Origin: a virus
IMG/VR virus record: IMGVR_UViG_3300021368_000027
Coordinates: 1 to 56,299 of that record
Length of the DNA: 56,299 nt
Reading direction: 5' to 3' (one strand)
Made by a program: the position numbers and the translations under genes. Below, piece by piece: positions 1 through 56,299 of the stretch. The notes beneath the pieces are model-generated. The model was not told the origin of the DNA. It saw nothing but the letters and a program-made list of their open reading frames with translations, and made no database searches. How positions within the stretch are numbered: position 1 is the first letter of the stretch; each line of letters opens with the position of its first letter.

Positions 1-521
1 GCGCTACGAAGACGTGACCTCATATAATCCCAAGCGTAAGGTGTAGGCCATTGAGTAAGTTCGTCAAATCCAATCCAGTTAAAAGCCTGTCCTTGGTAGC
101 GTGTGACATCGGTATCCTTATCCAGATAAGACATCCACAGTCTTCCACCTTTAGGAGATACCCATTGTGATTTACGCTCTGACCATTTGATTCCTGGTAC
201 GGCACGTGGATATAACTCCTGCGACTTCTGTATAAGTTCCCTTAGTTCCTCAGTTGTATGTCGTACAAGGAGTCCAGAGAAGTGTGGATTGTTCAGGCCG
301 TGTAATGGATCTGCTAACATTGCGTAGCTTTTGCCACCACCTGCTGCCCCACCGTACAGCACTTCTCTTTCAGAAGAACTTAGAAAGGATGTCTGTGGAC
401 CTGGGTTGGGTCTGAATACGACATCCTGCGCTTCTTCAACGTCATAGTCAGGGGCTACTACCTGCGCTGGGATAGGTTCTGGCTGGGGGGCTTCTATCTC
501 CGCTGGCTTCTGAGTATGCAC
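1..521 (-). CDS. terL: Terminase large subunit, ATPase part (partial, runs off the window)
   Basis: The terminase motor cleaves concatemeric DNA and pumps it into the prohead. This minus-strand frame encodes a Walker A motif (GGAAGGGKS, about 350-320) and a Walker B-like segment (WIGFDELTQ, about 55-30). These are typical of the ATPase domain of phage large terminases. The nuclease domain lies beyond base 1. The frame is open from 626 downward but has no ATG before the Walker A motif. A GTG at 521 follows AAGGAG with only 3 nt of spacing, so it is a doubtful start. The natural N-terminal segment is encoded at 448-903 in another frame, so this is more likely the second part of one interrupted gene than a gene of its own. 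Confidence 0.85.
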   Translation of the reverse strand, partial: MHTQKPAEIEAPQPEPIPAQVVAPDYDVEEAQDVVFRPNPGPQTSFLSSSEREVLYGGAAGGGKSYAMLADPLHGLNNPHFSGLLVRHTTEELRELIQKSQELYPRAVPGIKWSERKSQWVSPKGGRLWMSYLDKDTDVTRYQGQAFNWIGFDELTQWPTPYAWDYMRSRLRS

Positions 522-903
522 CGACTCCTTGTGTTTCGAGCTTCTCGATTTCCGAAAGCGTTTCTTCGAGCCACTTGGCAAGCTTGCGTTTAATGTTAGA
601 TGCTTTTCTACGTCTTTGCTCAACTTCTATTCTCTTCTTTAGACCCATATGTGATATGTATCGGTCTGTTTCTTTACTCAACCACTGTGCTACTACTCTG
701 TAACTATACTGCTTGAGGTGACGTTTTGCAAGCTCTAATGCTTCTAATTCATGCTCAATAGGTACAAGTATTCTATCATTGTCAGGATCTACCTCGTAAC
801 CAAACGGTATCTTTCTTGTTAGCCTGACAATCTTGTGCCATTGTTTGTTGTGTGTCTTAGGAGGTTTAGGTAGTTGCCAAAACCCCAGTTCTCGTTGTGG
901 TAT
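448..903 (-). CDS. Terminase large subunit, N-terminal segment in a different frame
   Basis: About 151 codons directly after the small terminase gene read as a basic, helical protein (LPKPPKTHNKQW, then RKIPFGYEVDPDND, then a predicted helix-turn-helix with QYSYRVVAQWL, then a Lys/Arg-rich helix ending ETLSEIEKLETQ). From memory, such a segment precedes the ATPase in large terminases of related marine phages. The frame closes at 448, while the ATPase continues in the +1 frame, so a frame change near 505-535 is needed to join them. There is no ATG at the expected start: TerS ends in TAATA, where the neighbours in this phage have TAATG, leaving ATA at 903 as the apparent start after AAGGTGAG. 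A base error, a weak non-canonical start or real decay are all possible. Confidence 0.6.
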   Translation of the reverse strand: MPQRELGFWQLPKPPKTHNKQWHKIVRLTRKIPFGYEVDPDNDRILVPIEHELEALELAKRHLKQYSYRVVAQWLSKETDRYISHMGLKKRIEVEQRRRKASNIKRKLAKWLEETLSEIEKLETQGVGAYSEASGDRSPPARTYPSAGSSP

Positions 904-1271
904 TATTCGTTCTCACCTTCTTTGGGTGGTAGATAGAAGATGCCACCACCGCTAGTAACATCTACTTTATCTACCTTACCAAGTCCTGCTCTGTCAAGCA
1001 AGTCTTTTGCTGCTACCATCTTTTCTTTTATGCCTAGCTCCGTTGGATCATACAACGCACCAACCATAGCCATAGCAGCTTTAGGAGCAGTACGTGCAAA
1101 AAATGTGCGAGTCTTCTCACCGATCTCATCCTTTAGAGATTCAACAATCGCTGCAGTGTTGCTGTTATCGCCGTAACCTGCCAGTTTTTTAGCAGCGACA
1201 ACATCACCATTAGCTTCATCAAATAGTACATCTAGAAACCGCTGCTGCTTATCTGTTAAATTTCTCGCCAT
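903..1271 (-). CDS. terS: Terminase small subunit
   Basis: This 122-residue protein would recognise packaging-initiation DNA and load the large terminase. The N-terminus (DKQQRFLDVLFDEANGD, then AAKKLAGYG) is the helix-turn-helix-like pattern of phage small terminases that begin by counting repeats of a host-like DNA-binding fold. A helical oligomerisation region and an acidic tail (PPKEGENE) follow. It sits immediately upstream of the large subunit segment, as usual. Its start overlaps the end of the DUF1127-like gene by 23 nt, implying coupled translation. The identification rests on the N-terminal pattern, the length and the position. Confidence 0.75.
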   Translation of the reverse strand: MARNLTDKQQRFLDVLFDEANGDVVAAKKLAGYGDNSNTAAIVESLKDEIGEKTRTFFARTAPKAAMAMVGALYDPTELGIKEKMVAAKDLLDRAGLGKVDKVDVTSGGGIFYLPPKEGENE

Positions 1272-1413
1272 ATATTGCTTCCCTTATTTGTGACCGACCT
1301 ATACCTAAGTCATTCAACTCTCTGTCGGTCATCATGTGCATCATACGAAAGTCTGCACGTTTTTGCTGTCTAATACAATGGTTATCCCATAGACGTTTTA
1401 ATAAATTTTTCAT
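1249..1413 (-). CDS. DUF1127 (YjiS-like) small protein
   Basis: This 54-residue basic peptide begins MKNLLKRLWDN and ends with the DUF1127 signature TDRELNDLGIGRSQIREAIYG. DUF1127 proteins are short, common in Alphaproteobacteria, and in some species act as RNA-binding or phosphate and small-RNA related regulators. Their role in phages is not established. The start at 1413 follows AAAGGAGATAGTGCT. The GGAGATAGT part of that ribosome-binding site is the right arm of a perfect 9-bp inverted repeat (1417-1447), so translation could be controlled by RNA structure. The gene overlaps terS by 23 nt. It is probably host-derived and supports an alphaproteobacterial host (inference). Confidence 0.75.
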   Translation of the reverse strand: MKNLLKRLWDNHCIRQQKRADFRMMHMMTDRELNDLGIGRSQIREAIYGEKFNR

Positions 1414-1416
1414 AGC

Positions 1417-1447
1417 ACTATCTCCTTTGTTTGTGTGCGGAGATAGT
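1417..1447 (-). promoter_or_regulatory. Hairpin sequestering the RBS of the DUF1127 gene
   Basis: On the minus strand ACTATCTCC (1447-1439) and GGAGATAGT (1425-1417) form a perfect 9-bp stem with a 13-nt loop. The right arm is the Shine-Dalgarno sequence of the gene starting at 1413. No U-tract follows, so a translational switch fits better than a terminator. Confidence 0.6.
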
Positions 1448-1499
1448 TATACTCAAATATACGTCAGGTAGTAGTACCTATTATTGCATACCCGATATG

Positions 1500-1775
1500 T
1501 TATTTCTTCTTTTTCATAGGACGTTCTGGTGGGTTAGATGCACCACAAGCTAGTCCTCCATGAGCCATGCCCATTTTCTTTTTAGCCATGCCACCATACA
1601 TGTAGCCCATCTTCTTTGCTACTGCAGGTGCAGCTTTCTTTAATGCTTTCATTCCTTCATTCATAGGTTTCTTTCCCATAACACCACCTTTGTTCATTTT
1701 AGATTTATGATAACCAGTACCTCCACAATGAGCGCACCCTTTGCCTTTACACTTTGGACATATAGTCTTCTTCAC
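1500..1775 (-). CDS. Zinc-ribbon, Lys/Gly/Met-rich small protein
   Basis: This is a 91-residue protein of unknown function. The N-terminus holds CPKCKGKGCAHCGGTGYH, a DnaJ-like double CxxC zinc knuckle. The rest is Lys/Met/Gly-rich low-complexity sequence (MGYMYGGMAKKKMGMAHGG) ending PMKKKK. I chose the GTG at 1775 rather than the longer ATG at 1808: GGGAGGA precedes the GTG with normal spacing, and the GTG forms a GTGA overlap with the previous gene's stop. It belongs to a run of short basic proteins (1500-2449) that could bind nucleic acid or be packaged with DNA. That role is inferred from composition only. Confidence 0.65.
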   Translation of the reverse strand: MKKTICPKCKGKGCAHCGGTGYHKSKMNKGGVMGKKPMNEGMKALKKAAPAVAKKMGYMYGGMAKKKMGMAHGGLACGASNPPERPMKKKK

Positions 1776-2062
1776 TTTCGCTTCCTCCCTGAAGCTGTTA
1801 CTGACCATTTAACTTTCTTAGGTCCAGTCTTTTTTCTTGCTTCTGCTTTACTAATTCTACCTGCTACTGCTGCAGGTCTACATGCAGGGTAGGGTCTGTT
1901 CTTATCCTTGCCACCAGAACGCCCACACTTTTTGCCTGTCTTTACGTCACGCCAATCTTCCTTGAACCACTTAGTGAGTCCACCTTCAGCGTAACCTCTA
2001 CGACTTTCTAGTACGTGCTTTGACCTTTGCAACTGAACCTCCCTTGCTGTAAGTACCCCCAC
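1772..2062 (-). CDS. Small basic DUF5872-like protein
   Basis: The recognisable core, GGLTKWFKEDWRDVKTGKKCGR followed by YPACRPAAVAGRIS, resembles a short conserved module of unknown function (DUF5872-like, from memory) found in phages and marine genomes. The product is strongly basic. The start is uncertain: GTG at 2062 gives 96 residues, and TTG at 2032 has a better ribosome-binding site (AGGGAGG). Both overlap the upstream gene. The downstream gene begins inside its stop codon, so the three genes appear to be translationally coupled. Confidence 0.6.
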   Translation of the reverse strand: MGVLTAREVQLQRSKHVLESRRGYAEGGLTKWFKEDWRDVKTGKKCGRSGGKDKNRPYPACRPAAVAGRISKAEARKKTGPKKVKWSVTASGRKRK

Positions 2063-2180
2063 GTGCTTTATACGTCTTAACTAGCCAAGCACTTCCGTAT
2101 GCGCTGGGCCACGTCTTAAACTTTCTCTTAGCTTCTGACTTTACTTTAGAATACAATGCTTTGTTCTTAGGTGTAGCCAT
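1998..2180 (-). CDS. Small basic protein, related type
   Basis: A 60-residue basic protein: MATPKNKALYSKVKSEAKRKF, then WPSAYGSAWLVKTYKARGGTY. The WPSAYGSAWLVK..K.RGG motif recurs in short phage proteins of unknown function. The ATG at 2180 overlaps the stop of the upstream gene in TAATG, the same junction used across this genome. It shares the MATP(K/R) start and basic character with its upstream neighbour, and may be a nucleic-acid-binding or virion-packaged protein. No enzymatic motif is visible. Confidence 0.65.
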   Translation of the reverse strand: MATPKNKALYSKVKSEAKRKFKTWPSAYGSAWLVKTYKARGGTYSKGGSVAKVKARTRKS

Positions 2181-2449
2181 TATGTACGCCTCGACTTTGT
2201 ACCACTACACTTCCACTTCTTACGTGACAGACGTAGTGGACTGTTAGGATTAGCTGCTGCCTTTGGGTGCTTCTTCATCTGACCAGCGCTTCTTGCACAG
2301 TACGAATCGCCTTTACCTGTGCCTGGACGTATACGCTTACCACCGTCTTTAGCTTTACCTGATTGACCGTAGCTTACTTTAATTGTACGCCCTGTCTTAG
2401 GGTTCTTAACTTTCTTGGCAAACATCTTGCCTTTACGTGGTGTAGCCAT
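2180..2449 (-). CDS. Small basic DUF6321-like protein
   Basis: An 89-residue, very basic protein. Its conserved core, RPGTGKGDSYCARSAGQMKK followed by NPNSPLRLSRKKWKCSG, matches my recollection of a phage-borne family of unknown function (DUF6321-like). Two cysteines could bind metal or form a disulfide. It starts the block of small basic genes and is separated by about 18 nt from the membrane coiled-coil gene upstream. Confidence 0.7.
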   Translation of the reverse strand: MATPRKGKMFAKKVKNPKTGRTIKVSYGQSGKAKDGGKRIRPGTGKGDSYCARSAGQMKKHPKAAANPNSPLRLSRKKWKCSGTKSRRT

Positions 2450-2467
2450 TACTTGCCTCGAAATTTT

Positions 2468-3112
2468 TTATAGAGGGTTCTCCACCAAGCTATCATACGC
2501 TTTCCAAATGTCATCAATTTCTGTTTGAATAACATCTAACTTCTCTCCTATGCCATTTGTTATCGTTGTTGCTTTATCTACTTGACTACGCAGATCTAAT
2601 AATACTTTCTGCTGCTCTAGTATCTGCTGCATGTTTGTGGTCAACTGTGCTAGTTTAGTATTGAGTCCACGTACATCGTTATCTACTACAGCCTGTTCTA
2701 CTGTTTGTATTCTACTTGTTATCCCAGCTTCTAGTGTTGTTATCTGTTGATTTAACTGTTGCATTTTTACAACAATATCATCGTTTAGTTTTGTTTCGGC
2801 TTCTTGTAATTCTTTTCGTATTGCTTGACTAGCTGTCGTTAATTGATTTGCCGCAAATGTTTTATTTGCTGTTCGTTCTCTTGCAGTGTCGTTGCTTAAT
2901 TGAGTTAAGCTTTTTTGTATTTCTAAAATTTGCTTTGCATTTGCGCTGGCTTTATCTATTGCTTCACTAACGCCACCCTCTACACCGTAGAACCTATTCA
3001 GTGTATCGTATCCCCAATAGACACCACCTGATACAGCAGATAGAACTGGAAGTGCTACAGCAACCATCCAGCCCTTTACGTTAAATCCCCCTATGCTGAA
3101 CTCCATAGACAT
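2468..3112 (-). CDS. Membrane-anchored coiled-coil protein
   Basis: 214 residues: a single membrane segment near the N-terminus (about residues 15-33, WMVAVALPVLSAVSGGVYW), then a long Gln/Lys/Asp-rich coiled coil to the C-terminus. This is the topology of an inner-membrane protein with a periplasmic rod, as in phage i-spanins, but the sequence is not one I can assign. The start at 3112 overlaps the stop of the upstream exported protein by one base (TAATG). It lies in a block with a lipoprotein and two signal-peptide proteins, so a role at the envelope, such as the last step of lysis, is plausible but unproven. Confidence 0.65.
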   Translation of the reverse strand: MSMEFSIGGFNVKGWMVAVALPVLSAVSGGVYWGYDTLNRFYGVEGGVSEAIDKASANAKQILEIQKSLTQLSNDTARERTANKTFAANQLTTASQAIRKELQEAETKLNDDIVVKMQQLNQQITTLEAGITSRIQTVEQAVVDNDVRGLNTKLAQLTTNMQQILEQQKVLLDLRSQVDKATTITNGIGEKLDVIQTEIDDIWKAYDSLVENPL

Positions 3113-3945
3113 TAGTTCGGCATAGTTCCGTATTCTTCTACATACTCACCAGCAGCGTATATCTCTGCTGCAGTCTTCATATCATCTTCTAGATAGCCTT
3201 GCCAACCAGAACCAAACCCATCGTTATCCCACAGTATTACAAACTCGTCTATGTTCTGTGTATACGTAATGGCTGTATAGCTACCAACTACAAAGTTATT
3301 CTGTGTTGCGTAACTGTCGATACTCGCTGTTAGTTCAGTGTTATTAGCTGCAGCCATGAATGCACCAGCTTGTTGAGCGTAGTTCTCTACCTGTGCTACA
3401 GCTTGGTTGTACGCATCAACCTCTGCTTGGTCTATGCTGTACTCATCTGTTTCTATCATGCCTTGCAATGCAGTCTGCTCTGGTGATGTATCTGCTGTTG
3501 CTGCAGCTTCCATTACACCAGTAGCACTTAGTATCTCTGCTGAAGCATCAGCTAGAATATCTATAGCTTCATCCAAGTCATTCATAGAAGCTTGGTATTC
3601 TTGTGTAAACAACTGCTGTGCGTTGGTAGCAGTCTCGTAGTCGTGACCTAGTACAAGATCCTTTGCATCTAAGTAATCATCTAACTCCTGCTGTGTAATA
3701 AGTCCATCATCAAATGCGTCATCTATAACAACACCGCCCAGCGCAGCATATCCTACTGCACCTACTGTGTGATATCCATTGTCCGTCACCCTGTTCTTAA
3801 TAGCACCTAGTGTGCTAATTAGTTGGTCTATCTTCTCCTGACCTGTCATTGTTAGCGCTGGGTCCGTCACCTCTGCGTTTGCTTGACCTGAACTGATCAC
3901 TAAGGCTGCGCTTAGTAGTAGTGACTTCAGTGAATGCTTCATCAT
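3112..3945 (-). CDS. Exported protein with signal peptide, unknown function
   Basis: 277 residues. The N-terminus is a clear Sec signal peptide: a basic start, the hydrophobic core LLLSAALVI, and a cleavage site after QANA at about residue 24. The mature part is acidic and Ala/Gln/Asp-rich, mostly helical, with aromatic motifs near the C-terminus (DNDGFGSGWQGYLEDD). No catalytic motif is recognised. The first 131 nt overlap the end of the preceding gene in another frame, which is long for this genome. The signal peptide argues that this start is real. Likely periplasmic. Confidence 0.65.
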   Translation of the reverse strand: MMKHSLKSLLLSAALVISSGQANAEVTDPALTMTGQEKIDQLISTLGAIKNRVTDNGYHTVGAVGYAALGGVVIDDAFDDGLITQQELDDYLDAKDLVLGHDYETATNAQQLFTQEYQASMNDLDEAIDILADASAEILSATGVMEAAATADTSPEQTALQGMIETDEYSIDQAEVDAYNQAVAQVENYAQQAGAFMAAANNTELTASIDSYATQNNFVVGSYTAITYTQNIDEFVILWDNDGFGSGWQGYLEDDMKTAAEIYAAGEYVEEYGTMPN

Positions 3946-4624
3946 ATTCCTCTCCTACCTGTAATAAGGTATCCCAAAACTCTTTGTCTAATTCATAACC
4001 TACAACAAATAATGCAGGGTCTTCTCTGTATTTCTTTATAGCGTTCCTGCCCATGAGCAACTTACCAGTACGTGCATCATTTATAGGACACGGAGTATTG
4101 GCTAACATCATACTCCTGAACACTGTAGGATCTTGACACATCACTGAGATGGCAGACACCTGTAATCCTAACCCACCAACCTGTTGAGGTAAACCCAGCA
4201 ATCTAGCATTCTTCCTGCGATTGCAGTTGGGGTCTTGCTGCATCTCACCGTGAGACAGGCCAATTATATTTAACTGAAGCCCTCTGCTCTTCGGGATTAA
4301 GCAAGAGTCATTACCTCCCCCACCCATCATTGTTGGAGCTATGCTGGACATTACAGGACTGCTGCCTGGAGATGAACCTGCTCCGTTATAATTTATGACT
4401 TCACTTTGATTGTTTGAATCTACAACTGAATCTTCATAGTTGTTAGAAAAGTCACCTGTAACATCATTACCAGTATCTGTAGTCGTTGTGGTATTGTTAG
4501 TTATGCCATCATCTAGCTGCGTCTGTTCCTGTGCAGATACCGTAGTCGTCCACAAAACTAGGACTAATACACATAAGCTTAGTAGCTGCGTCTTTATGAC
4601 CGATAAGTGCGAGTGTTTGTGCAT
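3815..4624 (-). CDS. Exported Thr/Asn-rich protein with signal peptide
   Basis: 269 residues. It has a signal peptide with cleavage after TVSA (about residue 31), a Thr/Asn-rich acidic linker, then a Cys-containing domain (NDSCLIPKSRGLQLN, DPNCNRRKNARLLGL, ISVMCQDPTVFRSMML, NTPCPI) whose four cysteines could form disulfides in the periplasm. Short exported proteins with a CQDP-type motif occur, from memory, in other marine podoviruses. Function is unknown. Both ends overlap other exported genes: 116 nt with the lipoprotein and 131 nt with the 277-residue protein. Confidence 0.65.
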   Translation of the reverse strand: MHKHSHLSVIKTQLLSLCVLVLVLWTTTVSAQEQTQLDDGITNNTTTTTDTGNDVTGDFSNNYEDSVVDSNNQSEVINYNGAGSSPGSSPVMSSIAPTMMGGGGNDSCLIPKSRGLQLNIIGLSHGEMQQDPNCNRRKNARLLGLPQQVGGLGLQVSAISVMCQDPTVFRSMMLANTPCPINDARTGKLLMGRNAIKKYREDPALFVVGYELDKEFWDTLLQVGEEYDEAFTEVTTTKRSLSDQFRSSKRRGDGPSANNDRSGEDRPTN

Positions 4625-4745
4625 CTTGATTTCTCTGACATACAGTATCTCCCACCCTGCATGACGCTGTATATGTTATTGTTTGACAAGCTGTAACTAT
4701 CATTAATACGCATAGTTGTACGCAGAGTTTTAGCTTTGTCAACAC
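4509..4745 (-). CDS. Small lipoprotein (o-spanin-like candidate)
   Basis: 78 residues starting MLTKLKLCVQLCVLMIVTAC. This is a lipoprotein signal with lipobox IVTAC, lipidated Cys at position 20. The mature part has four further cysteines. Its last 116 nt overlap the next exported gene in another frame. Small phage lipoproteins overlapping another envelope gene are the layout of Rz/Rz1-type o-spanins, but this one lacks the usual proline richness and its partner starts with a cleavable signal, so the spanin call is only a hypothesis. Confidence 0.6.
   Translation of the reverse strand: MLTKLKLCVQLCVLMIVTACQTITYTASCRVGDTVCQRNQDAQTLALIGHKDAATKLMCISPSFVDDYGICTGTDAAR
4715..4742 (-). promoter_or_regulatory. 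Possible weak sigma-70-like promoter in the lipoprotein start
   Basis: TTGACA (4742-4737), 16 nt, then TACAAC (4720-4715) on the minus strand, inside the first codons of the lipoprotein gene. It has the same -35 and spacing as the stronger promoters here. The -10 matches only 4 of 6, so chance is possible. Confidence 0.25.
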
Positions 4746-4747
4746 TT

Positions 4748-5008
4748 TTATCCTATGCCTTTACGTTTTCTTTCAGGGTCTAGTACTTCATGCTTTTCCA
4801 GGAAGCCCTCAAGGTACATAGCTCTTTCAATATGATCTAAAGTAAATCTTTTTCCTAGCCTAGCTTCCAGCGCCTCACGCACATAGAATACATCAGACTT
4901 AGGAATGTGTACACGTCTAAGGCGTTTATTGTCACCTTCCGCTATGGCATCGTAAAACTCTTCTATTACATCTTCAGAAGAGTACATACTTAGTTTCTGT
5001 TTATACAT
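4748..5008 (-). CDS. Small conserved-type protein, first gene of the leftward unit
   Basis: 86 residues from the ATG at 5008, which follows AGGTAGGATA. The longer reading from 5095 adds a hydrophobic stretch encoded by the leader and lacks a good ribosome-binding site. The protein is helical and charged (SSEDVIEEFYDAIAEGD, then VREALEARLGKRFTLDHIERAMYLEGFL), with no membrane segment. It is the first gene after the leftward promoters at 5149-5177 and 5268-5295. Function not recognised. Confidence 0.6.
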   Translation of the reverse strand: MYKQKLSMYSSEDVIEEFYDAIAEGDNKRLRRVHIPKSDVFYVREALEARLGKRFTLDHIERAMYLEGFLEKHEVLDPERKRKGIG

Positions 5009-5148
5009 TATCCTACCTAAAAAGGGGATATGTGTAGTATCTACATGTAGGAGGAGGAGACATGGAGGAAGAGTAACACACAGATTACTACACATACCCT
5101 AGTGTAACACTTATTGTTTGTTACATTATATTGTGTTACGTAATAATA

Positions 5149-5177
5149 AGTATACAGATATACAGTAACACTGTCAA
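5149..5177 (-). promoter_or_regulatory. Leftward sigma-70 promoter (proximal)
   Basis: On the minus strand TTGACA (5177-5172), a 17-nt spacer, then TATACT (5154-5149). The -35 is perfect and the -10 matches 5 of 6 at ideal spacing. It would transcribe the exported-protein and terminase unit. Confidence 0.75.
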
Positions 5178-5267
5178 GTTAAACTTTACCTATGTCCAAT
5201 TATTTATTTAGTTTATTATTTATATCGTTTAACTTAAAAAGTTTAACTATCCTGCTCCTGCTCCGCA

Positions 5268-5295
5268 GTTATACCTAAAAAATGGGGTCTGTCAA
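5268..5295 (-). promoter_or_regulatory. Leftward sigma-70 promoter (distal, tandem)
   Basis: On the minus strand TTGACA (5295-5290), a 16-nt spacer, then TATAAC (5273-5268). It is in tandem with the proximal promoter, about 118 bp upstream of it, and has the same spacing and -10 as the plus-strand promoter at 16213-16240. Confidence 0.7.
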
Positions 5296-5532
5296 GTATA
5301 AAAGAGACTAACTGCGACAATTTGTACCTCTCAAAAAACCACTTCTGTGTAGATATACGTATACACGTAGGGGTATACCCCCCAGTGGCCCTCGCCGCCC
5401 CAACGATTAAGGGCTGCTTTTACAGTTTAGACAGTGTTTTACTAGCTAAGTTACTGTATTTATTACACTTTTATACTGATATATCCTCAATATACTACTA
5501 AAAAGTGTTGTATTTGTGCAACATTCTAGAAA

Positions 5533-5542
5533 TGTGATCACA
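5533..5542. promoter_or_regulatory. Palindromic operator candidate, copy 1
   Basis: TGTGATCACA, a perfect 10-bp palindrome. An identical core recurs at 5577-5586, centre-to-centre 44 bp, close to four helical turns. This suits cooperative binding of a dimeric repressor or a CRP-like regulator. Confidence 0.5.
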
Positions 5543-5574
5543 AATCAAGGAAGGATGCACAGTATATCCCCCCT

Positions 5575-5588
5575 TTTGTGATCACAAA
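5575..5588. promoter_or_regulatory. Palindromic operator candidate, copy 2
   Basis: TTTGTGATCACAAA, a perfect 14-bp palindrome containing the same TGTGATCACA core as copy 1. A TATAAT-like sequence (5617-5622) lies about 30 bp downstream, so binding here could control a rightward promoter. Confidence 0.5.
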
Positions 5589-6120
5589 TAAGCATACCCA
5601 CCCTATACAGTATATATATAATAATAAGAACAAACATAGAACAAACACTACAAAGCAGAACCAAACAAGAACAACTAAAAAAAGAATCGTTTAATTACAA
5701 CAACTTATAAAAAAGTTTAAAAAAGTACTTGCAATCTATGTTGCGGTATGCCCTTAATAGTACATCGAAAGCGACAAGTTAAAGCTTGAGAGTAGGCAAC
5801 AAGCCCTTGATCCTCAGATTAACAGCGTCCTTTTGACGGCTCGGTGAAATGCCCTAGCAAATACTAAAACTAAATACTTGACTACAAATACAAATACTGA
5901 AAGACTGAATACAACATAACGAAAGATAATTGATACGATACAAAGTGAAACACATATACAGCGATAGCACATAGGCGTGGAAGTGAGAATACACTACAAG
6001 CCCAGTCGATAAGACACGCAATCAATAAACGTAGATGCTACTAAGATTGTGAGAGAGTTGACTTACTCATAACCACTGAAAAGGTGCTAACCTACTGTTT
6101 AACTGTTTCTGTATTTCTTG

Positions 6121-6185
6121 GACACATTAGCAGCTAATTTAGGCCAACCTAAACTTATGCTTGACATATGGGTTGCTGATGTGTC
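6121..6185 (+). promoter_or_regulatory. Nested inverted repeat in front of the early operon
   Basis: GACACATTAGCAGC (6121-6134) and GTTGCTGATGTGTC (6172-6185) are inverted repeats matching at 12 of 14 positions. Between them lies a perfect hairpin, TTTAGG-CCAA-CCTAAA (6138-6153). A TTGACA lies at 6161-6166 but has no good -10 at 16-18 nt. The first gene's GGAGG follows at about 6198. It may be a structured 5' leader or a promoter with an overlapping operator. Confidence 0.5.
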
Positions 6186-6207
6186 TTACTAAATATAGGA
6201 GGAAGCT

Positions 6208-6351
6208 ATGCAAGAATATTATTTAAGAGTTATGGACTGTGAGACTGGCTATAGCGAAATGTGGAAAGTAAAAGCTAATAGCGAACAAGAAGCTATTGAC
6301 AATGTAGAAAATAACTTTGAGAATAAAGAAGTAATAGAGGAGGACTTCTAA
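6208..6351 (+). CDS. Small acidic protein, first gene of the rightward operon
   Basis: 47 residues (MQEYYLRVMDCETGYSEMWK, then ANSEQEAIDNVENNF). The pattern of a short beta strand followed by A.SE.EAI resembles the DpnD/PcfM-like small fold also seen at 8681-8863. ATAGGAGGAAGCT precedes the ATG. The stop overlaps the next start as TAATG. Too short for the supplied ORF cutoff, but the ribosome-binding site and coupling make it credible. Function unknown. Confidence 0.65.
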   Translation: MQEYYLRVMDCETGYSEMWKVKANSEQEAIDNVENNFENKEVIEEDF

Positions 6352-6602
6352 TGAAAATACTTGAAGGACAAAGGTATGACCGCAACGGATTGTTTGCTAT
6401 ACCTGAGACTATTGACGATTTGACAGACCAACTAAACAGCCCAGAACAATGGGTTGCCTATGGACTGACACATAATTTTCTAGCTACTGAGTTTAACAAA
6501 ACGTTGGACAATATACAGAAAGAGCTTGACAAGAAATACATATTCCACTCATTATCGGATATGATAAAATTTGTAAAAGAATTGGAGGATGCTAATGTCT
6601 AA
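6351..6602 (+). CDS. Small hypothetical protein
   Basis: 83 residues, soluble, mixed alpha/beta prediction (YDRNGLFAIPETIDDLTDQL, then KELDKKYIFHSLSDMIKFVK). No recognised domain. It is coupled to its upstream neighbour by TAATG and overlaps the start of the GP88-like gene by 8 nt. GGAGG for the next gene lies within its last codons. Confidence 0.65.
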   Translation: MKILEGQRYDRNGLFAIPETIDDLTDQLNSPEQWVAYGLTHNFLATEFNKTLDNIQKELDKKYIFHSLSDMIKFVKELEDANV

Positions 6603-7323
6603 CTACAAGCTACTTGGAGTAGGAACCAACGCCAAAACTATCAAGGGTGATGGCTCCGAATATCTCACAGCTATCTTATACATGACGCCTTACAAAGTTA
6701 TGGTAGATGGCAAGCTATTCAACTCATGCTCTATGGCTGCTATAGCAAGCTGTATTGAGGGTTGCTTATACACTGCTGGACGTGGGAAGTTTAGCAACGT
6801 ACAGACAGCTAGACAGCGTAAAGCTGAATGGTTCTATCGTGATCGTGTAGGCTTTATGAAGCAGCTATATCACGACATACAGAAGTTTAGTAACTACTGC
6901 AAGAAACGTGGCATACAACCTTGTGTCAGGCTCAATGGTACTACCGATATTAGGTGGGAGTTGATACCTGCAATGCCACACAACAAGATGAATATATTTC
7001 AGGAGTTTCCAGAAGTACAATTCTATGACTACACAAAGATACCAAACAGGAAAGTTGCTGACTATCCAAACTATCATTTGACATGGAGTTATAGTGCTGC
7101 TAATCCTAAGTATGAGGAATTATTCTGGAATGTTATACGCAATGGCATGTCCGTTGCTGTAGTATTCCGCAAGCCTGTCAACATGACTACATGGCGAGGC
7201 TACAATGTTGTGGACGGTGACAAAGATGACCTTCGTTTCCTAGACCCACAACAATCAATCGTTGCACTCTATGCAAAGGGTGCAGCTAAACATGACAGCA
7301 CAGGCTTTGTGCAAGATATATAG
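6595..7323 (+). CDS. GP88-like phage protein
   Basis: 242 residues. Features resembling the phage GP88 family (from memory): a Cys-rich N-terminal part (SCSMAAIASCIEGCLYTAGRGKF), then a helical region, CVRLNGTTDIRWELI, and FQEFPEVQFYDYTKIPNR, followed by NYHLTWSYS. In that family the cysteines may bind an iron-sulfur or zinc centre, and the function is unknown. I place the start at the ATG at 6595, not 6589: GGAGG at 6583-6587 gives proper spacing only for 6595. It is the largest gene of the early small-gene cluster. Confidence 0.65.
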   Translation: MSNYKLLGVGTNAKTIKGDGSEYLTAILYMTPYKVMVDGKLFNSCSMAAIASCIEGCLYTAGRGKFSNVQTARQRKAEWFYRDRVGFMKQLYHDIQKFSNYCKKRGIQPCVRLNGTTDIRWELIPAMPHNKMNIFQEFPEVQFYDYTKIPNRKVADYPNYHLTWSYSAANPKYEELFWNVIRNGMSVAVVFRKPVNMTTWRGYNVVDGDKDDLRFLDPQQSIVALYAKGAAKHDSTGFVQDI

Positions 7324-7335
7324 GAAGGAGATATC

Positions 7336-7551
7336 ATGTTTATAATATTTGCAACTAAACCAACTCAGGACGGATGCAAAGGTTTCCGTTTCAACTTTCT
7401 TGGCAAGAAGGGTATCTACCGCAAGCGTAGTGTTATCAATCGCTATGGTAGGACACAAGGTAAGGTTATGACTGGCTATCACTTTGGCAAGCGTAGTCTA
7501 TACCTTGAGAATGCTGAAGCCTATCGCAAGCTGTACCATTTCGCAGGATGA
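7336..7551 (+). CDS. Small basic hypothetical protein
   Basis: 71 residues, basic, with a beta-rich look (MFIIFATKPTQDGCKGFRF, GKKGIYRKRSVINRYGR, GYHFGKRSLYLENAEAYRKL). It follows a strong AGGAAGGAGAT ribosome-binding site, and its stop overlaps the next ATG (ATGA). No family recognised. Confidence 0.6.
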   Translation: MFIIFATKPTQDGCKGFRFNFLGKKGIYRKRSVINRYGRTQGKVMTGYHFGKRSLYLENAEAYRKLYHFAG

Positions 7552-7628
7552 TAGGACTGCTTATCTTATGGCTAGGTGGGATCATAATGTTTCTTAGCCT
7601 AGCCCAACTCATTCAGTACTTACATTAG
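7548..7628 (+). CDS. 26-residue single-span membrane peptide
   Basis: MIGLLILWLGGIIMFLSLAQ and six more residues: one hydrophobic helix and almost no soluble part. It starts in an ATGA overlap with the previous stop. Such micro-membrane proteins are common in early phage operons and may modulate host membrane proteins or act as holin-like factors. The same DNA contains the inverted repeat GGCTAGG...CCTAGCC, which could also be an RNA hairpin. Confidence 0.5.
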   Translation: MIGLLILWLGGIIMFLSLAQLIQYLH

Positions 7629-7637
7629 GAGTGCAGT

Positions 7638-7778
7638 ATGGAAATAGAAATCAATGATTTTACAAATCAAGAAATTGATTATTTATCAGAATTAATATTA
7701 GAAAAATTGAATGATATGGGATACAACACCGAAGCATTCAGTTTTACTTTGTCAGTGCAATTTGAGGAGGATGCGTAA
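7638..7778 (+). CDS. Small acidic hypothetical protein
   Basis: 46 residues (MEIEINDFTNQEIDYLSELI, then EKLNDMGYNTEAFSFTLSV and an acidic end). Preceded by TTAGGAGTGCAGT and coupled to the next gene by TAATG. More AT-rich codons than neighbours. Function unknown. Confidence 0.6.
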   Translation: MEIEINDFTNQEIDYLSELILEKLNDMGYNTEAFSFTLSVQFEEDA

Positions 7779-8056
7779 TGGCTAAAGGATTTGACGTAAA
7801 GAATAACATGGCAGTGAAAGCACTAGCCAAGAAACTAAACATGGAAGTGGGCATGAGTACAAGCATGGCTGTTGAGGAAGCTATGACTTACTTGCTAACA
7901 TCATTCCACAAGAGAAACGTGGATAGTATCAAGGCTGCTGAACTTCTTAGATGGTGGCTCAGTGACTTCCAAGATGAGGAACTTGAATACTTTGAGACTA
8001 GAGTAGACTTAGCAAAGCAAGTTAAGCTTGTAGATACAAGGAGGAAACAAGCATGA
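7778..8056 (+). CDS. Helical hypothetical protein
   Basis: 92 residues, mostly helical (NNMAVKALAKKLNMEVGMST, AVEEAMTYLLTSFHKRNVD, DEELEYFETRVDLAKQVKL). The first part could be a ribbon-helix-helix or a small HTH, but no clear motif is present. TAATG junction upstream and ATGA overlap (8053-8056) downstream. Confidence 0.6.
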   Translation: MAKGFDVKNNMAVKALAKKLNMEVGMSTSMAVEEAMTYLLTSFHKRNVDSIKAAELLRWWLSDFQDEELEYFETRVDLAKQVKLVDTRRKQA

Positions 8057-8475
8057 AAGATTTCGTAATGGATGACAAAACAGGAGCGAGAGTGTTCCGC
8101 AACCCACATCATGACTTTGACGCTAACACGTGGCGAGGTGTGCAGCAAGGTAACTCTTTGTTGCTACACTGGATAACACACTGGATAGACAAGCATGAGT
8201 GGGATGGTGGCAAAGTGTCACTCGATGGGTGGATGGAACTGCAATACGAATACAGTGCAGGTATGAAGCCCAGACCTATGAAAGGTAAGGTATGTGAGTA
8301 CGATGGTGCGTATGATAGTGAGGACGGTGACCCACCACTTCAACCACTACTCATGGTCAAGATTATATTGGATGCTACTGGTGGTGTAGGCAAGAGGTTA
8401 GTCTACATATATGACTATGGTATCGTGGCTATACCTATCATATCAGGTGGATACAAAGTAGTAAGGATGGACTGA
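8053..8475 (+). CDS. Hypothetical protein, mixed alpha/beta
   Basis: 140 residues. It has aromatic-rich segments (NTWRGVQQGNSLLLHWITHW, GWMELQYEYSAGMKPRP) and a beta-rich C-terminus (LVYIYDYGIVAIPIISGGYK). No domain recognised. Tightly coupled to both neighbours. Confidence 0.6.
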   Translation: MKDFVMDDKTGARVFRNPHHDFDANTWRGVQQGNSLLLHWITHWIDKHEWDGGKVSLDGWMELQYEYSAGMKPRPMKGKVCEYDGAYDSEDGDPPLQPLLMVKIILDATGGVGKRLVYIYDYGIVAIPIISGGYKVVRMD

Positions 8476-8669
8476 TGAAGATTGACTATCAATACGAAGT
8501 ACAAGATGAACTACCGCTTGACCATGAGGACAGCCTAGATCATTGGGCTAGACTACTGGCTGACCAAGAGGTAGGTGATGATGAAGAAAACTACGAGTGG
8601 GATTACCATTACGAAAACTATTGGATGCAACTTGACGCAGAATATAACTATGACATACTTAGACCATAA
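8475..8669 (+). CDS. Highly acidic small protein (DNA-mimic candidate)
   Basis: 64 residues with 20 Asp/Glu and only 3 Lys/Arg, plus many Tyr/Trp (ENYEWDYHYENYWMQLDAEY). This composition is typical of DNA-mimic proteins such as T7 Ocr, which block restriction or host nucleic-acid enzymes, but I see no sequence match to a known one. An early position suits an anti-defence role. This is inference from composition and place. Confidence 0.55.
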   Translation: MKIDYQYEVQDELPLDHEDSLDHWARLLADQEVGDDEENYEWDYHYENYWMQLDAEYNYDILRP

Positions 8670-8680
8670 AGGAGGACACA

Positions 8681-8863
8681 ATGCCTGAGTATAAAGTAAC
8701 TGCCACAATGGACGTGGGATACACTGCTATTATCGAAGCTGATACTGAAGAGGAAGCATGGGCGATAGCACGTGGTGACAGCATATCAGACCCTGACTGG
8801 GAAAAGACAGACGATGGACACGACTGGACATTGGAAAACATTTGGGAGGTTAAAGATGCCTAG
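8681..8863 (+). CDS. DpnD/PcfM-like small protein
   Basis: 60 residues: MPEYKVTATMDVGYTAIIEA, then DTEEEAWAIARGD, then a short acidic segment. The beta-beta-(A.TEEEAW.IA)-helix pattern resembles the small DpnD/PcfM-like fold, whose function is unknown. AAAGGAGGACACA precedes the ATG. The stop overlaps the next start. Confidence 0.6.
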   Translation: MPEYKVTATMDVGYTAIIEADTEEEAWAIARGDSISDPDWEKTDDGHDWTLENIWEVKDA

Positions 8864-9101
8864 ATATATTATAGTAACGGAGACAATGTGTGGTGACAGC
8901 TACGAGTGGACAACTGATGAGGATGGCAACGAGGCTATCTATACATACGAGAGTGAAGAAGCTGCTGAGAAAGAGTTAGCTGATGATATCAAAGCTATCA
9001 ATGAGGACAGAGAACCAGAGGATTATGTACACAGGGATGAATACTTTATCCAAGAGTACACTGGTAACGAGACAGAGGAGGGCAGAGGTAATGCTACCTG
9101 A
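8856..9101 (+). CDS. Acidic small protein
   Basis: 81 residues, strongly acidic (TTDEDGNEAIYTYESEEAAE, NEDREPEDYVHRDEYF). The longer upstream reading is a shadow of the previous gene. The start at 8856 follows GGGAGGTTAAAG. The first third again resembles the short beta hairpin plus SEEAA.KEL helix of its neighbour. It may share an ancestor with that gene or be a second DNA-mimic candidate. Confidence 0.55.
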   Translation: MPRYIIVTETMCGDSYEWTTDEDGNEAIYTYESEEAAEKELADDIKAINEDREPEDYVHRDEYFIQEYTGNETEEGRGNAT

Positions 9102-9360
9102 TGAAATGGAAGCTGAGAAAAACAGAAAGATAGTCGTTGCCCAGGCTGACGAGATAGATATATTAAAGAACAATATCAAAGAGTTACAAGAGCAACTTAA
9201 TGCTGCACATAAGAGGATAGCCTCACTCAATGAGGACTGGGGCGACATGCGTGACAAACTAGATTCAGCAAACAAGCACAATAAAAGCTTGACACAAAGT
9301 TTGTCCAACGCTTACGATGACATATCTAATCTGATAAAGGAGGACTTAGAATGCAGATAG
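9091..9360 (+). CDS. Coiled-coil protein
   Basis: 89 residues from the ATG at 9091 (after GGGCAGAGGTA), almost entirely a long charged helix with heptads (ADEIDILKNNIKELQEQLNA, LNEDWGDMRDKLDSANKHNK). Likely an oligomerising rod. No known family. It overlaps the previous gene by 11 nt and the next by 10 nt. Confidence 0.6.
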   Translation: MLPDEMEAEKNRKIVVAQADEIDILKNNIKELQEQLNAAHKRIASLNEDWGDMRDKLDSANKHNKSLTQSLSNAYDDISNLIKEDLECR

Positions 9361-9557
9361 ATGAACTTAAACCTGAGTATAAACAAATCATACGAGAGGT
9401 AGTAGTAGAACTATTCAAAGAGGTAGCATCCAAGCAAACGTTTGGAGTTAGCGATGATGTGCTACAACTAGATGAACACCTACATGAATGGACTAGTAGA
9501 AAGCTAGACAAGTACAAAGTAAATGTGTACGGTGTATCATTACAGGAGGGTTTCTAA
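9351..9557 (+). CDS. Small hypothetical protein
   Basis: 68 residues, helical N-terminal half (LKPEYKQIIREVVVELFKEV), acidic middle, and a short beta C-terminus (KVNVYGVSLQEGF). No recognised domain. The stop overlaps the next ATG as TAATG. Confidence 0.6.
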   Translation: MQIDELKPEYKQIIREVVVELFKEVASKQTFGVSDDVLQLDEHLHEWTSRKLDKYKVNVYGVSLQEGF

Positions 9558-9808
9558 TGCAACCACAAAACATGAGCGCACACCAACGTGTGAAGTATGA
9601 ACCAACAAGAATCAAACGAGGCAGACAGTGCAGACTATTTGGTGTGGACTTCCACAGTGTAGCAGAAGCTGCTCGATACTGGAAGATATCATACTCATGG
9701 GCTAAAGAACAAATTGATGAACGTCAAAACATGGACAGCTTACCCAAGAGATATATACACAAGGGTAAATACAGAGGACAATGGAGGACAAAACATGAAG
9801 CTGTATAG
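9557..9808 (+). CDS. Small HTH-type DNA-binding protein candidate
   Basis: 83 residues, basic. The central segment FGVDFHSVAEAARYWKISYS followed by WAKEQIDE reads as a helix-turn-helix of the kind in small phage regulators: S.AEAA at the first helix, WAKEQI as the recognition helix. Basic N- and C-termini (TRIKRGRQCR, KGKYRGQWRTKHE) support nucleic-acid binding. It is the only HTH candidate in the early cluster, so it could be the protein that binds the palindromes at 5533-5588, but nothing links them directly. Confidence 0.55.
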   Translation: MQPQNMSAHQRVKYEPTRIKRGRQCRLFGVDFHSVAEAARYWKISYSWAKEQIDERQNMDSLPKRYIHKGKYRGQWRTKHEAV

Positions 9809-10127
9809 GAATAGCGAAGGTGTATGGGCAGGTACACAAGCTGATGCACGTAAGATATGCGGCAAGACTTATAGCACTGTCGATGTACCAACCGACAAGC
9901 CTAACCTATTGAAGTTCCTTAATCTCAATCAGGTTGGCTCCTATACTAGTAACGGTAAGCAAGATACTATTACAGGAGATATTGATACCTCAAACAAGAG
10001 TGCAATGTCTTGGATACGATGGAGCCATGACCATATGTGCAGAGGACAGTATGAAGAAGCAAAAGAAATGTTAAGAAAAGGATTGGAGTTAGCTTTAAAT
10101 GATAGAACTACTACTAGCGATGGTTGA
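9795..10127 (+). CDS. Hypothetical protein with GTQADARKI motif
   Basis: 110 residues from the ATG at 9795, which follows ATGGAGGACAAAAC. The longer reading is a shadow of the previous gene. Sequence: VWAGTQADARKICGKTY, TVDVPTDKPNLLKFLN, then a Ser/Thr/Asp linker and a C-terminal helix pair (YEEAKEMLRKGLELALND). The first part recurs, from memory, in short proteins of many marine phages. Function unknown. Confidence 0.6.
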   Translation: MKLYRNSEGVWAGTQADARKICGKTYSTVDVPTDKPNLLKFLNLNQVGSYTSNGKQDTITGDIDTSNKSAMSWIRWSHDHMCRGQYEEAKEMLRKGLELALNDRTTTSDG

Positions 10128-10374
10128 GGAACAGAACCCTATCCATAAGTACTGCATGTCCAAGCATGAACACTGGACTGGCAGAGCAGCGTGTGTCCAA
10201 GAGTTACGACATGCCCAACGCAAGATGGAAGTAGAAGAACTACGACAGTTCTTGAAAGAGAACCCACACTACAGATACCCAGGCATGGCTTTGCCTAACG
10301 GAAAGATAAAACCTCTTGACGTTTGTTGGGGATCTGCTAAAACTTATGGCACAAACAAAGAGAGGAGATGCTAA
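10099..10374 (+). CDS. Small hypothetical protein
   Basis: 91 residues, helical and charged (QELRHAQRKMEVEELRQFLK), with a Pro/Gly-rich end. It overlaps the previous gene by 29 nt. The ATG at 10099 has GGATTGGAG upstream. The stop overlaps the next ATG. Function unknown. Confidence 0.55.
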   Translation: MIELLLAMVEEQNPIHKYCMSKHEHWTGRAACVQELRHAQRKMEVEELRQFLKENPHYRYPGMALPNGKIKPLDVCWGSAKTYGTNKERRC

Positions 10375-10529
10375 TGAAGTATGAAGTATGGTTTGGACAG
10401 AATGGTAAGTGGTTTGGTTACCACACATTCAAATATAAAATGGATGCTGAACGTTATGAGGAACGTTATAAAACGGTATTCCCTAACTTAACTGTAGAGA
10501 TACGGAGGAAAGAGTATGGTTACTGCTAA
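10374..10529 (+). CDS. Small basic protein
   Basis: 51 residues, aromatic and basic (MKYEVWFGQNGKWFGYHTFK, then AERYEERYKTVFPNL). The strand-helix-strand pattern resembles other tiny early phage proteins. Start in TAATG after GAGGAGATGC. Function unknown. Confidence 0.6.
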   Translation: MKYEVWFGQNGKWFGYHTFKYKMDAERYEERYKTVFPNLTVEIRRKEYGYC

Positions 10530-10686
10530 AGTATTACCTATACACCAACTCATTAAGCAGACACAGCGTAGGAAAGATGACTACGAATGGGAAGGTGACT
10601 TCGAGAAAGCACTGCTTGAAGGTGAGTACTTAAAGTTATTAAAAGAAGATGAAGCAAAGGGGATTACATGGTATCCGAATTTCTAG
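10516..10686 (+). CDS. Small hypothetical protein
   Basis: 56 residues, charged (LIKQTQRRKDDYEWEGDFEK, LEGEYLKLLKEDEAKGITW). Good ribosome-binding site (CGGAGGAAAGAGT). Overlaps both neighbours in different frames (14 and 19 nt). Function unknown. Confidence 0.55.
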   Translation: MVTAKVLPIHQLIKQTQRRKDDYEWEGDFEKALLEGEYLKLLKEDEAKGITWYPNF

Positions 10687-10769
10687 CTAACCTATTTCCT
10701 ATCACGTTTGCAGCGTTGTACTTTTTTGGATGGGTTTACTTGGTGTATGCACATGTTAAAGGAAAGTAA
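10668..10769 (+). CDS. 33-residue single-span membrane protein
   Basis: MVSEFLANLFPITFAALYFF continuing GWVYLVYAHVKGK: a single hydrophobic helix with a short basic tail, N-out/C-in by charge. AAGGGGATTAC precedes the ATG. Micro-membrane protein of unknown function. Confidence 0.5.
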   Translation: MVSEFLANLFPITFAALYFFGWVYLVYAHVKGK

Positions 10770-10771
10770 CG

Positions 10772-11026
10772 ATGGACAAGATACGAATGCGCCTTTCGAT
10801 GATGTTACACATTGGTTGGGTTACCTATCTCGTAAGGATAATGATAGCACTAAGTGTTCTACTGAACGTGGTACTTGGTGGAAGATTAAATCAAACCTTT
10901 TCAGCTAGGAACTGGGAATGGAAACGTAATAATAAATACAATCTAGTGCGACCAATAGACACATTGCTAGGTGATGGACATTGTAGTAGAGCATGGTCAT
11001 ACTGGAAGGTAAGGAGGAAATGGTAA
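10772..11026 (+). CDS. Small membrane protein, conserved type
   Basis: 84 residues. An N-terminal amphipathic or membrane helix (SMMLHIGWVTYLVRIMIALS, VLLNVVLGG), then a polar tail with LNQTFSARNWEWKRN and LLGDGHCSRAWSYWKVRRKW. The tail motifs are strongly conserved in my memory of marine phage genomes, always close to the replication genes. Function unknown. The stop overlaps the recombinase start (TAATG). Confidence 0.65.
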   Translation: MDKIRMRLSMMLHIGWVTYLVRIMIALSVLLNVVLGGRLNQTFSARNWEWKRNNKYNLVRPIDTLLGDGHCSRAWSYWKVRRKW

Positions 11027-11943
11027 TGAAGAATATCCCCAAGCAGTCAGCCACCCTGACACAGATAGTAGATTTTTACTTGCACTCTGACGTGTTTCGT
11101 AGACTTTCTTCCTCCTCCCAAAAGGACTACGAGTCACACTTGCAAGCTGCTGTGCTGACACAGGTTGAAGGCAAGGCTCTTGGGGGTTATCGTTGTAAGA
11201 ACTTGAAGGTTCGACACATCACACAAGCATACGATCAATGGCTGTTGACTGGCACTCGCACTGCCAACTACAGACGCAGTGTCCTTTCCGCTGCGTGGAG
11301 ACATGCCATGAGGTATGATGTAATGATTCACAATCCAATCAGCTTAGTAAAGACTGAAGTACCTGAACCTCGTAGGGTACACTGGACACGTGAACAGGTG
11401 TCACTCTTTCTTGACACAGCTTACAGCGATTTTCGATGGCGCAGCATTGGACTGATAGTTCATATGGCATACGACTGGGGTCAACGTGTAGGAGATGTTC
11501 GGCTTCTTACATGGGATAGTTTAGACTTAAACAACTGTCGTATTGATATGACTCAGAGCAAGCGTAATGCAGAGGTACACCTCCCGATCTCTCATGGCTT
11601 GTGTTCAATGCTGCGTCAGCAGAAGGAAGACTTTGGATTCCAAGAGTACGTTGCTCCCAGGGTGAAGCCTAGAGCAGGTGCTTACACACCATATGACAAA
11701 GAAGAAATAGCTAATCTTATCAACGTGTTACTAGATGAAGCTAACCTACCACGTGAACTTACAGCTATGGATTTACGTAGGACAGCAGTGACTGAGATGA
11801 TGGAAGGTGGTGTTGACTTGGCAGGTATCATGCAAGTAACAGGTCACAAAAACACAGCATCAGTCAAGCCTTACATGGTGAACACATTCAGTGGTGCAAG
11901 CAAGGCACTAGCAGCGAGAGGTAAACAAGATGAAGATGCGTGA
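11026..11943 (+). CDS. int: Tyrosine recombinase / integrase
   Basis: 305 residues. The N-terminal core-binding domain (about 10-110) is followed by the catalytic domain. Catalytic set visible: Arg154 (WGQRVGDVRLL), Lys179 (TQSKRN), Arg251 (MDLRRTAV), His274 (VTGHKN) and nucleophile Tyr283 (KPYMV). The first His of the usual HxxR box is Met248 here. This enzyme would integrate or excise phage DNA or resolve multimers. Start at 11026, not 10993: AAGGAGG gives proper spacing, and the ATG overlaps the previous stop. It is coupled to primase rather than to a lysogeny module, and I found no repressor next to it and no attachment site. Confidence 0.85.
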   Translation: MKNIPKQSATLTQIVDFYLHSDVFRRLSSSSQKDYESHLQAAVLTQVEGKALGGYRCKNLKVRHITQAYDQWLLTGTRTANYRRSVLSAAWRHAMRYDVMIHNPISLVKTEVPEPRRVHWTREQVSLFLDTAYSDFRWRSIGLIVHMAYDWGQRVGDVRLLTWDSLDLNNCRIDMTQSKRNAEVHLPISHGLCSMLRQQKEDFGFQEYVAPRVKPRAGAYTPYDKEEIANLINVLLDEANLPRELTAMDLRRTAVTEMMEGGVDLAGIMQVTGHKNTASVKPYMVNTFSGASKALAARGKQDEDA

Positions 11944-12745
11944 GTTTGTTGACAGTCTAGCTCTCAAAGATGACGAGAGATACAGAGGTGACTGCCCTCA
12001 ATGCAGAGGCAAGAATACTTTTACTGCTGCCAACATACTTGGTGAGATAAGGTACAACTGTTTCAAGCTAGGCTGTACTGTTGGTGGTATCTATGATACA
12101 GACATGACAGCAAGAGAGATACAACACCGTCTGAAAGAACAGCAAATAGCACGTGCATACACAAACATAAAGAAAGAGAAGGAGACTATGGAGATACCAC
12201 CCTATGTCGTGTCGCCCAAGGCACAACACACCAAGCACCAACGCTTTGTTAGACGATGGGGATTAGCAATAGCTGATACCATGTATGATGTGAAGGATGA
12301 ACGTGTTGTCTTTCCTATCAAGCACAAAGGTAGAATTATTGATGCTGTGGGCAGGGCTGTAGGTAAGAAGCAGCAACCCAAATGGTATCGCTACACAGGT
12401 GAGGCTGATTACTATATGCATGGTAACGGTAATATATTGTTGATAGTAGAGGACGTACTGTCAGCTATCATAGCTACCCAAGAAGTACCATACATTACAG
12501 CTATGGCTATACTAGGCACAAGCCTGAGTCCTAAACATATGGAAAAGATACAAGAGTACAACAGAGTTATCATAGCCCTTGACCCTGATGCTATTGGTAA
12601 GACAGTTGAGTATCGCAGAGAGATAGAGTTGTGGACAGGTAACAAGACCACAGCTATGAACTTACTAGATGATATAAAGTATAAGATGGAAGAAGATATT
12701 GACAAACTAAAGGAGTTATGTAATGAAGTTAGCAGTAACCATTGA
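11930..12745 (+). CDS. DNA primase (zinc and TOPRIM domains, no helicase)
   Basis: 271 residues. Zinc-binding site with Cys22, Cys25 (CPQC), Cys44 and Cys49 (NCFKLGC), as in the T7 gp4 primase zinc domain. Then an RNA-polymerase core with TOPRIM signatures (LLIVEDVLSAIIA, glutamate motif; IALDPDAIG, acidic motif). It makes RNA primers at the fork. Unlike T7 gp4, the helicase is a separate gene (12964-14184). Starts inside the end of the integrase gene. A second ATG two codons in is also possible. Confidence 0.85.
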   Translation: MKMREFVDSLALKDDERYRGDCPQCRGKNTFTAANILGEIRYNCFKLGCTVGGIYDTDMTAREIQHRLKEQQIARAYTNIKKEKETMEIPPYVVSPKAQHTKHQRFVRRWGLAIADTMYDVKDERVVFPIKHKGRIIDAVGRAVGKKQQPKWYRYTGEADYYMHGNGNILLIVEDVLSAIIATQEVPYITAMAILGTSLSPKHMEKIQEYNRVIIALDPDAIGKTVEYRREIELWTGNKTTAMNLLDDIKYKMEEDIDKLKELCNEVSSNH

Positions 12746-13001
12746 CGTAGACGGAGACATAATGTATGTACCAGAGGGTGCAGTGTTCGAGAACTTTCCC
12801 AAGCCTAAGTTGTTTGACAACATGAAGGATGCGGAAGAGGAACGTGCTAAGTGGAACACTGGTGTGATAGTAAATTATGAGACAGGTAGGTGTGTAGAAA
12901 AGATAAGATCATTCACTGATGCAGAGAGAGCGAGAGCAGAGGAAAGAGCGAGGATAAACAGCAATGATGGAACTAGCACTGATAAAGACTCTACTAGATA
13001 G
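12723..13001 (+). CDS. Small protein between primase and helicase
   Basis: 92 residues. Beta-rich first half (MKLAVTIDVDGDIMYVPEGA), charged helical second half (DAERARAEERARINSN). AAAGGAGTTATGTA precedes the ATG. It overlaps primase by 23 nt and helicase by 38 nt. It may be an accessory of the primosome, but that is inferred from position only. Confidence 0.6.
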   Translation: MKLAVTIDVDGDIMYVPEGAVFENFPKPKLFDNMKDAEEERAKWNTGVIVNYETGRCVEKIRSFTDAERARAEERARINSNDGTSTDKDSTR

Positions 13002-14184
13002 AGAGTTCTACAATCAACACAAGGGGATACGTTGCCCTGATAAGATCTTTAGCAAGGATGTACGTAAGATTAAGCAAGCATTGGATACAGCGATGGAGAC
13101 ATATGACAATGACTTCAATGTATCTGACTTGCAAGCGGTGTTCAATCGTATCAATGCAAGCATGACCACCGCTACACGTACAGCATATGAAGATCTGTTC
13201 AAGCGTATAGAATTAGCTGAACCTATCAAAGGTGAGATAGCAGAGGACACACTGTCTCAGTTGTTTCAGCAGCACGTGGGTGACCTCGTTGCTAACCTGG
13301 GGTTTGACTTTGTGAATGGTGCAGAGAATAGCCTTGAACCATTACGTAAACTATTAGAGGAATACAAAGATGACTTTACTCCAAATCTTCGTGTCGAGTG
13401 GGATGATCATAGTCTTGATACTGTACTTGATGCAACGGCACTTGATTCGAAATGGGCATTCAATATATCCAGTCTGGCTCGTAGGGTGGAGGGTATCAGT
13501 GGTGGTCATCTTATTCTGGTTGGCGCTCGTCCTAATACTGGAAAGACTAGCTTTCATGCCTCACTTGTAGCAGCAGAGGGTGGCTTTGCACATCAAGGTG
13601 CTAAGTGTATTGTACTGTGTAATGAAGAAGCATACACACGTGTGGCTGCACGATACATCAGTGCTTCATCTAACATGACAATGACTGAGGTACGTACCAA
13701 CAAAGCCCTAGCATCCAAGCGATACCATCCTGTGTCTGAGAACATACAGTTCAAGGATAGTACTGGCAAGGGCATGGACTGGGTAGAGTCTGTCGTTAAG
13801 TACGAGAAGCCTGACATAGTTATACTAGACATGGGTGACAAGTTTGCTGACATCAAGTCAGAACGTTCAGACATTACACTCAAGGCAGCAGCTATCCATG
13901 CACGTAACATAGCCAAGCAGTATGACTGTGCTGTGATATGGATGTCTCAACTATCAGCAGAAGCAGAGGGCAGGGCTGACCTGAACCAAGCTATGATGGA
14001 AGGTAGTAAGACAGGTAAGGCAGCAGAGGCTGACCTGATGGTACTCATTGGTAAAACACAGCAAGCAGAAGGAGAAGAGGAAGACCCTATCAGATACTTG
14101 AACATAGCTAAGAACAAACTGAATGGCTATCAAGGTAAGATTACCTGTGTGCTTGACGGTTCAAGATCAGTGTACTCAGCATGA
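12964..14184 (+). CDS. Replicative DNA helicase (DnaB/gp4-like)
   Basis: 406 residues. N-terminal helical region, then a RecA-like ATPase: Walker A GARPNTGKTS (about 187-196), Walker B DIVILDMGDK (about 280-289), then the Gln/Arg sensor region (VIWMSQLSAEAEGR) and a C-terminal strand (ITCVLDGSRSVYSA). This is a hexameric helicase unwinding the fork 5' to 3' in partnership with the separate primase. It ends with ATGA overlapping the polymerase gene, so primase, helicase and polymerase are one coupled unit. Confidence 0.85.
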   Translation: MMELALIKTLLDREFYNQHKGIRCPDKIFSKDVRKIKQALDTAMETYDNDFNVSDLQAVFNRINASMTTATRTAYEDLFKRIELAEPIKGEIAEDTLSQLFQQHVGDLVANLGFDFVNGAENSLEPLRKLLEEYKDDFTPNLRVEWDDHSLDTVLDATALDSKWAFNISSLARRVEGISGGHLILVGARPNTGKTSFHASLVAAEGGFAHQGAKCIVLCNEEAYTRVAARYISASSNMTMTEVRTNKALASKRYHPVSENIQFKDSTGKGMDWVESVVKYEKPDIVILDMGDKFADIKSERSDITLKAAAIHARNIAKQYDCAVIWMSQLSAEAEGRADLNQAMMEGSKTGKAAEADLMVLIGKTQQAEGEEEDPIRYLNIAKNKLNGYQGKITCVLDGSRSVYSA

Positions 14185-16232
14185 GACTAGTGCTAGACGT
14201 AGAGAACACTGTCACTAAGCGTGACGATAAGGTTCACCTTGATCCCTTTGAACCTACCAATCATTTAGTACAGGTGGGTATGCTAGATGCTGATGATCCT
14301 AAAGCTACCCTGACTATCAAGACACTAGATCACAATGAAGCTACTGACTTCACAGGCTTTCAAAGACTAGAGGTACAGTGGAACTTAGACAACACTGATC
14401 TACTTATCATGCACAATGCACAGCACGACTTAATGTGGCTGTGGGAATGTGGCTTCAAGTATGACGGTGCTATCTATGACACTATGCTTGCTGAGTATAT
14501 CTTAGATCGTGGGCAGAGAAACGGACTAAGCCTCCAGGCTTGTGCAGAACGTAGACAACTAAAGGTACAGAAGGATGATACACTCAAGAAGTATTTCAAA
14601 GAAGGTAAGAACACAAACGAGATACCGTTGGAAGAACTCTGCTTTTATCTTGAGCATGACTTGCTTACTACTTGTGAGTTGTTCCACGCTCAAGAAGCAG
14701 ACTTCGCCAAGCCTGAAGCTGCCTCCCTTAGTACAATCAAAAGAGTTACCTTCAACACCTGCAAGACCCTCACAGAAATCTATATGGCAGGATTCAAAGT
14801 CGATCTTCCAGAGTTGGAAAGAGTAGCAAAGGAGTTTGAAAATGAGAAAGCTGAAATCGAAACACGTCTGCAAAAGAAAGTCAGGGAAGTTATGGGGGAT
14901 ACTCCGATCAACCTACGTTCACCTGAACAGAAGTCGCAGGTATTATTCAGCAGAAGAGTACATGACAAGAAAGAATGGGCTGATCTCTTCGAGTTCACTA
15001 CGACACAAGAAGAGTTTAAGGATGCCGTTAAAGCCAACTCCTCACCGATCTACAGGACACAGGCATACACCTGCCCTAGTTGCGAAGGGCAAGGTAAAGT
15101 ATACCGACTTAAAAAAGATGGAACAAAGTTTGCTAGACCGAATAAATGCAAAGATTGTAATGCACAAGGATACAAACTAAAGGATAGCAAACAGATAGCA
15201 GGGCTACGCTTTACTGCACCAAGTAAGAAGTGGGTCAGTGCTAATGGATTCAACACAGGAAAGGATGAACTAGATGTACTTTCTTCAACTGCTAAGAACA
15301 ATAGAATGGACGAGGCTTTTAATTTCCTTTCTGACCTTAAACGTCATAATGCTGTCTCTTCTTATCTATCTGCTTTTGTCAACGGAATACGGACATACAC
15401 TAAGGCAAACGGATTCCTGCACGTTGGACTTACTCAGCATATTACAGCCACTGGACGTTTCAGTGGAAGAAATCCCAACATGCAAAACATGCCAAGAGGA
15501 GGTACATTCCCAGTAAAGAAAGTATTTGTATCACGATTTGATAATGGATTAATAATGGAGGCCGACTTTGCACAACTCGAATTTAGGACAGCAGCGTTCT
15601 TGGCACAGGATGAAACAGCGATGCGAGAGATTGCAACTGGTTTCGATGTACATGCTTACACAGCAAAAGTTATTACTGATGCAGGGCAACCAACATCACG
15701 TCAAGAAGCTAAAGAACACACGTTTGCACCGCTCTTTGGAGCAAGCGGTTATGGACGTACAAAAGCTGAAGCAACGTACTACACCCACTTCAATGAAAAG
15801 TACAAAGGCATAGCTAACTGGCACAGGAACTTAGCTGACGAGGCACTACGCTTCATGAAGATAACAAACATATCAGGCAGACAGTACGCTTTCCCTGATG
15901 TGACAAGACGTAGCAGTGGTGTACCAACGCACTTCACAATGATAAAGAACTATCCAGTGCAGGGCTTTGCTACTGGTGATGTAGTGCCAGTGGTACTCAA
16001 TGAAATGCATGAACGTTTACGACATATGAAGTCGTGTTTAGTTAACACTGTACATGATTCTATGGTAGTAGATGTACATCCTGACGAGAAAGACTTAGTG
16101 TTGTCTCTTGTTTGGACTATGAACCAAGACTTAAACAATATAATAGAGGAGACATATGGTATAAAGATGAATGTTCCTATGCTTTTAGAAGCAAAGATAG
16201 GAAAGAATTGGCTTGACACAGTTGATATATAG
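14181..16232 (+). CDS. polA: DNA polymerase family A with DnaJ-like zinc insertion
   Basis: 683 residues. 3'-5' exonuclease motifs: Asp6/Glu8 (LDVENT), Asp83 (NAQHDLMWL), Tyr156...Asp160 (YLEHD). A zinc insertion with Cys298/Cys301 (CPSCEGQGK) and Cys333/Cys336 (CKDCNAQG) separates exonuclease and polymerase. Polymerase motif A has Asp462 (MEADFAQLEFR). Motif B has Arg507, Lys511 and Phe515, where Phe515 is the position equivalent to Phe762 of E. coli Pol I. The usual Tyr766 is Phe519 here. Motif C is HDS rather than HDE (VNTVHDSMVV). The partial DnaJ domain is the hallmark of HMO-2011-type phage polymerases. It replicates the phage genome. Confidence 0.95.
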   Translation: MRLVLDVENTVTKRDDKVHLDPFEPTNHLVQVGMLDADDPKATLTIKTLDHNEATDFTGFQRLEVQWNLDNTDLLIMHNAQHDLMWLWECGFKYDGAIYDTMLAEYILDRGQRNGLSLQACAERRQLKVQKDDTLKKYFKEGKNTNEIPLEELCFYLEHDLLTTCELFHAQEADFAKPEAASLSTIKRVTFNTCKTLTEIYMAGFKVDLPELERVAKEFENEKAEIETRLQKKVREVMGDTPINLRSPEQKSQVLFSRRVHDKKEWADLFEFTTTQEEFKDAVKANSSPIYRTQAYTCPSCEGQGKVYRLKKDGTKFARPNKCKDCNAQGYKLKDSKQIAGLRFTAPSKKWVSANGFNTGKDELDVLSSTAKNNRMDEAFNFLSDLKRHNAVSSYLSAFVNGIRTYTKANGFLHVGLTQHITATGRFSGRNPNMQNMPRGGTFPVKKVFVSRFDNGLIMEADFAQLEFRTAAFLAQDETAMREIATGFDVHAYTAKVITDAGQPTSRQEAKEHTFAPLFGASGYGRTKAEATYYTHFNEKYKGIANWHRNLADEALRFMKITNISGRQYAFPDVTRRSSGVPTHFTMIKNYPVQGFATGDVVPVVLNEMHERLRHMKSCLVNTVHDSMVVDVHPDEKDLVLSLVWTMNQDLNNIIEETYGIKMNVPMLLEAKIGKNWLDTVDI

Positions 16233-16240
16233 TGTATAAC
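16213..16240 (+). promoter_or_regulatory. Rightward sigma-70 promoter for the SSB-nuclease-RNR unit
   Basis: TTGACA (16213-16218), 16-nt spacer, TATAAC (16235-16240), overlapping the last codons of the polymerase gene and followed 35 nt later by the next start. It has the same -35, spacing and -10 as the leftward promoter at 5268-5295. Confidence 0.75.
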
Positions 16241-16274
16241 TAAGATCTCTTTGACTCTATAAAAAGGATATAGA

Positions 16275-17147
16275 ATGAGTAATGAATTAGCAATAGCAAC
16301 AGAACGTGGTCAATCAATGGCTGAACTTATGGGTGTATCTTCTGCACCTAGCACTGAGTATACTCCAAGCATATCACGTTTGGGAATGCTTCATCAACCT
16401 ATCATGGGTGAGGTAGATCTCAATGGTAAGATGATAAAGACAGAGGTAGTACCTGTAGGTGCATTCACCCTCAAGACAGGGGATGATATTGTCTACAGTG
16501 TAGGTGTAACTGTCCGTGTCTTTGCCCAACGCAATCAGTGGCAACGTTGGAATAGTGACACTGAAGAGATGGAAAAGTCTGTGATGTCTAACACTCTCAA
16601 CGGTGACTTGAAGGATAGCATTGGTGGGTTTAACTTAGGTAGACCTACTGGTTACATCGAAGACTTCAACTCACTAGACGAGGCTACCAAGCAAGTGATA
16701 CGTTCAGTCAAACGTGTCGTAGTCTACTACGGTACAGTCACACTGGACAACCCAATGAATGAGAAGGGTGAAGCTGTTGATGCAGTAGAGTCCGTACCAT
16801 TTGTATTAGATGTCAAGAACCGTGACAGCTTGAAGAGTATCAATGGTGTGATGGGTCACCTAAAGAAGAAGAACTTACTACCTATCTTATCTACTATAAA
16901 ACTAGAGGGTGTCGAAGATAGCATACCTACTGGTGCTAAGTTTGGTAAGATACATGCTACCCTGGGTGAGCCTGTGGAGATTAGTAGTGTTGATAATGAT
17001 ATGCTCAAAGACTTCTTAGAACTTATTGAGTATAGCAATGGTAAGATCTTAGACCTACACCATGAACGTGCTAAAGGACACTCTGATGAAGATGAAGCTT
17101 TGGTACAAGAGATACTAGACAATGAGTTCGTAGAGGTGGATGCATAA
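16275..17147 (+). CDS. Possible single-stranded DNA-binding protein
   Basis: 290 residues. Beta-rich core (VGAFTLKTGDDIVYSVGVTV, RVFAQRNQWQRWN, VKRVVVYYGTVTLDN, ESVPFVLDVKN) and an acidic C-terminal tail (DEDEALVQEILDNEFVEVDA), the layout of SSB and T7 gp2.5. No family signature is certain. It has its own promoter and stands directly before the nuclease, where T7-like phages place gp2.5 and recombination genes. The first gene of its transcript is usually strongly expressed, as SSBs are. Alternative: another recombination accessory protein. Confidence 0.45.
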   Translation: MSNELAIATERGQSMAELMGVSSAPSTEYTPSISRLGMLHQPIMGEVDLNGKMIKTEVVPVGAFTLKTGDDIVYSVGVTVRVFAQRNQWQRWNSDTEEMEKSVMSNTLNGDLKDSIGGFNLGRPTGYIEDFNSLDEATKQVIRSVKRVVVYYGTVTLDNPMNEKGEAVDAVESVPFVLDVKNRDSLKSINGVMGHLKKKNLLPILSTIKLEGVEDSIPTGAKFGKIHATLGEPVEISSVDNDMLKDFLELIEYSNGKILDLHHERAKGHSDEDEALVQEILDNEFVEVDA

Positions 17148-18010
17148 TGAACCACCCTGCTGAACTACAAGTCTTTAGCTTTTTGCAAAAGGCTATGTCT
17201 GGTGAAGCTACTATGACAGAGGAGGTAGCCACTCAGGTTGCCTCCGATGTTAAGGCTGCTATGGACAAACAGTTTAACTCAGGTCCACGTGACGAGTTCA
17301 AGCTACGTATGTCTAACATAGGCAGACCTACATGCCAGTTGTGGTTTGAGAAGAATGACCCTGAAGATAAGATACCATTACCTCCACACTTCCTGATGAA
17401 CATGATCCTTGGTGATATTGTTGAGGCTGTGTTCAAAGGATTACTACGTGCAGCAGGTGCTGAGTTCAAAGATAATGATACTGTCACACTCAAGCTACCA
17501 GATGGACAGGAGATAAACGGTGAGTACGACATGGAAATGGATGGCAAGATAGATGATGTTAAGTCTGCATCACCTTGGTCATACAATAACAAGTTTGATT
17601 CATTCGAGTCTTTATCTAAAGGTGATGGCTTCGGTTACATACCTCAGTTAGTCGGCTATTCAGAGGCCGCAGGAAAAGAGGTAGGTGGTTGGTGGGTGGT
17701 CAACAAAGGCAACGGTGAGTTTAAGTACATCAGTGCGGCTGACGTTGATCGTGAAGCAGTGTTAAAGGATATCCAAGATACGGTAAATTATATAGAGAAA
17801 GATGAACCATTCAAGAGATGCTTTGAGCCTGTACCTGAGACATACTTTAAGAAGCAATCAGGTAACCTAGTACTCAACAGTGCATGTAAGTTTTGCAGCT
17901 ACAAGCATAAGTGTTGGGATGGTTTAAAGACGCTACCATCAAGGGTATCTAAAGCAAAGAATCCACCTGAAGTAGACTATGTATTTATAGGTGATGGCCT
18001 TGCCACGTAG
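17147..18010 (+). CDS. Cas4/RecB-like PD-(D/E)XK nuclease with Fe-S motif
   Basis: 287 residues. Active site: GEYDMEMDGKIDDVKSAS with Asp128, Asp137 and Lys139. Cys63 (RPTCQLWF) together with Cys247, Cys250 and Cys256 (CKFCSYKHKCW) matches the four-cysteine iron-sulfur arrangement of Cas4/AddB-type nucleases. It probably acts as the phage exonuclease that degrades host DNA or processes ends in recombination (the T7 gp6 role). No cas1, cas2 or CRISPR repeat is nearby, so a CRISPR role is not indicated. TAATG junction upstream. Confidence 0.8.
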   Translation: MNHPAELQVFSFLQKAMSGEATMTEEVATQVASDVKAAMDKQFNSGPRDEFKLRMSNIGRPTCQLWFEKNDPEDKIPLPPHFLMNMILGDIVEAVFKGLLRAAGAEFKDNDTVTLKLPDGQEINGEYDMEMDGKIDDVKSASPWSYNNKFDSFESLSKGDGFGYIPQLVGYSEAAGKEVGGWWVVNKGNGEFKYISAADVDREAVLKDIQDTVNYIEKDEPFKRCFEPVPETYFKKQSGNLVLNSACKFCSYKHKCWDGLKTLPSRVSKAKNPPEVDYVFIGDGLAT

Positions 18011-18431
18011 ACATAACAAAAAGTTATATCGTAGCGGTCTTGAACAAGAGGCTGCTGCGTTTTTAAAGACTAGACAGAGGACGGTAGAGTATGAGAAGAT
18101 AAAGATAGAGTGGGAAGATCTACGCTATCGTACATACACACCAGACTTTGAATTAGACAACGGAGTAATAATAGAAACTAAAGGAATATTTAGTCCTGCA
18201 GATAGACGCAAACATTTAGAAATACAGAGGCAGCATCCAAAGCTAGACATCAGGTTTGTATTCAGCAACGCTAAACAAAGACTTTATAAAGGAGCCAAGT
18301 CTAGGTACTGTGACTGGTGTGAACAAAAAGGTTTCAAGTGGGCGCACCGTGTTATACCTGAAGGTTGGTTATTAGAGAAGGGCAAGCGTATGAAAGTGCA
18401 GCGTGTCGTAGTGAAAAGGAGATCCTCATGA
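17994..18431 (+). CDS. T7-type endonuclease I (Holliday junction resolvase)
   Basis: 145 residues, matching T7 gp3 along its length: SGLEQEAAAFL, YTPDFELDNGVIIETKG, DRRKHLEIQRQHPKLDIRFV, KQRLYKGAKSRYCDWC, WAHRVIPEGWL. Catalytic residues by alignment with T7: Glu17, Asp51, Glu61 and Lys63. It resolves branched DNA before packaging and cuts host DNA. ATG at 17994 preferred over the in-frame GTG at 17991. Overlaps the nuclease gene by 17 nt. Confidence 0.92.
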   Translation: MALPRRHNKKLYRSGLEQEAAAFLKTRQRTVEYEKIKIEWEDLRYRTYTPDFELDNGVIIETKGIFSPADRRKHLEIQRQHPKLDIRFVFSNAKQRLYKGAKSRYCDWCEQKGFKWAHRVIPEGWLLEKGKRMKVQRVVVKRRSS

Positions 18432-18784
18432 GTCATGAGATACAAGATAATGAAGTTGCAATAATCATAAAGCCTGACATAGATGCAGAAGGTAACTGGA
18501 CAGGAGAACTAAAGACAGGTTTGTTGTTTGGTAATAGTAATCATCCTATTGCTACTAGGAATGCTATGGACTTAGCTTTAACTATGGCAGCATCTATAAA
18601 TGTAATAGAAGATTTTCCTGACTTGTATGAGTACTTTGAAGAAGCCAGACATGAGTTGCTCAAGGAAATGTTTCCTAAACAGTATGCTGAATCAGAGCTT
18701 GCAATCAAGGATGAAATGGATTATACCACAGAGGGTAACGTAATCAAGTTAACCAAGTGGACAAAGACAATGGGTGAAGCATGA
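18428..18784 (+). CDS. Hypothetical protein between endonuclease I and DUF3310
   Basis: 118 residues from the ATG at 18428, after AAAAGGAGATCCTC and overlapping the previous stop (ATGA). Soluble, acidic, mixed alpha/beta (DNEVAIIIKPDIDAEGNWTG, NAMDLALTMAASINVIEDF, YEYFEEARHELLKEMF). No recognised domain. Ends with ATGA into the next gene. Confidence 0.6.
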   Translation: MSHEIQDNEVAIIIKPDIDAEGNWTGELKTGLLFGNSNHPIATRNAMDLALTMAASINVIEDFPDLYEYFEEARHELLKEMFPKQYAESELAIKDEMDYTTEGNVIKLTKWTKTMGEA

Positions 18785-19086
18785 GCAAACACGAACAAGA
18801 AGAGTTTACTATAGAAGAATTGTTTGATGACATTGGCGACATAGATGAATTAAAGGAAGTAAAAGTGAGTGACTTGGTAAATCATCCACCACACTACAAT
18901 CAAGCAGGTATAGAGTGTATTGATGCTATCCTTGCTGCAACTAATCATAACAAAGAAGGATACTTACAAGGCAACATACTGAAGTACGTATGGAGGTATG
19001 ACTACAAGGGTGGCCTAGAAGATTTGCAAAAGGCACAGTGGTATTTAAACAAACTTATTGAGGTATATAAAGAGAAGCACAAATGA
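18781..19086 (+). CDS. DUF3310 protein (SaV-like)
   Basis: 101 residues. The core VNHPPHYNQAGIECIDAI, then YLQGNILKYVWRYDYKGG and LEDLQKAQWYLNKLIE, is the DUF3310 signature. The family is widespread in phages and annotated in some as nucleotide-kinase-like. Biochemical proof is thin. Its place beside MazG and ribonucleotide reductase supports nucleotide metabolism. Confidence 0.85.
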   Translation: MSKHEQEEFTIEELFDDIGDIDELKEVKVSDLVNHPPHYNQAGIECIDAILAATNHNKEGYLQGNILKYVWRYDYKGGLEDLQKAQWYLNKLIEVYKEKHK

Positions 19087-19253
19087 AACGTAAGTTTAGT
19101 GTAACATATATGATTGAAGTTGATGAACAGAATAACTTTTTATCTGCTCATGAAGAAGGGCATACAGAAGATGTGCATGACTTAGTGAGTAATCTTATGC
19201 ATGATGTAGATGATATTAGAATACACAATTTGATGGTCAAGGAGAGACAATGA
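19083..19253 (+). CDS. Small hypothetical protein
   Basis: 56 residues (MKRKFSVTYMIEVDEQNNFL, then DLVSNLMHDVDDIRIHNLMV), a beta-beta-alpha-beta pattern seen in tiny phage proteins. ATGA overlaps on both sides tie it to DUF3310 and MazG. Function unknown. Confidence 0.6.
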   Translation: MKRKFSVTYMIEVDEQNNFLSAHEEGHTEDVHDLVSNLMHDVDDIRIHNLMVKERQ

Positions 19254-19606
19254 TAACACAAGAAGACATAGATCACTTTGCAGATATGCAATCCCCTATC
19301 ATGGACATGGGGTACTATCAACAGGAAGCAGTGAAGACTGCTATCTATACTGACCCTATAATATACCCTGCGTTGGGCTTGGGTAATGAAGCAGGTGAAG
19401 TCCAAGGTAAGATCAAGAAGATGTTGCGTGATGGTACGTTCAACAAGGATGCTATAGCTGCAGAGATTGGTGATGTGTTGTGGTACATTGCTGCGCTGTG
19501 TCGTGACTTAGAGATAGACATGGCAGAGGTAGCGTTGAAGAACTTGTCTAAGCTGAAGAGCAGACAGGAGAGAGGAACTATAAAAGGAAGCGGTGACAAT
19601 AGATGA
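19250..19606 (+). CDS. mazG: MazG-like nucleotide pyrophosphohydrolase
   Basis: 118 residues. The helix motif GLGNEAGEVQGKIKK followed by AEIGDVLWYIAALCRDL gives the EAGE...EIGD metal-binding set of the MazG superfamily. It would hydrolyse dNTP/NTP or ppGpp-like substrates and shape nucleotide pools or the stringent response during infection. The phage MazG role is debated. Adjacent to ribonucleotide reductase. Confidence 0.85.
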   Translation: MITQEDIDHFADMQSPIMDMGYYQQEAVKTAIYTDPIIYPALGLGNEAGEVQGKIKKMLRDGTFNKDAIAAEIGDVLWYIAALCRDLEIDMAEVALKNLSKLKSRQERGTIKGSGDNR

Positions 19607-19698
19607 CAGACATTTATATGGCTATGATCATATTGTTTCTTGTAATTGTAGGAGCAGTGTGGGTGTTTACTAGAGACTACGGAGGAAAAGATGAGTAA
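19603..19698 (+). CDS. 31-residue single-span membrane protein
   Basis: MTDIYMAMIILFLVIVGAVW and 11 polar residues. One membrane helix, starting in an ATGA overlap with mazG and ending inside the start of the ribonucleotide reductase gene. GGAGG for that gene lies in its last codons. Function unknown. Confidence 0.5.
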   Translation: MTDIYMAMIILFLVIVGAVWVFTRDYGGKDE

Positions 19699-21589
19699 CT
19701 TATTACCGACAGACTATCAAAGTTTTATACACCAATCACGGTACGCAAAGTACATTGATGGTAAAGGCCGTGAGTCATGGGCTGAGACAGTAGGACGCTA
19801 CGTTGATAACGTGGTACGTCCAAAGCTAGGCAACGACTCATGGGTTAATTCTATAGAACAAGCCATACTTGGACTTGAAGTTATGCCAAGCATGAGAGCC
19901 ATGATGACTAGTGGTGCTGCGTTGGATAGAGATAATACAGCAGGATACAACTGTAGCTATCTACCAGTGGATGACCCTAAGTCATTCGATGAAGCTATGT
20001 TTATCTTGTTATGCGGTACAGGCGTTGGCTTCAGTGTTGAGCGTCAGTTCATACAGCAGCTACCAGAAATACCTGAGTTGTTTGAGAGTGAGACTACCAT
20101 CGTTGTTAAGGATAGCAAAGAGGGTTGGGCTAAAGCATACAGACAACTACTAGCATTACTGTGGGCAGGTGAGATACCTAAGTGGGATGTTTCCAAGGTT
20201 AGACCTGCAGGTGCTAGGCTAAAAACTTTTGGCGGTAGAGCCAGTGGTCCTGGTCCTCTTGTTGAGTTGTTCAACTTCACAGTTACAACATTCAAGTTGG
20301 CACAAGGACGTAAGCTATCTTCTATGGAATGCCACGACTTGATGTGTTTCATAGGTCAGATAGTTGTAGTAGGTGGTGTCAGACGTAGTGCTATGATATC
20401 TCTGTCTAACCTTAGTGATGATCGTATGCGTCACGCTAAGTCAGGACAATGGTGGGAAACAGCAGCACACAGAGCATTAGCTAACAACAGTGTATCTTAC
20501 ACAGAGAAGCCTGACATTGAAACATTCATGCGAGAATGGACTGCTCTGGTAGAGAGTAAGTCTGGTGAGAGAGGTATATTTAATCGTGAAGCATCTAAGA
20601 AACAAGCTGAGAAATATGGTAGGCGAGATCCCAACCATGAGTTTGGAACTAATCCTTGCAGTGAGATCATACTTAGGCCGTATCAGTTCTGCAATCTTAC
20701 GGAGGTTGTTGTTAGGGCAACTGACACATTGGATACGCTCAAGCGTAAGGTCAAGTTGGCTACGATTCTTGGCACTATTCAATCTTCCTACACCAGATTT
20801 CCATACCTACGTAAAGTCTGGCAAAGAAACACAGAAGAAGAAAGACTCTTAGGTGTATCACTAACAGGTATCATGGACAATCCATTGATGACTGCAGTCA
20901 ACTCTAACTTGGAGAAAACATTAAATGAACTACGAACTATCGCAGTGGATACTAATGCTGAATATGCTGAGTTGCTTGGTATACCTCAGTCTGCTGCTAT
21001 TACCTGCGTCAAGCCTTCGGGTACTGTCTCACAACTCGTTGACAGTGCCAGTGGTATACATGCTCGTCACTCTCCATATTATATCCGTACTGTACGAGGT
21101 GATAATAAAGATCCCCTCACACAGTTTATGATAGACCAGAAAGTTCCTAACGAACCATGTGTATTCAAGGGTGACACTACAACTGTGTTCAGCTTCCCTG
21201 TCAAATCACCAGACGATGCTGTAACACGTAACGACATGACTGCTATTGAGCAGCTAGAGACATGGCTCATGTACCAACGCCATTGGTGTGAGCATAAACC
21301 TAGTGTAACAATATCAGTACGTGATGATGAATGGCTTGATGTGGGAGCCTTTGTCTATAAACACTTTGATGAGATGTCAGGTGTGTCTTTTTTACCACAC
21401 TCAGATCATACCTATCAGCAAGCCCCATACCAAGACTGTGGTAAGCATGACTACGAAATGTTATTGTCATGTATGCCAGAAACTATTGACTGGAGTAAAC
21501 TTTCAGAGTATGAACAAGAAGATAACACTAAGTCCAGTCAAACTTTTGCTTGCTCTGGTGATGTGTGTGAAGTAGTAGATATAACATAG
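19691..21589 (+). CDS. nrdJ: Monomeric class II ribonucleotide reductase (B12-dependent)
   Basis: 632 residues, the right size for the monomeric adenosylcobalamin-dependent reductase. Visible signatures: NCSYLPVDD (active-site Cys), GTGVGFSVE, GTNPCSEIILRPYQFCNLTE (radical Cys and Glu), VKPSGTVSQLVDSASGIHAR. A C-terminal CSGDVCEV supplies the redox-active Cys pair. It reduces ribonucleotides to supply dNTPs. It needs cobalamin from the host, which fits an alphaproteobacterial host able to obtain B12. It is the largest gene of the metabolism block, after MazG. Confidence 0.95.
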   Translation: MSNLLPTDYQSFIHQSRYAKYIDGKGRESWAETVGRYVDNVVRPKLGNDSWVNSIEQAILGLEVMPSMRAMMTSGAALDRDNTAGYNCSYLPVDDPKSFDEAMFILLCGTGVGFSVERQFIQQLPEIPELFESETTIVVKDSKEGWAKAYRQLLALLWAGEIPKWDVSKVRPAGARLKTFGGRASGPGPLVELFNFTVTTFKLAQGRKLSSMECHDLMCFIGQIVVVGGVRRSAMISLSNLSDDRMRHAKSGQWWETAAHRALANNSVSYTEKPDIETFMREWTALVESKSGERGIFNREASKKQAEKYGRRDPNHEFGTNPCSEIILRPYQFCNLTEVVVRATDTLDTLKRKVKLATILGTIQSSYTRFPYLRKVWQRNTEEERLLGVSLTGIMDNPLMTAVNSNLEKTLNELRTIAVDTNAEYAELLGIPQSAAITCVKPSGTVSQLVDSASGIHARHSPYYIRTVRGDNKDPLTQFMIDQKVPNEPCVFKGDTTTVFSFPVKSPDDAVTRNDMTAIEQLETWLMYQRHWCEHKPSVTISVRDDEWLDVGAFVYKHFDEMSGVSFLPHSDHTYQQAPYQDCGKHDYEMLLSCMPETIDWSKLSEYEQEDNTKSSQTFACSGDVCEVVDIT

Positions 21590-21598
21590 GAGTAAGTA

Positions 21599-21799
21599 AT
21601 GGGTTTTTGGGTTTTAATAGCACTGTTTATATTTGATGGTAAGCCAATGGTTATGAGTGACAACATCTTATATCCCAGTGTAGAGTCGTGCCACGAAGCA
21701 GCACAAGCACGTAGAGATACATTAGATGCTACCAAACCTGACTACGATTTTAAAGCAGACTACTGGGTATGGTGTACACAAATGCCAAAGGAGTTATAA
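21599..21799 (+). CDS. Small exported or membrane-anchored protein
   Basis: 66 residues. Hydrophobic N-terminus (MGFWVLIALFIFDGKPMV), then a soluble part with two cysteines (ESCHEAAQARRDTLDATK, WVWCTQMPKEL) that could form a periplasmic disulfide. Follows a TAGGAGTAAGTA ribosome-binding site and is coupled by TAATG to the next gene. Function unknown. Confidence 0.55.
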   Translation: MGFWVLIALFIFDGKPMVMSDNILYPSVESCHEAAQARRDTLDATKPDYDFKADYWVWCTQMPKEL

Positions 21800-22473
21800 T
21801 GCCTAATTGTAAATATTGTAATGTAGAGTTAGTAGGTGGATATAAAAGTGAAGGTGGTAACTGGAATCCATCTTGGGCTAAAAAAGGTACACATAAAGTA
21901 TGTAAGCCTTGTTTCAACAAGAAATATATGAAGAAGTGGAACGATAAAAGAAACGTAAAAAATAATCCTATAAATAATCCTCTTGCCATGTATGTAAATG
22001 GTAAATACATATCACGTAAACATCCACTATACAAACCTGGACGCTACAAAACTTTTAGTGATGCAGCTTTTGATGGTACGTATAAATTAGAATCTATTAA
22101 AGAAGGATACGTGTATGCTATAACTAATCCTGCTTGGCCTGAGTGGGTTAAGATAGGTATGGCTGTAGATGCTGACGATAGATGCAATGGCTATCAGACT
22201 AGTAGCCCTTTTAGAGACTACAAAGTAGAGCATATGGTTGTGACAAACAACAGACGTGAAGCAGAAGCACAGGCGCACAAAGCAGCAGGTAAGGTTGCAC
22301 AAGAGAAGAGAGGTGAATGGTTTAAGTTAAGTATTGAACAGGCTAAAAATATATTAAACACTTGTTCTGTCATAGTAGAACCAGAAGCTAAAAAAGAAGA
22401 GCAACCTAAACAAAAAGAGCAGGTAAAACCTGCCATACAGGATCTATTTAGTTATGCAGAAACTGGAACGTGA
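21799..22473 (+). CDS. Zinc finger plus GIY-YIG (T5orf172-type) nuclease-like protein
   Basis: 224 residues from the ATG at 21799 (after GGAGTTATA). N-terminal zinc finger: CKYC (about 4-7) and CKPC (about 35-38). The C-terminal half reads EGYVYAITNPAWPEWVKIGM, then RCNGYQTSSPFRDYKVEHMV, then EAEAQAHKAAG and GEWFKL. This is the T5orf172/MUG113 subgroup of GIY-YIG: Tyr-Tyr in GYVYAI, KIG, Arg at DDRCNGY, Glu in the helix. It could act as a homing or host-DNA-cleaving endonuclease. A Lys/Gln/Pro-rich tail follows. Confidence 0.8.
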   Translation: MPNCKYCNVELVGGYKSEGGNWNPSWAKKGTHKVCKPCFNKKYMKKWNDKRNVKNNPINNPLAMYVNGKYISRKHPLYKPGRYKTFSDAAFDGTYKLESIKEGYVYAITNPAWPEWVKIGMAVDADDRCNGYQTSSPFRDYKVEHMVVTNNRREAEAQAHKAAGKVAQEKRGEWFKLSIEQAKNILNTCSVIVEPEAKKEEQPKQKEQVKPAIQDLFSYAETGT

Positions 22474-22636
22474 AGCCAAGAAGTGGATGGAAGAAAAACG
22501 TAAAGGAAAGATAATCTGCCCTAAGTGCGACACTGAAATGATACAAGGTGGTGACCACGATGGAGAAGATGATTACATAGTTAGTAACTTTAGTTGTAAT
22601 ACTTGTGATACATTCTTATTGTTATACTGGAAATGA
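22454..22636 (+). CDS. Small zinc-ribbon protein
   Basis: 60 residues. A basic helix (LEREAKKWMEEKRKGK), then CPKC and CNTC pairs about 25 residues apart, a standard zinc ribbon. Last gene of the rightward unit, ending just before the terminator. Overlaps the GIY-YIG gene by 20 nt, possibly an accessory of it. Confidence 0.65.
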   Translation: MQKLEREAKKWMEEKRKGKIICPKCDTEMIQGGDHDGEDDYIVSNFSCNTCDTFLLLYWK

Positions 22637-22639
22637 AAA

Positions 22640-22658
22640 GGGCCGCTAGTTGCGGCCC
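22640..22658. terminator. Bidirectional rho-independent terminator
   Basis: Perfect 7-bp stem GGGCCGC/GCGGCCC with loop TAGTT. AAAA precedes and CTTCTCTTT follows, so each strand gives a U-rich tail. It separates the convergent early/replication and late units. Confidence 0.9.
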
Positions 22659-22665
22659 CTTCTCT

Positions 22666-25600
22666 TTATAGTTTACCTACTTCATCGTATATATCTTCCA
22701 GATAATCTATGTAGTCTAACACTACACCAAGCTCCCTGTGGTTAAGATCCTCTACAGCACCCTCTATGCCGAACTGTTCTTTAGCCATCTCCATAGCTTT
22801 TCTTCTTATAGACTTCTTCTTAGTTCCTTCTATCTTAGTTATCAACGCAAGCCTAGATGCCTCTGGCCCCATGTAACCTTCTCTCATGCGTTGACGTATA
22901 GCTGTCTTAACATTAGATACTTTCTCTCTTAGCATCTCTCTCTTGTCTGTCGAGTCTCCTCTAATGTAGGCTTTGTTCCTCATTAAAGATGTAACTTCTC
23001 TTTCAAGAATAGGAGCTAGGAAGCTATTAAATATTCTATCATACTCTGGTATCTTTGTTCTCTCTGAGGCAGTCCATTGAAACATATCACCCATAGAATA
23101 TGCTTTCTCTGTGGCTGTACGTCCTTGCTTCACAGTTAATCCAAACATTCTAGCCAAAGGATTAGGATCATATATCTGTCCTTCTCTCTGTCCTACTCTT
23201 AGTTCTTTACCTGTTAATGCTTCTGCTGGTGTGTCAGATACTTTATCAACAAAGGTTTCTAGTATGTTGTCTATATATTTAGTAGCCGACTGAGTAAAGA
23301 CATTCATACCTTCTGCTTGTCTTACATCTTTACCTGCATCATTCTGTGCAACAAAACCCCACAACTTATTCACAGCATCTACTGGTCTTGTCACACCTGC
23401 AACTACATTACCTGTTGCTCTAGTGAATGCGTCAATAGATCTACCACGCTGTCCTTCATCAAAGTTCATGATTGTATCTGCTGCAGCTAGTAAGTCATTA
23501 CCAAACTGTATGTCTCTAGACACCTGACCTATAGCAAGCTGTGTTAATACTTCTGTTGATATCTCTTTAGGTATCTCTTGACCTTGCCTTTTTAGATTAC
23601 CAGCACGTCCAACAGCTAGAAAGATAGATAGAGGGAATGTATTCTTAGCATCTATGATAGTACCAGCGCCAGCGTCTACTTCAAATATACCAAGACCTTT
23701 CTTCTGCCTTTCTTCATCATACTCCATAGCCATCTTGTAAGCAGCAGAACCTACCATAAATCTACCTATGGCTTCTTGTTCACTCATACTGATAGCTTCA
23801 CCTGTGCCACCTAAAAGCTTTTTCCTTTTTACAAAATCTTTAGCAATAGTCATTGATGCAAATGGTGACCACTGATATGCAGTAGCGACAACGTTGTTCA
23901 TGAACCTACCAAAAGGTATAATGAAACCTATGCCTGGAGTATTAGATGCATTCTCCACTAACTTAGCTACACCTTTCAATAGCTGATCATCTGTTGTGTA
24001 GTCTTTAGCGTACACAGACTTTAGCGTACCATCTAGTGCAGCTTGTATTACATCCTCTCCTATTTCTATACTGTCATCATTCAAAGCTTTTGCTAGTGTA
24101 GTATCTTTATTCATACGTAGATACTTATCCATCTCAGTCATAAACATCTGAGACTTAGTAAAGCTGTCTTGTACTTTTACGCCACTGATACGTGCAGATG
24201 CATTAGCTACAGCTTCTGTCCATTTGATTGCAGTACCATCTGGGTTTATACCAAACCTGTTAGCTGTAGATTCTACACCACCTGCGTAAGTTTCAAACAA
24301 TATCTTTTGTATGTCTTTGTTCTCTCCTAAGAACTTCATGTATGCATCGTGAGTAGTGTAAGGATCTAGAAGGTTACGCAACTTCTGTCCTTGTATCATA
24401 GTCAATGCTCTCATTTGTCTGAACGTTCTACTAGCTTCTTTAGGATTGATATACATTTGAGCTAAACCTTTAGCCCCAAGTAATCCAGAGTTAGCTAGAT
24501 CAGCCAATGTCTGACCCATGTAGAATTGACCAAAGCCGAATACGTTAACGGCTGTTGTTGAGGTAGATGATACAAGCATCCGTTTCCACACAGACTGTCC
24601 ATACCTTAGAGCCTCTGCTCTTTTTAGTTCTTGCCCTACTGCTTCTTTAGACTCAGCACTATTTAACGTAGCCTGTATAGCATCTTGTGACGCTACTATT
24701 GTTGTGTCTAGTGTTCTACGTAGCTGAGACATAACGTTCATTGTAGAAGCTGCATCACTAATCTTACCTGCAAGCAAGTCACTTGCTCTAGCTTGACTAC
24801 CTGCTAAGTCGCCAATGGTAAAACCTGCTATCTCTAATTTCTTGTTTATCTTCTCAATAGCTTCATCATCCATGTTACGTACAACATTTGTCATAACATC
24901 AGAGATCGTATCTTTTCTGGTAAACTTGATATTGTTCTCTTTAAATATCTTAGACAGACCACTAGTACCATCGTCACCAAATACAATACTGCGAACTAGA
25001 TTAGCTGGCATACGTTCTGCTGACATCAAAGAACCAGAAGCTACTTTGGTAATCCAGTCTTCAGACTTCTGTATAAATACTTCTTCTGCTTCTTTAGTTG
25101 CACCTTTGCTCAAGATAGGAGCAGCATCTTCTATTATTAGATTTGTAATATTTGATAGCTTATCATCTACATCTTCAGCTAAGTTAGAAGCACCACGAAA
25201 CTTACCAAAGCCTAGCTGTGCTGCACCTGCTACACCACCAAGCAAAGAGGAGAAGCCTGTCTGTAACAAACTATACTTCTCTTGTGATCCTGCTGTTAGT
25301 AAAGTATTCTGTGCCATGACATCATTCATTACAGCAAAGGTGGCATCTAATCCTGTTGTAGCATATAAAGATTTAGTAGCGTTGGTTTCGAATAGTTCTT
25401 TCTGCTTGGCGTTTGCAGCTTTCTTTGCCAAGGCTCTACGGTTTTCTTTTGCTACACGTTGAGCTACTTGTTCTGCTGCTTTATCTGCAGCCTTACTGCT
25501 TGCACCTCTGGCTATGGATTTCTTTGCAGCAATCTCTCCTGCTTTGATACCAGCTTGCTTGGCTGCTTCACGCCCTGCACCACCTAGTGCAGCTTCCTGT

Positions 25601-26133
25601 GCTGCTCTCTTTACTGCTTCTCTTACAGTCTTCTTACCTGTTACACTAACACCTGCTGCTGCTGCACGTCCTATACCACCAGTAGCTAGACCTATATAGT
25701 TTGTTGGATCTTTAGCTGCAGCAAAGACATAATCTTTTACACCATCTACAGCACCAAACACACCGTCATTTTGAAACACATTACCAAGGTTGTCATAGAT
25801 AGTGTACGCTTTTCTAGCATTATCTTTCTTTAAGTCATCAGCTTTACTAATAAACCTTGCCTCTGCAGCAGTAGAGAAAGTGTTTGCATTGAAGTATCTC
25901 ATGTGCTGTACGAAATCATCAACTACTGTTTCAGCATCTAGATCTGCGTAGTCTACACCCTTCCTGTCTATCATGTAGTCTCTGATAGAGTCTAGGTATT
26001 GCTGTTGTTTAAGATCGTCTTTACTTAAAGCATCACCTGAAAAGATAGGCTCTGCACTACGTGATCTAGTGTTTGAAGAAATCGCACTAGACCCCTCGTA
26101 GAAGTCTTTCATATATGCATCCCAGCTACTCAT
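22666..26133 (-). CDS. Large internal virion (ejection) protein
   Basis: 1155 residues, the longest protein here. Ala/Lys-rich helices (about 150-260), long alpha-helical middle, several amphipathic or hydrophobic stretches (SLLGGVAGAAQLGFG; GIGFIIPFGRFMNNVVATAY) and a charged C-terminus. No lytic motif is seen in this protein. Size, helicity and position at the 3' end of the late unit match the inner core proteins of T7-like phages (gp15/gp16) that form the ejection channel. Start TAATG-coupled to the upstream gene. Confidence 0.7.
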   Translation of the reverse strand: MSSWDAYMKDFYEGSSAISSNTRSRSAEPIFSGDALSKDDLKQQQYLDSIRDYMIDRKGVDYADLDAETVVDDFVQHMRYFNANTFSTAAEARFISKADDLKKDNARKAYTIYDNLGNVFQNDGVFGAVDGVKDYVFAAAKDPTNYIGLATGGIGRAAAAGVSVTGKKTVREAVKRAAQEAALGGAGREAAKQAGIKAGEIAAKKSIARGASSKAADKAAEQVAQRVAKENRRALAKKAANAKQKELFETNATKSLYATTGLDATFAVMNDVMAQNTLLTAGSQEKYSLLQTGFSSLLGGVAGAAQLGFGKFRGASNLAEDVDDKLSNITNLIIEDAAPILSKGATKEAEEVFIQKSEDWITKVASGSLMSAERMPANLVRSIVFGDDGTSGLSKIFKENNIKFTRKDTISDVMTNVVRNMDDEAIEKINKKLEIAGFTIGDLAGSQARASDLLAGKISDAASTMNVMSQLRRTLDTTIVASQDAIQATLNSAESKEAVGQELKRAEALRYGQSVWKRMLVSSTSTTAVNVFGFGQFYMGQTLADLANSGLLGAKGLAQMYINPKEASRTFRQMRALTMIQGQKLRNLLDPYTTHDAYMKFLGENKDIQKILFETYAGGVESTANRFGINPDGTAIKWTEAVANASARISGVKVQDSFTKSQMFMTEMDKYLRMNKDTTLAKALNDDSIEIGEDVIQAALDGTLKSVYAKDYTTDDQLLKGVAKLVENASNTPGIGFIIPFGRFMNNVVATAYQWSPFASMTIAKDFVKRKKLLGGTGEAISMSEQEAIGRFMVGSAAYKMAMEYDEERQKKGLGIFEVDAGAGTIIDAKNTFPLSIFLAVGRAGNLKRQGQEIPKEISTEVLTQLAIGQVSRDIQFGNDLLAAADTIMNFDEGQRGRSIDAFTRATGNVVAGVTRPVDAVNKLWGFVAQNDAGKDVRQAEGMNVFTQSATKYIDNILETFVDKVSDTPAEALTGKELRVGQREGQIYDPNPLARMFGLTVKQGRTATEKAYSMGDMFQWTASERTKIPEYDRIFNSFLAPILEREVTSLMRNKAYIRGDSTDKREMLREKVSNVKTAIRQRMREGYMGPEASRLALITKIEGTKKKSIRRKAMEMAKEQFGIEGAVEDLNHRELGVVLDYIDYLEDIYDEVGKL

Positions 26134-27440
26134 TATTCACCTTTTAATTTTTTAGGGCTACCATCTGGATTATGTGTATCGCCAAACAACTCATCCCATT
26201 GGCCTGGTCTTAGGTATTTAGGCACAGGCATTTCACCTTTTAGTATTGCTTCTATATCATCACCTCCCATACCTTGTCCAAAGAATAAAGTAGAAAGTTC
26301 TCTTGTCGGTCTAGGAGGTACTCCCTTTACGACATTCCCCTCGTCATCACGGTAGTATACATTTTTTTCAATTCTTTCTTTTGTAAGTAGCGCTTCTTCT
26401 TCAACTGGTTCAAGGGGCGTTTCCTCTTCGGGGTCTTTCTTTTTAGTTTCTTTGGTAGTGTCTGGTTCAATGGTTTCCTCTTCTACTCTTTCTGGAAAAG
26501 TTTCTGCTAGTAATGAATTATAATAATCTAATCCTTCATTTGCTTCCGTTCCTGGTACGTCCATTGTCTTTATGATAATCTCTTTAGTTGTAGGATCATC
26601 AAAGAAACCCATTTGACCATAGTTACCAGCAGCTTTTCTGAATAGCATATCTGCTGTGTTCATTTGTATCTGCTTTCTAAGCTTGGTTGCTGCTTCTGGA
26701 TCAGTTATCCTTAGTGCTTTTATTTCATCTTCTCTTGCTTCTACTGCATTGACTATATTCTCTGTCAAGGTTGTAGCAAATTCATACTTGGCATCAGAAT
26801 CATATCTAGGTAGATCTGCAAAGTTCATCACTGCGTTGGGTACAAGTTCTTGAAACTCGCCTTGCTCTGCTAAAAAGTTTATGTCTGCTATTGACATATC
26901 TCCCATGAATGAATCTTGTTCTAGCTTTCTCTTTACTCTATCTTTAGCATCGAAACCAAACAAGCTTCTCATAGTACTAGAATCAGCAGGAGACTCATAA
27001 CTTCTTTCAGGCGCTACTGCTCCGTATGCTTTCTTGGCTAGGCTTTCTAGATCCATGCTAATTAAGTTAGGATCTACATTAACAGAAGTAGGCATAGATA
27101 TTCCTAGCTCTATATCTGCTTGACTAATCTTTTGCCCAGGCCGTAGCTTTTGTGAAGCGTGTATAGCCTGTAGTTTTTGTAGTAAGTTAACTACACCTGC
27201 AGTACCAGTAGACATAGCATTTATTACTTGCTCTTTACTAGCACCTAAAGCCATAGCCTGTTCTCCTATACGAGCAGCCTCTTGTGCTTTAGCAGTACGT
27301 TCTTGTACAAGGCTAAAGTTTCTTTGTGCTTTTGCTTCTTCTTTCTCAGCAAACTCCTTGGCTTCGTCTTCACGTTCTTCTATGCCCTCAGATAGTTCTG
27401 ATAAAAAGCTACCAGCAAATGTTTTCCAATTAAATGCCAT
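26133..27440 (-). CDS. Coiled-coil internal virion protein candidate
   Basis: 435 residues, very acidic and helical. The N-terminal part has a strong coiled coil (LSELSEGIEEREDEAKEFAE, AKAQEAARIGEQAMALG). The C-terminal third is Glu/Pro/Thr-rich (EEETIEPDTTKETKKKDPEE). It lies between the 175-residue protein and the large ejection protein, so probably part of the internal core. No specific family recognised. Confidence 0.6.
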   Translation of the reverse strand: MAFNWKTFAGSFLSELSEGIEEREDEAKEFAEKEEAKAQRNFSLVQERTAKAQEAARIGEQAMALGASKEQVINAMSTGTAGVVNLLQKLQAIHASQKLRPGQKISQADIELGISMPTSVNVDPNLISMDLESLAKKAYGAVAPERSYESPADSSTMRSLFGFDAKDRVKRKLEQDSFMGDMSIADINFLAEQGEFQELVPNAVMNFADLPRYDSDAKYEFATTLTENIVNAVEAREDEIKALRITDPEAATKLRKQIQMNTADMLFRKAAGNYGQMGFFDDPTTKEIIIKTMDVPGTEANEGLDYYNSLLAETFPERVEEETIEPDTTKETKKKDPEEETPLEPVEEEALLTKERIEKNVYYRDDEGNVVKGVPPRPTRELSTLFFGQGMGGDDIEAILKGEMPVPKYLRPGQWDELFGDTHNPDGSPKKLKGE

Positions 27441-27444
27441 CTTA

Positions 27445-27972
27445 TTAACCCTTCGCCATTAAGCCTTGTGGCTTTTCTTCTGGTGTTACTTCTTCCTCTG
27501 GCTCCTCGCCCTCAACTATCTCTGATAGTAACTGCTTTCCTGGATCTCCCTTATCGTCAGGATTCTCATTAAGATACTTAGCAGCCATCAATCTAAATCT
27601 TGCTAACTCCCTGTCTTCTGACTCTTTCTGATAGTCACGCCCATCATCATCTACAGTAACACCTTGAGCTTCTATAGCTTGCTTCAAGAACTGGTGTATG
27701 ATAGGGCTGACATTCATACTTACATCTACTGTATGCAAACCACGCATCACACCTGATGTAGTTATACTTTCTACTACAGGCTTGAGAGGTACACCTACTT
27801 GCATCAACACAGCTAGATCGTCTATCACATCTTGGTTAGCTAGTCTGTTAATGTAGTACTTCGTAACCTCTTCTAGGTCTGCCATTTGTGGTGGGTTTTC
27901 CCAAGGGTTATTACGAGGTTCGTCTGTTAGAGACTGACCTGGGATAGGTCTATCGAAGGGGGATATAGCCAT
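27445..27972 (-). CDS. Virion-associated hypothetical protein
   Basis: 175 residues. N-terminus ISPFDRPIPGQSLTDEPRNN followed by PWENPPQMADLEEV is familiar to me from structural regions of several marine podo- and myoviruses, where it is annotated only as hypothetical. Helical middle, acidic Pro-rich tail (EGEEPEEEVTPEEKPQ). Likely structural or assembly role, from context. Confidence 0.6.
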   Translation of the reverse strand: MAISPFDRPIPGQSLTDEPRNNPWENPPQMADLEEVTKYYINRLANQDVIDDLAVLMQVGVPLKPVVESITTSGVMRGLHTVDVSMNVSPIIHQFLKQAIEAQGVTVDDDGRDYQKESEDRELARFRLMAAKYLNENPDDKGDPGKQLLSEIVEGEEPEEEVTPEEKPQGLMAKG

Positions 27973-27981
27973 AATGTTTTC

Positions 27982-28428
27982 CTACTTAGTAAATCCTGCA
28001 CCAAAGTATAAGCCTACGATAGCTGATACAATGTGTGTATCTAGTGGTGTTATTACAAATCCTTGTGCATACTTCCACTTAATTACTTCTTCGCCTGGTC
28101 CGAAGATAAAGTCAAGGAAGCCTACCTGTATCTCAGTGTAGCCTACGTACACACCTACTTCTGGGTAGAACACAGCAACCAACTTTGGCAACACTATTAT
28201 AGCAAATACTGCAGATAATGCAATAAGTCTTCTTGTCCATGCAAAGTGTTTGTCGTTCTTTCCAGCGTTACGTGCTTCTGCTGCAAAGCTTGCATTAGCG
28301 TTGGCACGTTCCATGAGCATCTTGTTCTGCTCTTGTTTCATCTTCATGCTCTGCCCCCATATGGACATCACTCCACCTAGTACGGTAGAGCCAAGCATGG
28401 TTATTAATTCTAGTGGTAATCCAAACAT
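27982..28428 (-). CDS. Holin of the 3-TM (GTA-type) family
   Basis: 148 residues. First hydrophobic segment at about 5-25 (LELITMLGSTVLGGVMSIWG), a charged linker with a cytoplasmic-looking helix (MKMKQEQNKMLMERANANAS), second at about 67-85 (RRLIALSAVFAIIVLPKLVA), third near the C-terminus (VSAIVGLYFGAGF). This matches the 3-TM holins of alphaproteobacterial gene transfer agents and phages. It opens the inner membrane at lysis. It is directly adjacent to the lysozyme gene: its start abuts the stop of that gene. Confidence 0.75.
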   Translation of the reverse strand: MFGLPLELITMLGSTVLGGVMSIWGQSMKMKQEQNKMLMERANANASFAAEARNAGKNDKHFAWTRRLIALSAVFAIIVLPKLVAVFYPEVGVYVGYTEIQVGFLDFIFGPGEEVIKWKYAQGFVITPLDTHIVSAIVGLYFGAGFTK

Positions 28429-29877
28429 TTAATTAGGTACTCCTGATCCCATATTTGCTTTTGGTAAGACTGATTGTACCTCGCTCCTATTTGTAATGAT
28501 ACCTGCATAGTATAGCTCTTTCATTACCCTATTATCCATACCTTTCGTATACTCTCCTGCAGATTTTCTTCTTAACTCTTTTGCAAAAGCTACAGGATCT
28601 TCAGCTATAGCAGCATCTAAAACCTTAGTCCAATCATCTCCTGCCTTTGCACCTCCTACATTCATAGCCAAAGACGTTAAAGCATTTTTATATTTCTTAT
28701 CTAATAGATCCCAAGAAGATCCTTTGTCTTTTAGCTTTTTGTTCCAGCCATTATCAAGAGCTAGTTTTGTATTCTTTTCAAAGTCTTTTCTAAGTATAGT
28801 TAGTTTTTGTGCATCAGTTAAAGGTATGTATGATCCATCTTCGTTCTTATATTTAATTCCATATATTTCTCCAGATGTATCTTCCTCACCGCCTCTTATA
28901 ATCTTATGTCCGTAACCTATATCTAGTGACTTTTCACTGTCAGGCTTACCTGCTTCTGCTGCATCCTTTGTAAATACTGGGGTGCTGCCATGATCACCTT
29001 CGCCAAACTTTCCTATACTTTTTTGAAAATCTGTCAAAGGATCTGTCAATTTAGGCATAAGTGCGTTAGCTAGAGGATAAGCACCAGCAACTTCAACGCC
29101 CTCACCTTCTTTGTCTCTATCAAAACCTCCACGTAATGCTGCTTGTGTGGCAGACAAAGGTAACTGTATAGTATCACCAGCATCTATAACATCTGCTTCT
29201 TCTATCTCAGCGTTAAGATCCATTATAGCTTTTACAGTAGTATTATTATCTTTAGCAATCTCAGATAGAGTATCTCCATCCTTTATTCTATAAGATTTTG
29301 TAGGAGTAGCATTGCCAAGAGCTAGTCCTCTAGGTATTCCTGTTAGCGCTTCTGGTGTAGAAGGTTGATCCATTGTAGGAGGAGCCATTAATCCTCTGCG
29401 TGGATCATTCATATCAGGGTCTTGTGTTTGAGTAACCTGTGGTGCTGCATCCCTAGTATCGTCATACCCACCAAACTTAAAAGGATTTACATTGAACTGA
29501 TCAAACGGATCTACTATTCCTTGCTCTGTAACTTCAGGTACAGTAGGTATCTTAAACATAGGACTTTCATAGACAGGCATAGCATAAAAATCTTTTTCTG
29601 GTTCTGTTACATCAGCACCAGCACCTACAAAAAAGTCATACACCTTTTCAGTAAATGTTTTTTCTTTCTTGTCTTCCTTTTCAGTACGAGAACCCAATCC
29701 TGGCAAGGGGCTGCTTGTTATTACTTGAGGTACTTCATCGTATGTGCTACCCCTATTATTATTAGGAGTACCAGCGCCAACAGACAGTCCTTGCTGTTTA
29801 CTTGTCTGTGTTCCTGCTGCTCTGCTAAAGGATAGCTCTTGAGCTTTGAATGTTTGTCGAGGATCGTATGTTGCCAT
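28429..29877 (-). CDS. LysM plus lysozyme-like peptidoglycan hydrolase
   Basis: 482 residues from the ATG at 29877 (MATYDPRQTF). The longer reading to 29979 overlaps the previous gene and has no ribosome-binding site. Long Pro/Asp-rich N-terminal linker. A LysM repeat at about 195-240 (YRIKDGDTLSEIAKDN, then DAGDTIQLP) binds peptidoglycan. A C-terminal GH24-like domain carries SLDIGYGHKI and a helical lobe (ALTSLAMNVGGAKAG). It would open the cell wall in DNA entry or lysis. No other lysozyme is in the window, so it may serve both. Next to the holin. Confidence 0.8.
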   Translation of the reverse strand: MATYDPRQTFKAQELSFSRAAGTQTSKQQGLSVGAGTPNNNRGSTYDEVPQVITSSPLPGLGSRTEKEDKKEKTFTEKVYDFFVGAGADVTEPEKDFYAMPVYESPMFKIPTVPEVTEQGIVDPFDQFNVNPFKFGGYDDTRDAAPQVTQTQDPDMNDPRRGLMAPPTMDQPSTPEALTGIPRGLALGNATPTKSYRIKDGDTLSEIAKDNNTTVKAIMDLNAEIEEADVIDAGDTIQLPLSATQAALRGGFDRDKEGEGVEVAGAYPLANALMPKLTDPLTDFQKSIGKFGEGDHGSTPVFTKDAAEAGKPDSEKSLDIGYGHKIIRGGEEDTSGEIYGIKYKNEDGSYIPLTDAQKLTILRKDFEKNTKLALDNGWNKKLKDKGSSWDLLDKKYKNALTSLAMNVGGAKAGDDWTKVLDAAIAEDPVAFAKELRRKSAGEYTKGMDNRVMKELYYAGIITNRSEVQSVLPKANMGSGVPN

Positions 29878-29890
29878 TGTTATACCTATA

Positions 29891-32038
29891 CTAGAAGAAT
29901 ATTGTTTCCATTGCTTTGTCGGTGAGCTTACCAACAAAACTACCAAGACCAGCTTCAAATACATCTTGACCTTTTCCATCTGAACTAATTTTGGCTGTAG
30001 CTATTGCGTTATCTCTGTCTAATGCACTCTCTGCAGAACGCCATGCCCAACCCATTATGTCTCTTTCTTGTTGTAGAACAGCATCATACGCTGCTCTTGT
30101 CAAGTTGTTAGCTGTCATAGCTGCATCTCTATTAGCTTGGTTCTGTGCTGCATTCTCTGCAGTAGTTATAGATTGCGCCCACTGAGCGTTAGCCTGTGCC
30201 ACAACCAAATGATTGTTTGCGTTGAACTGATCACGCTGGTTTTGTAAGCCTGTGTTGTATTGAGATAAAGCATTAGCTTCCCCTGCATTGAAACGTGCCA
30301 TACCATTAGCTTGCTCAGTGTTGAACTGTTCTACCTGAGTAGATAGGCTTGCAAAGAATTGATCTGTCTGCATTTGGGAAGTAGCATTGAACTGTTTAGC
30401 TGCATTGTCAGCAGCAGTATCAGTGAACAAAGAGTTTACTACGGCTTGATGTTTAAATGTTGTAGTAGCTTGCTCGTTACTTAGGTTTGCCATATCCATG
30501 TCTAAGAAAGCTTTTGCATTCTGTACTTGTGCTTGCTGTCTATTGTTTAGATTAGCCATATCCATCTGTGACAACGTAGCAGCATCAGCCATAACTTTAG
30601 CTTGCCTGTTAGATAAGTTAGCTAAGTCTACAGTTTGTGCCATCTTAGCATTTTCTAAAGCTACCTGTTGGTCTGCACTAAAGTTTATGTTAGCTATCTC
30701 AGATATACGTGCAGCATTCTTTACTTTAGCTTGGAAGTTCTGATCAAACTCCATACCCATAAACTTAGCACGTTGCTCTGCTTTAGCCATAGCCATTTGT
30801 TGCTTGTTGGCTGCGTCCATCTGTGCAATAGGTAGCGCTGATTCCATAGCAGCCTGTACTACAGCCATACCTGCCATGCTTGATGAAGATAAACCACGTG
30901 CAGCCATTGCTGCGTTAGCTGCCCTCATAGCTCCTGCAGCCCAAGGAGGTGTGTTCCCACCTTCAAAGTCCTGCATAAGATCACCAAGTTCATCTTGTAC
31001 AGATGCTGCTTGGGATAGGGCTAGTGTTTCTTCTACTTGTTTCTGATCTACAGAGCTACCATCAACAAGCTGATCCTGTGTTACTCTTAGATCGTCAGGG
31101 GCATCTACTGTTTGTGCCTGTCCTAATTGTGCTGCCTCTAATCCTAAAGAAGAAGCTTTCATGGGATCTATTTGAGCAGCTTCTACTTGAGCCTGTTGGC
31201 TTACCTCTCCTTGTGCTGCTTGCATTCCACTAGTAGCATCCCTTACTGCACCAGCAGTTTTACTAGCATCCATTGTTTGAGCTTGTATTGAATCAGGAGC
31301 ATTTGCTTGCTGTGCATCTGCCATAGTTTGCGTTGCTTGGTGTGTATTGCCTAGCTGCCCTGTTCCTTCTGCTATCTCTGTACCCTCACCCTGATCAGCT
31401 ACTACTTTTGCAGTAGTTACCATTGCAGTCGGATCTGTTTGTATTTGTTTAGTAGACTGACTTCCTGTTAAGGGTGCATTAGGATCTCTTTCATACGTAT
31501 TGCTCATATCGTTATTCTCTGTAGTTGTTGTATCCGTTGCAGTTGTGTTTGTAGTAGTATTAGTTGCTGGTTGAGTATTGGCAGCAGGTTTGTTATCATC
31601 TTGTGTTCCTATGCTTTTACTAAATTCACGTATACCTGCTTGGTGCTGTCCTGCAGTAATTCCTGCACCTGGATCTACTCCCCTGTCTATATTGTCTTGT
31701 CTGTTTTTATCTCTTTCATCATGCATCTTTTGTATAGGGTTGCGTGTATCTACTACGGTACGCTTGATACCCATATCTTCAGGCGTAGTTCCTCCATCAA
31801 AACCTGTGCGTTTTTTACCTTTATTTGTGTATCCTCCTGGGGCGAAGCCTCTCATGGGCTTACCTTCTACCATCTGCATTGCTGTCATGGTATACTTACC
31901 CATCTTAGCTGCAGCAGCAGGGTTAGCAGCTAAAAACATATTTATAGATTTTTCATCAGTAGGTCCATTATAGCCCAGCGCTGGTAGTATCTTTTTTGTT
32001 AGTGTCTCAGGCTTAAACCCTGCAAATTTATTAGCCAT
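29891..32038 (-). CDS. Internal virion protein, Ala/Gln/Met-rich with repeats
   Basis: 715 residues. N-terminus FAGFKPETLTKKILPALGYN with MRGFAPGGY, then a Thr/Asn-rich region, then a long Ala/Gln/Met helical region with imperfect repeats of about 25 residues (DLANLSNRQAKVMADAATLS; DMANLNNRQQAQVQNAKAFL; DMANLSNEQ). C-terminus has SFVGKLTDKAMETIFF. A long helical repeat protein in this place is typical of inner-core or ejection proteins (T7 gp14-16 equivalents). Functional call by analogy only. Confidence 0.6.
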   Translation of the reverse strand: MANKFAGFKPETLTKKILPALGYNGPTDEKSINMFLAANPAAAAKMGKYTMTAMQMVEGKPMRGFAPGGYTNKGKKRTGFDGGTTPEDMGIKRTVVDTRNPIQKMHDERDKNRQDNIDRGVDPGAGITAGQHQAGIREFSKSIGTQDDNKPAANTQPATNTTTNTTATDTTTTENNDMSNTYERDPNAPLTGSQSTKQIQTDPTAMVTTAKVVADQGEGTEIAEGTGQLGNTHQATQTMADAQQANAPDSIQAQTMDASKTAGAVRDATSGMQAAQGEVSQQAQVEAAQIDPMKASSLGLEAAQLGQAQTVDAPDDLRVTQDQLVDGSSVDQKQVEETLALSQAASVQDELGDLMQDFEGGNTPPWAAGAMRAANAAMAARGLSSSSMAGMAVVQAAMESALPIAQMDAANKQQMAMAKAEQRAKFMGMEFDQNFQAKVKNAARISEIANINFSADQQVALENAKMAQTVDLANLSNRQAKVMADAATLSQMDMANLNNRQQAQVQNAKAFLDMDMANLSNEQATTTFKHQAVVNSLFTDTAADNAAKQFNATSQMQTDQFFASLSTQVEQFNTEQANGMARFNAGEANALSQYNTGLQNQRDQFNANNHLVVAQANAQWAQSITTAENAAQNQANRDAAMTANNLTRAAYDAVLQQERDIMGWAWRSAESALDRDNAIATAKISSDGKGQDVFEAGLGSFVGKLTDKAMETIFF

Positions 32039-32041
32039 TTC

Positions 32042-32281
32042 TTATTTCCCTATTTGCATCCACAATGATGCTGCAATGAATGTTATTACTGCTACGGTTG
32101 ACATCTTTACTATGGTAGACCATACACCTCTGCGTGTGTCACGCCATGTTTCTAATAAGTTACGCATCTCAATTATATCTTTACGTGCATCATCATCGTG
32201 TAATCCCACTTCACGCAATGCTGCTGCTGCTCCACGCTTGGCTGCACGATCTAACATATCTTCTAATTCTTCAGGTGTCAT
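32042..32281 (-). CDS. DUF6127-like single-TM protein, holin/antiholin candidate
   Basis: 79 residues. N-terminal helix EELEDMLDRAAKRGAAAALR, then DDDARKDIIEMRNLLETWRD, then one C-terminal membrane helix (IVKMSTVAVITFIAASLWMQ). This arrangement matches, from memory, short DUF6127-type proteins of alphaproteobacterial phages and GTAs. Could be a second holin or antiholin working with the 3-TM protein at 27982-28428. Coupled to the upstream adhesin by a 1-nt stop/start overlap. Confidence 0.6.
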   Translation of the reverse strand: MTPEELEDMLDRAAKRGAAAALREVGLHDDDARKDIIEMRNLLETWRDTRRGVWSTIVKMSTVAVITFIAASLWMQIGK

Positions 32282-33381
32282 TACGTTGTAGCTCCGTAGA
32301 TTGTTCCGCTATTTGTTAGAGTATAAGTGTTGCCAGTATCTTCTACAGCTTTACCTGCTGCACCACCTGCGCCATTAGTGCCGCCACCACCATTAGCACC
32401 AGCAGCACCCCAGCCACCGCCACCGCCGCCATGAACGCCACCAAAACCACCGTTAGTGCCTCCACTTCCTGCATTATTGCCGCCACCACCTGCGCCACCT
32501 ACTAGAGTAGAACCGCTTCCACCATCTATAGCACCACTACCGCCTGTGCCTGTAAGTATACGGCCTCCACCACCGCCGCCTCCAGCACGTCCAAAGCTTG
32601 CATTGGCTGAAACAGAAAAACCGCCGCCGCCTCCAGTACCTCCACCTGTTGCTGCTGTACCTCCTGATACACCACCACTACCGCCAGAAGCATTTAGTAT
32701 TCCACCAGTACCACCTGCAAGAAACAGATCATTGTTCTTTCTATAACTGGATTTACCTGCGCCGCCACCTGAACCACCGCCACCACCAGCTTTGGTGTAA
32801 TAGTCGCTGTCACTATGTAAGGGGCCAGTAGAAGCACCGCCTCCACCGCCTCCACCACCAGCTATGTATGCGCCAGAGTTATTCTGAATAGTAACATTAG
32901 AAACATTTAAATTAATCTTGATAGCATTGCCACCTGCTCCACCTACATTTTGTGCTGCTGTTGGGGCTGTTATGCTTACGTTGGTAGTACCTCCACCGCC
33001 GCCACCTTTACCTATAATTTTACCATTGTTTATAATAGTACAAGGAATATCTATTGTTAGTGCTGCAGTTGAAGTGCTATCTGACCATATCCACATAGAA
33101 GACGGTATAGTAAGTGTGCCACCAGAGTTTATATAATTTGAAACTGTTATCTCTTGCAACTGGCTTTGTCCATTTATGTTTGTGCCACTGTCAGGTACAG
33201 GTAAGTCAACGTTAGCTGATGCACCAAAGTATTCGCTAAAGGCGTTGGATGCTCCATCAGCTTTACCTATTAAGCCTCTGATATCAGAATCATTTATAGT
33301 GACAGATGTTTCTGTAGTGCCACCTACCTCTACATGCATTTGATTTAAACTTATAGGGTTGCCACTACTTGGTAAAGGCAT
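32281..33381 (-). CDS. Glycine-rich tail adhesin (paralogue of 33822-35069)
   Basis: 366 residues. N-terminus SLNQMHVEVGGTTETSVTIN, NDSDIRGL, then SGTNINGQSQLQEITVSNYI and IPCTIINNGKIIGKGGGGGG. The rest consists of GGGGG runs spaced by short loops (IAGGGGGGGGAS, AGGGGGGGRI) and ends YTLTNSGTIYG. Such polyglycine blocks form stacked glycine helices in phage S16 gp38-type tip adhesins, which bind outer-membrane receptors through the loops between them. Likely a receptor-binding tip. Repetition with its neighbour suggests duplication and divergence. Confidence 0.7.
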   Translation of the reverse strand: MPLPSSGNPISLNQMHVEVGGTTETSVTINDSDIRGLIGKADGASNAFSEYFGASANVDLPVPDSGTNINGQSQLQEITVSNYINSGGTLTIPSSMWIWSDSTSTAALTIDIPCTIINNGKIIGKGGGGGGTTNVSITAPTAAQNVGGAGGNAIKINLNVSNVTIQNNSGAYIAGGGGGGGGASTGPLHSDSDYYTKAGGGGGSGGGAGKSSYRKNNDLFLAGGTGGILNASGGSGGVSGGTAATGGGTGGGGGFSVSANASFGRAGGGGGGGRILTGTGGSGAIDGGSGSTLVGGAGGGGNNAGSGGTNGGFGGVHGGGGGGWGAAGANGGGGTNGAGGAAGKAVEDTGNTYTLTNSGTIYGATT

Positions 33382-33396
33382 TATACTGTGACTCCA

Positions 33397-33822
33397 CTAC
33401 TCGTAAATAACATAAGAAGACATATCTTCGTTTGTCACTTCATGTACAATAAACTGTTCACCTTCTTCTACCTGAGTGTCTAAGTATTTAGTAACGTTCA
33501 ACCAGTTTGCATAAGATGCTCTCATTAATCTTACTTTTGCAGCAACACCGCTTTCTGCTAGTTCTGTAAAATTATAGCCATCATTGATTGAAAAAGCATT
33601 ATATATAGTATCAGAACTACTTAATCCGTTTATATCTGCATCACTTAACGGATCTCCATATTGGTAACCTACAATACCATTTACTGTTACTGGAGTAGTA
33701 GCTCCTTTGACCACACACCAATCAGTTGGATTATTATCGAGTCGAGCTTTCATAGCAGTAACTGCAGCTTCAACTTCTTCTATTGTTTCGTATGCAACTT
33801 CAGCATAAATATATCTACTCAT
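33397..33822 (-). CDS. Small protein between two glycine-rich adhesins
   Basis: 141 residues, mixed alpha/beta (YIYAEVAYETIEEVEAAVTA, DNNPTDWCVVKGAT, GVAAKVRLMRASYANWLNVT). No polyglycine. Placed between two paralogous adhesins, as adhesin-specific chaperones or trimer-tip proteins often are, but I cannot assign a family. TAATG-type coupling to the upstream adhesin (start 33822). Confidence 0.6.
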   Translation of the reverse strand: MSRYIYAEVAYETIEEVEAAVTAMKARLDNNPTDWCVVKGATTPVTVNGIVGYQYGDPLSDADINGLSSSDTIYNAFSINDGYNFTELAESGVAAKVRLMRASYANWLNVTKYLDTQVEEGEQFIVHEVTNEDMSSYVIYE

Positions 33823-35069
33823 TACGTACCGCCATAAATTGTACCACTATTACTTAGCGTATATGAAACACCACTATCATCTACCGCTTTACCTGCATCA
33901 CCGCCCTGACACTGTGTAGATACAGAAGCACCTCTATGTCCTCTGCCTCCTGCTGAACCCCAGCCACCGCCACCACCAGATGAACCTGAGTGACCGCCAG
34001 TAGAGTTTCCATTACCTCCAGCTTCACCTCCTGCGCCACCATAACAAACAGTAGTATTTGACCCATAGGGTGGGGAGTTTACCCTAGCACCTGGAAGTAT
34101 TCTACCACCAGCATTTCCTGATGGTGAACCTGAATCTTCTCCTGCTGACGCTGCTCCTGGGCCACCAGCATTACCACCATATGTATAATTCTTTGACCAA
34201 ACGTAGTACCCACCACCTGAGTGGAGTGATGTACTAATTTTCCAACCTCTTTCGTTTAGTTCACCACCAAAACCTATAGAAGGTCCATTGCCATTGTTTG
34301 TTCCTGTTATACCAAAGTCAGAATATTGTGGTCCTTGTGTGGTGTAATTAGGCCAACCACTACCTGATGTAGAATACAATCCACCAGGGCCATGTCTAGC
34401 GCCACCGTCTGCGCCACCTGCACCACCACCGCCACCTGCTCCAGTATTGTTAGGCTCAACGTGTGAAGAACCACCGCCTCCACCGCCACCAGCAATGTAG
34501 CCACCAGACATATTCTGAATAGTTACATTACTTACCCCTGAGTTAATCTTGATAGCAGGGCCACCGTCTGAGCCAGTACCTAAGTCCGTAGTACTGTAAC
34601 CTGAGTTATAATTACCACTGCCAGGAGCAGGGTGTGGTAAATTCTTTATGCGTAAACCTGAACCACCTTGTCCACCTTTACCTATAATCTTACCATAGTT
34701 CTTAATAGTACAAGGTATGTCAACAACTAATGCTGCTGTTGTTCTGTCATCTGACCATATCCATAGCGAGGAAGGTATAACTAGAGTACCACCAGAGCTT
34801 ACATAAGTAGATGCTGTAATTTCTTGTAGCTGACTTTGACCATTTATATTAGTTCCACTACTTGGCAGATCTAATTCTGTTTCAGAAGTCGCACCATAGT
34901 AGTCTGAAAAATCTGTAGCCCCACCTGAAGTAGAGTTAATTGTTCTTCCTGCAGCAGCAGTAAGACCTCTAATATCGGTGTCGTTCATGCTGGCCTGACT
35001 ACCTGAAGTACCACCTGCCTCTACATGAATATCATTTAGACTTATAGCACCACTAGTCTGTAGAGCCAC
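33822..35069 (-). CDS. Glycine-rich tail adhesin
   Basis: 415 residues. Shares with its paralogue (32281-33381) the N-terminal SLNDIHVEAGGTSGSQASMN, TDIRGL, SGTNINGQSQLQEITAS, IPCTIKNYGKIIGKGG and the C-terminal GKAVDDSGVSYTLSNSG. The middle differs: more Tyr/Pro/His-containing loops between GGGGG blocks, as expected if these loops contact receptors. Its start lies within the end of the S74 fibre gene (17-nt overlap), so the adhesins are co-expressed with the fibre. Confidence 0.7.
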   Translation of the reverse strand: MALQTSGAISLNDIHVEAGGTSGSQASMNDTDIRGLTAAAGRTINSTSGGATDFSDYYGATSETELDLPSSGTNINGQSQLQEITASTYVSSGGTLVIPSSLWIWSDDRTTAALVVDIPCTIKNYGKIIGKGGQGGSGLRIKNLPHPAPGSGNYNSGYSTTDLGTGSDGGPAIKINSGVSNVTIQNMSGGYIAGGGGGGGSSHVEPNNTGAGGGGGAGGADGGARHGPGGLYSTSGSGWPNYTTQGPQYSDFGITGTNNGNGPSIGFGGELNERGWKISTSLHSGGGYYVWSKNYTYGGNAGGPGAASAGEDSGSPSGNAGGRILPGARVNSPPYGSNTTVCYGGAGGEAGGNGNSTGGHSGSSGGGGGWGSAGGRGHRGASVSTQCQGGDAGKAVDDSGVSYTLSNSGTIYGGT

Positions 35070-36795
35070 CTTTTAGCTCCTCTATTTCAGCTTTAAGTTC
35101 TTTGATTGCTTCTATGAGTAAACCATGTAACTGATCATACTGTACTGTTTTGTATTCTACATCAGATTCACTATGGAATACAAGTGATTTATTATCTACC
35201 GCACTAGGTAATACTTTCTCTATCTCCTGTGCTATCACACCTGCAGATTGCTTTCCATCTTTGTTGTTATAAGTAAATGTATAACCATTGATTTGAGATA
35301 CTTTATCTAAGGCATTGTCTATCTTCTGTATGTCATGCTTTAGTCTTTTATCAGAAGGTACAGTACCTGAGTATGCAGTGATGTTTCCATCTACGTGCAG
35401 GTCACCACCGTTTGCAAGCCTCATTTCCTCTGTACCAGCAGCATACCAACGAATACCTACAGATGCATCATAGAAAGTGTAGTCGTGTGTATTACCACTG
35501 TAAATATCAACAGTATTAGAGTTTCTCCTACGATCATCCTCTAGTCTAAATTCTGTACCCGATAAGGTTAAGCCGTAGTTGCCTCCTGCAGTGTATTCTG
35601 TGTTATCTGCAGCAAAGTTTAATTTACCATTAGTATCATCATAAGTTACAGATATATTAGTTTCTGTATTACTACCTACCATTGCACCTACAATGTCTTG
35701 TATGCTTTCATCCTTCAAAGATACAGCACCCGAAGACACACTGAAGTCTGTAGAACTGAATGATGCAATACCTTTGTTAGTTGTTGATGCATCTTCACCA
35801 GCTATTGTACCAGAAGTTATGTCTATACCTTCACCTGCAGATATAGCTGCTTGCGCTCTAGCATCTGTAAAGTATAAATTATTTCCCTCTGCTAAGTCTG
35901 TTGTGCTGTGGTTAGATATATCTGAAACAGTACCAGTTACATTACCTGTGACGTTACCTGTTAAATTACCTGTAACGTTACCAGTTACTGCACCTGTTAC
36001 AGGGCCAGTGTGTGTACCTGCAGTGTCACCTGTGACATCTCCTGTGACATTCCCTGTCAAGTTACCTGTGACATTTCCTGTAACGTTACCAGTTACTGCA
36101 CCTGTGACATCACCAGTCAGATTGCCTGTTATACCATTACTAGCACCTAATGTTGTAAAACTACCAGCAGCAGCAACTGTGCCACCTATAGTGGTATTAT
36201 CAATAGTACCACCATTGATGTCTGCTGTGTCAGCTACTAAGCTATCTATGTTAGCTGTACCATCAATATATAAATCACGCCACTCTTTTCCTACAGCCCC
36301 CAGGTCATATGTATCGTCATCGTCTGGTATAATGTTACTGTCAATGTCAGCACCAAACGTAACGCTATCTGTAGAGGCATCTCCAAAAGTTAAGTTACCG
36401 CTAATAGTAGCATTACCTGTGACACTAAGATTACCACCAATAGAAACATCAGCTACAGTTGTTACATTGCCTGTAAAGGTAGAGGTTTCATCTACAGCAA
36501 GTATATCTGTCCTTAATGTTCCATCAAAGAAACCGTCTTTCCATTCAATCGTAGATGTGCCTAGATCGTAGGTATCGTCTGTCTTTGCCCTAACAACAGT
36601 AGAGGTAACAACTAAATCATTAGCTGGTCCTACGCTTTCAATAGGTGGACCATTGCCTGTAGTACCATCGTGGGTGTGTCCAGTAGAACCATTGAAAGCT
36701 GCTTCAAGAGCGTTGTACTCTGCGTTAAAGTCTGCAGCATCAATAACTGCACCTGTAACTATGTTAGCTGTCGCTTGACGTGTATATCCTGCCAT
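35053..36795 (-). CDS. Tail fibre with C-terminal S74 intramolecular chaperone
   Basis: 580 residues. N-terminal part with DAADFNAEYNALEAAFNGST and two TYDLGTSTIEWKDGFFDGT-like strand repeats. About 200 nt (35937-36130) encode a run of 4-residue (N/D)VTG repeats, a triple-beta-helix-like shaft. The last 100 residues are a Peptidase_S74 chaperone with the autocleavage motif SDKRLK at about 481 and GVIAQEIEKVLPSAV. This domain trimerises the fibre and is then cut off. It leads into the two glycine-rich adhesins, which may sit at its tip. Confidence 0.85.
   Translation of the reverse strand: MAGYTRQATANIVTGAVIDAADFNAEYNALEAAFNGSTGHTHDGTTGNGPPIESVGPANDLVVTSTVVRAKTDDTYDLGTSTIEWKDGFFDGTLRTDILAVDETSTFTGNVTTVADVSIGGNLSVTGNATISGNLTFGDASTDSVTFGADIDSNIIPDDDDTYDLGAVGKEWRDLYIDGTANIDSLVADTADINGGTIDNTTIGGTVAAAGSFTTLGASNGITGNLTGDVTGAVTGNVTGNVTGNLTGNVTGDVTGDTAGTHTGPVTGAVTGNVTGNLTGNVTGNVTGTVSDISNHSTTDLAEGNNLYFTDARAQAAISAGEGIDITSGTIAGEDASTTNKGIASFSSTDFSVSSGAVSLKDESIQDIVGAMVGSNTETNISVTYDDTNGKLNFAADNTEYTAGGNYGLTLSGTEFRLEDDRRRNSNTVDIYSGNTHDYTFYDASVGIRWYAAGTEEMRLANGGDLHVDGNITAYSGTVPSDKRLKHDIQKIDNALDKVSQINGYTFTYNNKDGKQSAGVIAQEIEKVLPSAVDNKSLVFHSESDVEYKTVQYDQLHGLLIEAIKELKAEIEELKGGSTD
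35937..36130 (-). repeat. (N/D)VTG-encoding short tandem repeats
   Basis: Degenerate 12-bp units coding for GNVTGNL/GDVTGD-type steps within the S74 fibre. Coding repeats of a fibre shaft, not a CRISPR array: there are no spacers and the repeats vary in sequence. Confidence 0.85.
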
Positions 36796-36797
36796 AA

Positions 36798-38624
36798 TTA
36801 TTGCCTATCATTCTCTCTATATTGTAATACTGCTGTGTCCAATGTGAAGGGTGGGTTAGTGTCGTTACTTGTTATTCTCATAGCAACTGTGTGAAACGAA
36901 CCAATTAAGTTTTCATTGTATATTCTTTTTACTTTACTACCAAACTTAGCTGCATCTGTTCCTGTACCGCCATACAATGATGTAGCTGCACCGTATAAAA
37001 AGATACCACCACCACCAGACAAAGAGCCTACATCAATTTCATCTGGTTGTAATATTCTGGTATCATCTCCTGAATCAAGGTTAAACAGTAACCTAAACTT
37101 GAGAGCCATTTGTCCTGTAGGATCTGCATATAAAGTTAGCTTGTATGCTGTCTTTCTTTTTTCTGAATCTGTTATTGGCATATATGGAGTTTCTAGTATA
37201 GTCTCTATATTACTACCATCAAACCCATTAGTCTTTTCCATCTCATAAACATAGCCATCACTGTTTGCAAACATGATAGCCTCAGACGTACCAGAATAAA
37301 CACTGTCAGCTATATAAGCTTTTATACCTTTTGTTGATGACCACTCAATACCTTCAGCACCCTGTGCTATAAACTTTGTTGCTACTAAACCTTGTGCAAC
37401 GTCATCATCAATGGATTCTATATACGCAAAGATCCTATACTGACCTTTCTCTCTAAGTATAACAGAAGAATATATTGGTGTCGATCTTAAAAAGTCATCT
37501 GCGTCTTTATTTATCTTATCAGACGCAACGTCTAATCCAAAGTCACCGATACGATCTGTAGCACTTAAAAGTCTGATACCATCAGGTGATAGATACATAA
37601 TATCACCACCAAATTCCTGTATAGTATCTGCGTTTATACAACCTATCTTGTTTGTTATTGGAGTTATTCTAAAGTCAGAAGATGTATTTCCTGTTAGTCT
37701 TTTTATACTGTCACTAGTAAATATAATTAATTGGTCACGAAAGACAACCATACCAGTTACATCATTACCAACAAATAAACTACCAGCGCCATTACCTGTA
37801 GAAAAATCATCAACAGTGTTAGGTGCAGTGAAATATATTTGGCTACCTTTTGAATAGAATGTTGTTTCCTTAAATACAACAACTAATTCTGCACCCTGTA
37901 CATCTGTATTTATATTAGGGCTAGATGCCGTAAGAAATGACATGGTATTGCCATTCGAGTTGTATATCCCTGGGTAGTCTTGTCCATCTACGAATACAAC
38001 CTTGTCATCTCCAGAAAAATTAAATGCAGCCTTTTTAGCTTTTCCACCACCTATGTCTGCAGTGGTAGCCATATGTGTCCATGTAGTTCCTGTACCTACA
38101 TAATACGCTGTATGGTTTATATCTGCGTCCTGAAGACCTACCTTTTGAAAAGTAAGAGCAGTATCGTCTGATAATGTTTGAACAGAAGAAAGAACTATAT
38201 TGTTCTGGTCTGTCACGGTTGCAACGGTCACAGTACCTGATATACCTGAACCTGTAACAACCATACCTTGCTCTATAGTATTATTGTTACCGTCAAGAAC
38301 TACAGCCGTAGAAGAAGTAGTAGCTCCATTTACATTAGCAGTTGCTTGTAAGGCTGTGATAGTATTAGAGTCTAGCTTTCTGGCTACAACAACACGTCCT
38401 CCTGATATGACATGCATAGCTTCAATCTTACCATACCCAGGAACTTGCGTGGTGCTAAACTTTTCATAGCCTCTTATCTTAGTATAGCCACCCTGTCTGT
38501 CTGCCTCCATGTTTTGTAATATTGTAGCAGAGCCGATTGCATTTATACCCTGTTGCAAAGGAGACAGGTTAGAGATTAATCCACCCTTAAACTCTACAGG
38601 AAAAGTATTCCATTGTGTTGGCAT
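36798..38624 (-). CDS. Tail tube protein B-like (T7 gp12-like nozzle)
   Basis: 608 residues. N-terminus FPVEFKGGLISNLSPLQQGI, SATILQNMEADRQGGYTKIR, then beta-propeller-like segments (YLSPDGIRLLSATDRIGDFG). The opening 'glnws pLqqgin.gsA..l.N.e.d..Gg...r.Gy' pattern is typical of podovirus tail nozzle/stabilisation proteins. It would form the tail nozzle to which fibres attach. Encoded directly downstream of the tube A-like protein. Confidence 0.75.
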   Translation of the reverse strand: MPTQWNTFPVEFKGGLISNLSPLQQGINAIGSATILQNMEADRQGGYTKIRGYEKFSTTQVPGYGKIEAMHVISGGRVVVARKLDSNTITALQATANVNGATTSSTAVVLDGNNNTIEQGMVVTGSGISGTVTVATVTDQNNIVLSSVQTLSDDTALTFQKVGLQDADINHTAYYVGTGTTWTHMATTADIGGGKAKKAAFNFSGDDKVVFVDGQDYPGIYNSNGNTMSFLTASSPNINTDVQGAELVVVFKETTFYSKGSQIYFTAPNTVDDFSTGNGAGSLFVGNDVTGMVVFRDQLIIFTSDSIKRLTGNTSSDFRITPITNKIGCINADTIQEFGGDIMYLSPDGIRLLSATDRIGDFGLDVASDKINKDADDFLRSTPIYSSVILREKGQYRIFAYIESIDDDVAQGLVATKFIAQGAEGIEWSSTKGIKAYIADSVYSGTSEAIMFANSDGYVYEMEKTNGFDGSNIETILETPYMPITDSEKRKTAYKLTLYADPTGQMALKFRLLFNLDSGDDTRILQPDEIDVGSLSGGGGIFLYGAATSLYGGTGTDAAKFGSKVKRIYNENLIGSFHTVAMRITSNDTNPPFTLDTAVLQYRENDRQ

Positions 38625-39313
38625 TAGAAATGTACTCTTGTATCACGTATGTAATCCATACGATTTATGTTTAAGCTTCTCAAGTACTTTATACCGTCTT
38701 GAAACTTTCGATTTGATATGTCAGCCATTTGTGTATCACCACGAAATTGGTAGACATAATACATAGCACCATCAATAATACAGAAACGATATTGTTCTGG
38801 TAAAGACGGAACGTCTGTAGCGAGTTCCAAGTCATACCCTGTTCTGTAGTATTCATACACTAGCTCATAAGCTTTGTCTGGATTGGGATAACATATAAGT
38901 TCTCTACTAGGAGTTCTTACAATGTGTGTAGGTGTCGATCTATTACTTGTACCTGTATTATACTCTGAGTCAACATACTTTTCTAACCACTCTTCATAGG
39001 TCATGTTCTTTAGTCTAATAGTACCTACGTTAAGATTGTCATCTCTTTTAATACGAACACTATTCATATCTATAGTTTTAGCATCGTTAGGATATGAATA
39101 CCTTACAGTTCCTGGAGCAAGAATTTCAATCTCTTCTACGTGATTCCAAGGCCACTGAAACTCTTCTTGATTGATATGCCTTATTGCAGCATTGACAGCA
39201 TCTTTAGCAAAAGAAAAATACCCTGTTGCTGTAGGAAAATTATCTGTTGTTAACTCTACTTCATTTAAGCGATTGTTAACATCATTAGTTAAACCTATAA
39301 AATCATATGCCAT
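38624..39313 (-). CDS. Tail tube protein A-like (T7 gp11-like)
   Basis: 229 residues. Helical N-terminus (LTNDVNNRLNEVELTTDNF; DAVNAAIRHINQEEFQWPWN), a beta domain with EEWLEKYVDSE and PSRELICYPNPDKAYELVYE, and a C-terminal helix pair. This is the pattern of podovirus adaptor/tube A proteins that connect portal and nozzle. One-base overlap with the nozzle gene. Confidence 0.7.
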   Translation of the reverse strand: MAYDFIGLTNDVNNRLNEVELTTDNFPTATGYFSFAKDAVNAAIRHINQEEFQWPWNHVEEIEILAPGTVRYSYPNDAKTIDMNSVRIKRDDNLNVGTIRLKNMTYEEWLEKYVDSEYNTGTSNRSTPTHIVRTPSRELICYPNPDKAYELVYEYYRTGYDLELATDVPSLPEQYRFCIIDGAMYYVYQFRGDTQMADISNRKFQDGIKYLRSLNINRMDYIRDTRVHF

Positions 39314-39314
39314 A

Positions 39315-39638
39315 TTACTTCTCTTTTATTCTCAACTGGATAGATCTTTCAAAAGTAAGACCATTACCTGTTGTTATAGAACAGCTTGTACTATAAGTTT
39401 TATTTACTGTTCCTAGTGCAAAACGTGCAGTAACTACTTTTGTTGCAGCAGATATTGTTGATGTAATAAACTGTAGCCCATCAACAACATCACCATTATT
39501 GACAGATACTTTAGTACCACTGGCATCTTTAATTGTCCAAGAAGCAGCAGACAATGAAGTATCAGGTATAAACCTTGACCAATCTACGCTGAAGTCTGCT
39601 GTCTCGTCAGGGTCTTTATCAGGCCATCTGTAAGCCAT
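39315..39638 (-). CDS. Small beta-rich virion protein
   Basis: 107 residues. ADFSVDWSRFIPDTSLSAAS, WTIKDASGTKVS, VVTARFALGTVNKTYS, SITTGNGLTFERSIQLRI: the single-sandwich pattern seen in small tail/baseplate proteins (upper baseplate Ig-like). Probably structural. Not assigned to a named family. Confidence 0.6.
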   Translation of the reverse strand: MAYRWPDKDPDETADFSVDWSRFIPDTSLSAASWTIKDASGTKVSVNNGDVVDGLQFITSTISAATKVVTARFALGTVNKTYSTSCSITTGNGLTFERSIQLRIKEK

Positions 39639-39648
39639 TGCATAATCC

Positions 39649-40614
39649 TTAGTTTGTTATGAATACGGTTTTTGGTAAATCTCTGTAAGGCTCAATACTT
39701 ACAGTAAAATTTTGCGCTGGTATAAACACAGTGCTAGGTTGAGAATTGCTAGTTACAGATTCTATAGTTACTGTAAAATTTTCTGGAGGGATTGTAATCG
39801 TACTAGGCGGTTGATTTAACCCTGCAGGTAGTATTATTACTGTGCTTTCTTTGCGGTATACTAGCGCAGAAGCAATAGCTTCATAGTCAAATACAACAGC
39901 AGTAGGGTCTTCTATCTGTACACTAAATAACCCAAACACACTAGTTGGGAAAGCAGTAGCGTCTACAAATAATGTTGGTAAAGGTTCAACAAACGTTGAA
40001 GAAGTTACACTGCTTAATGTTATACTTGATTTTGCCTGAAAGTCAAGTGTAGAATTAACTAAAGTAGGAGATATTGTATCTAAAACAGGATTTGCTGTAC
40101 CTGTAGCTGAGATACTATTTATATTACTAGTAGTTACTACAGTTGTGGGGAATGCGCTGGTAACCCCTTTTGCAGTTATAGTACCTAACTCTAGTGAGCC
40201 TAGAACACCACCATCAGGAGAGGCAGCAGTATCATCTATAGGTGTTACAGCAGTTAAAGATGCAGTAACCTCAACGCCTGTTATGGCTACATTATTTACT
40301 GTACTTACTGTAAGAGTTCCTACAGAAGATGTACCAACAACACCTGTTAATTCTTTAGCTTGGAAAAATCCTAGTGAACCTACAGCACCAGATGAAATTA
40401 CACCAGTTAAAGATACTGCTGAATCTACAGATAATCCAAGAGTATTAGAAGTTGTTGTACTAACAACAGAAGCAATAGGAAAGTTATTGTTAGTAGATAA
40501 GGATAGGGCATTAAGAGTTGCAGTAGAAGTTGCAGCAGCTAATGTAACACTAGCATTAACAACTGTACCGCTTTCTGCGATAGTCTCAGATGCAACTGGA
40601 TAATGCCCAAACAT
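39649..40614 (-). CDS. Ser/Thr/Val-rich repeat virion protein
   Basis: 321 residues. Imperfect repeats of 25-30 residues with alternating strands (ASVTLAAATSTATLNALSL; IASVVSTTTSNTLGL; TGVISSGAVGSLGF; LTGVVGTSSVGTLTV; ITGVEVTASLTAV), then two copies of a PPSTITIPPENFTVTIE-like segment near the end. A beta-solenoid or stalk is likely. Tail or head decoration; no family recognised. Confidence 0.55.
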   Translation of the reverse strand: MFGHYPVASETIAESGTVVNASVTLAAATSTATLNALSLSTNNNFPIASVVSTTTSNTLGLSVDSAVSLTGVISSGAVGSLGFFQAKELTGVVGTSSVGTLTVSTVNNVAITGVEVTASLTAVTPIDDTAASPDGGVLGSLELGTITAKGVTSAFPTTVVTTSNINSISATGTANPVLDTISPTLVNSTLDFQAKSSITLSSVTSSTFVEPLPTLFVDATAFPTSVFGLFSVQIEDPTAVVFDYEAIASALVYRKESTVIILPAGLNQPPSTITIPPENFTVTIESVTSNSQPSTVFIPAQNFTVSIEPYRDLPKTVFITN

Positions 40615-40625
40615 CTACCTAATCC

Positions 40626-40910
40626 TTATGTTCGAGCATTCACCCAAGCTGTAACCATAGCAGATACTTCTGCGTTGGTCATGTCTGTATCATCTTCGTT
40701 CTTAAAAGTACTAGCACTATGCATAGCTAATACCTTTGTGTCTAACTCAGCAGCAGTTAATACTGTAACTGTACTGGGTATATGCCATTCAGGATTGTCA
40801 CGTGTCCAACCTATATATCTGTTACCATTAACAAAGTAACCACCGTCCTCTACCCAGTCAGGACATTTCATTCCACCAGGAGACATCTCTAGTTTGTATT
40901 CAAGTATCAT
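40626..40910 (-). CDS. Small virion-region hypothetical protein
   Basis: 94 residues. Aromatic first half (CPDWVEDGGYFVNGNRYIGW, DNPEWHIPSTVTVL), helical second half (LDTKVLAMHSASTFKNEDDT, AEVSAMVTAWV). Overlaps the upstream gene by 11 nt. Function unknown, possibly tail assembly. Confidence 0.55.
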   Translation of the reverse strand: MILEYKLEMSPGGMKCPDWVEDGGYFVNGNRYIGWTRDNPEWHIPSTVTVLTAAELDTKVLAMHSASTFKNEDDTDMTNAEVSAMVTAWVNART

Positions 40911-41727
40911 CTTTGCTTTCCTCTTTCTCTAATCTTAGCATGTACTCAGGGTTTATGAAGTCTGCTTTACCAAATATTCTTTCGGCTGTCTTATCGGCAT
41001 TCTGGTAATATTTATCTGCCATCTTATCTAGAAACTCTTCCAGATCATTAGAATGTAATAACTCATGGTTAGCTATTCTTTGTGCTGTATACTTTAGATA
41101 GCCAGATACTTCAGTCATAGCTACCTGTGGGTGTACACCATACTGCTGCATGTATTCTATAGTAGATGTTGATGCTCTGCCACCATCCATCAAGTTACGA
41201 TACATAAGCTCGAAGCCACGTCTTACATGGTGTCGCTTCTCTTCTCTTTCGAATGCTTCTTCATCCCACTCATCAATGTCATTCTTAGCTTTTATATTCT
41301 CGTAGCTATCTATCAGTGTGGCAATATCTTTTATAGAACCATTGATCTTGTTCTCCATCATAACAAGACCATGACGTGCTGCCTTTAGTTCTGCCTCAGA
41401 TACAGGATCGTCTTCACCCTCTAGCTCTAGTATCTTAACACGTTGCTTGGCGTGACTTACTTGTGCTTCTGACAAAGCCATCTTACGCTTCTCTACTTCA
41501 GCAGTAATCTGTCGTAGCATACGGTATGGCGAATGACCATTGAGCATAGTCAATGTCATCATAGACAAAGTTGTTTGTGAGTTGTTACGATCAAAAGCTC
41601 TAGTAGCTTTGTCTATTTCTGGTAACTTCTCTGCTACTCTAGCTGCAGCTACTTGATTTATATTATCAGATGCTTCTATAGGCAGTGAGAATGTTATAGG
41701 TTTAGTTACTACATTTGATTTGGTCAT
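40900..41727 (-). CDS. Helical cytoplasmic-type protein in the tail module
   Basis: 275 residues, mostly helical and charged, unlike the beta-rich adhesins around it (LRQITAEVEKRKMALSEAQV, KINGSIKDIATLIDSYENIK, FDRNNSQTTLSMMTL, YMQQYGVHPQVAMTEVSGYL). No known domain. It has its own consensus promoter (41754-41781). From memory similar proteins lie in tail modules of other marine podoviruses; a tail assembly or chaperone-like role is a guess. Confidence 0.6.
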   Translation of the reverse strand: MTKSNVVTKPITFSLPIEASDNINQVAAARVAEKLPEIDKATRAFDRNNSQTTLSMMTLTMLNGHSPYRMLRQITAEVEKRKMALSEAQVSHAKQRVKILELEGEDDPVSEAELKAARHGLVMMENKINGSIKDIATLIDSYENIKAKNDIDEWDEEAFEREEKRHHVRRGFELMYRNLMDGGRASTSTIEYMQQYGVHPQVAMTEVSGYLKYTAQRIANHELLHSNDLEEFLDKMADKYYQNADKTAERIFGKADFINPEYMLRLEKEESKDDT

Positions 41728-41753
41728 ATGCTATCCTTATGTTTTAGTTTGTT

Positions 41754-41781
41754 ATTATAGCATTTAAACAAGTTTTGTCAA
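41754..41781 (-). promoter_or_regulatory. Perfect-consensus sigma-70 promoter inside the late region
   Basis: On the minus strand TTGACA (41781-41776), 16-nt spacer, TATAAT (41759-41754). Both hexamers are perfect. It lies in the only sizeable gap (41728-41781) between the Kelch-like gene and the 275-residue gene. It would drive the tail tubes, fibres, lysis genes and ejection proteins. Confidence 0.85.
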
Positions 41782-42960
41782 TCACGATGCGTTTCCTGAT
41801 GATCCTGCGCTAAGAAAATGGGCTACAACCAAGTCTCCATGATCTGTAGCATTTCCAGTTGTTTGTATTGTAACTCTGTCTATTACATTACTAAAAGATG
41901 TACCTGTTCCTACTTGACCACCTTGCCTACAAGCGTAGGTTCCATCACTAGTTGCAGAAGGATGATCTCCTCGTTCTGTCAAGTCACCAAAGTCTGTAGC
42001 ATTTCCAGTAGTAGCTATAGTAACATATTGCATCCTTGGTGTTCTTGCATAGGTTTCTGAGGAGTCAGTACTTCTTCCTGTAAATGTCATAGCTCTAGTG
42101 TCATCTCCTGCCCCTGCATGTTGCTCTGTAGGGCTTATAAGATCCCCAAAATCCGTAGTATTTCCTGTGGTTGCGATTGTAATATATTGGATTTCGTTTA
42201 GTCTAGAACCTGTAGTGCCTCCCATAATAACACCTCTAGTGGCATTAGCCCATCCAGCCAAACGCTCTATAGTACCACTCAGATCTCCAAAGTCCGTACC
42301 GTTACCAAGTGTATCTATAGTATTATATTCCATTTCATTAATTTTAACAAAAGATCCGCTAACGCTTGACCTTCCTCCAGTAGTAACAGCCCTAGAAGAG
42401 TCGCTTAAAGTATCATGATAATATCTAGCAGTAATTAAATCTCCAAAATCTTGAGCATTACCAGTAGTTGCTGTTGTAATGTAATCTATAGAATTTTTTA
42501 TAGTATTACTACCAGTACCATTATTTCCTGCAGTGATAATTACTCTACTACCATTAGAAGCTGCTGCTGGACCTACTGATCTAGCTGATAGATCTCCAAA
42601 ATCTGTACCGTTACCTGCTGTGGGTATAGAGTAATACTCTATAGAATCACCGTCAGTTGAACTACCTCCTTTACCAGCACGAATACCTCTTGCTCCGTAT
42701 CTAGAAGGGGTGCTGCCACTACCACTACCTATCAAAGTCTGCCACGCTCCGTTAGCATATACTTTGTACTCATTAGTATCAGAGTTCCACCATGTGTCAC
42801 CATTAGCAGGACTAGTTGGGTCACCGTCTGAATCAGTATTTGTGTGATGAGTAAAACCTGAAAGCCCACTATCAGCACCTGCAATCGTAAAGCCATTAGT
42901 AAAGTTAGGTGAACCATTTCCTATTCTGTCTGTTATCTTTGTTATCTCAACTTTACTCAT
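41782..42960 (-). CDS. Kelch-like repeat tail protein
   Basis: 392 residues. N-terminal MSKVEITKITDRIGNGSPNF and a short WWNSDTNEYKVYANGAWQTL module (chip-like fibre attachment). Then about six repeats of 45-50 residues with the pattern (S/T)RA.T.GG...-I.Y.TI.T.GN..DFGDL, ending TGNATDHGDLV...GSSGNAS. The repeats look like Kelch/beta-propeller blades, suggesting a receptor-binding propeller. Two other genes in this window carry the same repeat. Overlaps the 93-residue gene by 4 nt (ATGA). Confidence 0.7.
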   Translation of the reverse strand: MSKVEITKITDRIGNGSPNFTNGFTIAGADSGLSGFTHHTNTDSDGDPTSPANGDTWWNSDTNEYKVYANGAWQTLIGSGSGSTPSRYGARGIRAGKGGSSTDGDSIEYYSIPTAGNGTDFGDLSARSVGPAAASNGSRVIITAGNNGTGSNTIKNSIDYITTATTGNAQDFGDLITARYYHDTLSDSSRAVTTGGRSSVSGSFVKINEMEYNTIDTLGNGTDFGDLSGTIERLAGWANATRGVIMGGTTGSRLNEIQYITIATTGNTTDFGDLISPTEQHAGAGDDTRAMTFTGRSTDSSETYARTPRMQYVTIATTGNATDFGDLTERGDHPSATSDGTYACRQGGQVGTGTSFSNVIDRVTIQTTGNATDHGDLVVAHFLSAGSSGNAS

Positions 42961-43238
42961 GACGCTGATCCTGATGTACTACTCATTGATTGAAAACCAG
43001 TATTTCCAATATCCCCAAAGTCTGTGGCATTTCCTGGGGTATCTATAGTAACATATTCTATTGTGTTTACCATGTATCCATTACCACTACCTTCGCTACC
43101 ACCAGCGCTAACTATAGCACGTGTTAGGTTACTAGTTGATGTTATTCTTTTTCTAGCAGCACTCAAGTCTCCAAAATCGGTAGCATTACCTGGTGTATCA
43201 AAAGCAGCGTAACCTATTGCATTAGTTCTAGTACCCAT
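42957..43238 (-). CDS. Kelch-like repeat protein, C-terminal part of a split gene
   Basis: 93 residues made of two repeats (IGYAAFDTPGNATDFGDL; IEYVTIDTPGNATDFGDI) with the usual C-terminal SGSAS. It begins in TAATG at the stop of the 296-residue Kelch-like gene and continues its repeat register exactly. One extra G in the 5-G tract just upstream would fuse the two into about 390 residues, the length of the neighbouring paralogue (392). Either a split gene, a programmed frameshift or a homopolymer error. Confidence 0.65.
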   Translation of the reverse strand: MGTRTNAIGYAAFDTPGNATDFGDLSAARKRITSTSNLTRAIVSAGGSEGSGNGYMVNTIEYVTIDTPGNATDFGDIGNTGFQSMSSTSGSAS

Positions 43239-44128
43239 TACGTATCTCCCCCTACATACAAGACTCTAGTAGCACTTCCTGTCATTCCAAAGTATTCTCT
43301 ACCATCATCCATATCGCCAAAATCTGTAGCGTTACCTGGTGTAGCTATTGTAATATAACTAACAGTATCTCTGAAGCCTCCTACGCCTGATGCATTACCA
43401 CCAGCAATTAAACCATATGTACTGTTTGCAGCACCTGCACATCCTTTACCATTCTCTGTAGCATCTCCAAAGTCTGTACCGTTTCCTAGAGTTGCTATCG
43501 TAACATACTCAATTCCGTTTGTATTAGCAACCGTAGTTACACCCCCACTAGTTAGATAACCTATTCCCATAGCCGTTACGCCGTAAGTACCATCACTAAA
43601 TCCTGCAGCAGAATATCTTGAATAGTATAGATCACCAAAATCTTGGGAGTTTCCTGTGGTTGCTATAGTAATATATTGATAATTTTCTTTTGTTACAGAT
43701 CCACCAGAAACTACTCCTCTAGTTCCATTGCTAAATGCACATGAGTTTTGAGTCTCATACAACATATCTCCAAAGTCTGTAGCGTTTCCAGGTGATGTTA
43801 TATCAAAGTAAGACATTTGATGATACGTACCGCCATCACCACCAGTCTGATATCCACCAAATATAACTGCTCTGTCACCAGAATAAGTACCACCACCACT
43901 ACTACCACCAGAACCAGTTAACTCTTTGAACTCTCCATCTATATATCTATATATCTTCTCGTTAGCACTATCCCACCAGAAGTCACCAGTCTCACCGTCT
44001 GTAGGTTGTGTCTCACTAGCTGTATATCCTTGTTCTACACCAGCGCCTCCTACCTTTAACTTATTAGGCATATCTATGGCGCTGGTAGCAGTCTCATGTT
44101 CTATTGTATCTACTTTTAAAGTACTCAT
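43238..44128 (-). CDS. Kelch-like repeat tail protein, N-terminal part of a split gene
   Basis: 296 residues. N-terminus STLKVDTIEHETATSAIDMP and GETGDFWWDSANEKIYRYID, the same attachment module as the other Kelch-like proteins. Then Kelch-like repeats (TRGVVSGGSVTKENYQYITI, ATTGNSQDFGDL). It stops mid-blade at ATRVLYVGGDT directly after a GGGGG tract (43248-43252). See the 93-residue continuation at 42957-43238. Confidence 0.7.
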   Translation of the reverse strand: MSTLKVDTIEHETATSAIDMPNKLKVGGAGVEQGYTASETQPTDGETGDFWWDSANEKIYRYIDGEFKELTGSGGSSGGGTYSGDRAVIFGGYQTGGDGGTYHQMSYFDITSPGNATDFGDMLYETQNSCAFSNGTRGVVSGGSVTKENYQYITIATTGNSQDFGDLYYSRYSAAGFSDGTYGVTAMGIGYLTSGGVTTVANTNGIEYVTIATLGNGTDFGDATENGKGCAGAANSTYGLIAGGNASGVGGFRDTVSYITIATPGNATDFGDMDDGREYFGMTGSATRVLYVGGDT

Positions 44129-44136
44129 AATCGTTC

Positions 44137-45267
44137 CTATGCTATAGCTAGAAATATTGTATTGTCAATGTCAAATGTTCCGCTTCCTGAAGGGAGTTGA
44201 AAGCAAAGCCTTATAATTTCACCTCCACTAAAAGTGTAAGCAGGACTTCTCATAACGTATTCGTCATACCTACTTGCACCACTGGTTTCTACATAATGAT
44301 AATATGTTCCAGCTTGTTGAGGTACTCTTAATATACTAGTATTAGAAGGGGCAGGTAGTACAATAGAAGTATTGTATGCTGTAGATATACCATCTGCCAT
44401 GCCAGTATAAGTAGAACTTGTACCTGAAGCCCTGTTCCATCTCCTAGCATATGAGCTAGAGGAGTACATACTTGAGTAACTTGCACCAGTGGCTGTACTT
44501 AAAGGAGCGAAACCTATAGCACTACTGTTTCTTATCCTAGCAGTTACTGTAGTATAACCTTCCGTACCTGCAGAGAATATATCAGCCCTTAGTACAGAAT
44601 TGCCAGCAGAGTTAAGTATTTGAACACCTGCAACAGTAATATCATTTCTATAACTGGTTGGATGTGTACATTTACAGCCTATATATATTCTCTTACTTCC
44701 ACTAGCATTAGCAGGTACAGTAAAGTCGTGAGTATCGTATGGTTGAGTAGTATCACCAGAACTGGTATAAGTAATTGTTGTCGCAGGTGTGGCTGCTATA
44801 AATTGTGTTGTTATATTAATAACAAAATTTGCCATAGACACAACAGGCGAACTTGCAATTATAGGACCAGAAGTGCTACCAGTTCTATAGTCTAGATAAA
44901 ACGTTTCAGTACTTTCTGAGGTAGTATCTGTTTTTGTTTCTATTGCTATGGTACTTGAACTGCTACCTAATTCTACCGAACCACTAGCAGCGCTTAAAAA
45001 GTCTGATGCTGAAGAACTACCATTATAGTTCATAGTCCAATAAATAGTGCCTGAAGAATGATAGTTGCTGCCAATAGTAAATGTTACTATATCTCCTTCA
45101 GTAATACTAGTACTACTTGCTGTATTTGTATCAAGTACAATAGGATTAGGCCACTGTTTATTTAGTGAATATGTATGCTGATCATATAAATCACTAATTT
45201 TAGCAGTAGAACTATCAAGAGGAGCAATAGTCTGTTTTGGTCCTATTATGGCTGAGTTTCTTCTCAC
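44137..45267 (-). CDS. Calx-beta-like adhesin
   Basis: 376 residues. N-terminal SSTAKISDLYDQHTYSLNKQ, then a Calx-beta-like repeat (TSITEGDIVTFTIGSNYHSS, GTIYWTMNYNGSSSASDFL, STIAIETKTDTTSESTETF). The C-terminal half is a Ser/Thr/Tyr-rich beta domain with YHYVETSGASRYDEYVMRS. Calx-beta domains bind calcium and are frequent in marine phage adhesins. Likely a receptor-binding or decoration protein. Confidence 0.6.
   Translation of the reverse strand: MRRNSAIIGPKQTIAPLDSSTAKISDLYDQHTYSLNKQWPNPIVLDTNTASSTSITEGDIVTFTIGSNYHSSGTIYWTMNYNGSSSASDFLSAASGSVELGSSSSTIAIETKTDTTSESTETFYLDYRTGSTSGPIIASSPVVSMANFVINITTQFIAATPATTITYTSSGDTTQPYDTHDFTVPANASGSKRIYIGCKCTHPTSYRNDITVAGVQILNSAGNSVLRADIFSAGTEGYTTVTARIRNSSAIGFAPLSTATGASYSSMYSSSSYARRWNRASGTSSTYTGMADGISTAYNTSIVLPAPSNTSILRVPQQAGTYYHYVETSGASRYDEYVMRSPAYTFSGGEIIRLCFQLPSGSGTFDIDNTIFLAIA
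44141..44168 (-). promoter_or_regulatory. Sigma-70-like promoter before the split Kelch gene
   Basis: On the minus strand TTGACA (44168-44163), 16-nt spacer, TATAGC (44146-44141), overlapping the end of the upstream gene and lying 13 nt before the ATG at 44128. Perfect -35, -10 4 of 6. Confidence 0.45.
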
Positions 45268-45271
45268 TTAA

Positions 45272-46276
45272 CTAAACCTTTGTGATTGTAACATATCCAT
45301 GACCTCTCGTAGAAGCAACGGTATTAGTTTGGTTAGAACCGTTGTTTACGCTTCCTCCACCTCCTCCCATGCAATTTCCTGATGAAGAATTTTGACTTCC
45401 TGTGCCACCTCCAGAGTATCCTCCTCCACCGCCACAGCCACGGAAACCAGTTCTCTGAGTGAATCCACCACCCCCAAAAGGCCCATCACGACCATCATCG
45501 GGGTGAGTGCCTAGAGCGCCTTCTGCTCCATTAACAAAAGCATCCCCTCCATAGCCAAATCCAGTAGATTGTGAGTTATATGCACCATTAGTTAAAAAGC
45601 CACCACCGCCTGTGGCACGATTTGTAGAGCTACCACCAGATCCATTTGTACCGCCATTTGAACTACTAGTAGCACCATAACCGTTACCTCCACTAGTGCT
45701 TAACTGACCATTTTTGCGGTTGTATGGGTTAGATACTGCTGTAACATTATAAGAATCTCCTCCTCCACCTCCTGCTACAATCAAAGCATTACTGAGAGCC
45801 GTATAAGGTGCTTCAACTACAAAAGATCCTCCCCCACCAGTACCATTAATATAAGTGGGGTATTGTGTTAGTCCTTCTTGTCCTACAACAATTTTTATAA
45901 CCGCACCTTGAGATAAAGTAAAAGTTCCTGTATAGTCTGCGCCATACCCAGAATATGGACCTCCTCCACTTGCCCCCACACATTGTATAGTATAAGCACC
46001 ATTAGCAGGAACAGTCCACTCTTGGATACCACGAGTGGTAGCATTGAGATAAGCTGTGTTTTGAGTCCATGATTCTGCAGAATAAGCTGTTTGAAGGTCC
46101 GATAAAGTTGGGCCTAATCTGCCAGTGTCACCTGCATTTGTAAATGTAAACGAGCTAAATGCGTACAAACCATCGCCTACTATATGCCCTGTTACCACGT
46201 CAAATTTGCCAGCTTTAGTAGGAGCAGCTATATCACTTCCAATATAACTTCCAAAGCGATGATAATTAAATGGCAT
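45272..46276 (-). CDS. Glycine-rich domain adhesin
   Basis: 334 residues. N-terminal GSYIGSDIAAPTKAGKFDVV and a region with ATTRGIQEWTVPANGAYTIQ, CVGASGGGPYSGYGADYTG, then VGQEGLTQYPTYINGTGGGG and many Gly-rich loops (ALIVAGGGGGDSYN, GFRGCGGGGGYSGGGTGSQN). It ends TVASTRGHGYVTITKV. This is the receptor-tyrosine-kinase-like 'glycine-rich domain' often found in phage adhesins, different from the polyglycine pair at 32.3-35.1 kb. Confidence 0.7.
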   Translation of the reverse strand: MPFNYHRFGSYIGSDIAAPTKAGKFDVVTGHIVGDGLYAFSSFTFTNAGDTGRLGPTLSDLQTAYSAESWTQNTAYLNATTRGIQEWTVPANGAYTIQCVGASGGGPYSGYGADYTGTFTLSQGAVIKIVVGQEGLTQYPTYINGTGGGGSFVVEAPYTALSNALIVAGGGGGDSYNVTAVSNPYNRKNGQLSTSGGNGYGATSSSNGGTNGSGGSSTNRATGGGGFLTNGAYNSQSTGFGYGGDAFVNGAEGALGTHPDDGRDGPFGGGGFTQRTGFRGCGGGGGYSGGGTGSQNSSSGNCMGGGGGSVNNGSNQTNTVASTRGHGYVTITKV

Positions 46277-46283
46277 TATTCAC

Positions 46284-46652
46284 CTATGCGTCATCAAGCT
46301 CTTCGTAAGAGATAACAATATGTGCATCACTGTTTGCACTTGCTCCTGCTTTTATTTCATCACCCTCTTCTAAATAGATAGATGTATCTTTACTAATAAC
46401 AACTAAAGTAGATTTTGCTGGAACTGTGATTAAATTTGCAAGCCCTCTTTGTGATCCAGCACTGTTATCCATAAATAATACTGTAACATCAACGTCATTA
46501 CTTCCATCTACGTTTGCACAAACGATAGTATTTATCTTTAATACTTTGTTACTAGGACACACTAATTGAGTTGTCGTTACTGTTGTGTTTAATGCGTTAC
46601 TATACGTTTTGCCGTATATACTTGATACATTTACTATATTTGGTGCTGCCAT
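46284..46652 (-). CDS. Small beta-rich virion protein
   Basis: 122 residues, all beta by pattern (NTTVTTTQLVCPSNKVLKIN, VCANVDGSNDVDVTVLFMD, NLITVPAKSTLVVISKDTSI, YLEEGDEIKAGASANSDAHI). The fold resembles small head-fibre or tail decoration proteins of marine phages, from memory. No exact family. Confidence 0.6.
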   Translation of the reverse strand: MAAPNIVNVSSIYGKTYSNALNTTVTTTQLVCPSNKVLKINTIVCANVDGSNDVDVTVLFMDNSAGSQRGLANLITVPAKSTLVVISKDTSIYLEEGDEIKAGASANSDAHIVISYEELDDA

Positions 46653-46665
46653 TGTTTGACCTTTC

Positions 46666-48900
46666 CTATCCGAATACTATTGCCATTGCTATGGCTTTAC
46701 CTGTTGAGAACGTGGGTACTGTTGCTGTACCAACTCCAATTACATGACCATTAGAATCTACTGTAACATCTTGAATAAACGTAGTTCCTGAATTGTTTGA
46801 TGAGCCTTGATTTGAAATAATAGGGTGTGCTGTTAAATATCCTGCACTAGCATGATCTCCCCAACTATACGCTGTATCCCAATTAGAGGAATTATCTGTT
46901 GTAGTACTATAAGAGCCAGAGCCTGTACGTGTCATAATGCCGTTAGAGCTAAAGTCACCATCCATAACAGCACCAGCAGCAGCAACATTTGTTGCGTCTG
47001 TGACATCTGCTGATGTCTCTACACCATCTAATTTAGTCTTATCTGCAGCAGACATAAACCCATCTGCAGAGGTAGTAGCATTAGCTGCAGTAGCACTAAT
47101 TGTAATATCAGCAGATCCATCAAACGATGCAGAACCTGTAATATCACCACTTAATCCTATGCTTCTAGCAGTAGCTAATGTAGTTGCTGTAGTAGCATTA
47201 CCACTCACATTACCTGTAACATTACCAGTTAAGTTACCTTCTACGCTATCTAGTTTAAGTAAACCGAAAGACGTAGATGCGTCAGCTAAGTTTATTGCGC
47301 CTGATGGCGTGGGATCATACTCATCTAACAGTGTCCACTTATCTTCTGATACATCATAGAACAGACCCATATGAGTATATCCAACACCTGATGTACCAGT
47401 GTTTCTATTAGAAAAGAATCCTGTATCTACTAGTACTGGACCTGCTACACCTGTCCAAGTATCGTTTAATGTGTGGCCTGTAGTTGCACCAAACTTTACA
47501 GATATGTTATCTGCACTGTGTATCATTTGCTCGTTGCCAGTGATAGCATTACCAGTAGATATAGTAGTATTAAAGTTGTCTGTACTTACAGCAAATGTAT
47601 CTGGTGTGCCTGTACCATCAATCTTTACATAGTAGGTTGTAGAAGTTGTACCTGTAAAGTGTCCTGAAAAGAAAGCGTCATCTAAGCCTGTACCACTAAA
47701 AGTAGTATTAGCATCACCAATGGCATCACCTTCATTGGCACGATAGAAGGGCGCACCTGCAGTAACATCTGATGTACTTGTTGATGTAGTTGTACCCAAT
47801 ACAGATAAGTTACCACCTACAATAAGATCATCACCTATATGTGCATCTGTTCTGACTCTGAAGGAGTTAACTGAGTGGTTCTGTTGATTTATTAGTAGTA
47901 TACCATTTGTAGAATCAGAGTTAACTACCCACCCAAGGCACATAGGATAGTTAGGATAAGTTGGTGAAGCATTTTGTACAGCCCCAGGAGTTAATCCTAC
48001 AAAAAAGTTTGTACCTGCTGTAAGGCCACTAGTGTCTACTCCATGCAACTGTCCTGCAATAATACAGTAACCGTAGCTATTATTAGGTATGTCTGCTGCT
48101 GCTAAACCTTGTGCGGTGTATGCGTTAACATCTGTAGCGTCTGCTAAACCAACAGTAGGAACATCAAGAGAACCTGCTGTGTAGTTACCTGAGAAGTACA
48201 AGGGTTTACCTTTACCTATTGTAGCACCTGTACTATTGTATACACGTTGATGTTCTTCTAAGCCTAACTCATGTACAACATTCTGTGTATCTGAATAGTA
48301 ACTTAAAGTTTTAGTGCTAGTGTCATACCATACTCTACCCTCAGAAAAGGATGGTACTGACCCTTGACTTGTCATATCAATATGAGTGCCTACATTTACT
48401 TCACCTGTAGCCGTAGCATTAACAAAGCTTGGACTGTCCGTTGTAGCTAGTCCTTGATTTATGGCCTTTACTGCAGTTTCATCTGTTAACTCACTATCCA
48501 TAACAGCACCTGCTGCTTGGACATTTGTAGCATCTGTTACATCAGCGCTGGTTTCAATACCAGTTAATTTAGTTTGCTCTGCATCAGTAAAGGCGTTGGT
48601 GTCTGCGTTATTCTCGTAAGCAGTCTTTATCTCTGCATCTGTCTGGTCTGCAGTAGCAGCAGTCTCTATACCAGCTAGTTTAGTTTCTTCTGCTGTTGTA
48701 AAAGAAGCTGTAGTATTATCTAATACACTTGATTGTGTTTGTGCGCCAAGAGTAGTTCTAGCAGTACCTGCATCTGAATCATCAAGAACTGTAGAAGCAA
48801 ATGCACTTATGGTGGTATTAGAAGGTACGTTTAACTCTTTTAAATCAGCTAAGTCTCCACCAGCAAGATCACCTAATAGTCTATTCTTTGATTTTGTCAT
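46666..48900 (-). CDS. Long tail fibre protein
   Basis: 744 residues. TTAEETKLAGIETAATADQ and TDAEQTKLTGIETSADVTDA repeats (helical-sheet shaft), DLIVGGNLSVLGTTTSTSTS, VEGNLTGNVTGNVSGNATTA shaft repeats, then SADGFMSAADKTKLDGVETS and a C-terminal beta domain (TVDSNGHVIGVGTATVPTF). Typical long, trimeric tail fibre with no S74 chaperone of its own. Start overlaps the upstream Kelch-cupredoxin gene (ATGA). Confidence 0.75.
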   Translation of the reverse strand: MTKSKNRLLGDLAGGDLADLKELNVPSNTTISAFASTVLDDSDAGTARTTLGAQTQSSVLDNTTASFTTAEETKLAGIETAATADQTDAEIKTAYENNADTNAFTDAEQTKLTGIETSADVTDATNVQAAGAVMDSELTDETAVKAINQGLATTDSPSFVNATATGEVNVGTHIDMTSQGSVPSFSEGRVWYDTSTKTLSYYSDTQNVVHELGLEEHQRVYNSTGATIGKGKPLYFSGNYTAGSLDVPTVGLADATDVNAYTAQGLAAADIPNNSYGYCIIAGQLHGVDTSGLTAGTNFFVGLTPGAVQNASPTYPNYPMCLGWVVNSDSTNGILLINQQNHSVNSFRVRTDAHIGDDLIVGGNLSVLGTTTSTSTSDVTAGAPFYRANEGDAIGDANTTFSGTGLDDAFFSGHFTGTTSTTYYVKIDGTGTPDTFAVSTDNFNTTISTGNAITGNEQMIHSADNISVKFGATTGHTLNDTWTGVAGPVLVDTGFFSNRNTGTSGVGYTHMGLFYDVSEDKWTLLDEYDPTPSGAINLADASTSFGLLKLDSVEGNLTGNVTGNVSGNATTATTLATARSIGLSGDITGSASFDGSADITISATAANATTSADGFMSAADKTKLDGVETSADVTDATNVAAAGAVMDGDFSSNGIMTRTGSGSYSTTTDNSSNWDTAYSWGDHASAGYLTAHPIISNQGSSNNSGTTFIQDVTVDSNGHVIGVGTATVPTFSTGKAIAMAIVFG

Positions 48901-50363
48901 GATGCGTTTCCTGATGCTCCATTTGGTCTTTCATTTGCCTGTGTCAAATCTCCATGATCTGTAGCATTGCCTGGAGTCTGAACAGTAACTCTGTCTATAT
49001 TTACTGAGATGCTTCCACCCACATTGCCTCCTGCAGCACATGCATATGTTCCATCTGATGAACCTGCTCTTTGGTCACCATAATTTGTTAAGTCTCCAAA
49101 ATCTGTAGAATTACCTGTTGTTTGTATTGTGATGTATTCTATAGCGTCTGACCAATTATTAGAGTTGCCAGAACCTGTACGTCTGCCTCCCATAATTAAC
49201 ATTCTAGTAGAATCTCCTGCGCCTTCTCCTCTTTTCCAAGTCGCTAAAAGATCTCCAAAGTCTGATGCATTGGCACTGCTTTGTATAGTAAAGTATTGTA
49301 TCTGATTGGTATCTGGAGATTCTCCTCCAGCAAGAACTCCTCTTGTAGCATCGTTCCATCCAGCCATATTAGCTCTATTTGCAGACAAAACAGCACCTAG
49401 ATCTGTAGCATTACCTGTGGTAGCTATCGTAATATACTCTATGTTAGATGTATAAGAACTACTAGTATCACTATAACCACCACACATACAACCTCTAGTA
49501 CTATCACTTACTGCTGTTGCTGTATATATAGATTCTGTCATATCACCAAAGTCTGTAGCATTACCAGGTGTAGAAACTGTTACATACTCTATGTTGTTAA
49601 TCGCCCCAAAACCGCTACCTGTTTTATATCCACCTGCTTTAAATGCTCTAGTACCACTTGATGCAGCACTAGCTCCATATTCAGCCTGTATTAAATCACC
49701 AAAGTCTGTGGCGTTACCAGTTGCAGATATATCATAATAGTCTATTGTGTTTGTGGCTGTAGCTGGAGAACTACTAGCTATATTACCACCAAACCTTAAT
49801 GCTCTAGTACCGCCCCAAGATATGCCTGAACTGCTACTACCACTACTAGTACCTATAGCTTTGAACTGACTATCTAAGTAGAACTTAACTTCACCATCCC
49901 ACAACATAGCACCATTATTAGGGTCAGACGTTGTAACGCTGGAACCCATACCATCACCATGTACGGTGCAATAATATGTCAATCCTGTTAAAGGTGCATC
50001 AGCAGCTACAGCAAAAGTAACAGTTGCACCAGCCGTACCAGCAGTGCCTGAAGATGTAACTCCTGTGGTGTAGGACGTACCAGCATTCTTGAAAGCTAAA
50101 GGGTGATTGGAATTACTAGAATCACTAACATCAAACGTGTATGTTACTCCTCTTAGTAATGTTATCGTTGGAGTAGTTACACCATCTATGGCATACTTAT
50201 TGCCTCCATCACTTACCACAGTAACTACTCTGGTAGTTGTGTCATATTGATATGTGTTTATTGTACTTAGTGCAGATCCTGAAGAGTGTGTAGGGGCTAC
50301 AGGAAAGTTAGGCTTACCTGTTCCAGCTACATTTACTATGTTATCTACTTTAATCTCTGTCAT
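48897..50363 (-). CDS. Cupredoxin-like plus Kelch-like tail protein
   Basis: 488 residues from the ATG at 50363. N-terminal MTEIKVDNIVNVAGTGKPNF. Residues about 45-145 are a cupredoxin-like sandwich: TITLLRGVTYTFDVSDSSNS, His87 (NHPLAF), then TYYCTVHGDGMGS with Cys132, His135 and Met139, a possible type-1 copper site (C-x2-H-x3-M). After a WDGEVKFYLDSQFKAIG attachment strand, about six Kelch-like blades run to the C-terminus and end TGNATDHGDL-type, GASGNAS. Probably a receptor-binding propeller with an extra cupredoxin domain; the metal site is only predicted. Confidence 0.7.
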   Translation of the reverse strand: MTEIKVDNIVNVAGTGKPNFPVAPTHSSGSALSTINTYQYDTTTRVVTVVSDGGNKYAIDGVTTPTITLLRGVTYTFDVSDSSNSNHPLAFKNAGTSYTTGVTSSGTAGTAGATVTFAVAADAPLTGLTYYCTVHGDGMGSSVTTSDPNNGAMLWDGEVKFYLDSQFKAIGTSSGSSSSGISWGGTRALRFGGNIASSSPATATNTIDYYDISATGNATDFGDLIQAEYGASAASSGTRAFKAGGYKTGSGFGAINNIEYVTVSTPGNATDFGDMTESIYTATAVSDSTRGCMCGGYSDTSSSYTSNIEYITIATTGNATDLGAVLSANRANMAGWNDATRGVLAGGESPDTNQIQYFTIQSSANASDFGDLLATWKRGEGAGDSTRMLIMGGRRTGSGNSNNWSDAIEYITIQTTGNSTDFGDLTNYGDQRAGSSDGTYACAAGGNVGGSISVNIDRVTVQTPGNATDHGDLTQANERPNGASGNAS

Positions 50364-51172
50364 TACAATACTACCCATCTAGCATTTGTAGGAACCGTAA
50401 CTGTTACACCATTGTTTATAGTAATAGGTCCAACCGACACGGCATTTTTATTTGTTGATAGTGTATAATCAGTTGTAACAGTTGTTTGATTCTCATGAAA
50501 TACTTGATCTGACCCACCACCAGTAGCTCCACCACCGCCGCCAGCAACATCACTAAAACTAAGAGTACCACTACCATTCGTTGTTAATGCTTGTCCACTA
50601 CTACCATCAGTACCTGGTAATGTAAAGGTGTTAACAAAAGTACTTAGGTTAGTATTACCTATGCCATATTCAACAACTTCTACTTTATCCCCTGCGACAA
50701 CAGCATCATCTAATACCACAGATGTACCATTAGTTGCGGTATAATCTCCCTGTAAAAGTTTTACACCATTAAGGAATACTTCAATAGTGCCTACTAAGTA
50801 ATTGACAGTAAAGGTTGTTTGCCCTGCAGTGGCTGTAAATTCGTTAACTGTAAAAGCGTTTGAAGATAGTATTAAGTCTGATGAACTAGGGCTTATAAAT
50901 ACTAATGTATTATTACCACTAAGATTTAGTAAAGCGTTAGTAGAACTAGAACTTAGATTACGAGAAAGAGTCGTACCCGAATGTGTGTACACTCCAGTGC
51001 CAATCTCCCACGCATTATTGTTTAGGTCTTCTATTACATATCTTACAGTATCGCCATCTACAACACCACCAGCATAAAATGTTTGATATCCTGGAAAAGC
51101 ACTACCTAAAGTAATAGTGCCTGTACCTGTACTTGAGGTATAGACTTTTACTCTGTCTGCTAGGACTACCAT
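50363..51172 (-). CDS. Tail fibre/adaptor-type virion protein
   Basis: 269 residues. N-terminal LADRVKVYTSSTGTGTITLG and THSGTTLSRNLSSSSTNALL, then NEFTATAGQTTFTVNYLVGT, IEVFLNGVKLLQGDYTATNG, VVLDDAVVAGDKVEVVEYG: a module common in proximal parts of phage fibres. C-terminal VSVGPITINNGVTVTVPTNA is a strand cap found in marine phage fibres. Stop overlaps the next gene's ATG. Confidence 0.65.
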   Translation of the reverse strand: MVVLADRVKVYTSSTGTGTITLGSAFPGYQTFYAGGVVDGDTVRYVIEDLNNNAWEIGTGVYTHSGTTLSRNLSSSSTNALLNLSGNNTLVFISPSSSDLILSSNAFTVNEFTATAGQTTFTVNYLVGTIEVFLNGVKLLQGDYTATNGTSVVLDDAVVAGDKVEVVEYGIGNTNLSTFVNTFTLPGTDGSSGQALTTNGSGTLSFSDVAGGGGGATGGGSDQVFHENQTTVTTDYTLSTNKNAVSVGPITINNGVTVTVPTNARWVVL

Positions 51173-51184
51173 TTTATCTTACCT

Positions 51185-51622
51185 TTAGGCTATTCTTATT
51201 ACTGCGTTACTTGCATCTGCTGTTGGAAACACAATAGTAAAGTCACCGTTTGTTGAAGTAACAGTTGAACCAAAGTTAAATACTGCTATTGCTTTGTTAG
51301 ACTGTGATGAGTTATATATAATAGCACCATCTGCTGAAACTGTTGCATTAGAGAATACTTCATCTGCAAAGTCAACAAATGCTGTGCTTCCTGATAATGT
51401 TATTGTAGCGGAATCTAATACCTGACCACCTGCTGTATATCCAGCACCTGTAGCTTCATCAGTATTACCTGTTACATCAGAATAGTTTGTAGTGGCTGCA
51501 CCATATGTACCTGAATGCGAACCTTTGATGAGAGCTATCTTTAAACTATCTGTATCTAAATCATGCACACCCCCAAGTAGCTCTTCCTTGAAGCTGTTGC
51601 ACATTGCCGTTGTAATTGCCAT
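51185..51622 (-). CDS. Small virion protein downstream of the capsid gene
   Basis: 145 residues. MAITTAMCNSFKEELLGGVH, DTDSLKIALIKGSHSGTYGA, then beta strands (SATITLSGSTAFVDFADEVF, SNATVSADGAIIYNSSQSNK). From memory this protein follows the major capsid gene in many marine phages; probably head decoration or neck, but this is not proven. Confidence 0.65.
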   Translation of the reverse strand: MAITTAMCNSFKEELLGGVHDLDTDSLKIALIKGSHSGTYGAATTNYSDVTGNTDEATGAGYTAGGQVLDSATITLSGSTAFVDFADEVFSNATVSADGAIIYNSSQSNKAIAVFNFGSTVTSTNGDFTIVFPTADASNAVIRIA

Positions 51623-51655
51623 TTGAGAATGTCCTATACTGAGTTAAACGTACAA

Positions 51656-51680
51656 AGAGGCCAGCATATAGCCAGCCTCT
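51656..51680 (-). terminator. Hairpin after the major capsid gene
   Basis: On the minus strand AGAGGCTGGC-TATAT-GCTGGCCTCT forms a 10-bp stem (two G-U pairs), followed by TTTG. The U-tract is short, so partial termination or an mRNA-stabilising hairpin that sets capsid excess over tail genes is likely. Confidence 0.6.
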
Positions 51681-51695
51681 AAGTTTATATTATAA

Positions 51696-52769
51696 TTAAG
51701 CAGCGTTGTAAATAGCTGACACCAATGCTTCTGGGCGTAGAATTTTACGTCCGTAAAGGTGCATACCACGTACAATGTCTGCAAATGAGTCAGGATCTCT
51801 GTAGTTCTCAACTTTGTTGATCTGCTCTGCAGATGCAACTGCGTCTTCTTGACCGCCCAAGATCACACCATAGTTTGCGTCTTGTGCTAATGAACCTGAT
51901 GTACCTGCACCTGTACCTTTTGCAGGTAAGTTGTTAGATACATAGACTCTGAAGCCGTGTAAGTTGTTAACAGCTAGACCGTTTTGTAGACCTGATCCAC
52001 CGTAGTCTGAGTTTAGAAGACGTGAGTCCTCATCCTTCAAGATCTCCATGAATACTGGATCAACAACTAACCAACGTCCACGTGACTCCACGTTTGCTAC
52101 GTCCATTACACGAGCCATACGAGCGATGACTGTTAGTGGTGATACAACGTCTGATGAAAGAGTTGTAGCACCTGGTAGACGTGCAGCTAGTGGGATTGAG
52201 TCACCAGTAGCGTAAGCTGTTGATGCAGAGTCTGCAGAACCTAATTGACCCATGTCAGTAGCATCTAATTGGTTAGCTTTTAAAAATTCACCGTTTAGAT
52301 TGTTTGCTGTCGGGTGCTGTGCAGTACCTGATACGGTAGTGATTAATGCACCTGATGAGTCATAACCTGACATGTACTGTAGTAAGTCTGCGTCCATTGC
52401 GTCAGCCATTTTGTATGCTGCTCTGTCTGCAGCTAGGCTTACGAAATCAACAGATGCAAATTGATCTTCGATGTCATCCATTTTAAAAGCAAAGTAGTTA
52501 GCTTTGTCGATGGTTAACTGGAAGTCACTGTCATCTAGGTCTTGGACAGAGATGGCTGTTTTACGCTCAAGAGCGTTGACTGTTACATCAGGCTCTTTCT
52601 GGATGCGTACAACATCCCCTTGATTGGCAATCTCTCCAAAGTAGGAGTTGTTTGTGATTGCGTTGGCAACTGCTGCTTTTCTTAAAGCAATCTGTGCCTG
52701 TTTGGAATAGATAATCGGGCTAAAATTACCGTCAAATCCTGTTTTGCCAGAGGCAACTGCTATAGCCAT
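51696..52769 (-). CDS. Major capsid protein
   Basis: 357 residues. Ala-rich N-terminus (ASGKTGFDGNFSPIIYSKQA), then NSYFGEIANQGDVVRIQKEP, ADLLQYMSGYDSSGALITTV, RWLVVDPVFMEILKDEDSRL, NNLHGFRVYVSNNLPAKGTG, GVILGGQEDAVASAEQINKV and a C-terminal KILRPEALVSAIYNAA. This is the HK97-fold P22-coat-like pattern of podovirus capsids. Flanked by the scaffold upstream and a hairpin downstream. Codon use here looks cleaner than elsewhere, as expected of a highly expressed gene (impression only). Confidence 0.85.
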   Translation of the reverse strand: MAIAVASGKTGFDGNFSPIIYSKQAQIALRKAAVANAITNNSYFGEIANQGDVVRIQKEPDVTVNALERKTAISVQDLDDSDFQLTIDKANYFAFKMDDIEDQFASVDFVSLAADRAAYKMADAMDADLLQYMSGYDSSGALITTVSGTAQHPTANNLNGEFLKANQLDATDMGQLGSADSASTAYATGDSIPLAARLPGATTLSSDVVSPLTVIARMARVMDVANVESRGRWLVVDPVFMEILKDEDSRLLNSDYGGSGLQNGLAVNNLHGFRVYVSNNLPAKGTGAGTSGSLAQDANYGVILGGQEDAVASAEQINKVENYRDPDSFADIVRGMHLYGRKILRPEALVSAIYNAA

Positions 52770-52989
52770 AATTAATTCTCCTTATAGATATGGCGTGAAA
52801 ATTGACACTACATATCCACCATGAAGAGGCTCTTTGTATTAGGGTAGTCAACTTTGCTTCTAGGCTGCGCTGCCTGTCTGCGTTGGGCCTGTACTAGGAG
52901 GTAGTTCTTTAGTGTGGCTAGTGTTATTAAACATACACACTAATGCTGTGTATATGCTATAGTTTTATTCATGATACATAGATTGTCAA
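52770..52989 (-). promoter_or_regulatory. Non-coding leader between scaffold and capsid genes
   Basis: 220 bp without a gene. On the minus strand it starts with TTGACA (52987-52982), followed 22 nt later by TATAGC, a spacing too long for a good sigma-70 promoter. It contains an inverted repeat TTAGTGTG...CACACTAA and ends in AAGGAGAATTA before the capsid ATG. A promoter, processing site or stabilising leader that raises capsid expression is likely. Confidence 0.45.
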
Positions 52990-53958
52990 CTACTTTCTAG
53001 TCATATCATAAATAAAATTTCCAGAGCGCTGGGCTTCCATAATTTCTTCCTGGCGCTTCTCATATTCTTTTATAGACATATTTGCTACTTCAGATTCACG
53101 AATCATCTTTTTACTATCGTCTGCTTCTGGTTTAGCTCCTTTAGTCTTTACTGAAGACGCTGCAGCTTTCTCTGCTGTGTTGTCTTTCTTGACCTTAGTA
53201 TTAATACCTGTATCAACTTTATATAAATCAATAACACGTGATACAGATTTTGCATCATCCATGTTTTCATATAAAGCATCTTGTACCCACTTAGGCTGTT
53301 CTTTAGCCCAATTATGAAATGAATCATCTTCACGTATTTGTGCAAAGTCAGGATGCATACCTGCTAACTCAGCTTCAGCTTTTTCACGTTTAGCTGTAAT
53401 GCGTAACTCTTCTAGTTCAGCCATACGTTTTTCAAGATCCTGAGAGGCAGACTTAGATTTTTTATCAGCTATAGTTTCTATAATAGATGCTACATCAGGA
53501 TACTCTTTTGTCCATGCCTCTAATTCTTCATCTGACTTAGGGAGAACAAGCTCTTGTTTAGCTGCTTTAGATAACTGTGCTTCTAACGCTTCTATCTTAG
53601 CGGCAAACTCTTCTTCTTTCTTTTGTTGATGTCTGCGTAAATCACCATAACGTTTCTTAAAGTTTTTCTCTTCAGCACTTAGCTCATCATCTTCTTGTGC
53701 TTTGGCTTCTGGTTTTTCTTCTTGTTTGGGATCACTCTCTGCCTGTACTGGTTCAGCTTCAGGCTCTTCGCTACTGGGTTGATCTTCAGTACTTTCTTCA
53801 TCTGTAATACCTTTAGCAGCACGTGCTTGCTTCATCAGTTCTTTTAGTTCTTCTTCATCCTGCTTTATACGTGCTTCGTTACGTGCATAGGATTGTGAGT
53901 TCATTTGGACACTTCTTATGTCTTGCTTCTCATGAAGCATAGTTCCACCTTCAGCCAT
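52990..53958 (-). CDS. Scaffolding protein
   Basis: 322 residues, very charged and helical: acidic Pro/Gln-rich region (EESTEDQPSSEEPEAEPVQA), coiled coil (RHQQKKEEEFAAKIEALEAQ), a helical core (VASIIETIADKKSKSASQDL) and basic C-terminal helices (MIRESEVANMSIKEYEKRQE). It precedes the capsid gene. Composition, length and place fit the internal scaffold that guides prohead assembly and is then lost. Confidence 0.8.
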   Translation of the reverse strand: MAEGGTMLHEKQDIRSVQMNSQSYARNEARIKQDEEELKELMKQARAAKGITDEESTEDQPSSEEPEAEPVQAESDPKQEEKPEAKAQEDDELSAEEKNFKKRYGDLRRHQQKKEEEFAAKIEALEAQLSKAAKQELVLPKSDEELEAWTKEYPDVASIIETIADKKSKSASQDLEKRMAELEELRITAKREKAEAELAGMHPDFAQIREDDSFHNWAKEQPKWVQDALYENMDDAKSVSRVIDLYKVDTGINTKVKKDNTAEKAAASSVKTKGAKPEADDSKKMIRESEVANMSIKEYEKRQEEIMEAQRSGNFIYDMTRK

Positions 53959-54008
53959 ATTTATTCTCCTTTTATGTTGGGGTCAGCCGTAGCTGAGTGG
54001 CCTTATAG
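53959..54008 (-). other. Stable small hairpin between structural genes
   Basis: On the minus strand TCAGC-TACG-GCTGA (a 5-bp stem with a UACG-type tetraloop) lies in the 50-bp gap before the scaffold start. It lacks a U-tract, so processing or stability of the scaffold mRNA is more likely than termination. Confidence 0.4.
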
Positions 54009-55541
54009 TTATTTGGATTTTTTCTTTTTATTCTTCATCAAGCCGCCTTTGTTAAGACCTGATATACCGAATCTGCTGTCTAATTCTGCTCCACCTTTTT
54101 TCTCTGAGGAGCCTAGTCCTCTAGTAGCACTTTTTGCCTCTCCTGTTTTTCTATTGGTAGATTTTCCTTGTAGGTTTTTATTCTCCTGCTGTCTGTTTCT
54201 TCTGCGTTGAGAGTCTTTTTCTTGTCTAGTATTTCCTCTAGGTTTAGGCTTAGTCACCTTAAAACTTCTATCTTCAGCATAAGGATCAAGAGCAGGATCT
54301 GCATAAGCAGGTTTACCCAATGCTTTTTCTTTTGCTATCGCATCTATTTCTTCTACTTTCTGCATTATCTCAGGATCAAGCCCTGCATCAGATTCAGTAA
54401 CTTCTGGTGTATATACTTCTGGTGTATATATACCCTGATCAGGAGCTAAAGTAGGATCACTGTAGTCTACATCAGGTGTAACAGGTTTAGGTATTTGTCC
54501 TACAATTCTTTCTAACTCTTTGCCTGTAACTTTGTCCAATATAGTTTTAATCAACCCAGGTTCTTCTCTATTTGCAATCTCTAATAAATTGTTGAGTCGC
54601 ATCTTATCTACTTCAGTTGTAGCTGGATCAGTTAACCTTCTTTCTATTTCTGCTTTAGTCCTACGTGTTTGATCCCACATAGCTATCTTACCTATAACAG
54701 TAGCACCTATCATCTTAGAAGCCATGCTTTTTTGACCATTTACCATGTCTTTAAGTTCTTCTAATGACAACTCTTTATAGTTTATAGGAGTAGGTGCAGG
54801 AGCAGCAGAACCACCTCCACCACCACCGCCTGACGATGCTTCTGGTTGGCTATCAGGTGTAGTTGTGACAGTATCACCTACAGGAAAGTATCCATCAGGA
54901 ATAGGAGTTATAGGCTCTCCGTTTAAGAACATAATAACTATCTTATGTCCTTCTGCATTCATGTAAGTACGTGCTTCAAACGCAGAAGTAGTAGCTACTC
55001 CTGTTGGAACAGTACCAGCTTCTGACATATCAAAGCCACCTTTTTGGTCATAGAATACGTCACCACCTTCATCGTACTTACCACCAAAGTTTATTTGTTC
55101 TGCTATAGACTTACCTTTAAGTTTCTTTTCCTCTTCTTCTTTTTCTTTTAGAAGTTGAGATAAGTAGTACATAATTTTTTCATAACGATTTTTAAACTTA
55201 GGCTCTTTCTTCTTAGCCACACCGCCATCGTCCATAGCCTGTACAACTTCAATATCATCCATTGACAACTCTAATTCGTCTTCAATAGGATCTCCTCCTA
55301 TTCGACCATTAGCAGCCATATCATCGAAACCCATCTTGGCTTGCATACGAAGATCTTCAAAAAACTTAACGCCATAGTATCTAACAACATCAGCAGGTAC
55401 AACATACTCACCTTCGCTTAATTGCGCTGGTATGTCATCACGAACTTCTTCTGGTAAGGAGCCTGTTGGTACTTCATTACCTGATATGGGGTCTACTCCA
55501 CGTGTACCAAAGTTCATTTCCATTTGATCTTCAAGCGCCAT
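54009..55541 (-). CDS. Large hypothetical structural-region protein
   Basis: 510 residues. The N-terminal domain is conserved in marine podoviruses from memory: DPISGNEVPTGSLPEEVRDD, IPAQLSEGEYVVPADVVRYY, GVKFFEDLRMQAKMGFDDMA. Then KKEPKFKNRYEKIMYYLSQL, a GGGGGGG linker, helical segments, and a Lys/Arg-rich tail ending NKKKKKSK-like. It sits between portal and scaffold, so a portal-associated or head-completion role is possible. Function unknown. Confidence 0.6.
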   Translation of the reverse strand: MALEDQMEMNFGTRGVDPISGNEVPTGSLPEEVRDDIPAQLSEGEYVVPADVVRYYGVKFFEDLRMQAKMGFDDMAANGRIGGDPIEDELELSMDDIEVVQAMDDGGVAKKKEPKFKNRYEKIMYYLSQLLKEKEEEEKKLKGKSIAEQINFGGKYDEGGDVFYDQKGGFDMSEAGTVPTGVATTSAFEARTYMNAEGHKIVIMFLNGEPITPIPDGYFPVGDTVTTTPDSQPEASSGGGGGGGSAAPAPTPINYKELSLEELKDMVNGQKSMASKMIGATVIGKIAMWDQTRRTKAEIERRLTDPATTEVDKMRLNNLLEIANREEPGLIKTILDKVTGKELERIVGQIPKPVTPDVDYSDPTLAPDQGIYTPEVYTPEVTESDAGLDPEIMQKVEEIDAIAKEKALGKPAYADPALDPYAEDRSFKVTKPKPRGNTRQEKDSQRRRNRQQENKNLQGKSTNRKTGEAKSATRGLGSSEKKGGAELDSRFGISGLNKGGLMKNKKKKSK

Positions 55542-55722
55542 TTACTGTCTCCTTCAGTAGCTTTAGCTTTCTAAGTACGTCTATCGCACCCTGTTGTCTG
55601 TACACTATCACAGCATCATTAGCTGATTCCATTGTACGCTGTCTTATATAGATTAAATCATCTATGTGTTTTTGAAACTCTTCGTATAGTTCTTTGTTAT
55701 TGACCAACTGCTTGAGGTGCAT
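55531..55722 (-). CDS. Small protein after the portal gene
   Basis: 63 residues, helical (MHLKQLVNNKELYEEFQKHI, DDLIYIRQRTMESANDAVIV). Starts inside the portal gene (26-nt overlap) and overlaps the next gene by 11 nt. Short helical proteins in this place occur in related phages, role unknown. Confidence 0.65.
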   Translation of the reverse strand: MHLKQLVNNKELYEEFQKHIDDLIYIRQRTMESANDAVIVYRQQGAIDVLRKLKLLKETVNGA

Positions 55723-56299
55723 TTCCTGTGAATCCTTGTTCTTCAGGCATAGGTGCTGTACCTATACCTATTTGTGATCCTCCACCTCCTGATGTGTCAG
55801 CTACGTCCTGTACACCCTGACCTTCTGGACCTGCTGGTTGTGGAGCAGGTGCTTGAAAGCCTTTTAGTATCTCAGCCTGTATAGCTGCGTCACCCATAGA
55901 ATTAGTAACCTTATCAGGGTCTAAGTCCATGCTCTTCGCAATCTCTCGTATAATATAATCCATTTTTGCAAAAGGTGCAAGTACTGGATTTTGTGCAACC
56001 TGCAAGAACTGCATCAAGCGCTGGCTACGTACTTCGTTAGCCATTAAGCTTTCTGTACCTGATGCATGTACCTCTAGATCACCACGTATCTCTTCATCAA
56101 AGTCAAACTGCATATTAAATGCAAAGAATGCTTTGCCTAAAGGACGTATAAGATAATCATCTACGTTCTTAACAACCGTTCTGATACTTCCGTTGGCAGC
56201 AGACATAAGCATACTAATACCAGAAGCAGTACGACCAACACCACTAACACCTGTTTGTCCGTGTGCGAATGATGGGAATCCCGTTGACTCATCAGCTAA
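55697..56299 (-). CDS. Portal protein, C-terminal part (partial, runs off the window)
   Basis: About 200 C-terminal residues are visible: GFPSFAHGQTGVSGVGRTAS, NGSIRTVVKNVDDYLIRPLG, AFFAFNMQFDFDEEIRGDLE, NEVRSQRLMQFLQVAQNPVL, AKMDYIIREIAKSMDLDPDK and a Pro/Gly-rich tail. The repeated helix patterns match marine podovirus portal proteins. The portal forms the vertex ring through which DNA is packaged and to which the tail binds. The N-terminal half is outside the window. Confidence 0.85.
   Translation of the reverse strand, partial: LADESTGFPSFAHGQTGVSGVGRTASGISMLMSAANGSIRTVVKNVDDYLIRPLGKAFFAFNMQFDFDEEIRGDLEVHASGTESLMANEVRSQRLMQFLQVAQNPVLAPFAKMDYIIREIAKSMDLDPDKVTNSMGDAAIQAEILKGFQAPAPQPAGPEGQGVQDVADTSGGGGSQIGIGTAPMPEEQGFTGNAPQAVGQ

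Follow-up and report, generated by a model that had tools for sequence, protein, structure and literature searches.

The gene P0001, found in a virus record of 56,299 bases (this whole stretch of DNA is referred to here as the window), raises the question of why a phage tail fibre should contain a domain resembling a copper protein, and whether a metal is held there. The original prediction had proposed for this gene a cupredoxin-like domain with four possible copper ligands fused to Kelch-like blades, leaving it open whether the result would be a metal-binding or redox-active adhesin or a fold borrowed as a carbohydrate-binding sandwich.

The DNA polymerase encoded in the window is 71% identical to those of the Roseobacter phages CRP-207, CRP-2 and CRP-603 and 55% identical to that of Puniceispirillum phage HMO-2011, and the capsid protein shows 77-79% identity to CRP-2, CRP-603 and CRP-207 and 61% to HMO-2011. 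Judged by these identities, the source virus is an HMO-2011-type marine phage. P0001 is placed in a variable tail-fibre cassette after the capsid gene, as are the tail-fibre genes of CRP-2, CRP-603, CRP-207 and HMO-2011, and this position agrees with its matches to PHROG tail families in identifying it as a tail fibre. The genes concerned are:

51696..52769, minus strand: major capsid gene (PHROG 267), which locates the tail cassette
50363..51172, minus strand: upstream tail-cassette gene, overlapping the start of P0001 as TAATG
48897..50363, minus strand: tail-fibre gene P0001, an open reading frame whose translation of 488 residues matches PHROG tail-fibre profiles; predicted cupredoxin plus Kelch propeller
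42987..44128, minus strand: second sister Kelch fibre, without the cupredoxin, in two frames split near 43240
41782..42960, minus strand: sister Kelch fibre P0002, 46% identical over the repeats and without a match to the cupredoxin domain

An alternative start of P0001 at 50378 would give a version of 493 residues. At another locus, L092, an N-terminus similar to the product of the upstream gene and the cupredoxin are found within one open reading frame. The product of P0001 itself is laid out as follows:

50244..50363, minus strand: N-terminal stem, residues 1-40 (MTEIKVDNI...), 100% and 95% identical in the nearest relatives, loci L006 and L007 respectively
49914..50243, minus strand: predicted cupredoxin domain, residues 41-150 (AlphaFold2 model, PDB matches, plastocyanin profile similarity)
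49812..49913, minus strand: linker, residues 151-184, with the NGAMLWDGEVKFYLDSQFK motif, which has a counterpart in both sister fibres
48900..49811, minus strand: six-bladed Kelch propeller, residues 185-488 (AlphaFold2, structural matches to Kelch domains)

The propeller was modelled alone, from alignment A4; the full-length alignment A3, in which propeller rows were misplaced into the cupredoxin, was dropped. The model (pLDDT 92.4, pTM 0.90) predicts four-stranded blades arranged in a circle, as in the Kelch fold, and it superimposes on designed and human Kelch domains with Z about 38-39 over ~280 residues (rmsd about 2), so that the blades first noticed can be described as a six-bladed Kelch propeller. 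The curated Kelch model of Pfam gave no match to this part of P0001.

For residues 41-150, an AlphaFold2 model built from 63 sequences (alignment A1) predicts a Greek-key beta sandwich of nine strands with the cupredoxin fold (pLDDT 90.3, pTM 0.82). When this model was compared with the PDB using Foldseek, the 13 top matches were all cupredoxins, including nitrite reductase, rusticyanin and multicopper oxidase domains (E 3e-4 to 7.5e-3), led by a nitrite-reductase cupredoxin and rusticyanin (E 3e-4 to 9e-4); Ig-like matches were weaker and stood below them. A second structural comparison returned nearly exclusively small laccases, nitrite reductase and rusticyanin, with Z of 8.2-9.6, the match to rusticyanin 2cal covering 99 residues with Z 8.4 and rmsd 2.9. 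As a Z of about 8 can be middling, it is the consistency of the list, along with the ligands, that carries the argument for a cupredoxin. Moreover, the profile of the domain scored 30.6 against plastocyanin-family proteins from marine genomes, whereas 150 column shuffles of the same profile averaged 11.2 and never exceeded 18.9. In the plastocyanin alignment the Cys and the second His are in register and the first His is about two residues off.

This offset of the first His counts against the assignment, as does the lack of a Pfam cupredoxin match in P0001, whose domain matched no family in Pfam or NCBIfam. Among the relatives, 7 of 63 matched the plastocyanin/azurin family PF00127 weakly (best E 0.005) and eight family members gave a weak match to PF25489, the At5g54830-like family, which takes its name from a plant protein (best E 9e-5), P0001 being in neither group. 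A scan of six related phage contigs for the At5g54830 family gave no signal and its controls were silent too, which makes it uninformative. Sequence and profile matches to PDB entries were set aside as chance, since they were antibody chains found through the YYC-xx-H stretch, and plastocyanin appeared there with E 0.5.

The four residues named in the original prediction form a full type-1 set, and their numbering is right for the version of 488 residues:

50103..50105, minus strand: codon of His87, candidate copper ligand 1, in NHPLAF; invariant among the family copies, with the few exceptions given below
49968..49970, minus strand: codon of Cys132, candidate copper ligand 2, in YYC; likewise invariant, and the sole Cys of the domain
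49959..49961, minus strand: codon of His135, candidate copper ligand 3; likewise invariant
49947..49949, minus strand: codon of Met139, candidate axial ligand; likewise invariant, being Gln in one SAR86 copy

In the model, with the numbering of the modelled fragment, H50 (His87) lies directly before the strand 52-56, C95 (Cys132) ends the strand 91-95, and H98 (His135) and M102 (Met139) are on the loop preceding the strand 105-109. A His before a mid strand, with Cys, His and Met on the loop that follows the second-last strand, is the arrangement of type-1 copper sites. The set itself is that described for type-1 copper in PMC517927, from which a change of the axial Met to Gln is also known, in stellacyanin-type sites. 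In P0001 the order is His, then Cys-x2-His-x3-Met, and across the family both this loop length and Cys-x2-His-x2-Met are present.

Whether these ligands are conserved in related phages was among the checks suggested at the outset, and they are. Just seven columns of alignment A1 are invariant and four of them are the ligands. All four are kept in 256 of the 259 distinct full-length copies collected from all loci, which have a mean pairwise identity of about 48% and fall into 16 clusters at 50% identity. Of the three exceptions, one is a SAR86 copy which has lost His, Cys and His jointly, another has Gln in place of Met at the same position, and the third is probably misaligned. When copies were selected by a pattern in the N-terminal half of the domain (Y[TVI]FD[VQL]SD[SAN][ST]), so that the ligand region was not part of the selection, His87 was found in 93/93 and Cys132, His135 and Met139 each in 95/95. 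In addition, in a set of 94 distinct copies, almost all from this N-terminal scan, the ligand columns hold 94/94 of the Cys, 188/205 of the His and 94/109 of the Met residues of the domain. Chance does not account for the ligand set. Phage S-SM1 has intact copies in gp9 and in a baseplate wedge protein, and beside these it has degenerate ones (wedge protein, SSM1_102) from which both the His and the Cys motifs are gone. Ligands therefore tend to be lost together, the loss being all or nearly none.

This pattern bears on the suggestion of a simply borrowed fold, serving as a metal-free Ig-like or carbohydrate-binding spacer whose ligand residues are conserved for packing. Ig-like spacers are often used in phage tails, and Ig-like domains do occur further down the fold list. 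A sandwich of this kind would nevertheless be expected to have no conserved ligands, and four are conserved here. Because they persist at such low mean identity, with most other positions variable, and because the motif disappears as a group in the degenerate copies, we consider this reading very improbable. An Ig-like decoration was likewise rejected on the ligand conservation.

The domain is not restricted to this virus. Among cultured or sequenced phages a consensus query found it 489 times, spread over 360 records, all of them aquatic; these are mostly phages of Synechococcus and Prochlorococcus and other cyanophages, along with phages of Pelagibacter (SAR11) and Methylophilales (OM43) and marine viruses. 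A scan with a Syn1-type query gave 7 relatives only. According to their annotations, the proteins carrying the domain are tail fibres, baseplate wedge proteins, the gp9 baseplate connector or virion structural proteins, and PHROG tail families include members bearing it. The virion-structural label of cyanophage proteins comes in part from proteomics of S-SM1, S-PM2 and Syn9 virions, according to PMC3037559. The motif is kept in the isolates Baldr, Mosig, P-SSM2, S-TIM66, Syn1, P-HM1, Melnitz-3, Bellamy and ACG-2014d. Some of the matches labelled as genomes are probably phage contigs, L092 being an example. The observation of a cupredoxin-like domain with its ligand set is thus confirmed, and it reaches further than first noticed.

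It might be supposed that a host-derived plastocyanin, the auxiliary gene petE, was accidentally fused into a tail gene. Cyanophages do carry petE, as reported in PMC3037559, and in S-SM1 it is SSM1_117. The PetE of S-SM1, however, has a different sequence, with HNV and CGPHKGAGM loops, and gave no match to the tail-domain model although it was within the searched set. Moreover, the tail domain forms a large family of its own, which includes phages of non-photosynthetic hosts. An accidental fusion is hardly credible in the face of these differences.

Copies were also found in SAR86 and Prochlorococcus genomes, within giant open reading frames that combine RTX repeats with cadherin or Ig domains, and an archaeal protein with collagen repeats has the domain too. 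It therefore seems to be common to phage tails and to proteins of the cell surface.

The place of the domain within the fibre is informative. Both sister fibres have a short N-terminus, resembling the N-terminal stem of P0001, which is followed at once by the linker motif and the Kelch repeats, the cupredoxin being absent from between them. A cupredoxin profile search of the whole window found only the copy in P0001, with no match in either sister fibre, and the same search found no copy in the tail regions of the four nearest isolates, CRP-2, CRP-207, CRP-603 and HMO-2011. Since it is missing from these fibres and from those tail regions, we regard the cupredoxin as a module subject to gain and loss. 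In the nearest relatives, L006 and L007, it is 97% and 91% identical, against 53% and 40% for the propeller. The stem and cupredoxin are thus conserved where the propeller has diverged, which means that the cupredoxin travels with the stem and not with the variable tip. L007 has an additional repeat block ahead of its Kelch part. The proposed role as an adhesin consequently holds in part: P0001 is a tail fibre, and direct contact of the cupredoxin with a receptor is less likely than was implied, because the domain belongs to the conserved stem and not to the variable tip.

We propose that the domain is a copper-binding module, stiffened by its metal, which is built into fibre stems and baseplates, and we give this reading a probability of roughly 60%. 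In P0001 the cupredoxin would be an insertion separating the N-terminal stem from the linker to the Kelch propeller, and its ligand site would hold one metal ion, most likely copper. As phage proteins fold in the cytoplasm, the copper would be acquired late, from lysed cells or from seawater. The metal would close and stiffen the sandwich, turning it into a hard and long-lived spacer or surface-binding module of the stem, and the choice of host would be left to the variable Kelch propeller.

A more active part for the metal can also be imagined, namely a redox-active or copper-sensing module which aids adsorption by cycling between Cu(I) and Cu(II) at the host surface or by taking copper from host uptake proteins, the latter being a Trojan-horse idea transferred to copper. 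The type-1 ligand set is complete, with the axial Met included, and the occurrence of the domain in giant RTX/cadherin cell-surface proteins and in the archaeal collagen-repeat protein also speaks for it. In electron-transfer cupredoxins, however, the first His is usually followed by Asn, and this domain has Pro instead (residue 88 in P0001), or sometimes Gln in the family. Because of this Pro and of the location in stem and baseplate, electron transfer is possible but less likely. The domain is found in baseplate wedge proteins and the gp9 connector as well as in the conserved stem, away from the variable tip, and no partner protein is evident; a redox or sensing module is accordingly unlikely in our view. 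Iron-binding HxH motifs and a Trojan-horse hypothesis have been reported for marine phage tail fibres (PMC11705849), which lends such a module some support. A still bolder version, with working type-1 copper centres in the tails of ocean phages whose copper takes part in infection, either by switching redox state on attachment or by luring copper-binding proteins of the host surface, is distinctly doubtful.

The main rival metal is zinc. Two His and a Cys suit it, and zinc or another metal could occupy the His-Cys-His site in the host cytoplasm, where phage tail proteins fold and where zinc is more available than copper. P0001 begins with the MTEIKVDNI stem and not with a signal peptide, which fits this possibility. 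In that case the site for zinc or another ion would be purely structural and the virion would never bind copper. Type-1 copper nevertheless accounts better than zinc for the conserved Met and for how the ligands are spaced (His, then Cys-x2-His-x2/3-Met), and the one natural exchange of Met for Gln is again suited to the axial ligand of copper. We therefore regard a zinc site as a minor possibility.

If the stiffened copper-binding module is the right reading, the tails of many ocean phages may contain a bound metal, probably copper. With the sites filled, the phages of Synechococcus, Prochlorococcus, SAR11 and OM43 would carry copper, often at several sites per genome. Copper would then join the metals under discussion for the tails of marine phages, phages would count among the stores of protein-bound copper in seawater, and a new handle on the attachment of such phages would be gained. 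As cultured phages carry the domain, the proposal is testable now.

A search of open-access papers yielded no cupredoxin in a phage tail; automatic InterPro annotation may label some of these proteins. The propeller resembles the Kelch beta-propellers of Keap1, KLHL12 and KLHL17 in its six blades (Z about 38), with 10-16% identity, and its repeats have a GNATDFGD motif. The predicted fold of the tail domain and its order of ligands (His...Cys-x2-His-x2/3-Met) are like those of the type-1 cupredoxins plastocyanin, amicyanin, rusticyanin and the laccase and nitrite reductase domains, and its Cys and second His align with those of plastocyanins. It differs from all of these in being part of tail and baseplate proteins, in the Pro after the first His and in a Gly-rich metal loop. 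PetE is also phage-carried and has a copper protein fold, but it acts in infected cells as a separate protein bearing a signal peptide, whereas the tail domain belongs to structural proteins. The nearest precedent is the iron of the HxH motifs in tail fibres (T4 gp37; Alteromonas phage R22Y, PMC11705849), which likewise places metal sites in these structures; those sites are octahedral, made of His in a trimeric fibre, whereas the tail domain offers a candidate His-Cys-His-Met site within a single domain. The fold and the type of copper site are thus already known, and it is their setting in a phage tail that is new.

The second of the two sister Kelch fibres that accompany the cupredoxin-bearing tail-fibre gene P0001 is found in two pieces:

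Window 42961-44128, minus strand: second sister Kelch fibre, made up of ORF 43238-44128 and a continuation in another frame

A stop within TAATG near 43240 ends this ORF, and beyond it further Kelch repeats are read in a different frame. The break may represent a frameshift, an assembly error or a coupled pair.

A near relative of P0001 (locus L007) has an added segment, STDGTKMYVLD..., between the predicted cupredoxin domain and the Kelch propeller:

L007, 4303-6597: fibre gene with stem and cupredoxin as in P0001, then the extra repeat block, then the Kelch propeller

In SAR86 and Prochlorococcus genomes (L103/L196, L105, L102) the cupredoxin domain is placed inside giant ORFs of more than 2000 aa, which also carry RTX, cadherin and Ig repeats. 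The archaeal genome G015 (L212) contains a single long ORF with the variant THPF...YFCTVHSGM and a second, separate plastocyanin-type domain. A fold match to the cupredoxin domain was also obtained with a Marseillevirus-like protein (LCMAC201; BFVD A0A481YXP1, E 5.5e-5).

In phage S-SM1 (L393), intact cupredoxin copies adjoin degenerate ones in SSM1_104 and SSM1_102, from which the His and Cys ligand motifs are absent. A SAR86 copy (L096, aa 829-917) reads CQAHANQ, with Gln in place of the axial Met, a replacement likewise found in stellacyanin-type copper sites.
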